From: Tubulanus polymorphus
Lineage: Eukaryota; Nemertea; Palaeonemertea; Tubulaniformes; Tubulanidae
Length of the DNA: 64,000 bases
Reading direction: 5' to 3'
NCBI RefSeq assembly: GCF_964204645.1
Contig: NC_134032.1
Coordinates: 1,638,916 to 1,702,915, forward strand
Positions 1 to 64,000 of the stretch are shown here, piece after piece (the stretch's first letter is position 1; each line of letters begins with the position of its first letter). Made by a program: the position numbers and the translations under genes. The notes under the pieces were generated by a model. It was not told where the DNA came from. It did not search any database and saw only the letters and a list, made by a program, of their open reading frames with translations.

Positions 1-2620
1 ACGGTTATCACTCGGTGGACGTCGATTCGATCTATCAACTAGTGCGAGACCGGAACGTGCACATAGAAACGTGTCCGTGTTCCAGTGTAGTGACCGGCGC
101 CGTAACCGAGGATCTCACTAAACACCCGATTATACGGTAAGATTTCAACCGTTCCGTCTAAGCATTGGTTTACAGTAGTAGGCATCGGACCACAATTAGC
201 TTAGTAGCTCCAAAGATGCGTAGGGCCGGACCCCAAAAAAAGTACCTAGAGTGAGGAAGAGGTCCCCCATAAATGTTGCCATAATTTCTGCAAATGGGAT
301 AGGTAACGAATTTCGGTTATATGTATGAAATCCATTGATCCTGAGGGACAGATCGATGATGAAATAAGGGATTACCTGGACTTTTGCTTGGAGTAAGGGT
401 ACCAAACACGGTGGGGGATTCCCTTAGATATTAGGCTCGGATATACTGGCATACCTGTACTGGGATACCCCTCCTTTCTAAAGGTTTGATTATTTCAAAA
501 GTTAGGTTGGGTATGTGGGGCGAAAACCACTTCAATGCGTAGCTAAGATGCTGGCCTATGAGCCATAAGCAGGATTTCCCCTGAATTTACGCGCTTATAT
601 ATGAACTAAACTCTCGAATTTCTTGTTTTTACTATAGGATATAGAAGATTTTGGAATAGTGGTCTGAGCTCAGTACACTTGGATCTGTTTAGGCCTATTC
701 TGCTCATTCAGTTCATTTGAAGATATTTTAATCGGTATCAAACTGCGGGCTGAATCCTACTTCAGACTTTCAATATCGCCATTTTTCCACTGCTTGACAT
801 TTGACCTTTCGATCTCACCCTAGAGATCATCCCGCTGTATATAGAACTATCGGTTATAACGAACAGATTTTCTGGTCTCCTGAAGTTCGTTCTAACGAGG
901 TTCCGCTGTATATAGAACTATTAGTTATAATGAACAGATTTTCTGGTCTCCTGAAGTTCGTTGTAACGAGGTTCCATCGTAATATTAAAAGGATTCATGG
1001 ACCGCAATGTTTTGGTTGGCACCCCCTCGATATCTTCAGCAAGATGTTAATGCTATGTTGTAGGTTTGCTCGCGATAACGTGAACTACTCGATCAGCACC
1101 GACGATCCAATTATAACCGGCAAGAAGATCGATGATGACTATAGCGTAGTGATCAACGATATGGGTCTTACCGTCGATGAAATTATTAGAACGGTAAGAT
1201 TTGCTCGAATTTATCTACTTGAAACTAGAGTTAATCTGAAAAATAGCTTAACCCTTTCAGTGCTGACTAATCAATACCCTATAGTGCTGAAGATAATTTG
1301 AAAATTTTGAAAAATTCCACCCTAGTGTGTTGAATAACGGGAATACCACTATAGTGCGTCTACACCGCGGCGCGGTGTATCATTAGTTACTAGTATTTTA
1401 CTATGTTTGACAGGTGCTGCCATCTTTCAAGAGAGATTAAATCTAATTACTAATTACACCAACACACCGCAGTGCGGTGTACTAGTGAAATCCATCACCG
1501 ATTTATACACCGCACTGCGGTGTAGACGCACTGAAAGGGTTAAGGCAAATTTATCTTGTCAAATCAGATTTGATTTTCCTAATCATAATTTGCTAGTCAC
1601 GTGTAATCTAATCAAATAAGATTTGCACAACGGGATGAATTTGACGCCTTGTTCGAAACGGCTGACAAGAAAATACTGTCCCACTTTTTGAAATATTATT
1701 TCCTACGAATGAGTTTCAGATTTCTCTTTCAGTTTTCAGTTTTTCGAAAAAAAATTAGTGAGTCCACCATCTTCAAATCGTATCAAATCACCTCCAGGGG
1801 TGATTTGATTATTTGATAAATCGATTTGAATTTGATGCCGTGTTAAATTCAAAAATTAGACCAAATCAAATTTGATTATGCCAGGATAAAAACGATTTTA
1901 CTTAAAATCTAATTTAAACTGACGTGATAAATTCGCCTTTAGTCTTAAGATTGGTCTTGATGTTGGATTTTCCATATCACCTGGCCTTAGCAGTGTTTTC
2001 AATAAGAGCCAGGTCCCAGGTCCCAGACCCGTCTGTTGTTTGTAAAGGACCCGCCTGTTTTTTCAAAACAGCTTTCATTTCCGGGACTGTGACATATTAT
2101 GGGACCCTCCTGTTTTTTCAAAGGGACCTGGCTTGTTAATTCCTTATTGAAAACACTGCTTAGTTCCACAATACTGAGTTGAGTTCAGATCCGACTTACT
2201 CGTCGAAACTGAACTGATTTGACTCGGAGTTAACTCCAACTTATTCTGTGCAACTCAATGAGCGAGGCTTGTTCTCAAGACCGACCCTATTCATAGAGTT
2301 TGAGAATGTGGAAACTTGGCAGCATTTGAACTGTAAATATTTCATAGAGTTGACGATCAGGGAGCTTGGTAGGGGAACCTGTTGTAAATAATTTAGTTGA
2401 GAGTTAAGTTTTCCGAAAGAACTTTTATCAAAATTTTTAATGGAAATCAAATTTTTTCTCAACGCATTTAATTGTTATATTGTAGAATTTGAACGCCGCC
2501 CGATCGACTTTTCTACCTCAAACCGAGAAACAAGAACTGATCGAACGCCTCGAGAAATTCTACTCGACTGAGACGAACGATTTGAAAACTGCTGCGGCTG
2601 CAAATATTACCTCGACTTAG
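1..2620 (+). CDS. ADA: Adenosine deaminase, 3' partial (last three coding exons)
   Basis: Zinc enzyme that deaminates adenosine and deoxyadenosine to inosine forms in purine salvage. Exons: 1-136 (cut by the window edge), 1064-1193 and 2486-2620, stop TAG at 2618-2620. Splice phases agree throughout (CG|G, then phase 0). The translated exons carry the family's GYH segment, a CPCSS block (CPWSS in vertebrate ADA), the NYSISTDDP block with the tandem Asp pair that binds zinc and substrate, and a tail reading NLNAARSTFLP. The N-terminal HxH motif and catalytic Glu/His lie outside the window. The sequence resembles cytosolic ADA1 and not the secreted ADA2/ADGF type, which has SSDDP at this place. 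Intron 2 holds a piggyBac-like MITE and a hAT-like MITE. Assignment is secure; the upstream part is not visible. Confidence 0.93.
1248..1543. mobile_element. piggyBac-like MITE (CCCTTTCAGTGC family), in ADA intron
   Basis: About 290 bp bounded by TTAA-CCCTTTCAGTGC and GCACTGAAAGGG-TTAA. A TTAA target duplication and CCC-initial inverted ends are the hallmark of piggyBac transposition. It has no coding capacity. Internally it holds several short palindromes of the type ACACCGCxxTGCGGTGTA. Eleven or more relatives occur in this window. Confidence 0.88.
1991..2158. mobile_element. hAT-like MITE (CAGTGTTTTCAATAAG family), copy 1
   Basis: The ends are CAGTGTTTTCAATAAGAGCC and its inverse at 2124-2158, and the interior carries GGTCCC blocks. 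A five-base CTTAG repeats on both sides. The CAG...CTG termini suggest a hAT origin. The second copy is at 44973-45135. There is no transposase. Confidence 0.7.
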
Positions 2621-2974
2621 AGACAAAAACCGAGTTTCTCCTACTGTCATATCCGCGTGTCTTCAATCGGTTACATACTTTAATTACTGTCCACTTATGG
2701 CCAGTTGTTCAAAAGTTGGATAAAGTTAGATATCGCGTAGATACTGTATTCATGATGTACACTTAGGTCAAATTATCTCCAGCGCTTTGTGGCATTAATG
2801 AGTCGGCGCTGAAAGGGTTTTAAGCTGTCATCTGATAAATCTTCTCTATTTTACGTCTCAATTTCTTAAATGCAATTCAATTCACTAAGTGTGAGTCATC
2901 ATTTGGTTTAAATTGTTGACATGATGATTTTATGACTACGACGACCGACTTTTGCGAATTTCGCTGAACCGTCA

Positions 2975-3314
2975 GGCCCGGTTTTATAGACGGGTATTAA
3001 CTTTAACCCAGGGGCTAACTACCCCTGTGAAGCTGGCTCCCGGTTCCCGGTTCCTTATTCGGCTCCCGATTCAAAATGCTTTTGAACCGGGAGCCGAAAT
3101 GGGAACCGGGAGCCGGCTACTGGTTCAGCTCCCGATTCAAAATGCTGTTGAACCGGGAACCGGGAGCCGGCTACTGGTTCAGCTCCCGATTCAAAATGCT
3201 GTTGAACCGGGAGCCGAATCGGGAACCGGGAACCGGGAGCCAGCTTCACAGGGGTGGGCTAACTCGTGAGTTAACCACCGGGTTAAAGTCGATACCAGTC
3301 GATAAAACCGGGCC
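2975..3314. mobile_element. Foldback element with CCCGGTTTTATAGAC ends, long GGTTCCCGG-rich arms
   Basis: Near-palindromic block. Both ends read GGCCCGGTTTTAT(A)GAC, followed inward by TTTAACCC and by CTGTGAAGCTGGCTCCCGG. The centre consists of roughly 55-bp repeats built on GAACCGGGAGCCG. Open frames on both strands here are by-products of the repeat. Shorter relatives lie at 44803-44912 and, degraded, near 24660 and 32065. Confidence 0.75.
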
Positions 3315-3930
3315 CTGGCTATCAACTTCAACCAACTCTTGAGCAACCGACCACCAGCTATACACAATCATGTACTCTTTATAAAACGCGATGTTAAATC
3401 TCGATTTCGCGTCAAACTGCCCGTTGTTGTCGAGTGTGGTTTACTCTATTGAAAAGTTGTTTTATATTTATAAGGTAATTTCTATTTTACCCTTAGGCTT
3501 ACCATACTTTTAAAGACGTTTTAAGATAATCAAATTTTTACTTAATTTTAGGGAAAAGATGCCTATGATTTTATCTCATTTCGCTCAGCGCATTGTTAAT
3601 TCATTTCTCCGTAGAAACAATATCCGATGTCCATACGCCGATTTTTTGTTTGGTAGTTTTTGTGTTCCGCTTAAAAGCAACGTGAATGGTGTCGACGTGG
3701 AACTTATGCTCAATTAATATATGATATACCAAAATGGATTGAAAAATCAGTAAATGTTTACATTCCCCTTATTTCCAGCAGTCGCGGTGCCGCCCGGCCG
3801 GTGCCCACTGTTGCTTTTTGCGTGAATTAAATTAACTCGCATGCCCAGTTCCCGTAACAAGGTTGCACGGTCAGTGGTCTCAATATCCTAAGAATTTTTA
3901 GCCTGCATAACAGTTGCCTTGGATTACCTA
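3315..3930. other. Intergenic, no gene seen
   Basis: AT-rich sequence without a splice-bounded reading frame, recognisable repeat ends or RNA gene. Confidence 0.5.
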
Positions 3931-4230
3931 TTTTTTTGTTCTTGCCACCAGGGGGAGTGAATATTGAATTATAAACGGTTTTTCCATTGGTAATGGTTCC
4001 TATGCATATTTTTTAACCACGATCAATTGCAAAGTCATAGCTCATGACATGTTCTATTATTGTGGTGAGTGTCAAGGTCGTTGATTTCTGTATTCGTCCA
4101 CCAGGGGGCATTGAATGGCGGAATGACATGATATTTCCACGCCTAAGATTATTTTGTTACCCAAATCAAATGTGTGGTAAGTGTAACTGTATTTGTTCAC
4201 CAGGGGGCGCTGAATATTGAAATTGTCAGA
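3931..4230 (+). repeat. Three diverged repeat units, each with a CTCF-like CCACCAGGGGGC motif
   Basis: The motifs are at 3945-3957, 4097-4110 and 4196-4210, all on the plus strand, each followed by (A/T)(T)GAAT. Flanking text such as GTGAGTGTCAAGGTC and CTGTATTTGTTC recurs, so these look like copies of a dispersed short repeat. A fourth copy is at 52081-52094 and a degenerate one lies near 55440. Confidence 0.6.
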
Positions 4231-4525
4231 TTCTCAAGCATTCCACCAAGCAGGCATGGTGTCCCTGGAACCCTAGTTAGATTTTAAAGTGATTATATGT
4301 AGTTCTAAAATCAATGTGAAATTTGATAACCTAATTAGATAAATGGTACTGCAAAAAATAGGCCTAATTAAGTGGTATATTTTTGATGCCGGTGAACGAG
4401 GTTATCTGTGACTTATATGTTACTAACTTTGTTCTGGGAATCCACGTAGGGTCAGTGAGGTACCGTATCCTATAATACGTACATGGTGGCCATTTACCTG
4501 GAAATGTCAGGGAATTTTCTTTTCT

Positions 4526-4814
4526 TTAACCCTTTCAGTGCGTCTACACCGCAGTGCAGTGTATAAATCAGTGATTGATTTTGCTAGTACACTGCACCGC
4601 GGTGTATTCATGTAATTAGTAATTATCTCTCTTGGAAAATGGCAGCACCTGTCAAACATAGTGAAATACTAGTAACTAACGATACATCGCACCGCGGTGT
4701 AGACGCACTATAGTGGTATTCCAGTTATTCAAAACACTAGGTTGGAATTTTTCAAAAAATTCCAATTATCTCCAGCACTATAGGGTATTAATTAGTCAGC
4801 ACTGAAAGGGTTTA
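4526..4814. mobile_element. piggyBac-like MITE (CCCTTTCAGTGC family)
   Basis: TTAA-flanked, same ends as the copy at 1248 but in opposite orientation: the CACCGC-rich end comes first. Intergenic. Confidence 0.87.
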
Positions 4815-6228
<1,414 letters not shown>

Positions 6229-6350
6229 CTAGGTCAGTTCAAACTGCGCGCAGGGTAAAAAATACAGTCCATTCTATGTGATAATCTGTACTTGTATGAA
6301 ATTATATGCAAGTTGAATTTAGTTAAATGTCTTTCAAATGAAATTAGTTA

Positions 6351-6571
6351 GGCTAAACGAAAATGATAACTTGTTTCTCCGCAGCGGCCGGGTCATTTTA
6401 GTAAAATATGATAAAATTTGAAAAACAGTTAATTTCTATAGCGGCCGGGTCTGTTATGGTAAAATTGATCACGATTTTAAAAAAAGTAATGTATAGGGTA
6501 GATAGGCGGCCGGCCGGGTCAACATTTAAGCTCAGCAGAGCGGAGAAACAAGGTATCAATTTTTTTTAACC
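6351..6571. mobile_element. MITE with ATGATAxCTTGTTTCTCCGC ends, copy 1
   Basis: Inverted ends at 6351-6384 (GGCTAAACG..., TTGTTTCTCCGCAG) and 6537-6571 (GCGGAGAAACAAGG..., AACC). The interior carries GCGGCCGGGTC several times. About 90 percent identical by eye to the copy at 7817-8036. Confidence 0.8.
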
Positions 6572-7816
6572 TTAGGTTCTTGTTTTTCGATGTGTGAATG
6601 TATGTATCGGTACTATAGGCCACGCGAAAACGGGTCGATGAATGTTTCAAATTTGAATCGCCCGAATTGAACTGAAAATATCGCGTGAAAACCGGGCCGA
6701 GAATTTAGAAAACCAGTTGTTCAAAACTTGGTTAGAGAGTTTACCAGCTGGACCCGGTTCCACAGTTCAGAGTTAAAACATAGAAAATGAACTAACTTCG
6801 ACTCGTAGTTAACTCGAACTCACAGCTGTGGAAAATAACCGCAAGCATGAACCAAGCTCCCGAATCGAAATAAGGCCCGATAGAGGATGCGATTCCGCTT
6901 CTCCAGCGCCACCTATATGTGGAAATTAATCCGAATATCTATGATTCCCGAGTGAATTAACTGTTCTTAATGAAGGAGGTGTTTTAGACCATATATGGAC
7001 GAGTATCTATATAGATCGCATAATTCTGACTGTATACAGTAGGCCTTCTAATAAATGTAAAATTAAAGTTATTTTAGAAATAATCAAACATGCCTAAAAT
7101 TGTCGTGTTTTCTTAATTCTCTGCGTTTTGGTATTTTACGTACGGCTGTGTTTTTTTTATCACATGCCCGACTGCGGAAGGAGAAATTCATAAGTCCGGC
7201 CACTTCTGTCTGTTTGGAGGTACTTGCGAGCGCCCTGGGCGCCTAGCACTAGTGGGTCCTCTTTTTGAAAAAGTTTTTGAAATGTTTAAAACCGCCAGGA
7301 GATGCGTTTTAACGGCATTCTGGCGATATGAAATATGGGAAACAAATCCCCTTACATCGGGACAAAATCTACGGCAAGATGATACTAGTTTTTATGCAAC
7401 ATGTATAGTATGATTTTCGAAAATAATCACAGGGCGCCGAGGGTCCAAATAGTTCGGTTCAACCATAATTCGATGATGATACCAAGAGCCGTGAAATCGC
7501 TTTGATAATCTATAGCCGCTGTGAACCATGAATTATTGCTTGAATGAACATGACAGTAACTTATACAATGATCACAATATTCTCATAATGAGCGATATTT
7601 AATTTTGTCTAACAATGATGAATAATATTAGCCGAAATATCATCCGTCATACTTATGTTCGTAATTAGTATCGGTATATCTAAACACACAAAAACTTGGG
7701 TCGGCGAGGGTTTCATAGGTCCATATCATCTCTCATTCCCGGTCGCGATTTCCTCTCGCAACTATAGCGCCGTAATTACTTTCAAACGATTGCTCGCCTG
7801 ATACCAGTATAATTTA
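6572..7816. other. Intergenic, degenerate palindromic repeat only
   Basis: 6745-6835 looks like a worn copy of the palindromic GGTTCCACAG(TTGTG)AGTTAA family seen better at 40527-40637. I see no exon or RNA gene in the rest. Confidence 0.5.
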
Positions 7817-8036
7817 GGCTAAACAAAAATGATACCTTGTTTCTCCGCAGCGGCCGGGTCATTTTTGTAAAATATGATAAAATTTATAAACAGTTCATTT
7901 CTATAGCGGCCGGGTCTGTTATGGTAAAATTGATCACGATTTTAAAAAAAGTAATGTATAGGGTAGATAGGCGCCCGGCCGGGTCAACATTTAAGCTCAG
8001 CAGAGCGGAGAAACAAGGTATCAATTTTTTTTAGCC
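7817..8036. mobile_element. MITE with ATGATACCTTGTTTCTCCGC ends, copy 2
   Basis: Same family as 6351-6571. The outer ends GGCTAAACAAAAATGATACC and its inverse ending in TTAGCC are better preserved here. A 65-codon open frame inside has no supporting feature. Confidence 0.82.
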
Positions 8037-8488
8037 TTATTACCATATTTTCCCGAGCGTTCCAAGACCTACATATATAATCGTTTCATCTCTTTTGAGA
8101 GTATAACTTCGAGAATAGAATTTAGATAAGTAGGCCTATATAACGTCAAAAATTGAACCATGATTGGCAAAGTTTTGGTCAGGCCAAGGCCGCCCCGGTT
8201 CCGCCAGCCATACCAGCACAAGCAGCATTAGTGAAGGGCCTGCTACCTTTCTAGAGGAATTGGTTGAAATTTCGTTCGTGTTCAAGACTCGGAATTTATT
8301 GCCTGATTTATTGAGCTACTTTCAGACAAGCGAAATTCTTGTAATTATATTCTCGATTCGAGGGCCTAATAACAAGCGATCTGATATACCGGTTTTTAAA
8401 GGACATTTTCATCGAAATGGGTTCAAGGTTTTATTAGGAGAGATCTCGACGCCGTTAATAACGAGTGTTGAGTTCGCGCGCAGCCAAT
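8037..8488. other. Upstream region of the hydroxylysine kinase gene
   Basis: The promoter and 5' leader should lie here, but no TATA box is evident. An open frame at 8164-8496 overlaps the HYKK start in another frame and lacks recognisable domains. Confidence 0.4.
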
Positions 8489-11400
8489 ATGTTTAAAAAC
8501 ATGCTTTCCAGATCGATCCCGATATCGGGTGAAACCGCCGCGAATTTAGTGCAAAAATTATACGGATTACACGCGATTGACGTGAAAATTCTGAACGGAT
8601 TTCGCGACGCGAACTTCTACATAAAATCCAAAAACGGGGACGAATTCGTGCTGAAGATAATGAATACCGCGCAAACTAAAGCGCCAAACCAAACTGGTAA
8701 GTCAGTCAGTTAACCAGTCAATCAGTCAGTAAACTGATAAGTCAGTCAGTTAACCAGTCAATCAGTCAGACAGTAAACTGGTAAGTCAGTCAGTTAACCA
8801 GTCAATCTGTCAGTCAGTAAACTGGTAAGTAAGTCAGTTAACCAGTCAATCAGTCAGTCAGTCATGTCAGGAATTTTCCCCAATTGCCAATTTTCGACAG
8901 AGTCTAATATCACCGCGGCGAATTTCCCTCAATTTCGTCAAAAACATAGTTTCGAAAGAAACGAAAAACTCGCCGCGGCTTTCGGGCCTATTTCCAAGGT
9001 GGTCGACACTGCGAAATACGCCGACCGATTACTAGTCGACTGGCTACGAATTTCGCCCTGTTAGATTTCATTATTTTTCCTCTCATTTTCAGTCGCTCTG
9101 ATTCAGATGTTGCAATACCTGAATGAACAGGACGGTATAGCAGTACCGAAACCGGTCAGAACGACGAATGGAACGTTTCACGATATCAAAGAAATAACTT
9201 ACGACAATCAGATATCAAGTGAGTTTGTGTATAGTGGGTCGGCGGTAGACGGGAAGGTTGGATCCAAGATGTATTTCAATGTATTCCAGAATATGGTCGG
9301 AAAAATTAGAATAACATACTTTCTAGAAATACCTAAATACAAGGATATATAGTCATTTTTCAAATTTTGTTCTCGGGGAGGAACCCGAAACCGCCCTCTT
9401 TAATGAACTTCGCCGCCGCCGCCGCCATTAATTGAGCGATAATTTCTAAGAATAAAGTCAAGTTCACCTGCTGGATCCACCCCTGGGAAGGCTAGCTACG
9501 TTTGAGCTGCGAGGGAGGTCGAAATGATGGGTAATCCAAAGAAATGGAATATAAAGAATCAAGTCAATTTAAAATGCTTCGTGATAAACTGATATAAAAA
9601 ATCAGTTAGCCTAAAGAGTCACCTGTATCAATGTTTACAGTTTTAATTAGTTTATAGGGGTCCGATCCGATCTAAGAACTTGTCCGATTGCCCGGGACAA
9701 GTATACTATCATTAGGGCAATTAGGTTATCATTTATCACTTGTCCCCCGGGCTAGCGCATTCTTTATGTCTCGAAGCTTTTTCCCAATCGATACAACTAA
9801 ACAGTTGGACTGCTTGTGTAGGGCAAGTAGATTTTGGAGGGGGCAAGTAAAATTTCAGATATGCGCTTGCCCATGAGCAAGTGGTTTTTATTCCTTAGAT
9901 CGGACGCTGAGTGTCATAATAGGCCTACCAGTGACGGAATACATATCTCGCTATACGGCGCTGTACTGATTTTAAACGCCGATACGTCTGCCCTATTTTG
10001 TGCTGAATATTCTATTTGTATTGCTAAAATTCTTTTCTGAGATTTTTCCGTAGCTTGTAACGTATGTTGAACAATGCGAGGGGTGCGGGGGTGCGGGGGT
10101 GACTTACTTTTTCTATTATATGCCTATATATTCAAAGGACGTGAACTCTATCGTCGCTGTATAAACTCTACACAGTACCGGTTCCTTTATAGACCCAATG
10201 CTCCAAATTCCACTAACCGGTTTCCACTTTTCGTTATCGCAGATACAGGTGAATCGATTACTGCCGCATCGACGACGAGCGGCTCGCATCTGGTGCGGTT
10301 ACAGTCGTTTCTACCGGGAACGGTTTTCCACGATATTCCAGGAGAGAACGTACCCAGCGGATTTTACTACCAGCTCGGCGAATCCATCGCAAATCTACAA
10401 AAATCCCTCATGGTAAAAATCAACAGTTATCGCCTCTTTTTTATCGACAATACATCCTCGCTTGCCGCAGACCCTTCATTGTTCTATTACACCGCCCGAG
10501 ATTTCTATGGCGGACGCCTTGCCGTTCAGCGGCCACCGGGCTTGCTAGCCAATCAGATGCGTTGTTTTTCACCCGTAGATTCGTTCTGCTTCTGACTGGC
10601 TAGCATGACTGATGGCCGCTGAGCTGCAACCTGCGCCCGTCCAATGAAATCTTTGGTGGGACCAATGAAGGGTCTGCGGCCAGGGTTTGCGTTGGCGCGA
10701 GCTTCGACATGAAGCATTCAAACCCTGGCAAGCGAGGATGTACCAATGTAAAAACCGCGCACGTGGCTGAAGTAACAAAACGCTTATATTTCCCAATACG
10801 ATTGCGTCTTCTTAAAGGAATGTCCAGTTCGTCTGCCCGAAGTACCGTTAGAAGCGGATGAAGGCAATCTAATGAATCTACCTAAATTACGAGATTTACT
10901 GCAATTCGTCAACGATGCCGAACATCGACAAGTTCTGTCCAACATCGTGACGGAATTTGAAGAAATCGTGCTCACAAATCTACACAACCTACGCGCAAGT
11001 ACGGCGTTACTGCTGAATAAGGCATTGTTTAATTACTTGGATTACGGATCTTTTCGTCAAGAAAAAAAGTGGGAGGGCGAAGGGAAACAAATTCAAAAAA
11101 ACAATTTTATGATAGGCGTTTTAAAATGATGGGAGGGAACCGGAAAAATGAAGATAGAAATCTATGATTTTTAGTATACTTTTAAAAAGAGTGAAAATTG
11201 TGATGAATTTTATTCAAATGATGCGAGAAATGAAAGAAAAACTAACTTTTTGCAATAATCATAACATTGAAAATTAAGACGAATATAACTTTTAAAAGAT
11301 ACTAGATTGAAAATCATGGCGGACATATAAATAATGGTGATGAAACAAGAAGGACTGAAAGAAATAGTTTTTTTTGTTAAAGTGGTAAATTTTGAGGAAT

Positions 11401-11938
11401 TCTGGGAGGCGAATCCAAGTAATTAAGATAAAGCCTGAGATTCTAAAATCATTTCACGTATTATAACTGACTTACAGAGTACTTCGATTTTTCAGGTGTG
11501 ATTCACGGCGATATTAATACCGAAAACGTGGTCGTCTCCGGTTTAAACAGCGACCGCGGAATACACCTCGCCTTCATCGACTTTGACGAGGCGAACGAAG
11601 CTTACCTCGTATTCGACCTGGCGATCGCGCTCGCCTACTTCACGTGTTTCAACAAGGGCCGCGACATGTTCGAAATATGTCGCGAGATTTTACGCGGTTA
11701 CACTTCGAATTTCTACATTGCCGACGCGGAAAAGCGAGTTTTGAAGACTTGTATCTGCGCTAGATTCGCTCAGAGTATGCTGTTAGGTTGGAGCATTTAC
11801 GCGCGCGACCCGGCTAAGACATACGCTCTGGATGTTTACCGCAATGGTTGGTCGGTTCTGGAGAAATTTCGCCAAGTCACGGATCTTTGGAACAAGGTGT
11901 TCACGGGAACAACAGCTATTGATCAAAGCACGTTATGA
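8489..11938 (+). CDS. HYKK: Hydroxylysine kinase (APH-fold GTP-dependent kinase)
   Basis: Phosphorylates 5-hydroxylysine in lysine/collagen catabolism, using GTP in the vertebrate enzyme. Five exons: 8489-8696, 9093-9218, 10243-10412, 10818-10998 and 11496-11938. All phases match and give 375 residues, against 373 in human HYKK. APH/choline-kinase-type motifs are visible: HGDINTEN at 232-239 (catalytic Asp234, Asn239) and AFIDFDEAN with metal-binding Asp257 near 254-262. The N-terminal lobe aligns with HYKK around VLKI and LVRLQSFLPG. The C-terminus keeps CARFAQSMLLGWS and the NGW block. I chose ATG 8489; an upstream in-frame GTG is ignored. The exon 4 acceptor (TTCTTAAAG|GAA) is inferred from phase and alignment and is the weakest junction. 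A MITE ends about 75 bp before it. Confidence 0.92.
8697..8866. repeat. Tandem repeat, about 42 bp, GTCAGTCAGTTAACCAGTCA, in HYKK intron 1
   Basis: About four imperfect copies built from CAGT tetramers, starting immediately at the splice donor of exon 1. The donor GTAAGTCAGT is itself the start of the repeat, and donor-like GGTAAGTCAG is repeated in the next units. Confidence 0.85.
9219..10242. other. HYKK intron 2, no further feature seen
   Basis: Contains a (CGC)n patch near 9410-9425 and short open frames without support. Confidence 0.4.
10453..10740. mobile_element. MITE with CATCCTCGCTTGCC ends, in HYKK intron 3
   Basis: Inverted ends CATCCTCGCTTGCC and GGCAAGCGAGGATG, flanked by TA on both sides, which would fit a Tc1/mariner-type target. 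Inner sequence includes CAGACCCTTCATTG and its inverse. Related copies or fragments occur at 12824, 14210, 21068, 34409-34816 and 55480-55602. Confidence 0.8.
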
Positions 11939-11943
11939 ATAAA
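11938..11943 (+). promoter_or_regulatory. Poly(A) signal AATAAA for HYKK
   Basis: AATAAA begins at the last base of the TGA stop codon (11936-11938). If it is used, the 3' UTR would be only a few tens of bases. No other canonical signal was seen in the next 300 bases. Confidence 0.45.
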
Positions 11944-12630
11944 TTAGGCGAGGAGTCAGGAGCGGATTTAGCTTTTGGGAAAAGAAGGGGCGCGCGTTGA
12001 ATATAGGGTCGCTATCGTTTGTGGCCCAAAGAAAATTCTAAAACATTAGATGTATATATAGGCGCGCATTCTGAGCACTTTCCTGGTAGAAATATGGAAT
12101 GTAATATGCTCACAATTTCACCAATATTTCTCGATTCAATGAATTATCGGTTTTTAGCACTTTTAATCTGTAAAAAAGTTGGTTTTTATCATATCGTTTT
12201 CTCTACGGTTATTCTATCGCCAATGTGTTTGACTGGTTGCCTGTCGAATTCTGCGCCACGACATTCGCAGTCCGGCAACCGGTCTATCGATATGCGGATG
12301 ACTTCGACGACGGGCCTCTTGTTTCGAATTTCATTTTTCTTTAAGAAAAACTAATTGGACATTTTCTAAGTGACACTGCGTAGGCTATATCGCGTACGTG
12401 CTATTAGGGAGGGGCGTCGCTATTGACTGACATTCGAACGATGCAGAGGGAGTGCAGCAGGTGGTTGGCCGTGAGAGTGAAACTGACATTTTTAACTTCA
12501 AATAATACCGATGAATATCAAACGACGGACGATAAAGAACGTGCGCGCGCTGCTCTAAGAACCAACGACCAATTTCGACTAAACCGAAAGAGGCCGAGAC
12601 ATCTTTTCAACGACATTGCGTGCGGCGAAA
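11944..12630. other. Spacer between HYKK and the Cys-rich peptide cluster
   Basis: Holds an AG/TC-poor stretch and short unsupported frames. Possible leader of the first peptide gene near 12560-12630. No TATA box was recognised. Confidence 0.35.
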
Positions 12631-13449
12631 ATGAATTCGATATCGACTTTCTGTTTGGTCATTTTGGGTGAGTTATGCTGGGGAAAAAATGTTTCCTTTC
12701 TCTAGATCGCATTATGTATACATCCTCGACGTGGAAATTTAATTCTTCCTAAAACGTTCACTGTAGGCCACGTCGTGACGTCATTGTTTAAATGGCTGCT
12801 TTTAGAGTAACAATTATAGACCCATCCTCGCTTGCCAGGGTTTGACTGCCTCCTGCCGAAGCTCACTCCGCCACAAACCCAGGCCGCAATACCCTTTATT
12901 CGTCTATTACATTGCTCAGGATTTCTTGAGAGGACAGGTTGCCGGTAAGCGGCCACCGGTCTATGTATTAAGCCAATCGGATGCGTTGGTTTCCAACGGC
13001 GGATTCGATCCATCAAAACCACGCATCTGAAAGTTGATTTCTTGAAGGCGCACTACTACCTTAGAGCCAAATCTTAACTCAAAGCTGCAGAACATAATTT
13101 TGGGGATTTGGTAACAGGAGTGGAGGTGTAGGTGCCCCATGACATGAACTGATGACGGGAACTGATAACGGGACTGCCTTCAAAATGGCCGTTCGATCAT
13201 TCGGGTTTTTCGTTTGAAAATCTTTCAGCATCCGCCGTCGTCATGGTTTCCATGTTAATCGAGACGGGACATTGTTGGAATGCCGAACAGAGATTGAAAG
13301 TTTGTCTGAAACATTGCGAAACGGTAACCAAGGATGAAACCGCGGCGGGACACTGCAAGAAAGACTGTCCTGAAGTAGTGGCGTGCGAGGCACATTGCCG
13401 CACCCCTGATGGCCGATATCACGCGAAATGTTGGGCCGAATGTTGGTAG
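12631..13449 (+). CDS. Small secreted CxxxC-rich peptide, paralogue 1
   Basis: Two exons, 12631-12667 (37 coding bases, donor G|GTGAGT) and 13229-13449 (acceptor TTTCAG), joined in phase 1; stop TAG. The product is 85 residues. The first exon and the start of the second together encode a hydrophobic signal peptide, MNSISTFCLVILASAVVMV. The mature part has nine Cys arranged as one leading Cys and four CxxxC pairs (CLKHC, CKKDC, CEAHC, CWAEC), the last two separated by RTPDGRYHAK. Four CxxxC pairs in a short secreted chain suggest a disulfide-linked helical hairpin. Function is unknown; defence, venom or signalling peptides all use such folds. The intron carries a MITE fragment. The gene structure matches the next two genes exactly. 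Confidence 0.8.
12824..13030. mobile_element. MITE fragment, CATCCTCGCTTGCCAGGGTT family
   Basis: Starts with the CATCCTCGCTTGCCAGGGTT end. Interior matches other copies (CTATTACATTGC, AGCGGCCACCGG, AAGCCAATCGGATGCG). The right end is lost. It lies inside the intron of peptide gene 1. Confidence 0.7.
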
Positions 13450-13786
13450 CGACGACCCAACCGGAAATTACGTATAAAACGGGTTAGAAATGAATCTATC
13501 GGGTTCGAATCCCAAATAATTAAACATGCGGGTATTTTCAGTGAATGCTACCTCATTAATTTATGTTAATCAAAATATTTACGAAATATATACAAATACA
13601 TGTTGAATGATTTCAAAAAAAGAAGTGACTTGTCTTCGTGGAGATAGTTTCGATGCAAAATAGGACCACTGCATGCATTTACACTCGAACCAAACCCAAA
13701 GCCCAACCGTTGCAAGGATCGGACCTAGGAGCTCCAACTACGTGTGCTAACCTTGACACTATAGAACTCTATTGCGTGTGCTGGTA

Positions 13787-14032
13787 TTTAGGGCCAACTT
13801 CGGTTATCGGAGTTAGTCGACTATAGTCGAACTACATGAAACCGAATATCCGTTAGTCGGAACTATGGTCCGGAAATGATCGACCACGCAATTGAGCACG
13901 GTAGCTACAGTTCGGACCTAGGTTCAAGATGGCCGACACTGTGAAATACGTTACGACCGAACTATAGTGTGTTCGGTTATTAGTTCCGACCACTAGTCGA
14001 CTAGCTACGAAAACCGAAGTTGGCCTAGGCTG
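13787..14032 (+). mobile_element. Inverted-end element (TTCGGTTATCGGAGTTAGTC family), copy A
   Basis: About 240 bp with ends reading GGCCAACTTCGGTT and AACCGAAGTTGGCC and inner CTAGTCGAC motifs. A nearly full-length copy in opposite orientation lies at 19321-19552, inside the intron of peptide gene 3. A short piece near 8990-9055 looks related. Confidence 0.75.
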
Positions 14033-15570
14033 TAGACAAGCATCACCGTGGTGGCCATTTCTCTGTTTCTTACAACGTTCCTTTCATCAGTCATTCCTTA
14101 TCCCTAGACTGGTCGCCTGTCCAATTCTGCACCACCTGCATTCGCAGACAGAATCTAACTGAAGGTAGAGACCGGCAACCAGTCTATCTTTATCCCCATG
14201 ATGACTCCATCCTCGCTTGCCAGGGGTCCAGTATCACTCCCGAACTCGCTTCCACCAGCCCCCTGGCCTCACGAAGCGTGATTTCATTACTGGCGCTGTT
14301 GCGCATGACGTCATATATCGATTTGCGAAATACTTCCTTGTTCGGTAAAACGTTCGCTGATTGGTCCATTTAACGGGAAAACCAACAGAAGTCTACTGTC
14401 GGTTTGTTACAAGCGCTGTGATTGGTACGACCGGATTCTGGTCGGCTGGTAACGACTCCAACGACTCGTGAGGTCAAGGGGTTCGGGGGAACAGCTTTAG
14501 CGTAGTAGGTTCGAATCCCTTGACGGGTGAAGATGTGATGACTCCAGTTTCTTTGGTTAAAGGAAGATTTTCACAACAAACTACTTGAGGATTAGACCGC
14601 GAATCCAGACTTGTCCGTCTTTTCAAAGATGGTCTAGAACACCGAGTGCCCTAAGTTCTGAAATTGCATCTACAGGCATTCTCAAAAATCGCCCTTCCCC
14701 AGCCTACGTCGCAAAGATGCCAGTAGACTCCGCTATTGGGGGGTTAGCCCATCATTTTGTGGCCCACTTGATACTGGAGTTGTATCATTTTGTGTGAAGT
14801 GCCCTCTATAAAACAAGACTGTTTAGACTTTTCGGGCTAGATCCACTCACCCCTCCGAACGAATCGGGACCCAATCGAATAGAGGGTTACCGCGGCTTGA
14901 AACCCTTCATGATAAACCAAAATCTAAACCAAAAAGACTGTTTAGTCTTGGGTGCTGGATCGACCCGAACGAAGATTGTGAACCAGCCGAAAGACGGTTC
15001 CTGGAGATAATCCTCACGTGGCACGAATTCAGGGTATCTGACTAGAGAATTCGAAAAAAAATATACGTACCAAAACTGTTATCGAGACTTCAATGTCGGG
15101 TCGTTTGTTGATACAGCGGTATGAAATCAAGACCACCGGATTCGCGTCGGCAAAGTGCAGCTGTATTTGAACTACGTCACTTGACCAACCGGAATTTTTA
15201 AAAACTGTTTTACCAACATATTTAATTCGAACTACGGAACTCATTTTGTAGAGCTTCGACGAAAAATAGCAAATATCTTTGATTTTTTTTATAAGCTTTG
15301 TGGCGCTTTTCATAACTGATACCATGGGTAGAACCGTTTTGGCTACATTTAGACCTATATTTGTTTTATCACAAATTATTTTTCTGCAGTTTTGGTTTTA
15401 AAAGAACGGGGAACAATTTGGCACCGATGCGATAGGATTCATCGCCGAGTGGGAGATGTAGCCTACTCGATATCGATCCTTGCGCGCGACCCTTCAACGA
15501 CTTTTCTAAACGATATGCAAAATGTGAAAATGAATAAAGTCGGATAAAACGTTTGTAAATAAATCGGGTG
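14033..15570. other. Repeat-derived spacer between peptide genes 1 and 2
   Basis: 14100-14290 contains CATCCTCGCTTGCCAGGGGT-type MITE material. 14465-14535 contains an RNA polymerase III B-box-like GGTTCGAATCC followed by CTTGACGGGTG; it could be a tRNA-derived SINE, but no cloverleaf could be drawn. No exon recognised. Confidence 0.45.
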
Positions 15571-15581
15571 GCGCGGGATCC

Positions 15582-15588
15582 TATAAAA
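15582..15588 (+). promoter_or_regulatory. TATA box of peptide gene 2
   Basis: TATAAAA lies 70 bases before the ATG at 15658, in a C/G-rich local context (GGATCC before, CCGCGG after). That leaves room for a short leader starting near 15610-15615. Confidence 0.6.
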
Positions 15589-15657
15589 TCCGCGGCTTTG
15601 AAACCGTTTTTGTCATACAAATTTTCAGCAACGTAGAGAAAAGAGACGTCAGACGCT

Positions 15658-17020
15658 ATGAATTGTTCAGCTTACAGTTTGTTTATCATGGGTGAGTGAA
15701 TACATTTCGTTCAATTCTGAAACATTTCTACAGTTCTATCGTCTACAGCGTGCTGGTCACGCCCGAGTCAAGAGTCATTCCTTGAATATTTGAAACCATC
15801 TTTGAATTCATTCAAATTTCATAATAAACGGCACCGGTTTTGATATTTTATTGATAAGTTGTAAAGATCAAACCAATGATTATTTTTTTCATCAGTACCA
15901 CATCTGAGGTTCCCCTTCATACGTCCTGGCGGGCATCTACATCCATTTTGATGTTTGGTGTCGGGGATTCGTCAACTAGACAAATCCCTTAGGACTTTTT
16001 GAACAGTTCCGCTTCACAGTTCTTTGAGAAAATCTTCCTTTGTAAAAATTGTAACTGACAAGACTGTCGAAATAAATGAAACAAAATGAAAGGTGCTTTT
16101 CGTAAATATCGGACTTTCAATTACGAAATTCTACCAAAACTACACTTTTGGAAATCCAATACAACTAAAACGTTAAGTTAGATATTATGATTATATAATA
16201 ATATATATTAATAATAATATAATATATATATATATATATTAAGATTATGATCATATATTATGGCTTGGGGGGTTGCATTGCAGCTTAGGGTAATATAACT
16301 CATCATTTTCTGGCGCGAAGCCATAGTTTGATTTAATACCATCCTTAGAGGATAGCCGTCATAAAATCTTTTGCTACAAAATTGTCAAAGTTAAGATCTA
16401 GTTGCCTAGCTAGATATTTTGGTCTCTGCTTAAAGTTGTGATTAACTATTTACCCGTAGCCTGTAAAATAATGGTTATTTCTTAAAGTTCGAATTTATCT
16501 ACCCGCCTATCGATCTTTCGGTTTCATCGTTTAAAAAAAGTTCCGTTAGAATGTTAGTCTTCTATGCAAAAGACTGTTGGTGATAGGCCGTAAGTTGCCG
16601 TACGTGCGTTACCGCGTTGGTGTCCCTCTATGATGTGGCGTGTTAAAAAGTGGTGCAGATCGAGGGTCGTATAATCTTTTTCTTTTTTAATATGGCCCGA
16701 ATCAGCCACCATTACTTAACCGTGATAACCCTTTGCCCAACCGTGTGATACCACGCGCCAAATATAATGTATTTTAATATCCGCCATTATATGACGTTAT
16801 TGCCTTGTTTTTCGTCACAGTGTTGATCGGCATGGTGACGGTTGGCATGGTAACTGCTGTAACGGAAGCGGAACGCATGCAAGCCTGCAATGATTCGTGC
16901 GATTCGGGGAATTGCGACTGCGCGACGAGGGTTAAATGTGAAAAACAATGCGGCTATTTCGAGAATGGAGAAGTGGAAAATGATTGCTGGAGCGACTGTC
17001 TATCTGGCGGCCAGCGCTAG
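15658..17020 (+). CDS. Small secreted CxxxC-rich peptide, paralogue 2
   Basis: Exons 15658-15691 (34 bases, donor G|GTGAGT) and 16821-17020 (acceptor CACAG), phase 1 junction, stop TAG. The product is 77 residues. Signal peptide: MNCSAYSLFIMVLIGMVTVG, followed by a TAVTEA region that could hold the cleavage site. The mature part has eight Cys: CNDSC, CDC, CEKQC, CWSDC. The second pair is shortened to CxC compared with its neighbours. The final CW--C after an Asn-Gly turn matches paralogues 1 and 3. A possible 3' UTR intron (GATG|GTGAGCC at about 17039 to an acceptor at 17521) precedes the poly(A) signal at 17638. Function is not recognised; the start is chosen by signal peptide, TATA box and shared gene structure. 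Confidence 0.8.
16185..16250. repeat. AT-rich microsatellite in the intron of peptide gene 2
   Basis: ATAATATATATTAATAATAATATA followed by (AT)n. Confidence 0.8.
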
Positions 17021-17189
17021 GTGGATAGTCGGATGAGATGGTGAGCCGGTTTGACGAGATGAATTCCATTTATACCTGGCAAGAAATAAGATTATTTAGG
17101 GAGATTTCTGAAAAAAAGGTTCTAAATTTACATATATTCGATTTATTCAAGACGCTCAAACAAATTAGAATGAGCAATGACCCCTAGCG

Positions 17190-17405
17190 GGGCGGATCCT
17201 GTGTCTGATTCAGGGCGGGGTGCTTAAAAATATAGCATTTATGTGATTGATAAAAGGGGCACCGCCAGTATATGGCATTAAAACGCCGGACCAGGCCAAA
17301 TTTGGCTCGAGTCTGATCCGTGCCAATTTGCCCCGGGCCGTATCGTATCCGTGTGATCGCGCCTTAGCGCCCTCCTCACTCGATACGAGCACACTGGCGC
17401 CACTC
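17190..17405. mobile_element. Degenerate MITE related to 53400-54010
   Basis: Shares GGCTCGAGTCTGATCCGTGC and the terminal CCGTGTGATCGCG with the element in SNX19. No clear left end. Confidence 0.5.
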
Positions 17406-17637
17406 TGATCTCACTTCGGCAAGAATAGCTTCTAGAATACTAACTTTTTCTAGTGGCGCTTACGCAAATACGTTACTAGTCCTAAATACCGGTAATATTG
17501 ATGACTTTTGTACAATTTCAGGCGTGGAAACCGACGAAACCCTCACAGACTCCTGGCAGATTCAGAATTCATTTTTTATTTCGATTTTAATGTATGTACT
17601 TTGTTATGTGCGCATGTAACAATCTTTTTCTCTTCAT

Positions 17638-17643
17638 AATAAA
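17638..17643 (+). promoter_or_regulatory. Poly(A) signal AATAAA of peptide gene 2
   Basis: AATAAA preceded by a T-rich stretch. It belongs to the gene only if the 3' UTR intron proposed above is real. Confidence 0.5.
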
Positions 17644-19060
17644 GTTCGCAATTTTAAAATCTCAAATCTATGGTTTTTCATAAATTGAGGCCAAAAATGA
17701 TCCCTTTTTCTCGTTTTCAAAATACCTGAAAATGCTCCGGCAGGCAGGATACTTATTTTTGATTATTTGAAATAAAATAATTTTTTTGGGAAATATTGAC
17801 CAGGCAGGCAGCATTTTTGTTATCAATGGAAATTTATGGAAGCAACCTTCCTTTGTTACCTCCCCTGTTTACCAAATGTGTCATGAGGAGGTTTGCAGCC
17901 ATTCACCCAGAACCGAATAATCGCTGATTGAAATCATTGTCAAGATCTTCGAACCGCAATAGAATGAAAAAAAAAGAACTACAAGACATTCCGACACCCG
18001 GCCTAACGGTTTTTATTTCATTTTATTTCATTTCCTATGAACCAAGAACTTTTTTCGGCAGATTTCATTCTACCGGGTCTCTAAGCCTAGTATGTGCCCT
18101 TCCGGCCGGGCCGAAAACTAATAGCCTCGCTGACCTCTGCAACACCAGTCTGGTCACCTTTCAAAATTGTTCATGGACTTGAGGCTTGTTGTGACGTGAG
18201 CAGAGATGCGCCAGGTGTCAAGAGAAGTGAGATATGATAGTCCAGTAATGTTGCTGCTCTGAGGTGTCGAGCCCGAATCGGGACGACACGGAATGACCCA
18301 AATTCGGGCTGCTCTGAGCCAAGCAACCTCTGGACACCACACCTACCAATCAAACTAGATCTTAGGCCAGTCGATTGGTTATACAAAGCTGTTCTGACAG
18401 AATATTACTTGGCGTTCTGAATACAGTTCCGAATTAAGATTTAACTCCGAGTTAACTCATTGAAAATGAACTAATTTTAACCGAGAGATAACTCTAATTC
18501 ACAACTGCGGAACTGGGTCCTGATTTGTCAGGTTGTTAATGAGTTGTTTGACGTAGGAGTTTCCCTTTCTCCTAGTGTTCGGTCCAACGAGGGCTTTGGT
18601 ATTATATCCCTCGGAAGGTAAGCGGTGTGAAGTGGTTTCAATCGTTTAGCATTGATAGGCGATTTTATCGAGGCATCACGTGTGGCTTACATATTCTGTT
18701 ATATCTAAAATTGCGCAATTTTAGAATCATGCCTGCTAAGTACGTCCATACTGATTATGATGAAATATACCGGGACCTTTATACTACTGGAAATACATTT
18801 TCTAATAACTCTGAATATGATCGACAAACGATGCCTCAACCGTGTCAGATTCCCTTAGTATGAATCTTACGTAGATTTCAACTCGGAAATACGGCGACGG
18901 CGACAAAGTATGTTGCAGCAAGAAAAATTAAAACGGTAACACTTGAAACAGAAAATGAAACTATTCGAAAATGAAAGTCTGAGTGTACACAGCTGTGAAT
19001 CGAATTGGGGAACTGTGTGCGAGACTTCTGTTTCTGGTATTTGTTATTTGGCTATTCGCT
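17644..19060. other. Spacer between peptide genes 2 and 3
   Basis: 18422-18518 is a copy of the palindromic AGTTCCGAATTAAG...CTGCGGAACTGG family. An open frame at 18627-18863 has no recognisable domain. No TATA box was identified for gene 3. Confidence 0.45.
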
Positions 19061-20098
19061 ATGCAAGCAGGAGTAGTTACTGTCGCAGTTCTCGGTAAGT
19101 AAATTCTCAAAAGAAGTTGACTACGGATCTATAGGCGCAATTGATGAGTCGTAGGCTCGCGCTGGTATATAGAATATAGAATATATTTTTTCATTGTTCA
19201 CAAAATGACATTTGCTTAGAGCGAAAAGACAATGCGATACAATAGCAGAAACAAAATTCTGTTTTATTTTTGGATAGATGTAACGATTAGAAATGTGACA
19301 ATGAAATAACACTCGCTGGGCCAAATTCGGTTTTCGTAGCTAGTCGACTAGTGGTCGGAACTAATAACCGAACACACTATAGTTCGGTCGTAACGTATTT
19401 CACAGTGTCGGCCATCTTGAACCTAGGTCCGAACTTTAGCGACCGTGCTCAATTGCGTGGTCGACCATTTCCGGACCATAGTTCCGACTAACGGACATTC
19501 GGTTTCATGTAGTTCGACTATTATCGTCTAACTCCGATAACCGAAGGTGGCCCTGGCTGAGTCGGGATCGAACCCGGGTCTTGCACGTAGAACGCAAGCC
19601 CAGTAGACCAGTAGACCATTAGAACTAGTTAGTCTATTAGGCAGTGGCTATACAGGTTGCCATATATGCGAAACGCGAGGGGATTCTATGACATTAATTC
19701 ATGGAGTCTCTATGTCTTTTCTAGAATGTTAGTTCGTAGATTTCTAAACACAAAATTGATGAAGCCTCGGAACTTACGTAACAAACGTTCCGATATCATG
19801 AAATAAAGAATTATAAAAAATTACTATTACTATCATTATTATCACTATTATTAATATTATTATTAATATTTCAGTTGTTGGTTCTATGATTAGTCTGTTT
19901 CGGGCGTGCGAGTGTGTGTCCGAGGCTAGACTCGAGGGTAGATTCCAGTTATGCATGGATACTTGTAAACTGGGCGATAAGTGCACCTTGTATTGCCAAG
20001 AGATCCTGGACTGCGAGGTGAAGTGTCGGACACCTGATGGCGAGTACCCTCAACAGTGCTGGAACACCTGCTACGCTATTTATGGCCTCGCAAAATGA
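19061..20098 (+). CDS. Small secreted CxxxC-rich peptide, paralogue 3
   Basis: Exons 19061-19094 (34 bases, donor G|GTAAGT) and 19875-20098 (acceptor TTTCAG), phase 1 junction, stop TGA. The product is 85 residues. Signal peptide MQAGVVTVAVLVVGSMISLF; the mature region starts near CECVSEA. Ten Cys: CEC, CMDTC, CTLYC, CEVKC, CWNTC. The segment CRTPDGEYPQQCWNTC closely matches CRTPDGRYHAKCWAEC of paralogue 1, which proves common ancestry. The intron carries the inverted 230-bp element copy B and an ATT/ATA-rich tract just before the acceptor. Probably secreted with four or five disulfides; role unknown. Confidence 0.8.
19321..19552 (-). mobile_element. Inverted-end element (TTCGGTTATCGGAGTTAGTC family), copy B
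   Basis: Reverse-complement relative of 13787-14032, with matching blocks such as GTCGGAACTAATAACCG and CGACCGTGCTCAATTGCG. It lies in the intron of peptide gene 3. Confidence 0.75.
19555..19625 (-). repeat. tRNA-like fragment with B box
   Basis: The minus strand reads CCCGGGTTCGATCCCGACTC, a good RNA polymerase III B box, but the 5' half does not fold into a tRNA. Likely a tRNA-derived SINE remnant. Confidence 0.4.
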
Positions 20099-20144
20099 TC
20101 ACTTTTTTGTTGGAATGATGAATAACGTCTTACTGTATAATTGA

Positions 20145-20150
20145 AATAAA
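20145..20150 (+). promoter_or_regulatory. Poly(A) signal AATAAA of peptide gene 3
   Basis: Lies 47 bases after the TGA and is followed by a T-rich stretch (CCCTTTTTTATTTTT). Confidence 0.75.
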
Positions 20151-20838
20151 ATGATCGCGTTCATTGCGCCCTTTTTTATTTTTCGGATTGAAACTTTACG
20201 GGAATCGGAGGAAATTCATTTATGTTTTTGTTTTATGAATCCCAGCATTTGTAGGCACGGATTAAGCCGGTACGACCGTCGATTTTTCAAGAACGATTTT
20301 TTTCGAGGCATCGCAAACGTTTAAAACGCGATGATTACTGTATAGCGGTAAACAAATTAGTTTTTATTATTATCGATTGATTTATCCACTTATTTCTAGC
20401 ACAATATCTGATAATCATCCAATTCATTGTCGACTGATTCGCTTGTTAACCGGCAGTTAGACAGTTAAACTCTTGAGTTCTGTCGGAAGAGTGAACTCTT
20501 ACTCACAACTGTGGAACTGGGTCCAGCTGATTTCCTGTAAATATGCTAATTGATGATCGGATCGTTACTGCTGAAAAGTGATCTATCTGCAATTCTGTTC
20601 AAAATCTGTATTCAATTAACACGGTAATCTCCATCGGAAGATTAGTCCTTTTTAAGTGGCAATAAAGAGTTGAATTGAATTATGGATGCGCCGATGTGGA
20701 TATTCTCGGAGCCACCCATTTCTAACAACCGGAGCTCAATCGGCGCAACACTTCCCGCGAAATGAACTGGAATGTTGAAAAAACTGCGAATAAAAGTGTC
20801 GAAAACATAAATTCGCTTTGAGCAACTGTAATTCAACC
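20151..20838. other. Spacer upstream of RFC1
   Basis: Includes a fragment of the palindromic AACTGTGGAACTGGGTCC family at 20450-20525. The RFC1 promoter should lie in the 3' half; no TATA box was seen. Confidence 0.4.
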
Positions 20839-23800
20839 ATGGTATGTGTTGCGAAATATATATTCATATCTGTTCGTTTCTGAATGGGGTGGTTAGAGTA
20901 AACATCAAATGGTATGGTAGAACTGTGGTACTGTACTGTAAGCGGGGCCTAAAAATGTCAAACCCAAAACCAAATCCAACCCACCAGCCAGCAAAAAAAT
21001 TGAATTTTTCAGATTTTGCTATAAATGTAATTATAGTCTGTGGTGTCATTACATTGTCCTGTTGCCATCCTCGCTTGCCAGGGTTAGAATGCCTCCCGTC
21101 AAAACTTGCGCCAACACAAATCCTGGCCGCGAACCCCCTTCAATATTCAAAATGGCAATGCCTATAATGCAAGCAGTCAATACTGGAACGCCTATATATC
21201 GTATAGTAGTGTCTGCTGTACTGGCTCACTATAATATCAGGTCAATATCAGTCGCAATAGAAGGCCTAGGTGTTTGGTGCAGACAATTTGAAAAGAAGCT
21301 AATAGGCGTTTATGCGTGCTCTACACATCAGCTCGCATGAAGTGACGCGGTAGAAACGTGCATAGCACGTCCACAGCACTGAAAGGGTTAATGCGGTGTA
21401 GGAACTGAAGCAACAGCGTGGATTACTGAATGACATTTAAATTCAATCATTCTCTACGTTTTTTGAAGAAATCGAAGTAAATTTGTCATCGGAACCTTAG
21501 AACCCTATATATCAGAACGGCAATCGGCCGGGGCGGTCAAAAAATGCTTGAATTATGGTTGAAACTCGTTTAACTATTTGCCTGCCAGGCATATTTTTCA
21601 GGTTAATGCTACGCTTTGCCAGGATTTCCATGTTTTTTCAGAGATTCATAAAACAAAAACAAGAAGGGATATATTCATCAAATTTGCTTTATTTTGTTCA
21701 TCTGGTCTTGCTTTTCCATGTAAAATAAGCAGCATTTCTTCTAAAAGTGATGAAATATATCTGCAGCAATCACAAGTGCAGAGGGGGTATTTTGCATAAA
21801 ATATGGCCATTTATGCATGTTCAACCCCTATTTCAATAGATAACACTACTGTTGTGTTGTGCGATGAATTTGCCATCTATCCCTAAAGCTAAGAAACAAG
21901 TCAACCGTACCAGTACCAGTTTCGGCAGGCAATGAGTAAACCCGGATTAAAAAACTTTTTCTCCCATTTTCCAGGATATTCGAAAGTTTTTCAGCCCGCC
22001 GGGAAAAACTGCAGCAGGGAAGAAATCAGCGCCGACCGCGTCTCTTAACAACAATAATAATATCAACAAGGTCAAGGACAAATCGAGCGAGGACGTGACA
22101 GACGGAACGCGCGTCGATTCGAGTCGGAAATCGTCGTCGTCGAAACGCAAACTGGACGCGTTCGACTCGGTGGTCGCCGTCGATTCCGATTCGGCCGGCG
22201 ACGAACCGGAATCGCCGTTGCCGCGGAAACGACAAAAACGGTCGTCGCCGTCGAAAAAACGCGAAAAAAGAGCGACGTCGAAAAACGGTTCGGATAGAAA
22301 ACGCGGAAAGAAGAAACGGTCGTCGGCGTCGCGCGGCGACGAGGATGAAGATGAAGATGTTGTTATCGTAGATGAAGATGAGAATCCGATTCCGAACAGC
22401 GTTAAACGAAAAAAAAGCGAAAAGGTTTTTATGACAATTTTTTATCAGGGGGGCGGATTTTATGTGGCCGTGTCCTGGGTCTGGACCGCGGCGCTCCCAT
22501 TGAGTTTGACATTTTTGAAAGTTGCGTATTTCTGGATCTTCAAAATTAATTATTTGAAATGTAGAAGTCAATTGAAGCGCGGTTATCCGTTGACACTAGC
22601 GACACCTGGGGGATTATCGCCGAATCCTCGCTTGCCTCAGTAGCCTCGCCTGTATCCCAGTCCTTATTCATGAACTAATGAGAAAAGTCGACTCAAATTT
22701 ACTTGAAATGTACAAGAAATTGAGTAACACAGTACAACTAGCGACACCTGGCGGATTATGGCTGAATCCTCGCTTGCCACCGTAGCCTTGCCAGTATCTC
22801 TTTGGGATATGATAGTGAAGCAGACGCTTCGATTCTATGTAATCTTGAACACTTAAATTAGACCCTCCTCTAGGTCCCTGAGAAGTTTCAGAGCCCTAGG
22901 GCCACTATTAAGGTCGCGCGAGATGTTAGAAGTGGGTCGGTTTTCAGGTCTCAACTTAACTCTTTCAGTGCGTCTACACCGCAGTGCGGAGTATAAATTG
23001 GTGATGGATTTTGCTAGTACACCGCATTGCGGTGTATTGATGTAATTAGTAATTACTAATTATCTCTCTTGAAAGATGGCAGCACCTGTCAAACACAGTG
23101 AAATATTAGTGACTAACGATACATCGCACCGCAGTGTAGACGCACTATAGTGGTATTCCCGTTATTCAACACACTAGGGTGGAATTTCTCAGAATTTTCA
23201 AATTTTCTTAAGCACTATAGGGTATTGATTAGTCAGCACTGAAAAGGTTAAAGTGTATTTTCGCGTATATTAGACGCTCATTTTAACGGTCTGGGCAGGG
23301 TCCGCCCAGACCCAACGGACCCCTGTGCCCTTGGAAGCTCCTTACATCCAGTAATGACTGATCTGTGGGGACCGCCCTACCCCCTGAATATTACCGATGT
23401 TGAAATGATGGATTTTCTCAATCAGGTGTCGAGTGTCGATGAAGATTTCGAGAAGGAGGTCGCGACGAAATCGAAAAAACCTAAAATCGACGACAAGTCG
23501 AAGAAACGTCAAAAGAAAGGAACCGTGATTTACGATTCGGACTCCGATGACGACGAGCCGAAACCGACAAAACAACGGAAACCTCGGAAAAAGAAAGAAA
23601 TCATCGCCGTTTCAGGTTAGAAATTAGTATTTTGAGAACTGTTTTTTGTGCGTGTGTGTCGGGATCCAGTTCCATAGTTCTGAGTTAAGATTTAACTCTA
23701 GAGTTAAAACATTGAAAATGAGCTAACTTAAACTCAGAGTTAACTCAAACTCACAACACTGGGTCCAGATGTATGTTTTTTTGATGCAGCCTTTTTCAAC

Positions 23801-26800
23801 GTTAAGCTGGGACTTTAATTCAAAGCGTTGGTCTATCAAGAAAGCTTAGTGTAAGACTTAGGCCCAAGGCCAGGGGATGACTTGATTTTCAGGTCTATCA
23901 AAGAAGCTAAGTGTAAGACTTAAGTCTAAGGGGTTGACTCAGTTGTCAGGTCTATCAAGGAAGCGTAGTGTAAGACTTCAACCCAAGGGGATGACTTAAC
24001 TTTCAGGTCTAACAAGAAAGCTTAGTTTCTGGTTCTCAACGTGATTTATGAAAATCAGAATTTGTTCTTTCCGAGTCCCTCCTTGATTCCTTGAAATCTC
24101 CTTCTTAACCAAAAAATTTTTTTAAGGTCCTCGAATATCCTTGAATTTGAGCAACATGCTCAAAAGTCCCTGAAAACTTGAATTCGGTGAAATTGGCGGT
24201 CAGAAATCTTTAGGTTTTAACCCTTTCAGTGCTGACTAATTAATATCCTATAGTGCTGGTGATAATTTGAAAATTCTAAAAAATTGCACCCTAGTGTGTT
24301 GAATAACGGGAATAGCAATATAGTGCGTCTACACTGCGGTGCGGTGTATCGTTAGTTACTAGTATTTCACTATGTTTGACACGTGCTGCCATCTTTCAAG
24401 AGAGATAATTACTAATTAAATTAATACACTGCAGTGCAATGTACTAGCATAATCTATTGCTGATTTATACACCGCACTGCCGTGTTGACGCACTGAAAGC
24501 GTTAAGCCTTGTTAGCAGTCAAAGGCCTATAGACACTGATTCCTCTGAAATAATGGTTTACTGAAATAAACATTACTGATTTAGGAATCTACAGTTATTG
24601 AGATATGAAAGTGATGCAGACGCTTCCTTGAAATCTGAAATTTTCTCCTTAAAAACTCCTTGGCCCGGTTTCATAGACCGAGTATCGAAGTTATCCCTAG
24701 GGGTAAATCCTCAATCTGGGGTGACAACCACCGTAGTGACAATGAGAAACCATGGTTATAACCGACGGATTTCAAAATATTCCCAGGGACTATTTTTCTG
24801 CCACATCTATGATACCCAGCCCTGGTCATTAATTAATGTGTCCCGCTGTCTAAAAATCTTCAACTTAGATTTTCGAGATTTCTGGATGAATTTGACCCGT
24901 TCCGAATATTCTATGGAACCGGCCCCTGGTTACAACTGACGAATTTCAAAATATTCCCAGGGACTATTTTTCTGCCACATCTATGAAACCCAGCCCTTGA
25001 GTTCTGGAATGACCGATCAGCAGGGACCCTGTCTAATTATAGAAATGTTTCTTAAATTTTGTAGACGATGAACAGCCGGGACCACTTCGTTCGGCGTTCC
25101 AGCACGCGGCCGATACCGCCGTGGCGCCGCCTGTCGCCAAGAAACCGACCGCCGCCAAGGCCACCGGTAAACCGACGACCGTTTTGGACTTCTTCGGCTC
25201 GGCGACCGTTCAACGATCGACAAAATTGACGACGGGAACGACGCCGAATCACCCGCGATCGAAATTAGACAAGTCCGAGAATAAACGCGACCGTTCGAAG
25301 AACATAGAGACAGCGCCACCTAGTTTTGACGCGTCGATGGAGTTATTCGACGACGATGATTTCAAAGAAACGTTGCGTCTGATCGACACGGACGCGTTAG
25401 ACAAACAGCAGCAGCAGACGGAATCCGAGGGGAAGGAATCAAAGGAATCTACGCGAAACGACAAATCCGGGCAGACGAGTCTCGCGAGTAAGATTTCGGC
25501 GAAAGCAAAAGTTTACGTCGAGGACACACCGGAAAAGTTTCACGGTAAATCCGCGAAGCAACGAATCGACGAGGAATCTTCGGATTCGCGGAATACGATT
25601 CGCGACGAATCGGAACGAATGGACGTTTCGCCGACGAAAACAACGCCGGAAAAACAACGCGCGAATCCTAGTCGTCACGGCGATAAGAATTCTCCGGTGT
25701 CGAAGAAATCACCAAAGAAATCTCCGGTTAAAACTCCGCCCGACACGGGCGGTAAATCACGCGGTAACCCGGGTTACTGGGCTTATAAGAATCGCGCCGG
25801 CCCGTCGGCTCCGGGGTCGAAAGAAATTCCGGAGGTAAGAATTTGGGAAGATCAAACGAGTTTAGTTCGAATTGCGTTTTAAGTTCAGGTTCAAAATCAA
25901 GTTCGAAAATATCTGCTGCCAGAGTGGATGTCAATACATTCTATCGATGCTGATTTTGCTTTGAAATATATTGAGCTAATGTGGAAAATAGACGATTACG
26001 CCGAAATTATGCTGAAATTTTTTGTATTTTTTGGAGGGATCGAAAGCCTTGTTATTTTTTGACTGTGGAAGTATTGTATTAGTAAGGCCTGGTTATTCAA
26101 TTATCAGTAGGATTGAATATACAGGAAAGTGTTATGGAATTACCCTGAAATGTATGACTGGTCTAGTATTCCGGTGAACGCATTGTGAAAATGCTTCCTT
26201 ATGGGGCCTCATTTCACTGGAAAGAACTTCTTTCCGAGTCCAAAAGTCCGTCCTTTTGGGTCTAAAATTTTCGGAAAAAAATCCTTCTTAGTACTTCGTT
26301 TAATCCTGGCCTTACCACTGGAAACCCTGTTAAGAGACCTTAGCAGCCAGGATGTCATACACTTAACAATGAATGCAGCCCCCTTAAAAATTGTAGCACA
26401 CGCAGAACACCCCCCACTCCCCACCCCCCACGCTATTAGTCTCATTATCTGCTTCAACATCAATCCGAATTCTGGATTCTCATTCATCTTGTGAGCCCTC
26501 ATTTCACTGGAAAGAACTTCTTTCCGAGTCCAAAAGTCCCTCCTTTTGGGTCTAAAATTTTCGAAAAAAAAATCCTTCTTAGTACTCCTTTTTACCCTGG
26601 CCTCATTTTATCTCAATAATCGTTTTCAGGGAGGAGAGAATTGTCTGGAAGGTTTGACGTTCGTCGTGACGGGCGTTTTAGAATCGTTGGAACGTGACGA
26701 GGCGAAGTCGCTGATCGAACGCTACGGCGGCAAAATGACGACGAGTTTGAGCAAGAAAACGTCGTACGTCGTCATCGGCGACGGCGCCGGGGAAAGCAAA

Positions 26801-29800
26801 ATGGCGAAGGTAATCGATTAGATATCATCTCTTTAACCTCTTCACTACCATAGGTAATGTAACGCCCCTCACCAGAGAATTTTCCCATATTCATATTTAT
26901 TTTCGATTCAGTTCATTATTTGAGGCACAGATTCGCCATCTATGAGTCAATAGTGTAACTAAACTGAAGATCATTTAGTACGTCTATACACCGGCGGCGT
27001 AGTGACTCACCGCACCAGCAATTGTAGTAAATGAATATATTTGCGACGTAAATATACGTCGCGCATGGTAGCTAAGAGGTTAACCTCCTGACGAAGGAAC
27101 AATGAAGTTAGCCGTCTTTACTCGGGGTCCGTACGACTCCTTGATTCCTTGAAAACCTGCTTCTAAACCAAAAAATGTTTTTCGAGGTCCGCGAATATCG
27201 TTGCATTTGAGCAAAATGCCGAAAACTCCTTGAATTTTGTGAAATTGGCAATTGTGGAAAATCGTTAGATTCTAGGCCTAGTTAGTAGTTATAGGCCTAA
27301 TACACAGTTTACTGTGATATCTACCGTATTGGAGATACACTCCTCGAAAGAAAGAAAAGTAGCTTTCCGTGTGGGGCTGAGCAAAGCCTTTAGGCCTCTG
27401 TCATTTCCGTGTGGGGCTGAGCAAAGCCTTTGGGCCTCTGTCATTTCCATGTGGGACTGAGCAAAGCCTTTGGGCCTCTGTCATTTCCATGTGGGACTGA
27501 GCAAAGCCTTTAGGCCTCTGTCATTTCCGTGTGGGGCTGAGCAAAGCCTTTAGGCCTTTGTCATTTCCGTGTGGGGCTGAGCAAAGCCTTGAGGCCTCTG
27601 TCATGAGAACCCTGTAAAATGGGAAAGGACAATGAAGGAACAAAGTTAACTGGGAAGGCTGTATGTCGGGGGGGATTTATGGAGGTAGACATCTACGTAT
27701 TTCGGAAAGGTATAGGCCTATGTCATGAGGGGTTCATAGAGGCGGCCTAGTTAGTAGTCATAAGCCTAATACGCACACAGATTCCGCTGAATTAATGGTT
27801 TACTGAATTATAAACAGTATCGATTTAGGAGATACACGCAAGTAGCTTTCTCTGAGCCAAGCATAGATTTTAGGCCTCTGTCGCTAGCACCCAGTTAAAA
27901 GGGAAAGAGAAAGTTTACTGGAAGGCTGTATGTCGGGGGGGATTTATGGAGGTAGACATCTACGTATGTCGGAAAGGTATAGGCCTAATGTAATGAGGAG
28001 TTCATAGAGGCGGCCATCTTTAACCGAAGCGTGCGTGCCACGGGGGATTCATCTGGGCAGACGTCTTCTATGGAAGTAGTTTCGATAATTCAATGATATA
28101 ATATTTCGCTGATATCCGTGTGGGATGTGGCCATCTTTTCCAGGTCAGAGGATATTAGTGATAAAATGTCGTTCGGGGGGGGAATTTGTGAAGGAAACCT
28201 TTTCTTAAATGTGATATGACGATGGATAAGGGTAACTTGAAAGAGACCTTCTGTGGTATGGGTCTCTATAGGACTATTTTAAGATTTCTTGATCAGCCAT
28301 GCCATTCACGTATATTCTGTTGGTTTTGTTTAGGTTGAACAGTTTAAAACTAAACAACTCGACGAGGACGGATTTTTGGACCTGATTCGAACATTACCCG
28401 CGAAAAAATCTAAATATACCATCGCAGCCGAGGCTGAAGCTAAGAAGGTAAATATCGAGATGAGATTTTAGTCGTAGAGGGCCAATTTTCGAAGTTCAAC
28501 GCAGCAGGTTAAATATGTAATTCTTAGCTTCAATTCAAGATGGCAAATGACGAAGTGAAATATTAGCAACTAAAGATGCACCGCACTGCGCATTTTAATT
28601 TTTCGTAGCCCAACAACAAAATGTCGTTCAGGGGTATTAATGAAGGAAATCTTTTCTGGAAGGAAAGGGACTTAGATGTAATTCAACAATCGCTTAGCGG
28701 AATTAGAAGGAACCCTTTTGTGGTTGGGGTCTCTATCACAGTTCGATATTGTTGGCTACATTCATGAAGGCCTATATTCTGTTGGGATATTCCCTTGGGA
28801 TACCGGGGACACTGTCGAAAGTGAGTCCTGTATACAGTCCGGGAACTAACTCCAAACATCGTCTGCCTGTATCAAAAGCCATCAACTATTGTTACTTCTA
28901 GACTCAGTGTTTTGATTCTGCGGTCACATCGCTATGAATAGGACTCGTGTTGACCCCGCGAAGACGTTTTAATGTCTGATCTTTCTCCGTAACTTTCACA
29001 TTTTCAGAGGAAGTCTCAATCGACCCCGAAATCGAGTTCGCTTCCCGCGGTCGATTCCGCCGACCGCCAATCGTCCTGTACGACGACGCCAAAATCGAGC
29101 AAATTCAGCCAATCGCAGCCGCTGTTACAAACACCGCCGGCGACGTCGAGCCAGAAATCTGATTGGTCGCAAAAAACAGCCAGTCCTCAGGTACATAATC
29201 TTCGTCCTTTAACCCTTTCAGTGCGTCTACACCGCAGTGCAGTGTATAAACCGGTGATGGATTTTGCTAGTACACCGCGGTGTACTGATGTAATTACGAA
29301 TCAGCGATAGATTTTGCTAGTACACCGCACTGCAGTGTATTGATGTAATTAGTAATTCGTTTTTATCTCTATTGAAAAATGGCAGCACCTGTCAAATATA
29401 GTGAAATATTAGTAACTAACGATACACCGCACCGCGGTGTAGACGCACTATAGTGGTATTCCTGTTGTTCAACACACTAGGGTGGAATTTCTTAACATTT
29501 TCAAATTATCTCCAGCACTATAGGGTATTAATTAGTCAGCACTGAAAGGGTTAACTCATTGAAAAGTTTTTAGTTTTTGAACAAGACTCAGTTTGAAAAT
29601 TTCTAATTTTGGATATGAGTTTAATGAGAATTGCTATTTTGAAAATAACGAAACCACTGTTTTTGTTTACTCGGCGCCCCCTGCAGCCGTCAACCGGAAC
29701 TACTACAGAACCGAGTTTATTATGGGTCGACAAGTACAAACCATCGACTTTGAAACACGTGATCGGGCAACAGGGAGACAAGAGCAACGCTAGAAAACTG

Positions 29801-32800
29801 CTGCACTGGCTCGTCAACTGGCAGAAAAATCGCACTCAAAAACAGAAATTTTCAGGTGAGTTAAAACAAAACTAATTGAATTTCGAATATATTGAGTTGG
29901 TGGTTAGGAGAAATCTTAGTTGAATTGTTCCCATGTTACTCTGTTATGTGGTTATGAGGCACATCTAGCCGGTTGCCTACTACCCCTTTATTCTTTAAAA
30001 TCTCGAACGGACCGGTTCCATAGTCATGGCTTAGACTTAAGACCAGTATAAGACCAACTTAGTTATATAGCCAATCTAACAACTTAAGACCAGTCTAAGC
30101 TCATTTTGGTTCTATAGCCAATCTAACAACTTAAGACCAGTCTAAGCTCATTTTAGTTCTATAGCCAATCTAACTATACTTAAGACCAGTCTAAACTCAT
30201 TTTGGTTCTATAACCAATCTAACAACTTAAGACCAGTCTAAGACCAACTTAGTTCTATAGCCAATCTAACAACTTAAGACCAGTCCAAGCTCATTTTAGT
30301 TCTAAAGCCAATCTAACTATGCTTAAGACCAATCTAAGCTCATTTGGTTCTATAACCAATCTAACAACTTAAGACCGGTCTAAGCTCATTTTGGTTCTAT
30401 AACCAATCTAACAACTTAAGACCAGTCTAAGGCCAACTTAGTTCTATAGCCAATCTAACAACTTAAGACCAGTCTTACGATTTAAGACCACTTTTGGAGT
30501 TAAGTCACGTCTGTGCAACAACTGGCCTCAGAATTGTAACTTAGTTTGGAAATGTGCCTCGCGTTAAACACAATGGTAACAGTAGATTTATTTTCTGTGT
30601 ACAGGTAACCGTTGGAATGACGACGGAGCGTCGTTTAAGGCGGCCCTGCTCTCCGGTCCTCCGGGTATCGGTAAAACGACTACTGCTCATCTCGTGTGTA
30701 AGGTCAGTCTCACTGTTCGTCTGCTCGATTAGTCGTATCTACCAATCAAATCGCTCCGATTAAATCAATCAATTATCTACCGATTACTGACTTTGCTCCA
30801 ATCCGATCGATCGACGACTTTTAGCTCTTGGGAATGAATCTATTTTGCTTAACCCTGTCAGTGCTGACTAATAAATACCCTATAGTGCTAGAGATAATTT
30901 GAAAATTTTGAAAAATTCCACCTTAGTGTGTTGAATAACGGGAATAGCACTACAGTGCGTCTACACCGCGGTGCAGCGTAACGTTAGTTACTAATATTTT
31001 ACTATGTTTGACAGGTGCTGCCATCTTTCAGTAGAGATAATTACTAATTACTTATTACATCAATACACCGCAGTGCGGTGGACTAGCAAAATCCATCACC
31101 GATTTATACATCGCACTGCGGTGTAGACACACTGAAAGGGTGTCTACACTGTGTCTACACTGAACTGCGGTGTATAAATTGGTGATGGATTTTGTTAGTA
31201 CACCGCACTGCAGTGTATTGAATTAGTAATTAGTAATTATCTCTCGAAAGATGGCAGCACCTGTCAAACACCGTGAAATATTAGTAACTAATGATACACC
31301 GCGCCGCGGTGTTGACACACTATAGTGGTATTCCCGTTATTCAACACACTAGAGTGGAAATTTCCCAAATTTTCACATTTTTTCCAGCACTCTAGGGTAT
31401 TAATTAGTCAGCATGGAAAGGGTTAAGCTGCTGCTAAGCCAATCTTCCACTTAACGAAGGAATGAATATGAAATGCGTACATTTCGTTTTTTGTAGGAAG
31501 CCGGATTCTCGTTTATAGAATTGAACGCGTCCGATACTCGCAGTAAGAAGAATCTGGAGGAACACGTGATGACGGCTCTGAGAACTAAATCTTTAGTTAA
31601 TTATATCGGTAAATAACGAAATTACTTCTCGAATCTATGTGTCGAAACTGGGGAACCTCTTTTCGATAAGAGTGGGCATTAGTTTTATAGATATTTAAAG
31701 ATATTCTTAGGGATCACTGCTTAACTGGGACCTGATTTTATAAACAGTTATCTCTACTTATAAATCCTTAACCCTTTCAGTGCGTCTACACCGCAGTGCG
31801 GTGTATGAATCAGTGATGGATTTTGCTAGTACACTGCACTGCGGTGTATGTATGTAATTAGTAATTAGTTTTCATCTCTCTTGAAAAATGGCAGCACTTG
31901 TCAGACATAGTGAAATACTAGTAACTAACGATACACTGCACCGCGGTGTAGACGCACTATAGTGCTATTCGCGTTATTCAACACACTAGGGCGGAATTTT
32001 ACAAAATTTTAAAATTATCTAGCACTATAGGGTATTAATAAGTCAGCACTGAAAGGGTTAACCGGGTCCCGGTTTTATATATCGGGCATCGAATTCTACG
32101 AACCTTTAAGGGGTTTTAAATTTATTCCTAGGGATAATTTTGAACCGAGACCCGTTTCGTAGACCGGGTTCCTATCAGCACGGCATCTAATCGATCATTT
32201 TTGATTGTTTTTTTTTAAGGAACTGGTAAAGAAGAGAATACGCGATTGAATCACTGTCTGTTGATGGACGAAGTGGACGGCATGGCCGGCAACGAGGACC
32301 GCGGCGGAATGCAAGAACTAATCAAACTGATAAAATCGTCACGTATCCCGATTATCTGCATGTGCAACGACCGCGCGCACATCAAAATCCGTTCGCTGGC
32401 GAATTACTGTTTCGATTTGCGGTTCTCGCGGCCGCGCGTCGAACAGATCAAGTCGGCGGCGATGTCGATCGTTTTTAAAGAAGGCCTGAACGTGTCGGCG
32501 CCGGCGCTGAACGAGATCATCCTCGCGTCGAATCAGGACGTCCGACAGGTACGTAGGGCCGGCGAAAAAAAAATTTCGATTTGCTCTTTTTCACGGGGTC
32601 CCTGCGACTCCTTGATTCCTTGCAAACTGCTGATAAACCAAAAATGTATTTCAAGGTCCTTGAATATCTTAGAATTTGTGCAAAATGTCCAAAATTTCTT
32701 CAATTCTGGAATAACTGATCTGTAGGGACCTTGTTTCAGCTCCGAAAGTCTCGTATCCTAGAATGCTACGGAAGAGATACCGTATTTTCCGATCGATAAG

Positions 32801-35800
32801 CTGATTTTAGCCTCAGATTTTTACCACAAGTTCCAGTTCCACAGTTTGAGTTAAGATTTAACTCTTACGTGTTCATTAACATTGAAAATTAACTAGTTTT
32901 AACTCAAAGCGTTTACTCTTAACTCACAACTGTGGAACCGAGTCCAGAATATCACGATCGAATGGAAAATCAGCTGTACGCGTTAGTAATAGTGCGGGCT
33001 GATGTTCTATGCTAATTCGCTTCATCCTACTAAAATTGGGGCTTGAGTTTTATTCGAATGTACATAAAATGACTACTCTATGAGCTCGGGGAGGCGAAGG
33101 GGGGCTTAAAAAATCAAAGCAGATTTTGAAAGTTCCGTTAAACGCCCCCGCGTTTAATTCGAAGGTAATTCACAACTTGGAGATGTTTTGCTCGAAAGAC
33201 AAATCGTTGGACTACGACCAGGCGAAAAAAGACGCGTCGGCCGCGAAAAAAGATTTCAAAATCGTGAGTAAAAAGCGTGGAAAACTCCAACTAACAATCG
33301 AGTTAACTGACGAAACTAACGAAAGAAATGCCACAATAATGAAGCCAAGATTGAAAAATTCTATATCCGAATGATTGTATTTGAGGAGCGACGTTTCGGC
33401 TAACAACTGTTAGCCATCATCAGGCGTACCGTCGAATACAATCATTCTGATATAGAATTTTTCAATCTTGGCTTCGTTATTGTGGGATTTCTCTCGACAT
33501 CGTCATACACGGATATTGTGTATCTTCTCGTCTAATCGAGTTAACCCTTTCAGTGCTGGCTAATTAATACCCTAAAGTGCTGGAGATAATTTGAAAATTT
33601 GTAAAAATTCCACCCTAGTGTGTTGAATAACGGGAATAGCACTATAGTGCGTCTACACCGCGGTGCAGTGTATCGTTAGTTACTAGTATTTCACTATGAT
33701 TGACAGGTGCTGCCATCTTTCAACAGAGATAATTAGTAATTACTAATTAAATCAATACACCGCAGTGTGGTGTACTAGCAAAACCCATCACTGATTCGTA
33801 CACCGCACTGCGGTGTAGACGCACTGAAAGGGTTATCAAACCAGAAATAATTATGATGTTTGATGAAATATCCATCGTGGAAACATTGTGTCTGATTGAT
33901 TGGTTCAATTTTGTTGGTTTGTATTATTTTCTAGGGGCCGTTCGACGCGTGTAGACAGGTATTCTCCGGGTCGAGTTCGTCTATGACCGTCGACAAACGG
34001 TCGGAGCTATTTTTCGAAGATTACGGCATCATGCCGCTGTTCGTCCAGGAGAACTATATCCAGGTCAAACCGTTTTCAGCCAAGTACGTTTAAAATTCTT
34101 TTTCATTACGAGTCCGCGCAGATTATATATAGTCTCTACAACATGATAAGACAAAAACCCACTATCTACAGATAAAAATAATTTAAAAACAAGAATTTAT
34201 TTTTTCAATCCAAAATATATAGAAGACACGAAGTATAGAATCACCTGACGATGATCTCTAGGACGAGATCGAAACGTCCTGTATTTTGTGTATTTTAGAT
34301 TGAATAACTAAATTCTTGTTTTTAAATTCTTTTAATCTGTAAATAGTGGGATTTTATCATATTATCCGTTCACCACGTTTGAGTGTGGTCATCGTTCTAC
34401 TCTACAACATCCTAGCTTGCCAGCGTTTGATTTCTGCCCGCACCAACACAGACCCTTCATTGGTCTATTACATTGCCCAAGATTTCTTGGGTGAACAGTT
34501 TGTCGCCCAGTGGCCACCGGTTTAAGCCAATCAGATGTGTTGTTTTTCATCGGTTGATTCGCTCTATCAGTTAATACAACGCATCTTATTGGCTAGGTAT
34601 ATAGACTGGTGGCCGCCGAGGGGAAACCAGTCCGCACAAGAAATCTTAGGCAGTGTTTATAGACCAATCAGATTGGCTATGTATATAGACTGGTGGCCGC
34701 TGAGGGGTAACCAGTCCACGCAAGAAATCTTAGGCAGTGTTTATAGACCAATGAAGGGTTTGTGTTGGCATGAGCTTAGGCGGGAGGCAATCAAACCCTG
34801 GCAAGTGAGGATGTCTCAACCGAGGAATAAGATGTGTCTAATTCGCTTACCGATCAATTACAATTTCGATCGGTGTTAATTTTTTTCAGCGGCGATCTAA
34901 AGAAGCATTTATCAGCGTTGAGTACGGCGGCTGACAGCATGTGCGACGGCGACCTGGTCGACCGATGCATTCGCGGCAACGGATGCTGGAGTTTACTCCC
35001 GTTACAGGTACCGGACCTTTCTTCGAGTCTTTGCTCTTGTGATGGCAACTTTTTAACCCTTTCAGTGCTGACCAATTAATACCCTATAGTGCTGGTGATA
35101 ATTTGAAAATTTTGAAAAATTCCACCCTAGTGTGTTGAATAACGGGAATACCACTATAGTGCGTCTACACCGCGGTGCGGGGTATCGTTAGTTACAAGTA
35201 TTTCACTATGTTTGACACGTGCTGCCATTTTTCAAGAGAGATAATTACTAACTACATCAAAACAACGCAGTGCGGTGTACTAGCAAAAATCTATCACCGA
35301 TTAATACACCGCACTGCGGTGTAGATGCATTGAAAGGGTTAACAGTGTCTTTCAATAGACATAAAAACTAATTGCTAATTACATCAATACCCCGCAGTGC
35401 GGTGTACTAGCAAAATCTATCACTGGTTAATACACCGCGCTGCGGTGTAGACGCACTGAAAGGGTTAATTTAAAATTCAGTAGCGTTGGAACCATAGCGA
35501 CTGCAGCGGTGAAAGCCGCGGCAATAATTTAGCGAATGACGTTTTTTTTTTTGTCGAAACTCTGTTTTTGACGAAATTGAAGTAAATTCGTCGCTGCAAT
35601 ATAAGAACCTGTCAAAAATTTCGCCGCGGAAATCAAAAATTGCTTCCAACATTGCGCCTGACATTTTTTCGAATGATTCGAATTCGACAGGGCGTCTACA
35701 GCACGGTGATTCCCGGTACGGTGATGGCCGGTCACATGACGTCGCAGATCTCGTTTCCCGGATGGCTCGGCAAGAATTCGACGACGCGTAAAACCGACCG

Positions 35801-38800
35801 CATCATACAAGAATTGAACTTTCACATGCGATTGAAGTAAGTTAGGTTCGGCAAGTAGAAATTCATTCAGCATTTTCAGGCGAAGTGTGGACGATCAGTT
35901 TTTGAAAGTGTGCTGATAAAATGTCTAATGTCTGGTGTTAGTAGTTCATTTTCAATTAAAAATGTCTCAGGTGAAGCACTGAACACATGTGAAGTGTGGA
36001 CGATCAGTTTTTGAAAGTGTGCTGATAAAATATCTAATGTCCGGTGTTTGTAGTTCATTTTCGATAAAAAGTATCTGGATCGTGACCCCTATTTAAATTT
36101 AAGAAAATTGATTTAAAAATGTGTCATATTTTATTGTCGCCTTAATTTTTTCAGAATTTCGGCCGACAAACGCGCGTTGAACTTGGACTATCGACCGCAT
36201 TTGAAACACGCGTTAACGAAGCCGTTGTTTGGCGACGACTCTACTCGGGTCGGCGAGGTCGTCGCTCTGTTGGACGAGTATTCTCTGTTGAAGGACGATT
36301 TCGACAGCGTGATGGAAATCAGCCAGTGGTCGAATTCTCCGGACGTGATGAGTAAAATACTGCCGAAGGTTAGAAAAAAAAAGTTTGAACTGTTTATTAT
36401 CAGAGGGGCGAATTTGGCCTCGGTTCTCGAAGCGCTGCACAGTCGAGTATCGCACAGAACCACGGAGGACGGCGTGCGGGTCCTACTCCAAAAAATTCTT
36501 CTACGGCCAGATACAATCTGCGCGTTTGTGGGGACACCCGTCCCAAATAAAATCTTAAATATACGGTGGAACCTCGTTAAGTGCGAATCTTTTGGGTAAA
36601 AGTGAAATAGTCGTATTAAAAAGGTTTTCGCGTTATCCAAAGCCTAATTAGTGTAGATATCGATGGCTGGGACGAGCCGGAAATCATCGCGATAAACAGG
36701 TTTCATCTTTAACAAAATTCTAAGGGATCATTCATTTATTACGTACGCATAGAATTTGAAATTTTCAACCCCCCTCCCCCTCTGTACGCAAAATCGGCCA
36801 TTTTTTTTTCGTATACATTGAGCATTACAGTACGCACTGACCCCCCCTCCCCCTCCCCTAATGCGTACGTAATAAATGAATGACTACGAAGGATTCTACA
36901 AACAAATTTCTATTGGATGTAACAATAATATTAGCAAATTGGGCACTTTCCCAAAATTACACCTGCTATGTACGGCCCTGCCCTGATAAGGGGTCATTCA
37001 TTTATTACGTACTCATTAGGGGAGGGGGAGGGGTCAGTGCAATTGCGTACATGTATTGTAATGCTTAATGTATATATAAAAATTGCTGATTTTGCGTACA
37101 GAGGGGGGGGGGTTGAAAAATTCAAATTTTATGCGTACGTAATAAATAGATAATCCCTAAACATGATTACATCATTACAGTTGCTGTTTCCTCAATTGAG
37201 TTCAAAAACTTAAACGCAGTTTCAAAATCGCAGTTTTTTCTATTTTTGGTTATGATATGAGTTCTAGCGAGTTCTAGTTCATCGGCACTTTATTCAATGA
37301 ATTATTTTATTCAAATGAATGATCCCATCTGATGCGATCATATCTAGAATGAAGCCGGTATCGACTCTCAAATCGTAATTTCGTTTCGAATCGCAGGTGA
37401 AAAGCGCGTTCACGCGGCTCTACAACAAAGAATCTCATTCGTTGCCGTACGCGATGACGGCGTCGGTGAAAAAACAACGCAAAACGACGGCCGCCGACGA
37501 CGACGACGGAGGAACGCTGCTCGGAGCGGACGCAGCAGACGCCGCCGATGACGAGCCGGAGAACGACGACATCACAAAAGATGCCATGATTAAAGTATGT
37601 TTACTCATCAGTTTTTGAAAATGGCCCAAATGGGTCGAACGCTCATTGAGTTCTCTCTATGTACTTTTTGTTTTTAAACATTGGTGAAACGGTATATAGA
37701 GAATCCCGCACTGATAAAACGAGAAAGATGAAGTCCGAAAAGTTTCCTTTGAAGATAATAATTTATTGATTCGAAGTTGCGACTTTATCCAAATAGTCGT
37801 CTTCAGGAATACTGTATTCCTTGAGCTAGTTTAGTTTATTCAACGTTTCGACTATATCCTAATAGTCATCTTCAGGAATACTGTATTCCTTGAGCTAGTG
37901 TAGTTTATTCAACGTTTCGACTATATCCTAATAGTCATCTTCAGGAATACTGTATTCCTTGAGCTAGTGTAGTTTATTCAATTTTTCGACTTTATCCTAA
38001 TAGTCATCTTCAGGGATACTGTATTCCTTGAGCTAGTATTGTTTATTCGATGTTTCGACTTTATCCTAATAGTCATCTTCAGGGATACTGTATTCCTTGA
38101 GCTAGTGTAGTTTATTCAACGTTTCGACTTTATCCTAATAGTCATCTTCAGGAATACTGTATTCCTTGAGCTAGTGTAGTGTATTCAACGTTTCGACTAT
38201 ATCCTAATAGTCATCTTCAGGAATACTGTATTCCTTGAGCTAGTGTAGTTTATTCAACGTTTCGACTATATCCTAATAGTCGTCTTCAGGAATACTGTAT
38301 TCCTTGAGCTAGTGTAGTTTATTCAACGTTTCGACTATATCCTAATAGTCATCTTCAGGAATACTGTATTCCTTGAGCTAGTGTAGTTTATTCAACGTTT
38401 CGACTATATCCTAATAGCCATCTTCAAGAATACTGTATTCCTTGAGCTAGTGTAGTTTATTCAACGTTTCGACTATATCCTAATAGTCATCTTCAGGAAT
38501 ACTGTATTCCTTGAGCTAGTGTAGTTTATTCAACGTTTCCACTATATCCTAATAGTCATCTTCAGGAATACTGATGTTGTCCTCATTACAACCATTGATG
38601 AAACACTCTGAGTCCGTGTTGTAAAGATAATATAAAATCCCTGCCCACTAAGAATAGAAAGAGTCTGAAATGTTTCCTCAAACTAGTGTAGTTTATTCAA
38701 AGTTAATAGACATTCATCTTCAGGAATACTGTATTCCTTGAGCTAGAAGTTGATTTAACGTTTTAGACTATATCCTAATAGTCATCTTCAGGAATACTGT

Positions 38801-39065
38801 ATTCCTTGAGCTAGTGTAGTTTATTCAACGTTTCAACTATATCCTAATAGTCATATTCAGGAATACAATATCCTGTTCAGTTCGTAGAATAAGATAGATC
38901 GATAGGCAGACGTTATAAGGGAAGTTGTGTAGTTTCAGTCATGTACGGCGTTTATGTTTGATTTATTTGCAGGTTAAGACGGCAGCTAAATCTAAGAAAG
39001 ACAGTAAAACATCCAAGAGCAAAGACTCGAAACGAGGAGGCAAGGGCAAGGGCAAGGCGAAATAA
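20839..39065 (+). CDS. RFC1: Replication factor C large subunit (clamp loader subunit 1)
   Basis: Opens and loads PCNA in replication and repair. Coding exons: 20839-20841 (ATG only, inferred), 21975-22424, 23426-23615, 25065-25834, 26630-26809, 28334-28447, 29008-29190, 29687-29855, 30605-30702, 31497-31608, 32220-32548, 33165-33263, 33935-34083, 34890-35007, 35691-35836, 36155-36368, 37397-37594, 38973-39065. All junction phases agree: 1204 residues, against 1148 in human. N-terminal DIRKFF and VLDFFG (about 253-258) are conserved short motifs; 8-470 is charged and disordered. BRCT about 472-555, LLWVDKYKP and IGQQGD start the AAA+ module, Walker A GPPGIGKT 704-711, Walker B LMDEVD 771-776. 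The C-terminal RFC1 domain and a Lys-rich tail follow. Exon 2 has a weak donor (AAG|GTTTTT). The single-codon first exon is the only speculative piece. Confidence 0.95.
21068..21105. mobile_element. MITE end, CATCCTCGCTTGCCAGGG family
   Basis: Isolated left end in RFC1 intron 1, followed by matching AACTTGCGCCAACACAAA. At 21370-21392 lies an isolated CACTGAAAGGGTTAA end of the piggyBac-like family. Confidence 0.5.
22956..23251. mobile_element. piggyBac-like MITE (CCCTTTCAGTGC family), RFC1 intron 2
   Basis: TTAA at both borders. Ends are slightly mutated (CTCTTTCAGTGC, GCACTGAAAAGG). Contains ACACCGCATTGCGGTGTA palindromes. Confidence 0.86.
23668..23768. mobile_element. Palindromic AGTTCCACAGTT/AGTTAA MITE, RFC1 intron 3
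   Basis: GGATCCAGTTCCATAGTT at the left and AACTCACAACACTGGGTCC at the right, with inner TTAACTC(A/T)GAGTTAA inverted repeats. Relatives: 6745, 18422, 32835-32946, 40527-40637. Confidence 0.65.
23820..24030. repeat. Tandem repeat, about 60 bp, four copies
   Basis: Repeated TCTATCAAGAAAGCTTAGTG...AAGACTTA...GGGGATGACTT, in RFC1 intron 3. Confidence 0.75.
24217..24505. mobile_element. piggyBac-like MITE (CCCTTTCAGTGC family), RFC1 intron 3
   Basis: TTAA borders. Same orientation as the copy at 1248. Confidence 0.87.
26195..26590. repeat. Direct duplication of about 95 bp, 290 bp apart, RFC1 intron 4
   Basis: CTCATTTCACTGGAAAGAAC through TCCTTCTTAGTAC occurs at 26205-26297 and again at 26498-26587, just upstream of exon 5. 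Confidence 0.8.
27361..27604. repeat. 40-bp tandem repeat, six copies, RFC1 intron 5
   Basis: Unit GTGTGGGGCTGAGCAAAGCC plus TTTAGGCCTCTGTCATTTCC, with few differences between copies. Confidence 0.92.
27640..28020. repeat. Direct duplication, about 95 bp, RFC1 intron 5
   Basis: GGAAGGCTGTATGTCGGGGG through the following TCATAGAGGCGGCC occurs at about 27650-27745 and 27920-28015. Confidence 0.8.
29209..29554. mobile_element. piggyBac-like MITE, long variant, RFC1 intron 7
   Basis: TTAA borders. About 55 bp longer than other copies because the segment with the TTTTGCTAGTACACCGC palindrome is duplicated. Confidence 0.86.
30005..30500. repeat. Tandem repeat, about 48-51 bp, nine copies, RFC1 intron 8
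   Basis: Unit AACTTAAGACCAGTCTAAGC + TCATTTTGGTTCTATAGCCA + ATCTAAC. The left border GGACCGGTTCCATAG resembles the end of the CCGGTTTTATAGAC foldback family, so it may be an expanded element. Confidence 0.88.
30849..31426. mobile_element. Two piggyBac-like MITEs joined head to head, RFC1 intron 9
   Basis: The first copy (30849-31140) ends at ACTGAAAGGG and a second copy in inverse orientation begins at once (TGTCTACACTG..., to GGTTAA at 31426). A nested or recombined insertion. Confidence 0.82.
31768..32061. mobile_element. piggyBac-like MITE, RFC1 intron 10
   Basis: TTAA at both ends, CCCTTTCAGTGC and GCACTGAAAGGG intact. A worn foldback element with CCCGGTTTTATATA ends follows at 32065-32175. 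Confidence 0.88.
32828..32946. mobile_element. Palindromic AGTTCCACAGTT/AGTTAA MITE, RFC1 intron 11
   Basis: AGTTCCACAGTTTGAGTTAA at left, CTCACAACTGTGGAACCGAG at right. Confidence 0.7.
33331..33487 (-). mobile_element. Foldback element with hammerhead-like core (family 2), RFC1 intron 12
   Basis: Arms CCACAATAATGAAGCCAAGA and inverse (ending TATTGTGG) are about 55 bp each and almost perfectly complementary. The loop, on the minus strand, reads CTGATGA-T, GGCTAA CAGTTG TTAGCC, GAAACGTC at about 33389-33425. That is the order of the conserved parts of a hammerhead ribozyme. Ends CCCACAAT-A are shared with 53041-53150 and 61262-61517. Confidence 0.75.
33541..33836. mobile_element. piggyBac-like MITE, RFC1 intron 12
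   Basis: TTAA at left; the right border is GGGTTAT, so one target copy is mutated. Confidence 0.86.
34158..34350 (+). mobile_element. Foldback element with hammerhead-like core (family 3), RFC1 intron 13
   Basis: Arms CCCACTATCTACAGAT and its inverse AATCTGTAAATAGTGGG, plus AAAACAAGAATTTA and its inverse. The centre on the plus strand, at about 34234-34266, reads CTGACGA-T, GATCTC TAGGAC GAGATC, GAAACGTC. Same arrangement as 33331-33487 with unrelated stem II bases. Confidence 0.7.
34409..34816. mobile_element. MITE with CATCCTxGCTTGCC ends, longest copy, RFC1 intron 13
   Basis: Left CATCCTAGCTTGCCAGCGTT and right AACCCTGGCAAGTGAGGATG. Includes two copies of a segment with TATAGACTGGTGGCCGC and CCAGTCC(G/A)C. 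It sits 74 bases upstream of exon 14. Confidence 0.8.
35053..35468. mobile_element. piggyBac-like MITE plus partial second copy, RFC1 intron 14
   Basis: Full copy 35053-35342 with TTAA borders. A 125-bp right-end copy follows directly (35342-35468), sharing the TTAA. Confidence 0.85.
35880..36075. repeat. Direct duplication, about 95 bp, RFC1 intron 15
   Basis: GAAGTGTGGACGATCAGTTT ... ATGTC(T/C)GGTGTT occurs at 35882-35952 and 35991-36062. Confidence 0.8.
36724..36893. mobile_element. MITE with TCATTCATTTATTACGTACG ends, copy 1, RFC1 intron 16
   Basis: Inverted ends GATCATTCATTTATTACGTA and ACGTAATAAATGAATGA. The interior has C-runs on one strand (CCCCCCTCCCCCTC twice). About 170 bp. Confidence 0.82.
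36991..37157. mobile_element. MITE with TCATTCATTTATTACGTACG ends, copy 2, RFC1 intron 16
   Basis: Opposite orientation to copy 1, 98 bp away, so the two form a large inverted pair. A shortened third copy lies at 55241-55320. Confidence 0.82.
37700..38880 (-). repeat. 69-bp satellite with hammerhead-like unit, RFC1 intron 17
   Basis: Twelve units keep an exact 69-base step from 37792 to 38551 (anchor AATAGTC); after a 120-bp interruption more copies end near 38870. On the minus strand each unit reads TATTC-CTGAAGA-T-GACTAT TAGGAT ATAGTC-GAAACGTT-GAATA: hammerhead-like core, 6-bp stem II, and 5-bp stem I between TATTC and GAATA. The unit also has AGGAATAC-T-GTATTCCT. The left border (GAGAATCCC, AAGTCCGAAAA) matches the foldback at 61262-61517, so the array probably expanded inside such an element. 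Catalysis is inferred, not shown. Confidence 0.85.
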
Positions 39066-39066
39066 A
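39061..39066 (+). promoter_or_regulatory. AATAAA overlapping the RFC1 stop codon
   Basis: AATAAA embeds the TAA stop (39063-39065). A second AATAAA at 39285-39290, in TGTAATAAAAACAC, is the more likely poly(A) signal, giving a 3' UTR of about 240 bases. Confidence 0.55.
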
Positions 39067-39299
39067 TCACGCGTTGGAAAATCAGGGGGTGGTTGCTTAA
39101 AAGTTGGTTAGACGAGTTAACTAGTGGATATAGTTGACGTTGTGACAATTAAAAGTTCATCGTTACTATGGTATTTATCGGCCGGTTATCGTTAACCAAC
39201 TTTTCAGCAACTGGCGCCCTTGTTCAATAATCTGAAATGTAAATATCAGACTCTGTACAAAATACATATCTATATCCTTGTTGTAATAAAAACACTGGA

Positions 39300-40526
39300 A
39301 ATGAAAAACTGTTTATTTCAAGATAGTATTTAACTGGGTCTCGGTATCAAGAAGTCTTAATTTAAATTCTTCCATAATTCACGACTCTACTTGGTTCATC
39401 TTGGTTTATCTGGGTTCGTCAAGGTAAAAAACAAAAGCGATGAGAAACAAGGCAATCTTTTTGGCCTTGTTGAAGAATTATGATCGAATAATCATGCGGG
39501 AAAGATAGCGGGTAGCTCCGATGAATTTTACTCGGAGCCATCCATATACCGGATAAATCGTCGTTACACACCCGGAAATGAATTGACAAATCAATCAATA
39601 AAGTCGAATTAGAAAATCGAAAATCGGCGACCGAAAAAGTTTAGAAATGCGACAGATCAAGTGACATGTTTGAAAAGCAATGATTTCGAGTACGACAAAA
39701 TATCAAACATTTACTGATTGAATACTTAGATGGTTTATCTGGAGATGTCAGTTTGTTAAATCGGTAGGTTTTTCGTAAATTGCAGATTAATTTACAGTTA
39801 CAGACAGGCCTATGTATTCCCTCCTCCCGCGAGATGAGGCCCGGCCTCCCCTCACAGCTCATCAGTGAGCTCACTTCGAATCATGTGAATTCCATTCTTA
39901 CTATTCCCTCCCCTCTTCTATTCATGGCATGAAACAGTTCACTTCAGCTGGATTCTCTCTCATCAGAAATTAACCGGCTGTCATCTACGTAGGCCTAAGG
40001 CTAGAAAATGATATACCCGTAATTTAAAGAAAAGTTTCGGTAAAAGTACAGATCTGCACCTCTCATGATTGATGCATTCTGCTGAATGACAGAATCTTTC
40101 TAGTGTAGATATCTTGAAATTAACTAATGGCAATGTACTGAATTGCTGATGACATTTTTAATCTGAAACAATGATATTTAATGTAATTGATTGAACTGTT
40201 TACACGGAGAGGTTTCATGAAGTTTGACATTTCGTGATTTTAATGAAAAAATTGATAGCTTAGTTCTTATTTCTGTTGACCTGGCCAGTTGCTGGTAGTT
40301 GCTTACTGTCGATGACGATCCTCCAGGTTTGATAGTGGTTACCGCTCCAATTTCTCTTGACAGGTTAAAGATTCAAATGAACTACACTGATAAGCTTGGC
40401 CTAAGCAATTTACGGTGAAGTCTATCTGACTGGAAAAGTGAAACTTATATTATACAGCGACTTGTAGGCCTATGATTATGATTGGATATGAGAAACCGGG
40501 TTAAGTAGTGTTTAGGATAAAATTCT
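39300..40526. other. Spacer between RFC1 and SNX19
   Basis: No supported gene. Short unsupported frames only. Confidence 0.45.
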
Positions 40527-40637
40527 GGACCCAGTTCCACAGTTGCGAGTTAAGATTTGACTCTGAGTTAACTCACTGAAAGTGAACTAATTTTAACTCA
40601 GAGTTAACTCTAACTCACAACTGTGGAACTGGATCCT
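40527..40637. mobile_element. Palindromic AGTTCCACAGTT/AGTTAA MITE, best copy
   Basis: Ends GGACCCAGTTCCACAGTT and AACTGTGGAACTGGATCC. The middle contains TTAACTCAGAGTTAACTC and its inverse. Almost a perfect palindrome of 111 bp. Confidence 0.8.
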
Positions 40638-40884
40638 GCTTAAAAAACCACACTGGATTACCGGTTTACTGCGATAAAAACTACTGATTTAGGAGGTGTG
40701 TACAGTTATTGGGTTATGAAAGTGATACAGACACTTCTTCAAAATTTGATATTTTCTGCTTTAAAACTCCATATATCCAGGAATGACTAATCTTTAGGGA
40801 CCCTGTTGAATTTGTTTGTTTGTTTTTGGCTTTACGTTGCTTGGATCTCGTTTTCACAAAATACTAAACCTATTGGATTATTGA

Positions 40885-41145
40885 TTTAAGATTCCTTTGA
40901 AGTGTTAGCCTACCCGCACACTGTAAGCAGCCAGCAGAACTCGAACCCACTTGTCACTCAGCACTGATGGTGAATGCTATAGCACTGGCCGTGTTTCCCC
41001 AAGACTAACCCTATTGGATTTTTAATTTAACCTCACGATGGAACCGCGGCCTTTGAAGTGTTGCCCGCACGCTGTAAGCAGCCAGCAGAACTCGAACCCA
41101 CTTGTCACTCAGCACTGATAGTGAATGCTATAGAGCATCACGCCA
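40885..41145 (-). repeat. Duplicated tRNA-like SINE fragment
   Basis: GCAGCCAGCAGAACTCGAAC through CACTGAT(G/A)GTGAATGCTATAG occurs at about 40925-40985 and 41082-41135. On the minus strand it holds GGGTTCGAGTTC, a B-box-like motif. It lies in the presumed SNX19 upstream region. Confidence 0.6.
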
Positions 41146-41268
41146 TATATATCCGCTAAATATCCCTGAAAATTCACAAATTTCCCTTATGAATAAACCC
41201 GTGTATTGCTGCGCCATCTGGTGTGTGCCGGTGATCAATGTGTAGTATTTTTAACGTATTTTTCAGAT

Positions 41269-44200
41269 ATGGAATCAGAGGACGAGAGTTCGCTGAAAGT
41301 CGCGCGGAAATTCCGCGACTTCCTGTCGTATCACAACAACTTCACGACGCTTCAGAAGATATCGTCGATATTCGTCGCGTTGCTCGCGCTGGCAGTCGTA
41401 ACGCGCAACGGCGGTCCGGTTCTGACGTTCTTCACCGCGAGCGGTCTGTGTTTCCTCGTCGCGTCGAAACTCTACGAGATCGCCGATCGCGAAACGTCAC
41501 GTTTCCTGCGTCGCGTGGCGCGCAATCTGCAACTGCTGTTCTACGAAAACGTCGTGCGTCCGCGCTTGAAGAAGAAATCAAAACCGGCGGCGTCGATGTC
41601 GGCGCGCGAACTCGAACACATCGAATACTGTTTAACCGAGCAGTTGAACTTGATGAAATCGTTGATTTTTCGAGATTTCATATCGTCGTGGTACTCGACG
41701 CTGAGCGATAACGCACAGAGCGCCACCGACGCCAACGCGATCGTCGCCGATCTGTTCGCATACGCGCGCCGCCGACTGGAGTCCGTCGACCGGCGCGAGC
41801 TCGTCGTGCGCGTCGTCGACACGTACGCGCGCCACGTCGCCGCGATCGTCGACGCCGAGGCGTTCGTGCGTCGGCAGCCGAAATACCGACGCCGCCGTCG
41901 CGACGCCGAGTTCAAGAAGATCGCGACGGTCGACGAGGTTTTCACGCTGAACGCGCGTTGGCACCCGGCGCTCGGCGCTCCGTCGGAATATCTGCGCGGT
42001 TGCGTCGACGTTCTGGCGAAGGTTCTGTTGAAGTCGGATCTTTACGCGTGTTTCACCGGGCGCGAGATGCTCGTCGACGTTTTAACGTCGAACGTCCTCG
42101 AGCCGTTGATCGCGAGGTTCGCGACGACCTCGTTCATTCACGAGATCGTCGTGAAGATTTTAACCGAGGACGAGGACGACGACGATGAATCGCGCGGCGC
42201 GGAATACGAGAAGGACGGCGTCGCGTTGAAGCGCCAACGAAGCAACCACGTTTTATACAAAAACGACGACGACGAGTCGGACGCGAGTTCCTACACGACC
42301 GACGTTCTCGCGCAACATTTTAAAATCGACGTTAAAAATCCGTCTGCGCGTTCCGACGGAAATACGATAAACGCAACCGGTAGAGATGAGGAGGAAACTC
42401 GTTCCTCTTCTTACCGCAGAACCGGAGATGATGATGACGACGACGACGATAAAAGCGGGAAATTGAGCTGTCGTAAAATCGGTAAATCTTCGTTTTATAT
42501 TCCGCAAGAGGCCGTTTCGCCGAGTCGCGAATTAGGACCGTCGTCGCCGTCGCGCAAAGATGACGAATCGTCCGATTATAATTATCGCGATGAACAAATT
42601 TCGATAGCTGTGATAACGACAGACGCGTTCGAAAATGACGATACGCGGGTCGACGACCGAATGAAGCGTCCTAGCAGACGTAAATATACGGCGTTCGAAA
42701 ATATCGATATCTGCGATGTCGATGTCGACGCGACCGCCGCCCCGGCGATGATATTGAACAAACGTCGATTTACGGTGTTCGAAAATATCGAAATATGCGA
42801 CGTCGCCGACGACAATGGCGGTGATAAATCGGTCGGCGCGGAGACGTCGGACGACGCGAACAATCGGTTGACGGTTTCGGCGAAAACGGAACGCAGCACG
42901 TCGTCGCAGTCGGATTATCTCGTGATTCCGAGCGATGGGTCGGAATCGGAAAACGTTTATTCCGTGAACTCGCAATCGTTCCTCATCGCGAGTTCGTCGG
43001 AGTCTAAACTCGGTCGAGGAATCGCCCCCAGTTTGAAGCCGCTGACAGGACTTGCCCCCGGTTCGGAGCCCGCCGATATACCCGTCCCCGGTTCGAATCC
43101 TCACCTGGAACTCGTCGCCAGTTCGGAGCCGTGTACCGGACTCGGCGCGGACTTCGACCCGGAACTCGCCGCCGGTTCCGAGGAGGATATCGTCGCCTCG
43201 TTACCCGAGAACGCGGAACGTCGTTTAGGAGATTTCGCGCAATCGGCTTCGAACGCGAGTTTGTTTTCGCTCGGCGGTTCGAGCAGACGCGAATCGGCGA
43301 TTTCGTCAGACGCGATTTCGTCGGATACGGACAGCATCGCGTCGTCGGAGAGAACGGAACCCGGCTACCACGCCGCGACGTCCGGCGGTAATCCACCGGT
43401 TAACGTACCCGGTCAACCGCCGTTCTTTCGAAATTTGAAAATTCCGTCGACGGATTTCATCGACGAGAAATTCGCTACTTACAACATCGAGGTAAAGATG
43501 GCGATTTTCTTTTCTTTTTCTGTTGTTAACCCTTTCAGTGCGTCTACACCACAGTGCGGTGTACGAATCGGTGATGGATTTTGTGAGTACACCGCACTGC
43601 GGTGAATTGATTTAATGATTAAGATGGAATATTTTGTTTAAATTGTTGTTTATGAACGTAGGGTTTATTAACCCTTTCAGTGCGTCTACATCGCAGTGCA
43701 GTGTAATAAATCAGTGATAGATTTTGCTAGTACATTGCACTGTGGTGTATTGGTGTAATTAGTTTTTATCTCTATTGAAAGATGGCAGCACCTGTCAAAC
43801 ATAGTGAAATATTAGTTACTAACGATACACCGCACCGCGGTGTAGACGCACTATAGTGGTATTCCCGTTATTCAACACACTAGGGTGGAATTTTTCCAAA
43901 TTTTCAAATTATAACCAGCACTATAGGGTATTGATTAGTCAGCACTGAAAGGGTTAAGGATACCGAATTTGTGCAATTTTTAGTATTTTTTGTATTCTTT
44001 ATATGCGTGGAAATAGGCTAGTTAGTTACCTAATCGTTGGTGGTAAGCTTTTATAATCAGATAGGCTTATACCAACGTTAGGGATGATGTGGTTCGTGAA
44101 AATATCCGATCGTGAAACTAAACCTCAGATGCTAGACTGGTTACCGACTGGGAAATAGGCCTAGCACGTGTTCAAAATCTAGTGTTTGAAGCTGCTCTAC

Positions 44201-46194
44201 TTGTCATCTGCGTGTAATCCGATAAATTTCCACTAGATGGCAGACTAGTCAAACCTGCCAGCTCAAACTGTATCAGCATGCTCTAGTTAGTCTTATAGTC
44301 GATCGATTAAATGCACAAACACTCTTAGGGTTTCCTCAGAGTTGGTGTAGCACTCAAGCAGTTAAGTCCACAGTAGACAAAACCTCTCGTTGAAGAATAG
44401 AGGAAAATAAACAATGAATTCTTTATGATATTACTTGCACGTGCTGTCCTGAAAACATCTAAATTTAAAATCCTTCGAAATCGGAATCATCAGATTCCAA
44501 ATCATCATATAATGAAAACAATGACAGACGGTTCTGAGATACCTGGCTCTTATTGAAACCAGTGTAGACCGAGTGCGCAGCTACACGCGCATTTCAGGTG
44601 ATGTCATTATAAGCCAATCAGAAATCACAGATTTATGTTTTGTTTTTGTTTAGTATGAAAGCTGGCATCGAACCGAAGACCGCGAGGCGCCCGTTCTCAT
44701 CAGTAAAACTGTTAAACGCAGATTTCGGGAATTCGTCATCTTACAAGAACGATTAGAAGATCATCGTAAATATAAAAAACTACTCAGAGGTAAAGAAACC
44801 CGGGCCCGGTTTTATAGACTGGTATTACCTTCAAGCCAGGGGTTAAATCGATTGAAAATGAATTGAGTTAGCCCCCGGGTTAAAGGTAATACCAGTCTGT
44901 AAAATCGGTCCCTGTAAACTTAGACTGGCTTCAACCTTACTGGCCTTTACTAGGCCTAATGAAATAAAATGTCAGTGATTTCAATAAGAGCCAGGTCCCA
45001 GGTCCCAGACCCGTCTGTCGTGGGTTGAGGACCTGTTTTTTCAAACCAGCTTTCATTTCCGGGACTGTGACATATCATGGGACCCTCCTGTTTTTCAAAG
45101 GGACCTGGCTTGTTAATTTCTTATTGAAAACACTGTATGTAAAATCAAAGATAATCCTAGTGCACCGAGGTGTACTACTGCTAGGCCTAATACTATAGGC
45201 CTAGCAGTAGTACACTGCACCTAGGTGTACTACTGCTAGGCCTATAGTATTAGGCCTAATGAAATTATACCTTAAATCAATGATAATCCTAGTACACCTG
45301 CTAGGTATATAGTATTTCATGATTGGGTTCATGGTGTTTTGATTGATATTGATTGAAACTTTCATCGGCTACCCACGAGGCCAATATCTACAAATGTATA
45401 ATATACAAATTTGCCCGAATGGCCCATGGCAAAAAATAGTGGCGTAAAGTTGTCGCCTGCTCATCTGATGAATAATATCTGAAGAGGGCGCCTCCGGGCT
45501 GCGGATTGATCAGCCCTGTCTGATGTGCGGTGTATTACTTTGTTTTTTTTTTTTTTCTAGGCATAAAAGCTCCGTCGAAATGGCTGACGTTGCCGTTCGC
45601 CAAAATGGACAACGTTTTAATCAAACAAAGACAATCATTTTTAGAGAAATATTTACAGGTAAAAATGAACTGGACTCGCGAGTTACCCTCGTTGAGAACC
45701 GACCCAGTAACGTACTCTATTTCTTACAAGTATTGTGCCCTTATTATGGTTTTTAGTCCATTTGCGCGGACTTAGGCAATCTTTAGGCAATCTTTAGGCA
45801 ATTCTTAGGCAATGCTGACCAGGTATTTAGGTATAATCTTAATGATCAGTCGATAATTCGTGTTATTTTTTCCTGTTTTTTCTTTTTTTTACAGCAAATA
45901 GTCAGTATTGAAACGTTAGCGTTGAGTTCCGAAGTGAAGGAGTTTTTGGCGTACGGTCGCGACGCGGGTCTGGCGTTCGTTAAGAAACCAGCGGAGTCTC
46001 CAGCTAGGGTATGTGTGTCCGTGGGACATATCTGAAGTAGTGATATCTGAAGTAGATGCTTTATATTTCATGTAGAGTACTTAAATCATTATTATTATCA
46101 TTATAATGATTAAAATAATAATAAAAATAATAATGATTATAATAATAATGATTATAATTATTATTATTATTATTAGCATTATTATTATCATTAC

Positions 46195-46255
<61 letters not shown>

Positions 46256-46283
46256 TAGCATTATTATTATTAGCATTAATTAG

Positions 46284-46326
<43 letters not shown>

Positions 46327-49300
46327 TAGCATTATTATTAATTAGCATTATTATTATTAGCATTATTATTAATTAGCATTATTATTATTAGCATTATTAT
46401 TATTAGCATTGATATCATCAAGCAAATCCGTTGAATTTTGTGGTGTTTTTGTGAGATCACTTTTCTTTATTTATAACTATATGATTCTGTTGTTTCGATG
46501 TACATTTTAGGCCCTTACATAGTCATTGGTGACAATTTCATTTGGACGTTTCCATACATACCTGATTTGAGGCCAATTTGCCAGAATATGAGGCAAAATT
46601 GTTTGGGCACCGATGATTAGATGAACTCGCAGAATTTCATCAGAACTTTACCCTAATTTTGTCAATATTCCTGTTGATGTAGACGTTAGCTTCAATCCTA
46701 GATGATAGACAGGAGCTGGCGTTGAACACATACTGCACAGGATAGTAAAATCCTGCACCAACAGAATAGATAGAAAAACGAAATTTCGTAGTCTGGCAGA
46801 TCCGTTGAATTTGTGTGGTGTTTTTGCGAGATCACTGTTCCTTATTCAAAACTATATGATTCTGTTGTTTTGATGCACTTTTTATGCCCTCATTGGTCGC
46901 CAAAATATATGAAAGGCAAACATTGCGTACTGGTTGTATACTATGTTAAACAATATTATAAAACTGGTTTTTAACTTACTACGCAAGTGTTTGTCATGTG
47001 GCATGAATGGATTCATTGTGAAATGCCTTTTAAGACAATCATTTTTAACCTATGACTTTATAAGAATTTCATACGGATATTATTTGGTTTGATATCGATG
47101 TGAAGATATCTACGCTTACTACAAAGTTGAATCGATTGAGAGGTTTTGTGAAACTTGATGATAAAATATGAAGGAAAGTTTGTTCGAAAAAGACGCGACT
47201 TTAGCAGACGCCGATTACGGCAGTTTGTCCGAGAACGTTAGTAGATTTGAGACGCGAGAGCGGGGGCAATCGTCGCGAGGATTTTCTTGTAACATCCGCT
47301 GTCAGGCGAACCGTATAGTTATTGTCGGAATCGTGAGCTTCGTGTTGCTTATCGTCAACATGTCATCGGGAACAATAGTAGCCGTCGTTTCCGAGATGCA
47401 AGGTGGATTTCGCAATAACTCGTCGTTTACGGATCGTCATATCGCCGAGAATGTAGCCATTACTAAAGCTGTATTTGAAGTCGGATTGGTGGTCGGGAGT
47501 ATTATCTGCGGTCGACTGACGTTCAAGTACGGCCACGTATATTCGTTCTGGTTCGGTATCGTATTCGGACTCGTCGGCACGCTCGTCTCCGCGTTCGCGC
47601 CCGTCTGGTGGATGTTGACGATTCTACATTCGTTCGTCGGACTTTCGCGGGCGTTCGTTCTCAACGCCGGATCGACTATGGTGGCCGTCGCTTTTCGAAA
47701 CGACGCCTCGCGAGTTCTAGCTTTAGCGATCGTGTATAGTTGTAACCTTACGGGTACTCGGTACGGATATTCGTTGAGTCTGTACGAGATACAATGGATC
47801 GGATGCGCCGTACCGTTTTTCTCTCTTTTCGGCCTTCTGGTGATAGCTGCCGTATTTCGCGCTTTCGTCGAAATTGAGAATAACATTGCCGAAACGCTCG
47901 AGGAAAAACGCATCCACCTCGACCCGATAAAAGCGATGTTGACCGATACCCAAACGATCGTTCTTTTCCGGCTGAGAAGTATCTTCATCGTTAGCGCGAA
48001 TGTCCATTACGAGTTCGCGCCTTTGTTGGTCGAGCGGGTCTTACCCGACGCGAAACATCGGCAGCTAGGAACGATCGTGTTCTTATCGACGACGATATTT
48101 ATAATTAGCACGAACGTACTCGGCTTATTGGTGGCGAAAACTAGAAATTATCGTCGGATTTATTTCGTCGGTTATTGCGCGATGGCGACGATCTCATTCG
48201 CGTCGTACCCGTTTGCGCGATACATCTGGCAAGCGTTCGCTGCGGATAATCTTCGTGCGTTGTCGTTCGCCCTCGAGAATAGTTTCTACTTTTCCTGGTT
48301 GTCCGATGTCGCCGATGAGAAATTTAACGGTTATTACGAGACTATTTATGCAATAGATGCCGTTATATCGCGTGTCGTAGCTATCATACTGATGTTGATA
48401 TTGGGCGCTGTGCAACCGTTTATCGGATACTCGGCCATTTTTATTGGCGTCGGTGTTGTGAATTTTACTTATTCTTTTACGTCACTCGTAATGCGAGATG
48501 CGGCAGGGTCGATTCAACATTCACCGGACTAGCAGCTCTGTGCTGCATATTGATGTATCTATTTGTAAACGAGAAATCCGTAAAATCAATAAAAAGTGAA
48601 ACCACACCTTTTGGATATATTTTTGTGATATTTTCTGGTATTCAATGATGGGGGTTGCAAAGAGACATAAGATAAAACATTCTGAAAGAGGTACCTTACC
48701 GAGGTATTCTGATAGGAACCTTACCAAGGTATTCTGATAGGTACCTTACCAAGGTATTCTGATAGTTACCTTACCAAGGTATTCTGATAGGTACCTTACC
48801 AAGGTATTCTGATAGGTACCTAACCAAGGCATTCTGATAGGAACCTTACCAAGGTATTCTGATAGGTACCTTACCAAGGTATTCTGATAGGAACCTTACC
48901 AAGGTATTCTGATAGGAACCTTACCAAGGTATTCTGATAGGTACCTTACCAAGGTATTCTGATAGGTACCTTACCAAGGTATTCTGATAGGTACCTTACC
49001 AAGGTATTCCGATAGGTACCTTACCAAGGCATTCCGATAGGTACCTTACCAAGGTATTCCGATAGGTACCTTACCAAGGTATTCTGATAGGTACCTTACC
49101 AAGGTATTCTGATAGGTACCTTACCAAGGCATTCTGATAGGTGCCTTACCAAGGCATTCTGATAGGTACCTTACCAAGGTATTCTGATAGGAACATTACC
49201 AAGGTATTCTGATAGGTACCTTACCAAGGTATTCTGATAGGTACCTTACCAAGGTATTCTGATAGGAACCTTACCAAGGTATTCTGATAGTTACCTTACC

Positions 49301-52300
49301 AAGGTATTCTGATAGGTACCTTACCAAGGTATTCTGATAGGTACCTTACCAAGGTATTCTGATAGGTACCTAACCAAGGCATTCTGATAGGTACCTTACC
49401 AAGGTATTCTGATAGGAACCTTACCAAGGTATTCTGATAGGTACCTTACCAAGGTATTCTGATAGGAACCTTACCAAGGTATTCTGATAGGTACCTTACC
49501 AAGGTATTCTGATAGGAACCTTACCAAGGTATTCTGATAGTTACCTTACCAAGGTATTCTGATAGGTACCTTACCAAGGTATTCTGATAGTTACCTTACC
49601 AAGGTATTCTGATAGGAACCTTACCAAGGTATTCTGATAGGAACCTTACCAAGGTATTCTGATAGGTACCTTACCAAGGTATTCTGATAGGTACCTTACC
49701 AAGGTATTCTGATAGGTACCTTACCAAGGTATTCTGATAGTTACCTTACCAAGGTATTCTGATAGTTACCTTACCAAGGCATTCTGATAGGTACCTTACC
49801 ATGGTATTCTGATAGGTACCTTACCAAGGTATTCTGATAGGTACCTTACCAAGGTATTCTGATAGGAACCTTACCAAGGTATTCTGATAGTTACCTTACC
49901 AAGGTATTCTGATAGGAACCTTACCAAGGTATTCTGATAGGTACCTTACCAAGGCATTCTGATAGGTACCTTACCAAGGTATTCTGATAGGTGCCTTACC
50001 AAGGTATTCAGATAGGTACCTTACCAAGGTATTCTGATAGGAACCTTACCAAGGTATTCTGATAGTTACCTTACCAAGGTATTCTGATAGGAACCTTACC
50101 AAGGTATTCTGATAGGTACCTTACCAAGGCATTCTGATAGGAACCTTACCAAGGCATTCTGATAGTTACCTTACCAAGGCATTCTGATAGGAACCTTACC
50201 AAGGTATTCTGATAGGTTCCTTACCAAGGTATTCTGATAGTTACCTTACCAAGGTATTCTGATAGGTACCTTACCAAGGTATTCTGATAGGTACCTTACC
50301 AAGGTATTCTGATAGGTACCTAACCAAGGTATTCTGATAGGTACCTTACCAAGGCATTCTGATAGGAACCTTACCAAGGCATTCTGATAGGTACCTTACC
50401 AAGGTATTCTGATAGGTACCTTACCAAGGTATTCTGATAGTTACCTTACCAAGGCATTCTGATAGGAACCTTACCAAGGTATTCTGATTGTTACCTTACC
50501 AAGGTATTCTGATAGGTACCTTACCAAGGTATTCTGATAGGTACCTTACAAAGGCATTCTGATAGTCACCTTACCAAGGAATTCTGATAGGTACCTTACC
50601 AAGATATTCTGAAAGAGGAACCTTACCAAGGTATTCTGATAGGTACCTTTCCAAGGTATTCTGATAGGTACCTTACCAAGGTATTCTGATAGTTACCTTA
50701 CCAAGGCATTCTGATAGGAACCTTACCAAGGTATTCTGATAGGTACCTTATCAAGGTATTCTGATAGGAACCTTACCAAGGTATTCTGATAGTTACCTTA
50801 CCAAGGTATTCTGATAGTCACCTTACCAAGGTATTCTGATAGTTACCTTACCAAGGTATTCTGATAGGAACCTTATCAAGGCATTCTGATAGGTACCTTA
50901 CCAAGGTATTCTGATAGGAACCTTACCAAGGTATTCTGATAGGTACCTTACCAAGGTATTCTGATAGGTACCTTACCAAGGTATTCTGATAGGTACCTTA
51001 CAAAGGCATTCTGATAGGAACCTTACCAAGGCATTCTGATAGGTACCTTACCAAGGTATTCTGATAGGTACCTTACCAAGGTATTCTGATAGGTATCTTA
51101 CCAAGGTATTCTGATAGTTACCTTACCAAGGCATTCTGATAGGTACCTTACCAAGGTATTCTGATAGTCACCTTACCAAGGTATTCTGATAGGAACCTTA
51201 CCAAGGTATTCTGATAGGTACCTTACCAAGGTATTCTGATAGTTACCTTACCAAGGTATTCTGATAGGAACCTTACCAAGGTATTCTGATAGGTACCTTA
51301 CCAAGGTATTCTGATAGGAACCTTACCAAGGTATTCTGATAGGTACCTTACCAAGGTATTCTGATAGGAACCTTACCAAGGTATTCTGATAGGTACCTTA
51401 CCAAGGTATTCTGTTAGGTACCTTACAAAGGCATTCTGTTGATGTCAAAGCAGGATTCATGAAGTCAGTAATCTCATCAGAAAGGCTGTATATAAAAACG
51501 TTGTGTTTATATGAAGGCACTGTATTTCAGGTAATCGCACGCACAATGTCGGGAATGATTGACAAGCTGTCGACGGCAGTGTTAGACCACGCCTCCCCGA
51601 ATATGATCAACAATAACGTATTGATTTCTCGACTGAAGAAACCGAGCAGTAAAGACTTGACCGCGTTAACTTCGGATGAAGATCAACTGAAGTTAGAGTT
51701 CGGGGCGCTAACGAATATGGTAATTAACTCCTTAATTAATATCGGCCTGTAATTACCTACGTAAAATACCAACTGGTTTATGGATTCGAAAAGGCTTTTA
51801 GAAGTTTACAGTTTCGACTCATTTCTATGCAAAATACACAGTGGCCTGGCACAAAAAGTTTATGACCCCAGTATCCTAGGTACTGGGGTCAAAAACTTTA
51901 TGTGTCAGGTCCCTGTGGCGCAATAAAATGTTCAGGGTTTGGAGGAAAAATTGGCCTAATTCGTTTAAATTGTTCAAATTATTGCTCACGACATTGTATT
52001 TGTTTATAGTGAACATGTAACGGCTTATAATTTGTTGGTAATGTTTATAGTGAGTTACGAGGTCAATGGTTGTTATTATGTTCACCAGGGGGCGTTGAAT
52101 AGTGAAATGATGTTTCATATCCTTTTATATTGGCACCTAGATTGGTACCTTAAGTTATGAGGTCATTGGTTCTGATATGCTTACCTTCTTTTTATATTGG
52201 CGCCTGATATTCTTACTTTTTAGAATTGGCAATATAACGTAGAGGATACTCTGGACAGTTGCTTAGCACTCGTAAACAATGAAATGAGAGCCAGCAAGTT

Positions 52301-55300
52301 GCTTAGCAATGCAAACTACGAGGAAGAATTAAATTCTGCAGTCATATTCCGCGATGTAACCGATAGCAACCTGTATCCTAGCAACTCATTCGATATATCG
52401 GCGCATTCGTTAGATTCTGTCGTTGCTATGGATATGATGGTTGCTATGGATCGTACGCACTCGAAGATTTCCGACTGTTCCGTCGATTCTTCTTCGAAAA
52501 TACGAGAACAATCGTCGGATATCGCCGCGGAAACCGAGATCGAAAACGTCGACGACGAAGACGTGTTTTTAGACGCTGAAGAATCGCAAATCGGAACAGC
52601 GGTCGGAACAGCGGCCGGAACAGCGGTCGGAACAGCAGCCGGAACAGCAGACGGAACAGCGGCCGGAACAGCAGACAGAACAACAGACGAGTCAGGAGCG
52701 ACAGAAAATTTATCAATCAAAGGTAAACTCAAGCTCCGTATGGGTTTCCAGCTGGGGGTGGACCCGGACGGGACAGCGACGATTTCACTCATTGGTAACA
52801 ATTTGTCTTTAGTTCTCGTTCGAATTGTACGCTTTCGAATTCGATTCGAGGCCAGTTCGCAAATAATTTTCACTCGATGTCAAAAACCTCGCTCGCGTCT
52901 ACGTAATTTTCTAAGGGAGCAGTCCCTTCGATGCGAGCGTCTCACAAGAATTACGCTTTCCCGAAAATCGACACGGTTATATTTGTCGATGGACTTATTG
53001 AATCAATTGAAGATCACGTGATAAAACGATATGAATAAAATCCCACAATAAATTAATTAATGATAAAATGTTTATTTTAAAAACATATGAGAAATATTTC
53101 TCATATGTTTTCAAAATAAACGTTTTATCATTAATTAATTTATTGTGGGATTTTATTCATTTCAGACTTATTGTTTTGTAAATCTATCCAAATGATGTAA
53201 TCGATAATTTTTTCAGGATTATTTTCCGGTTTTTTTTTTCAGAAGTGGATTCAGCGCCTGTGATACATTCCATACTAGAACTCGCCAGTGTTTTAACTCA
53301 GGGTCAACAATGTTTTTTGCTACAAGAGCGAATTCTACAAATGTTCGACGTTACCTTAGCGCACGTTGTTGAGTGGTAAGTGTCGCGGAAAAAAACCTCC
53401 GCGTCTCATAACCGCGATCACACGAGCGTTTTGGCACACACACCTGGTCACGGGTGCCAAATGGGCCTGACCAAAAACTGCGAATTCGGCTTCATAACTG
53501 GCACAATAGCCGTGGTCACACGAGCGTTTTTGAACCCGGGCCAACTGTTCACACGTGTCTGTTTGGCCCGACCGAAAGCGTTTGACCAGGGCCGAGCCAA
53601 ATCTAGCACGGGACAATGATTGCTTTTGAATTGCAACTGCTTTCGGAAATGATCCACTTTGCTTTGTTTAAGCATTGTTTATTATCGAATGAGTTGTTTA
53701 CGTGTGAACGCGTTCTCTAATTAGGCATGCGCCAAATTTGGCTCGAATGATCCGTGCCAATTTGGCCCGAGTCTGATCAGTGCCAATTTGGCTCGAGTCT
53801 GATCAGTGCCAATTTGGCTCGAGCCTGATCAGTGCCAATTTGGCTCGAGTCTGATCAGTGCCAATTTGGCTCGAGTCTGATCCGTGCCAATTTGGCTCGA
53901 GCCTGATCAGTGCCAATTTGGCTCGAGTCTGATCCGTGCCAATTTGGCTCGAGCCTGATCAGTGCCAATTTGGCCCGCGTTAAATCGTCTCCGTGTGATC
54001 ACGGCTATAGTGTAGTAATTTGTAATTTATTTCATCCATACGTTCATACAAGTTATACACAATACGTAATAGTTATATCATGGAAAGTTATACATTTTAA
54101 CAAACATAATGATGTAAATATTGATATGACGCTCTATAGAAAGGAATGGTCCAGAGCCAAATTGGGTGTCACCCATAGGGTGGACCACACCTAAATGCAT
54201 GGTTCCTACAGCCCTTAAAATTCCTAAAATACCCTAAAATTCCGGAATTCCATTTTTTAGGGGAGAAATACCCTAAAATTCTGGCTTTTAACCCTCAGGC
54301 CCCTAAAATACCCCTTAAATTCTGGATATCATCTCCGTAAAAAATTTTAGGATCGTTTTTGAATGTGATGCTGTATGTGAAACATCATAATGGGTTTTTA
54401 TATTCCTTTGAATTGTGTTAAAGTTAGTAGCTCAATTCAGCTCATTGTTTCCACTGGTCATTGTAGATGTAATTTAGATTAGATGCAAGCACACAGACAC
54501 AGAAGGCCTATTATTATTGAAATGTATTGGCTAGTGAAGGAACTGTTGACTTACCAGGGAGGTGATAGAGAGACTATCCAATCACCTCCTGCTTATTGTC
54601 TATAAAGCACTAATTAAGTAGTAAGGAAGGGGCTATTAACAACGGGCTGAGTAAAAAAGTTTACCAACATGTATGACACCAGTCGAAAGATCAAGGCTTG
54701 CATTTAAGCCCATTATGGGTCTTCTGAAGGCCACAATTTAATGAGGCCAGTCTCGGCTCATTTTGGTTCTATTGTCAATCTTACAACACTGAAGGCCAGT
54801 TTTGGATTTTCTTTTACTGAAGTTAATTCTGCGAAGAAGCTCGTATTTAGGTTAATTGCTGAAATGGTTCGCATAATTCTTATTCAATTTGTTCTTTTCA
54901 ATCGAATTTCAGCTATCTATGCGAGAAGATCTCAGACCTGACCGACCTGCAGAGTTGGGTGAAATATACGACGTTATTACGAGAAGTAATATGGCCACCG
55001 GGCGGCGATTCCGAGGAGACCGACGCCACGGCGATGACCGATCTCGACAGGCTGCAGCTGCGATGTAAAGCCAGGCGAACGCTGGTCGATTTTTTGCCGT
55101 CCGTTCTGCCGTGGTTGTTCGGTTCGGTTCAATACGACCATTGTATCGACACCGCGGTTAGTTCATTCGATAATGAACGTCTGAATCGGTAAGTGAATAC
55201 CGGTCAACCTGTCCAAGTGATACCTACCATTTTCTGGGGGGGTCATTCATTTATGTACACATTAGGGGAGGGAGAGGGGTAATTGCGTACTGTAATACTT

Positions 55301-55826
55301 AATGCTAAATGAATGATCCCTTGATGTAGCATCCTTCAGCTATAGGGATTCGAACCTGCCGGTATATGGATTCTGCCACGCAGTACAAAACTGGGGATAG
55401 ACCTATGATTGTTTCAAGGTGACTGGCTTCTGTATTTGTTCACCAGAGGCATTGTCTGATTTCAAGGCATATCAAGGGGGCACGGTGGCTGCTTAGTGGC
55501 AACCCGTCCGCCGAAGAAACCTCGGGCAATGTTATCGACCAATGAAGGGTTTGCGTTGGCGTGAGCTTCGGTGGTAGGCAATCAATCCCTGGCAAGCGAG
55601 GATGAGCTTGATCATGGTTTTAGAAAAAGTGATCTACAGGGTAGATCTCATCAAAAAGGAGACAAAAGCTATCGATTGTTATCTGTTCTTGTATCCGATA
55701 AGAAAAAACATTTTTTTTTTCAGGCATCTGATCTACTGTCTGTTAGACGTCGTCATGGAAACGCTAGTTCCCGAGATCGACCTGGATTCATTCCATCGTC
55801 AGTTCCTCGCTAGTACCGAGTTCTGA
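41269..55826 (+). CDS. SNX19: Sorting nexin 19 (PXA-PX-nexin C membrane protein)
   Basis: Membrane-anchored sorting nexin, in vertebrates at endolysosome-ER contacts. Coding exons: 41269-43491, 44654-44789, 45561-45658, 45895-46008, 51531-51719, 52224-52794, 53243-53375, 54913-55188, 55724-55826 (TGA). All phases fit: 1280 residues, longer than human (about 990). ATG 41269 lies three bases after an acceptor, so a non-coding first exon exists upstream. Two membrane segments at about 31-66, PXA about 105-300, a long acidic Ser/Asp-rich linker 300-725, PX about 735-860 (FREFVILQERL, then LPFAKMD), a variable linker, and a nexin-C end (WVKYTTLLREVIWPPGG, HLIYCLLDV). The match to SNX19 over SNX13/14/25 rests on EVKEFLAYGRDAGLAFVKKP, the lack of an RGS domain and the C-terminus. 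Intron 4 contains a nested gene and a large minisatellite. Confidence 0.93.
43526..43957. mobile_element. Truncated plus full piggyBac-like MITE, SNX19 intron 1
   Basis: 43526-43617 is a left-end fragment starting 35 bases after exon 1. 43668-43957 is a full copy with TTAA borders. Confidence 0.85.
44803..44912. mobile_element. Short foldback element, CCCGGTTTTATAGAC family, SNX19 intron 2
   Basis: GGCCCGGTTTTATAGACTGG and its inverse CCAGTCTGTAAAATCGG, with TTAACC/GGTTAA inner arms. It begins 14 bases after the exon 2 donor. Confidence 0.78.
44973..45135. mobile_element. hAT-like MITE (CAGTGTTTTCAATAAG family), copy 2
   Basis: Left end CAGTGATTTCAATAAGAGCC, right end CTTATTGAAAACACTG. The interior matches 1991-2158 closely (GGGACTGTGACATAT). 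Confidence 0.78.
45155..45265. repeat. Inverted repeats of GTACxACTGCTAGGCCTA
   Basis: TACTACTGCTAGGCCTAATA and its inverse occur in alternating order around a central CACTGCACCTAGGTGTAC, giving several nested palindromes. Confidence 0.7.
46085..46415. repeat. (ATT)n microsatellite with TAGC interruptions, SNX19 intron 4
   Basis: About 330 bp of ATT/ATA triplets interspersed with AATTAGCATT. The minus-strand poly-Asn frame is an artefact. Confidence 0.95.
47168..48532 (+). CDS. Intronless SLC18-like (vesicular amine transporter-like) MFS protein, nested in SNX19
   Basis: Uninterrupted 454-residue frame, same strand as the host gene, inside SNX19 intron 4, with its own AATAAA at 48587-48592. 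Hydrophobic segments recur throughout (about 50-70, 97-113, 123-142, 146-168, 172-192, 204-225, 275-290, 305-325, 336-355, 370-385, 395-418, 420-440), consistent with 12 helices. It aligns colinearly with SLC18 (VMAT/VAChT/SLC18B1): GRLTFKYGH as motif A, the TDTQTIVLF stretch, QLGTIVFLSTTIFIISTNVLGLL, YETIYAIDAV and PFIGYSAIF. The helix-1 Asp of vesicular amine transporters is Val63 here, and motif C is eroded. Helix 1-2 loop has NNSS glycosylation sites. It looks like an old retrogene kept open; substrate unknown. Confidence 0.72.
   Translation: MKESLFEKDATLADADYGSLSENVSRFETRERGQSSRGFSCNIRCQANRIVIVGIVSFVLLIVNMSSGTIVAVVSEMQGGFRNNSSFTDRHIAENVAITKAVFEVGLVVGSIICGRLTFKYGHVYSFWFGIVFGLVGTLVSAFAPVWWMLTILHSFVGLSRAFVLNAGSTMVAVAFRNDASRVLALAIVYSCNLTGTRYGYSLSLYEIQWIGCAVPFFSLFGLLVIAAVFRAFVEIENNIAETLEEKRIHLDPIKAMLTDTQTIVLFRLRSIFIVSANVHYEFAPLLVERVLPDAKHRQLGTIVFLSTTIFIISTNVLGLLVAKTRNYRRIYFVGYCAMATISFASYPFARYIWQAFAADNLRALSFALENSFYFSWLSDVADEKFNGYYETIYAIDAVISRVVAIILMLILGAVQPFIGYSAIFIGVGVVNFTYSFTSLVMRDAAGSIQHSPD
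48587..48592 (+). promoter_or_regulatory. Poly(A) signal AATAAA of the nested transporter gene
   Basis: Lies 55 bases after the TAG at 48530-48532. In a sense-oriented intron such a signal could also truncate SNX19 transcripts. Confidence 0.65.
48688..51440. repeat. 25-bp minisatellite, about 110 copies, SNX19 intron 4
   Basis: Unit GATAGGTACCTTACCAAGGT + ATTCT. The third position after GATAG varies (GTACC, GAACC, TTACC, GTGCC, TCACC). Within each unit TACCTT-ACC-AAGGTA is an inverted repeat able to form a 6-bp hairpin, and GGTACC is itself palindromic. The array ends about 90 bases before exon 5. Two phase slips (about 50615 and 48690) have AAAGAG or GAAAGAGG in place of the normal join. 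Confidence 0.98.
52081..52094 (+). promoter_or_regulatory. CTCF-like motif TTCACCAGGGGGCG, fourth copy
   Basis: Same motif and following TTGAAT as the three at 3945-4210, in SNX19 intron 5, 130 bases before exon 6. Confidence 0.4.
52588..52690 (+). repeat. Coding 12-bp tandem repeat in SNX19 exon 6
   Basis: GGAACAGC(G/A)G(C/T/A)C repeated about eight times encodes alternating GTAAGTAV/GTADGTAA. It falls in the linker between PX and nexin-C domains. Length probably varies between alleles. Confidence 0.88.
53041..53150. mobile_element. Foldback element with TCCCACAATAAATTAATTAA ends, SNX19 intron 6
   Basis: Near-perfect 110-bp palindrome. The centre is ATGAGAAATATTTCTCAT. It shares the TCCCACAATAA terminus with the hammerhead-like foldbacks but lacks the ribozyme-like core. 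Confidence 0.85.
53400..54010. mobile_element. Element with (G/C)CGTGATCACACG ends and internal 26-bp satellite, SNX19 intron 7
   Basis: Ends ACCGCGATCACACGAGCG and CCGTGTGATCACGGCTAT. Between 53730 and 53985 there are about ten copies of CTGATC(A/C)GTGCCAATTTGG + CTCGAG. An internal CCGTGGTCACACGAGCG at 53513 suggests a nested second copy. The first end lies 25 bases after exon 7. Confidence 0.75.
54011..54912. other. 3' part of SNX19 intron 7
   Basis: 54200-54320 has repeated ACCCTAAAATTC(T/C)GG blocks. Otherwise I see no feature. Confidence 0.45.
55241..55320. mobile_element. Shortened MITE, TCATTCATTTATTACGTACG family, SNX19 intron 8
   Basis: GGGTCATTCATTTATGTACA at left and AAATGAATGATCCC at right, with the GGGGAGGGAGAGGGG interior. 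Confidence 0.7.
55480..55603. mobile_element. MITE right end, GGCAAGCGAGGATG family, SNX19 intron 8
   Basis: Matches the right half of 34409-34816 (CAATGAAGGGTTTGCGTTGG, AATCCCTGGCAAGCGAGGAT). The left end was lost. Confidence 0.7.
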
Positions 55827-56394
55827 CGAATTCGACGAAATTCGAAATTCATTTTCGCGAACATTCGACAATCTGGATGATTATTCATTTCTATATACTG
55901 CGACCAACGCTTCATCCAGCGATGAACCTGTGCGGAATCACCGCTTCAGAGAGACCCTCGCCACTGTAGTACGAAGTCTTCATGATCACTCTCTGAACTA
56001 ATGCTGATAAAATAGATGTCTGGTGTCTGTGTAGTTGAAATTGCGCAGAATGTGAATGAATGATTGTAGCTACGAGGGCTGCGGGTCCAGACCGCAGGTT
56101 GATACTTACATTATTGGCGGGTTTCTTGATAAAAACTTGATGAAATTTCCTATGTCTACAAACTGCTACCCTCTTTTGTATATGCTGATTCTGTTTTCTA
56201 ATTACGTTCGACGCTTGAACTAGTTTTCAGAGAAGCGGAATAGTAGCTGCGCGCGTTGTTTGTTTGATGGAGAACTTTTTATGTCTGTCTAAAGAGATTT
56301 TCAGATATTGGACAAATTTGTTAAGACTCTTCAATCGTCAAAAGCGAACTAGAGTTCTATTTTACGCAGCAGCCAGTAATTTTACTGAATGATA
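55827..56394. other. Probable SNX19 3' UTR, no clear poly(A) signal
   Basis: No AATAAA close to the stop. Repeat text AATGCTGATAAAATAGATGTCTGGTGT (split family also in RFC1 intron 15) occurs near 56000. Confidence 0.4.
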
Positions 56395-56812
56395 TTCCTG
56401 TCTCGTACTCCCCTTACTGTCCTCTCTCACTTCCCCCTCTCTCTCCCCTCTCCCCCTCTCCCCTCCCTCTCTTCTTTCTCCCTCCCTCTCCTCTCTCTCC
56501 ACTCTCTACCTTCGCGTCTTTATCGTCCCCTTTTATTTCCTACAGCTCGCTATTCCCTTACACTCCCGCCTCTCTCCCCTTTCTGAATCCCTCTCGCACC
56601 CTCTCTCTCCCCTTTCTAAACTCCCTCTCGCGCCCTCTCTCTCCTCCCGCCTCTCTCCCCTTTCTAAACTCCCTCTCGCGCCCTCTCTCTCCCTCTCTCC
56701 CCTTTCTGAACTCCCTCTCGCGCCCTCTCTCTCCTCTCCTGCCTCTCTCCCCTTTCTGAACTCCCTCTCCCGCCTCTCTCCCCTTTCTGAACTCCCTCTC
56801 CCCGCCACATCT
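56395..56812. repeat. Pyrimidine-only tract with CTCTCTCCCCTTTCTGAACT minisatellite
   Basis: About 400 bp of almost pure C/T on the plus strand. Its 3' half is repeated CCCTTTCTGAACTCCCTCTC + GCGCC units of variable length. Confidence 0.93.
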
Positions 56813-57620
56813 CGGGGTAAATGAAAATGCTCACAATACTCAATTCAGTACACTACAAATATATCAACGATCTTCCGGTTCCGATGAAACGCGCAATCAG
56901 TTTGTACCGTACCGCTACTAAAGACAAGTAGGCCTTTCAATGAACACCATTCTGTGGGCAGGTTTAATATTTCCCGTATAATCAGGTCACCTGCTTCAGA
57001 ATGCGCGCTACTGAAGAGCAGACGTCTATTTTTTACCGATACGATATATACGAATGTACCTACGTGTATATGTAATATCATATTGTTATCCGATAATAGC
57101 CGAGCGGGTCGGGTTGAAATAGCTCAGTGATAGTAACTGAACACTCTTATTACGATGTTTTGCGAAAAGGTGTCGTTAACATTTGATTGCATTTTTGCGT
57201 ATTTTTGTGCGGTTTCAGTTCGCTGCGTGAAGCCCGGGCGATCACTTTTTTTGAAACAGCGCTGATTAGATATTTAATGTCTTGTGAGTGAAGTCCTGAG
57301 GGATCCACAGGGGCGGATCCAGGGGGCAGTTTGAGACTTGTACATCAAATTCTTTTAGTGCCTCTTGCTTTTTTTCGTCATCAAAGATAAACGGTACATT
57401 TCAGAGCGGTAATGCCCGTATATTATTGACTTTGCGGACATCATCGAAGCGCAATTTTGGGATGTGACAAGTCCTTCAAAATTAGCCTCCGGATCCGCCC
57501 TGGTCCAAATGCCCGTCTGGATATTTATTTAGTCTGAAGATGAAACGTTCATTGTAGCTTTAACTGCAGCGGGGTTTTCAGTCAACCTGGCTTATTTACG
57601 ATCCAGGACAGGACCACGCG
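56813..57620. other. Intergenic, no gene seen
   Basis: 57310-57500 has GGATCC-rich inverted bits (GGCGGATCCAGGGGG and CCTCCGGATCCGCCC), possibly a worn MITE. Nothing else supported. Confidence 0.4.
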
Positions 57621-57621
57621 G

Positions 57622-57797
<176 letters not shown>

Positions 57798-59200
57798 AGA
57801 GGTGCTATTTTTGCATAGCTGCCATATTGATTTTTAATGATTTCAGAGTATAATATATAATTTTGTTAAAATGAGCTGTTGTGTTTACACGTCCAAACAC
57901 CCTTAGTCGTCAATCGACCTATAGGCGTTATCACTTTGAAATATTGTTCTTGCGGAGCAATTCACTAGGACTACATTCGTCGATTCGGTCAGGGAAGCCT
58001 TAATATAGGCTATCATTGCTTTAAATGATGTTTAACCTCATCAAATTACCGAATCTGTTGATCTACCTAACCCACGGCTGTAGAGCAGCCCCACCTAGTG
58101 GCGTGTCGTGAGGTAATTTGATGATGGCATTCATGGGGGAGTTATGGAGGCAGCCGTGTCGTCTACAAGTGTCTAGTTTGGTAATAGCATCAGATGGAGG
58201 CAATTTTCTTTAGGGGCATCCATCTTTTACGGAGGGGTCCGTAGGCGGCAATTCGGTGATATCATGGGTTTTTGGTGAAGGGTGTTTCTTGAAACAGGAA
58301 CCCGTTTTATAGACCAGTTTTAACTTGATTCCGGAAGGGACGGGGCTTATGTTCAATTTATTTTATCGTTCTTGTCCATGTAAGGATCGTTAATGCAGCT
58401 GTCAATCTGCTATCTGTGGTCACGCCTCCTCAGAAGATCAACTTTTGAATGACGACGTCGGGACGAACACATCTACTTCAAATGGTGAATGTCTGTTTCA
58501 AATGGATAGTTCCGACACGACACCCTAAAATTCATTTTCAATAAAAAATGTCTGGGATACGCCACAGGGGGAAGCGACGCCTGGACGAATACGTTTTTGG
58601 AAAGGGGTGAATGTCTGTCGAACGCCCGAGGGTTTAGTACAGACAACAGGTTGATAGCTGCTTGATACAGTACTGAATTACAGTACTTCTCAATTGCTCG
58701 AAACCTCGAAGAATCAAACAAAAAAAAGTTTATTGTTGAAATTAAAAAACATATTCTCATTTTCGTTAATTTCTCTTGTTATTGAAAATGTCCGTGTTTA
58801 AAGAAGTTTTTATTGAAAATAAAAAGAAAAATTGATTTACACAATTTTATTTTAGAAAATAAGCGATTTTCCGAACGAGTTGTTGAATTATTTGAGAAGT
58901 CGGTTGTTGTTGTAGAGAAGCTCAGGTCCATGCGTCAACATCGAGGGACAAATGAACGAGTTTTGACTCTTAAGCAGGCCCGTGCCGAGTGGGGGCTCGG
59001 GGGTAGCGAACGAACCCCCTAACATTTTGAAAGCGTCCTTCAAAGTCGGTGTCAAAAAGTTTGGGAAGCAATGAAAAAATGAAAAGCAATCCATTCTGAA
59101 ATGATTTATTTATTCCGGTACCCAGGCATTTCATCATATTTTAGATGTGTACTTTTTCAATAGGAAAGTGCCCCTTTCCTAGGTAAAAAGTGCCCTTTTT
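57798..59200. other. Intergenic, no gene seen
   Basis: Degenerate repeats only: a CCCGTTTTATAGACCAG end at 58305 and repeated AATGTCTG(T/G) text near 58485-58620. Short frames lack support. Confidence 0.4.
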
Positions 59201-59774
59201 ACTGTAACAAGTTCTATACTCTCCCATCCACCTGATTGGTTTTCTGCCATTCAGGGTGAAGCAGGCGGTAATTTTGGCTAATATAGATGACCCCGTAATG
59301 GTTTCCTGTCTTCATATTTGAGGTGCAATCGTCTCCAGCTGCGGGGCATACGGGTCGGCAGATATCTGCAACAATCGTCGGAAGCCTTCCATATCTGTCT
59401 ACTGCGGTTCCCACTGCAAATCTTCTCGACTTTCGGGTTTCCTGTTGAAGTATTCGTCTGTTCTTGGAGTACTTGGAGTAATCATTTGTCAAATGATAAC
59501 TCCAAGGCCTGTTGTGAGATGTATGCCTATACGGCGGAATATTATACGTGCGTGTCAATTTCTATTTGACACAGTCCGTTTATTATAACGCTTTATCGTT
59601 CTATCGTACACGCGTCACGTGGGGGTGCACGTACGGGTGGTTTTCGTCAGTTAATAAATTCTATGTAACATAGCGGACCGTTTATAGTATGGATTTCCTG
59701 GGAAGAACCGAATTGTAGAATTCCACGACATTTTTGGTCCCTCGTGCCGGATCCAGGAACACGAAAAGACAGCA

Positions 59775-60530
59775 ATGAATAAGCGACAGCGGAGCCGTAA
59801 TGCTCATAGAGGCCTTGCAAAGGTAAATTTTGATAGTATTCGAACATTTATCGCTGCCCAGGACTTTGCGTCCGCCAACGACAATTTAGAAGAGCTAGAA
59901 TCCCGCCTTGATCTCATTGCTCAGTTAAACTCAGGCATTGCCGACGGTCTAGACGACGATGAGTTTGTTAGATTTTTTGAGCCGTCGGAGACTGAACTTT
60001 CTGCGTGGCGTATAGGGCCCAAGTCCGATATAAGTCGAAATAGTGCAGCTGGCGCATGTTTATGGCGGTAATTCGGTCATCCTCTTTACGGAATGGTAGA
60101 CAGGCCGACATTACAGTTTTACAGTAAACATACTGGCACTATTTTCGACTTATAACGGACTTGGGTAGGCCCAAGTCCGATATAAGTCGAAATAGTGCAG
60201 AAGTCAAGAAAATGAGGCGCCAAATTGAAGATGTTTCTCGTGAATTGCCTAAACCCAACCCACAGGCGCAAGCCAAAGTTCACCTGCCTAAAATAGTTTT
60301 GCCGAAATTTTCGGGGGTGATTTTGGAGTGGCAAGGATTTTGGGACTTATTCATCGAAAACGTTATCCAACGTATATAAGATCAATTACTTGAAGTGTCA
60401 GTTATCTGGGGAGGCGCTAGAGTGGGTTTCCGGCATTCCTTTGACGGACACGGGATACAAAGAGGCTGTTAGAAATTTTACAATCTCGCTATGGGAAGTG
60501 GCATGGGAAGTGATAAGTGCGTACACTAAA
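59775..60530 (+). pseudogene. Broken BEL/Pao gag (DUF1759-like) fragment
   Basis: An N-terminal acidic helical part (from MNKRQRSRN) runs to about 60010, then is interrupted by a foldback insertion. The reading continues at 60190-60378 with LPKIVLPKFSG, LEWQGFWDLF, and after a frameshift with INYLKCQLSGEALEWVSGIPL. Those are the conserved blocks of the retroelement gag-like DUF1759 family. Not functional as it stands. Confidence 0.7.
60014..60171. mobile_element. Small inverted-end insertion inside the BEL gag
   Basis: GGCCCAAGTCCGATATAAGT at 60017 and its inverse at 60132-60170. The same end sequence recurs directly after the element (60172-60203). It breaks the gag frame. Confidence 0.65.
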
Positions 60531-60714
60531 GCTATTCTTGATCTCACCTTGGAGTAATCATTTGACAAATGATTACTCCAAGATCTCCCGAAGCCGTCAT
60601 ATTCTCTAGGAAGCATGCGTCGTGAGTATCAGCTGCGTGAAATTATAATGGCAGACGTCGAATTGTGGCGTTCTCAAATGGTAAATCATTCTAATGATAG
60701 TTGTGCTGATTGTG

Positions 60715-61247
60715 GTATTATGCTGGACGACGGGTCACAGAGGACTTTCATTTAAGCAGTCACTTGTCAATGCTCTGGAGTTGGTGCCATTTCGGAAAGA
60801 GTCCATTAGACTTTATTGTTTTGGGTCTCAGTCGTCTGGTATTAGAATTTTGGATGTAGTTAAATTCAAACTGCGTTGTAAGGATGAATCTTTATTCGAT
60901 ATTGAGGCTTTAGTTGTTCGTGAAATCGCGGCACCTATCCAGACGAGCATTGACGTGGCTTCTTATGATTATTTACGCAACTTACGTCACGTTACAGACG
61001 ATCCGTTGAATGTTTCTCTTCTCGTAGGCTCAGACTACTATTATGATATAGTTTTAGATAGCATTGTTCGACGTGCATCAGGTAACGGTCCTGTAGCTGT
61101 AGACTCTAGGTTAGGTTATGTTTTATCTGGTCCGGTACTTGAGACTCGAGATAATCGCGATGTAACCATGCTCAGTGTGCTAGTTGGTCGTTCGGATACC
61201 AGCGTAATTACCTTCTTAATAAGAATTTTACGCCAGCAAGAAACATA
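60715..61247 (+). pseudogene. BEL/Pao aspartic protease (DUF1758-like) fragment
   Basis: Reads MLDDGSQRTFI (protease active-site loop, Asp-Asp-Gly in place of the usual DSG), then LLVGSDYYYDIV and GPVAVDSRLGYVLSGP, diagnostic for BEL/Pao and related protease-like segments. The frame has an internal TAA at about 60753. The downstream polymerase is missing. Confidence 0.72.
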
Positions 61248-61261
61248 AATAATGCTCTTCG

Positions 61262-61517
61262 CACGATTGGTAGAACACTATATCCGTGTTGACGCGATGA
61301 GCAGAGAATCCCACAATGATAATAAAAAGTCCGAAAATGAAACTTCGAGACAGTAGTTTATTTCAACGTTTCGACTATATCCTAATAGTCATCTTCAGGA
61401 ATGATTCATCTTCATTCCTGAAGATGACTATTAGGATATAGTCGAAACGTTGAAATAAACTACTATCTCGAAGTTTCATTTTCGGACTTTTTATTATCAT
61501 TGTGGGATTCTCTCCTC
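61262..61517. mobile_element. Foldback element with two opposed hammerhead-like cores (family 1)
   Basis: Flanked by an 11-bp direct repeat AATGCTCTTCG (61251-61261 and 61518-61528), read as a target duplication. Arms of about 100 bp from GAGAATCCCACAATGATAAT inward are almost perfectly complementary. Each arm contains GAAACGTTG and CTGAAGA-T flanking GACTAT TAGGAT ATAGTC, the same core as the 69-bp satellite in RFC1. Inserted into the BEL remnant, so it is the younger element. Confidence 0.82.
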
Positions 61518-61528
61518 AATGCTCTTCG

Positions 61529-61948
61529 AAAATTGTCAGAAGCCATTTTCGGACTTAAGGCTTTTCTCAGTCACGTGACTGAATCCAACTCTCGTGAAGT
61601 CACCGAGTGTGCGGGAATGGTGCGATTTTGATCGTGTGCGATCGTGCGATAATCGTTAAGGTGTGCGCCGGGCTTAACCGGCCGAGCAAACACGACTTTT
61701 CTGCATGTCTTCTAAAAAAACCATCTAACTCACCTGAAGCCGTTCAGAAAGAAGTCGAATGTCGACTAAACCTGGGTCGAAACTCGGACACGTAGTAGCA
61801 CTGACTGAGAACCACTCTTATTAAAGCCTATACTCTTGAGACTATTACATACTCACTCTTTCATATAGATATCACTCAATTCAAATTCAAATAATGGATA
61901 TCAAGGTCTTGCTGAATATCGAAAAACCTTCCCCATACCGATACTTAC
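61529..61948. other. Spacer after the BEL remnant
   Basis: May include remaining BEL sequence; no conserved block recognised. Confidence 0.35.
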
Positions 61949-62946
61949 CCACTTTAGTCAGAACATGGACGGTTCTAACGCTGTTACAAGATTCTGTATT
62001 GTTAGACGGGGTATAACCAGTAGTTTGAGCACATTTCGATATCAGGCCTTCCGCCCACACGGCGTAACCGTTCCAATCCTTCGTTAGAGCCGTTTCCTGG
62101 CACTCTAACGGGCTCAGTGTAATTACATTCACCAGTTTCTTGGTGATGAAGTCGGCGCATTCTAGTCCGCTGCTGTAAACAAAACCACCCGGAGTACCTA
62201 AAAAACTCAGAAAATGTAAACGCCATCGATAACAATGATATAAAGGAAGCAAATGCTCAGAAACCAATAATATCCAAAACGTCTGAATGCGAATTTCCAG
62301 AATATTGACCACTAGTTGATTAGAGATTAAGAATTTATTGTAGCGAACGGAATGGGCTTAGGAGGGTGAATGACAAGATAGGAGGGGTGAATACGTATGA
62401 TGAGTGAAGTAGAACCCAACCGCTTAGCATTTTGCTATTTTTGAGCTAACTGCCTTTGGACTGCTGACCTATAGGAGGGGGGGGGGGTGAAATGAACTCT
62501 GCTGGGGGAATGAAATGAGGGAGTTTATATAAAAAAATATACAATTATACCGACCCCCTGTTTCGCTCCCGGCAGGTTTGGTGGGTTTGTAAGGGACGCT
62601 CAATCAAAAAAAGTCAAACGAAGTTTACCAACCGAATAAACAACAGGGTCAATCCCTATTTTAAGATCAAAAACCTATAGCTGTAATTGAAGGCGATCGT
62701 TAAAGTGATCGTCATAGTTTCGCCGAATCATACCTATTTTAGTATACAAAATAGAACCTTTGACAACCGATGCCGTGGCGCAACCGGAACTTTTCAGATA
62801 GCAATGGCCACTGTAGAAGCTGAATTGTACGCATTTGGCCTCCTCGTTACACTTATCGACGCAAGGTGTCGCTTCTCTTGCGCTAACAGACACGTATCTA
62901 GTCGCACAAGTCGCGTCCATTCGCAATAAGTAGCCATTTTCTGCAA
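61949..62946 (-). CDS. PAN/Apple-like extracellular protein, partial (two internal exons)
   Basis: Minus-strand exons 62734-62946 (acceptor AATCAG, donor G|GTATGA) and 61949-62197 (acceptor TTTTAG, donor G|GTAAGT). Both are phase 1-1, the usual design of shuffled extracellular modules, and they join in frame. The first encodes a Cys-rich module with CVDKC, CVQFSFYSGHCYL and SGC, resembling PAN/Apple domains that bind carbohydrate or protein. The second reads GGFVYSSGLECADF and has four Cys; it is not recognised. Signal peptide, start and stop exons are not visible, so the gene must extend in both directions, or is a fragment. Confidence 0.6.
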
Positions 62947-64000
62947 CTGATTTTCGGAAAAAACAAACATTAGATTTATGAATGAGTAATATCATAAAAA
63001 AAAGTTAATTATCAGCTGAGTTCATCGATATTTCTACTTTGTTTTTTTTATCTTAATCCAATCCAGGGATATGAACGAAATAGGAAAATCAAACAGGGAA
63101 AAATAGGGACAAAAAATTCAACGATTCGGACCCGGCGGGTACCCGAAAAATAGCGCCTAGAAAATGTGAAAAGACTTATCGTATATAAGAGCTCTAGTAT
63201 TTTCTAGTAATCCAAAAAGCTTTGATTTCTATCGCAAACAACACGAAACTATTAAGCGAATAGTTTGGTAGGTTCTAAATCTGCCGTTTTTTATAGAACC
63301 ACACGGCGCGGTCGGTGCTTCTTCGTGAATGCGGTTTCGATGAATATTACCAACATCGCTATCGACGTCGGATATCGCATCTCAATAAAAATTCAAAAGC
63401 ACTCGAACGAACGACATTTAGGGCCTCAATTTATTGAAAAATATCGGCAAGCTTAATCTCTTCTTTACGTGACACGCCGGGCCAGCGGCTTAATTTGTTA
63501 TTGAAATATCTTCTTAGCGCACGAATAATCTGAATAACAATTCGGGCTATCTATCGGAGACTGCGGTATTTGATAAACACGTGTAACATTAATGCATCGT
63601 GTAAATGCACCGTTAATGCATCGAGAATGGATCTACGTTAATATTTAGAGAAAATGTGCCCGGGGTATATGAAAGTTGACCACGCGGGTTCGTGCGAAAC
63701 TCAGGAGGTGAAAATGCCCTTTTTCAAATTTTCGATATCCAAAAATTTCCTCTGGCAATTCCGTGTCCGGTATGTGGTCCGGCAGGTCCGTATATCATAA
63801 AATGTTCATCTTTATTGTATCTTTACTGGAACTACATCTCAATGCGGGACATTTTCTAGAAAGCACTTTTGCATCAGGACTTCATTTATTGCTTGAGAAT
63901 TGCAACTAGAAACTGTAAAATATTCTCAAAATGTTCTCGTGGAGGACCACAGATCCTCGCGGGTTGGGTGTATGGAACGGTTAGACATCAGATAGAAAGA
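62947..64000. other. Presumed upstream intron or flank of the PAN-like gene
   Basis: No further exon could be supported on either strand. Short frames are without domains. Confidence 0.35.

Follow-up and report, generated by a model that had tools for sequence, protein, structure and literature searches.

A 69-bp satellite of Tubulanus polymorphus probably derived from the minimal hammerhead motif of a Penelope-like element

The tandem array in the last intron of RFC1 in the palaeonemertean Tubulanus polymorphus is best explained as a 69-bp satellite that arose from a minimal type I hammerhead of the pseudo-LTR of a Penelope-like element (PLE), with the RFC1 copy most likely a passenger. The probability of this reading is put at about 0.88. 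As judged from the genomic sequence, it draws on complete elements with one copy of the unit in each flank, on other families with the same core and covarying stems, and on several arrays that continue into PLE flank. The array lies in a 64-kb stretch of DNA, here called the window, which was analyzed together with the rest of the genome.

The RFC1 intron array and its hammerhead motif

A preliminary description of the window had placed twelve 69-bp units, and further units past a break, within an intron of RFC1. Both statements were borne out. The RFC1 C-terminal domain lies at 36117-36599, the exon preceding the array ends at 37594, the last exon begins at 38973, and the stop codon is at 39065. 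The array is therefore located in the last RFC1 intron, with its ribozyme strand antisense to the gene (Table 1). This antisense orientation makes it most likely that the array in RFC1 is carried along passively. Tandem Repeats Finder returned a main array at 37769-38573 with a period of 69, 11.7 copies, 95% matches, and no indels, and a second, short array at 38714-38866. One unit of the main array (37767-37812) is decayed. The break that separates the two arrays is itself PLE-like when aligned to the element described below. A BLAST search of the array against plasmids gave no match, in line with expectation.

On the minus strand, the order within the unit is TATTC / CTGAAGA / T / GACTAT-TAGGAT-ATAGTC / GAA-ACGT-T / GAATA. 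Reading of each unit agreed with the earlier claim that the named parts follow one another in hammerhead order. The ACGT sits directly before the predicted cut site, and a stem III loop is absent. With a strict descriptor, which required CTGANGA, tolerated a single extra base at most, and asked for GAAACGTH and for no fewer than 4 bp in each of stems II and I, seven sites were identified in the window. All seven belong to this array, and the descriptor matched nothing in 60 random windows of a Markov-1 model. GAAACGT is part of the search pattern, and hence its constancy is not independent evidence. The core, both stems, and ACGT are intact in 7 of the 11 near-complete window units. Together with the PLE open reading frame (ORF) found between copies and the covariation of the stems, the descriptor supports the proposal of a Penelope-kind hammerhead motif in which a palindromic ACGT replaces stem III.

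The comparison with the Rfam hammerhead families that had been suggested as a check was negative. Hammerhead_1 (RF00163) and the other hammerhead models stayed below threshold, with no match in the window, and in the species' own genome the best RF00163 score was 22.4 against a cut-off of 34 bits among the 73 of 34410 candidates that were scored. This result says little, because Rfam likewise missed loci where other PLE hammerhead families are represented by copies that are intact.

Table 1. Features of the window related to the 69-bp array and to PLE hammerheads
Feature	Position	Strand	Basis
RFC1 last intron, host of the array	37595-38972	+ (gene strand)	Reading frames, GT/AG borders
PLE-like flank past the last unit	37690-37766	-	19/30 and 30/46 aligned positions identical to complete element
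Main array, twelve 69-bp units, each with a putative PLE-type minimal hammerhead	37767-38573	-	Minus-strand reading, Tandem Repeats Finder, strict descriptor, R1 model
Inter-array stretch, PLE-like (resembles sequence downstream of hammerhead)	38574-38692	-	Alignment; outer part 51/79 aligned positions identical
Second array: units 38821-38866 and 38751-38797, and deleted remnant 38693-38729	38693-38866	-	Tandem Repeats Finder, R1 model
Putative hammerhead of another PLE family, stem II GGCTAAC/GTTAGCC	33384-33429	-	R1, 59 bits; sequence used to build R1
Hammerhead-like copy, CTGACGA, stem II GATCTC/GAGATC, no core-adjacent stem I pair	34239-34284	+	R1, 40 bits; used to build R1
Fold-back PLE copy with two head-to-head hammerheads (61359-61404, -; 61412-61457, +)	61250-61526 (approximate borders)		11-bp duplication AATGCTCTTCG at ends; R1

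The Penelope-like element and related hammerhead families

The 39-nt core of the unit was found at 1261+1230 places genome-wide at up to three mismatches, and the reversed control gave 0+0. Single copies arranged as inverted or direct pairs account for many of the 100 core places listed, and a direct pair with a spacing of 2857 bp recurs (loci L033, L040, and L041). In L040, the units at 798 and 3655 enclose an ORF of 833 codons (838-3339) in the same sense as the units, and a domain scan of this frame detected RVT_1 (E 6.3e-10) and GIY-YIG (E 1.6e-5). Similar long ORFs were read in L031, L032, and L034. An ORF with RVT_1 and GIY-YIG domains that is framed by the copies therefore identifies the element as a PLE. 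Relatives of its reverse transcriptase (RT)-endonuclease part in the protein database number 2368 at E <=0.001; among 120 of these 2368, the best named RT-endonuclease relatives are from shrimp and crayfish, with 40-42% identity. Target-site duplications of 11-13 bp were observed at 11 of 12 element loci, including the fold-back copy in the window, and the twelfth locus tested (L042) has a 16-bp match at its ends. The end of the PLE, as read from the sequence, follows the stem-loop AACACGGATATTGTGTT. Judged by these loci, the source of the 69-bp unit is a predicted PLE hammerhead, present as single copies in direct or inverted PLE flanks.

The inverted pairs had also suggested a DNA transposon with terminal inverted repeats, a candidate that was ruled out by the PLE-like ORF inside. 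Six aligned rows keep 37-38 of 39 core positions and between 16/30 and 30/31 of the next 30 or 31, and the core keeps 23/30, 31/37, and 33/39 positions in three decayed rows and 27/37 in a family-2 row; the contrast between core and flank is not evidence of selection, because most loci were picked by that core.

The same core occurs with other stems. A stem-free pattern, CTGATGAT...GAAACGTT, gave 333+327 matches genome-wide (reversed control, 0+0), and the 100 matches listed contain several stem II sequences, including GGCTGTT/AACAGCC, GGCTAAT/TTTAGCC, GGCTAAC/GTTAGCC, GACTGTT/AACAGTC, and others. Covariation was evaluated on 80 sequences with an 18-nt stem-loop II, taken from 101 distinct hits in the fetched loci. 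The main family had been fetched with stems in the pattern and the other families without, and only the first 14 main-family sequences with its shared first bases were kept. Over stem I (5 bp) and stem II (7 bp) of these 80 sequences, 77.4% of cells pair compared with 63.5% in shuffles, both-side changes amount to 168 cells compared with 70.0, and the covariation score is 0.393 compared with 0.175 when shuffled and at most 0.160 when slid. None of 500 shuffles, which leave the relatedness of the sequences in place, reaches any of these three values. Two measures are weaker, namely 11 pairs changed on both sides (reached by 4 of 500 shuffles) and 30 further pair types (25 of 500). For stem II alone, no shuffle among 500 reaches any of the five measures. 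Stem II is strong, with 82.5% of cells pairing and each of its seven pairs changed on both sides somewhere. Stem I is weak, with 70.3% of cells pairing and one family having 2-3 bp. On this alignment, a predicted hammerhead core with covarying stems I and II is present across the 80 distinct sequences.

A covariance model (R1) built from this alignment matched 19 window sites at E <1e-4, 15 of them in the two arrays. Twelve fall in the main array, from whose units R1 was partly built. The R1 result is a map and not a test, because several of the matched sites built the model.

Several further copies were observed. The two other-family PLE hammerheads of the window (Table 1) lie less than 1 kb apart, upstream of the RFC1 C-terminal exon. 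Dispersed family-2 copies, found without GAAACGT in the pattern, have lost CGTT in 15 of the 100 listed, a loss that speaks against cleavage. Another locus (L112; G000:C2:10184900-10185560), which is not close to the chromosome end, has a pair of family-2 hammerheads that point the same way at a spacing of 211 bp, the size of a metazoan retrozyme repeat. A fold-back PLE copy elsewhere in the genome (L069:1508-1588) gave sub-threshold Rfam hits to microRNA precursors (mir-4662, 48 of 97 bits), and fold-back copies of this kind are a possible source of false microRNA calls.

The U that follows CUGANGA is a conspicuous part of the motif. It had been described as present in all copies and as possibly lowering or abolishing activity. 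The U is near-constant but not universal, since two window units (38250-38295 and 37767-37812) have C at this position. It does not signal decay either, as the extra U is retained in further hammerhead families of this genome. Genome-wide, 660 CTGATGA matches continue with T (control, 0) and 45 with a different base (control, 6), and part of these 45 are plain point mutants of the same families. CTGAAGA followed by another base gave 45 matches (control, 10) versus 2491 places of the main core, which allow up to three mismatches and are not strictly alike with the 45. These counts thus indicate that the U is a feature common to these families. T also follows CTGANGA in 100 of 101 distinct sequences, a figure not counted as evidence because most loci were fetched with patterns containing that T. 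The sequence CTGANGATG contains ATG, and the U could be kept by shared descent or as an ancestral start codon as well as by catalysis. An extra nucleotide in the core of a viroid hammerhead was reportedly described by De la Pena and Flores in 2001 and is said to be tolerated there. The near-constant U suggests that motif searches that disallow it miss such hammerheads.

Origin, self-cleavage, and chromosomal placement of the arrays

The array junction occurs at 650+708 places genome-wide (1358) at up to three mismatches, with none in the control. PLE flank is recognizable past the last unit in the five arrays aligned (the window, L028, L046, L047, and L049). A 10-bp repeat flanks the L047 array and its tail on both sides; for the other 10 of the 11 arrays tested, exact repeats framing the insertion did not exceed 8 bp. 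Identical unit variants recur in arrays on different chromosomes, and a T-to-A variant in stem II is present in 61 of 132 units. From the PLE flanks, the framing repeat of L047, and the shared unit variants, the arrays look like hammerhead multiplications inside short PLE derivatives. The arrays in the window and in L023, L046, L047, and L048 seem to start no more than a few bases from where the 5' strand of stem I lies, which would fit a hammerhead that marks the insertion's 5' end.

The proposed course of events begins in the RNA of the element, where two hammerhead copies would pair through the self-complementary ACGU. The resulting double hammerhead would cut between GUU and GAAUA, perhaps aided by the element's protein. 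A short nonautonomous PLE with a duplicated hammerhead may have expanded by slippage, unequal exchange, or repeated copying by reverse transcription, and the expanded arrays would have spread among chromosome ends, with one copy reaching the RFC1 intron.

The arrays might also be active minimal retrozymes, with transcripts that self-cleave into 69-nt RNAs. Ligation would turn these into circles, and the PLE reverse transcriptase would copy them back, so that the arrays grow and spread. The state of the units is consistent with such activity. The core, 4 bp of each stem, and ACGT are kept in 92 of 116 near-complete array units (16 of 132 units, with more than four mismatches, were dropped before the count), and the presence of the same unit variants on different chromosomes fits as well. 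Fold analysis indicates that a nested double hammerhead of two adjacent units, at their 69-nt spacing, does not require a pseudoknot, and this spacing would favor ACGU-ACGU pairing between units. According to the available parts of a review (PMC6466107), a palindrome and tandem order are needed for eukaryotic dimeric hammerheads, and in other animals circular RNAs arise from hammerhead repeats of ∼170-400 nt in tandem, as described in the accessible text of PMC7229834. Against activity, purifying selection on ribozyme sites within the arrays was tested and not found (46 events at 36 sites versus 34 at 33); the ten core sites alone have 0.7 events per site versus 0.84 in the linker. The best two-unit fold with a double hammerhead lies 12.5 kcal/mol above the minimum (-16.9 versus -29.4), and that of three units 15.4, in energies that ignore tertiary contacts. 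What disfavors the double hammerhead is a competing hairpin, GGAAUAC-A-GUAUUCC, that the array unit can adopt. In addition, the unit is far smaller than the reported retrozymes. The PLE hammerhead of Anolis, in the available text of PMC11167929, cut only with protein and was not required for in vitro insertion, and its cleavage site did not coincide with the end of any read. Active retrozymes in the arrays therefore appear unlikely.

The placement of the arrays is distinctive. Twelve long contigs (C1-C12) make up 261.7 of the 267.8 Mb of the genome, and the window is on C8. C10 begins with ACCCTA repeats; telomere repeats were absent at the other contig ends seen. Exact junctions formed 18 clusters among the 100 places listed (C1-C5), and none of the 18 is farther than 1.31 Mb from a contig end. 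For a rarer variant, the complete list comprises 30 places in 24 clusters on 7 of the 12 long contigs, and all 24 are within 1.74 Mb of an end, a zone that covers 16% of C1-C12. The chance of this would be ∼1e-19 for independent clusters, which these hardly are. By comparison, 3 of 44 single-copy loci (listed core places, C1-C5) lie within 1.75 Mb of a contig end. For this control, 55 C1-C5 loci were grouped by hand into 11 arrays and 44 single copies, from list spacing and fetched loci; 11 places on C6 were left out, as the listed places reach 0.59 Mb of that contig. Among the matches listed for the other families (C1), 8 of 61 loci are within 1.75 Mb of an end, where 11% are expected. Sampled 69-bp arrays are thus near contig ends, and single copies of the same hammerhead are spread. 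With ∼1.68 Mb between it and the start of C8, the RFC1 array is one of the innermost arrays sampled. Array clusters were sampled on C1-C6 and C8-C11 (on C6, L046 and L047). The window also holds ∼110 copies of a 25-bp unit at 48689-51438, exact double units of which occur nowhere else in the genome.

That arrays but not single copies are close to the ends is a testable puzzle. One answer would be that the array and its motif serve a function at chromosome ends, such as a part in recombination or in maintaining subtelomeres, in which case the hammerhead shape would be hitchhiking. The end zone that holds every sampled cluster of exact junctions and of the rarer variant, and few single copies, argues for such a role. 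The 25-bp array, the one comparison satellite tried for end bias, is however a single-locus array, and tandem repeats often gather near chromosome ends without any function. An end function is accordingly held to be improbable. It is also quite doubtful that the satellite is a tiny self-cleaving one, whose 69-nt RNAs would be circularized and copied back into chromosome ends by the Penelope reverse transcriptase; if true, a ribozyme cycle would be tied to subtelomeres. A chance hammerhead resemblance in the terminal repeat of another transposon, to which the inverted pairs at first sight and the absence of an Rfam match might point, is highly improbable given the PLE ORF inside, the fixed core with stems that covary across families, and the lack of strict matches in the random windows.

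Comparison with known hammerhead systems

Minimal type I hammerheads in PLE pseudo-LTRs have been reported (Cervera and De la Pena 2014; Lunse et al. 2017; both as cited in the available parts of PMC7761336 and PMC6466107). The motif described here resembles them in its element with RT and GIY-YIG domains, in the copies within flanking repeats, in the core with covarying stems I and II, and in the absence of a stem III loop, in place of which a palindrome could join two copies. Unlike them, as far as these sources describe, one family here turned into a 69-bp satellite. The near-constant U after CUGANGA is a possible further difference from the published motifs.

A close parallel is PAc, the Poseidon element of Anolis carolinensis, which in the accessible text of PMC11167929 also has a hammerhead in its pseudo-LTR and an AC-rich stem-loop tail; the stem-loop AACACGGATATTGTGTT resembles this tail, at which reverse transcription of the Anolis element begins. 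The ORF of PAc starts at stem II, with C3 and G8 preceding the start codon, from which its ATG probably supplies the same U. In contrast, the ATG of the main-family hammerhead here, as read from the sequence, meets a stop after five codons. Hammerhead-only arrays, as found here, are not among the features of PAc in the available text.

Metazoan non-LTR retrozymes, newt satellite 2, and axolotl repeats share with the present arrays a type I hammerhead in tandem repeats, and the available portions of PMC7229834 and PMC7761336 describe amphibian hammerheads with a weak stem III that act as dimers, and axolotl PLEs that carry minimal hammerheads in tandem. Metazoan retrozyme monomers in these portions are ∼150-400 nt and are shown as circular RNA, whereas the unit here, at 69 bp, falls outside this size and is known from DNA. 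The Terminons and Athena elements of bdelloid rotifers (available text of PMC6431247 and PMC12477314) likewise combine a PLE, a hammerhead, and chromosome ends. Terminons are endonuclease-deficient PLEs; by contrast, a GIY-YIG domain is present here (L040), single copies are dispersed, and only the arrays are near the ends.

PLE hammerheads, their tandem order, and their presumed dimeric action are already known (PMC7761336 and PMC7229834, in the parts available). In the literature surveyed, which the main primary papers lie outside, neither a 69-bp satellite made of hammerheads only nor the placement of one close to chromosome ends is reported. What appears to be new here is a PLE hammerhead multiplied into a 69-bp satellite near chromosome ends. 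The role of PLE hammerheads is still called a mystery in the accessible part of PMC7761336. With complete elements, fold-back copies, a hammerhead-only satellite, and more than one family of PLE hammerheads together in a single chromosome-scale genome, this role becomes testable.
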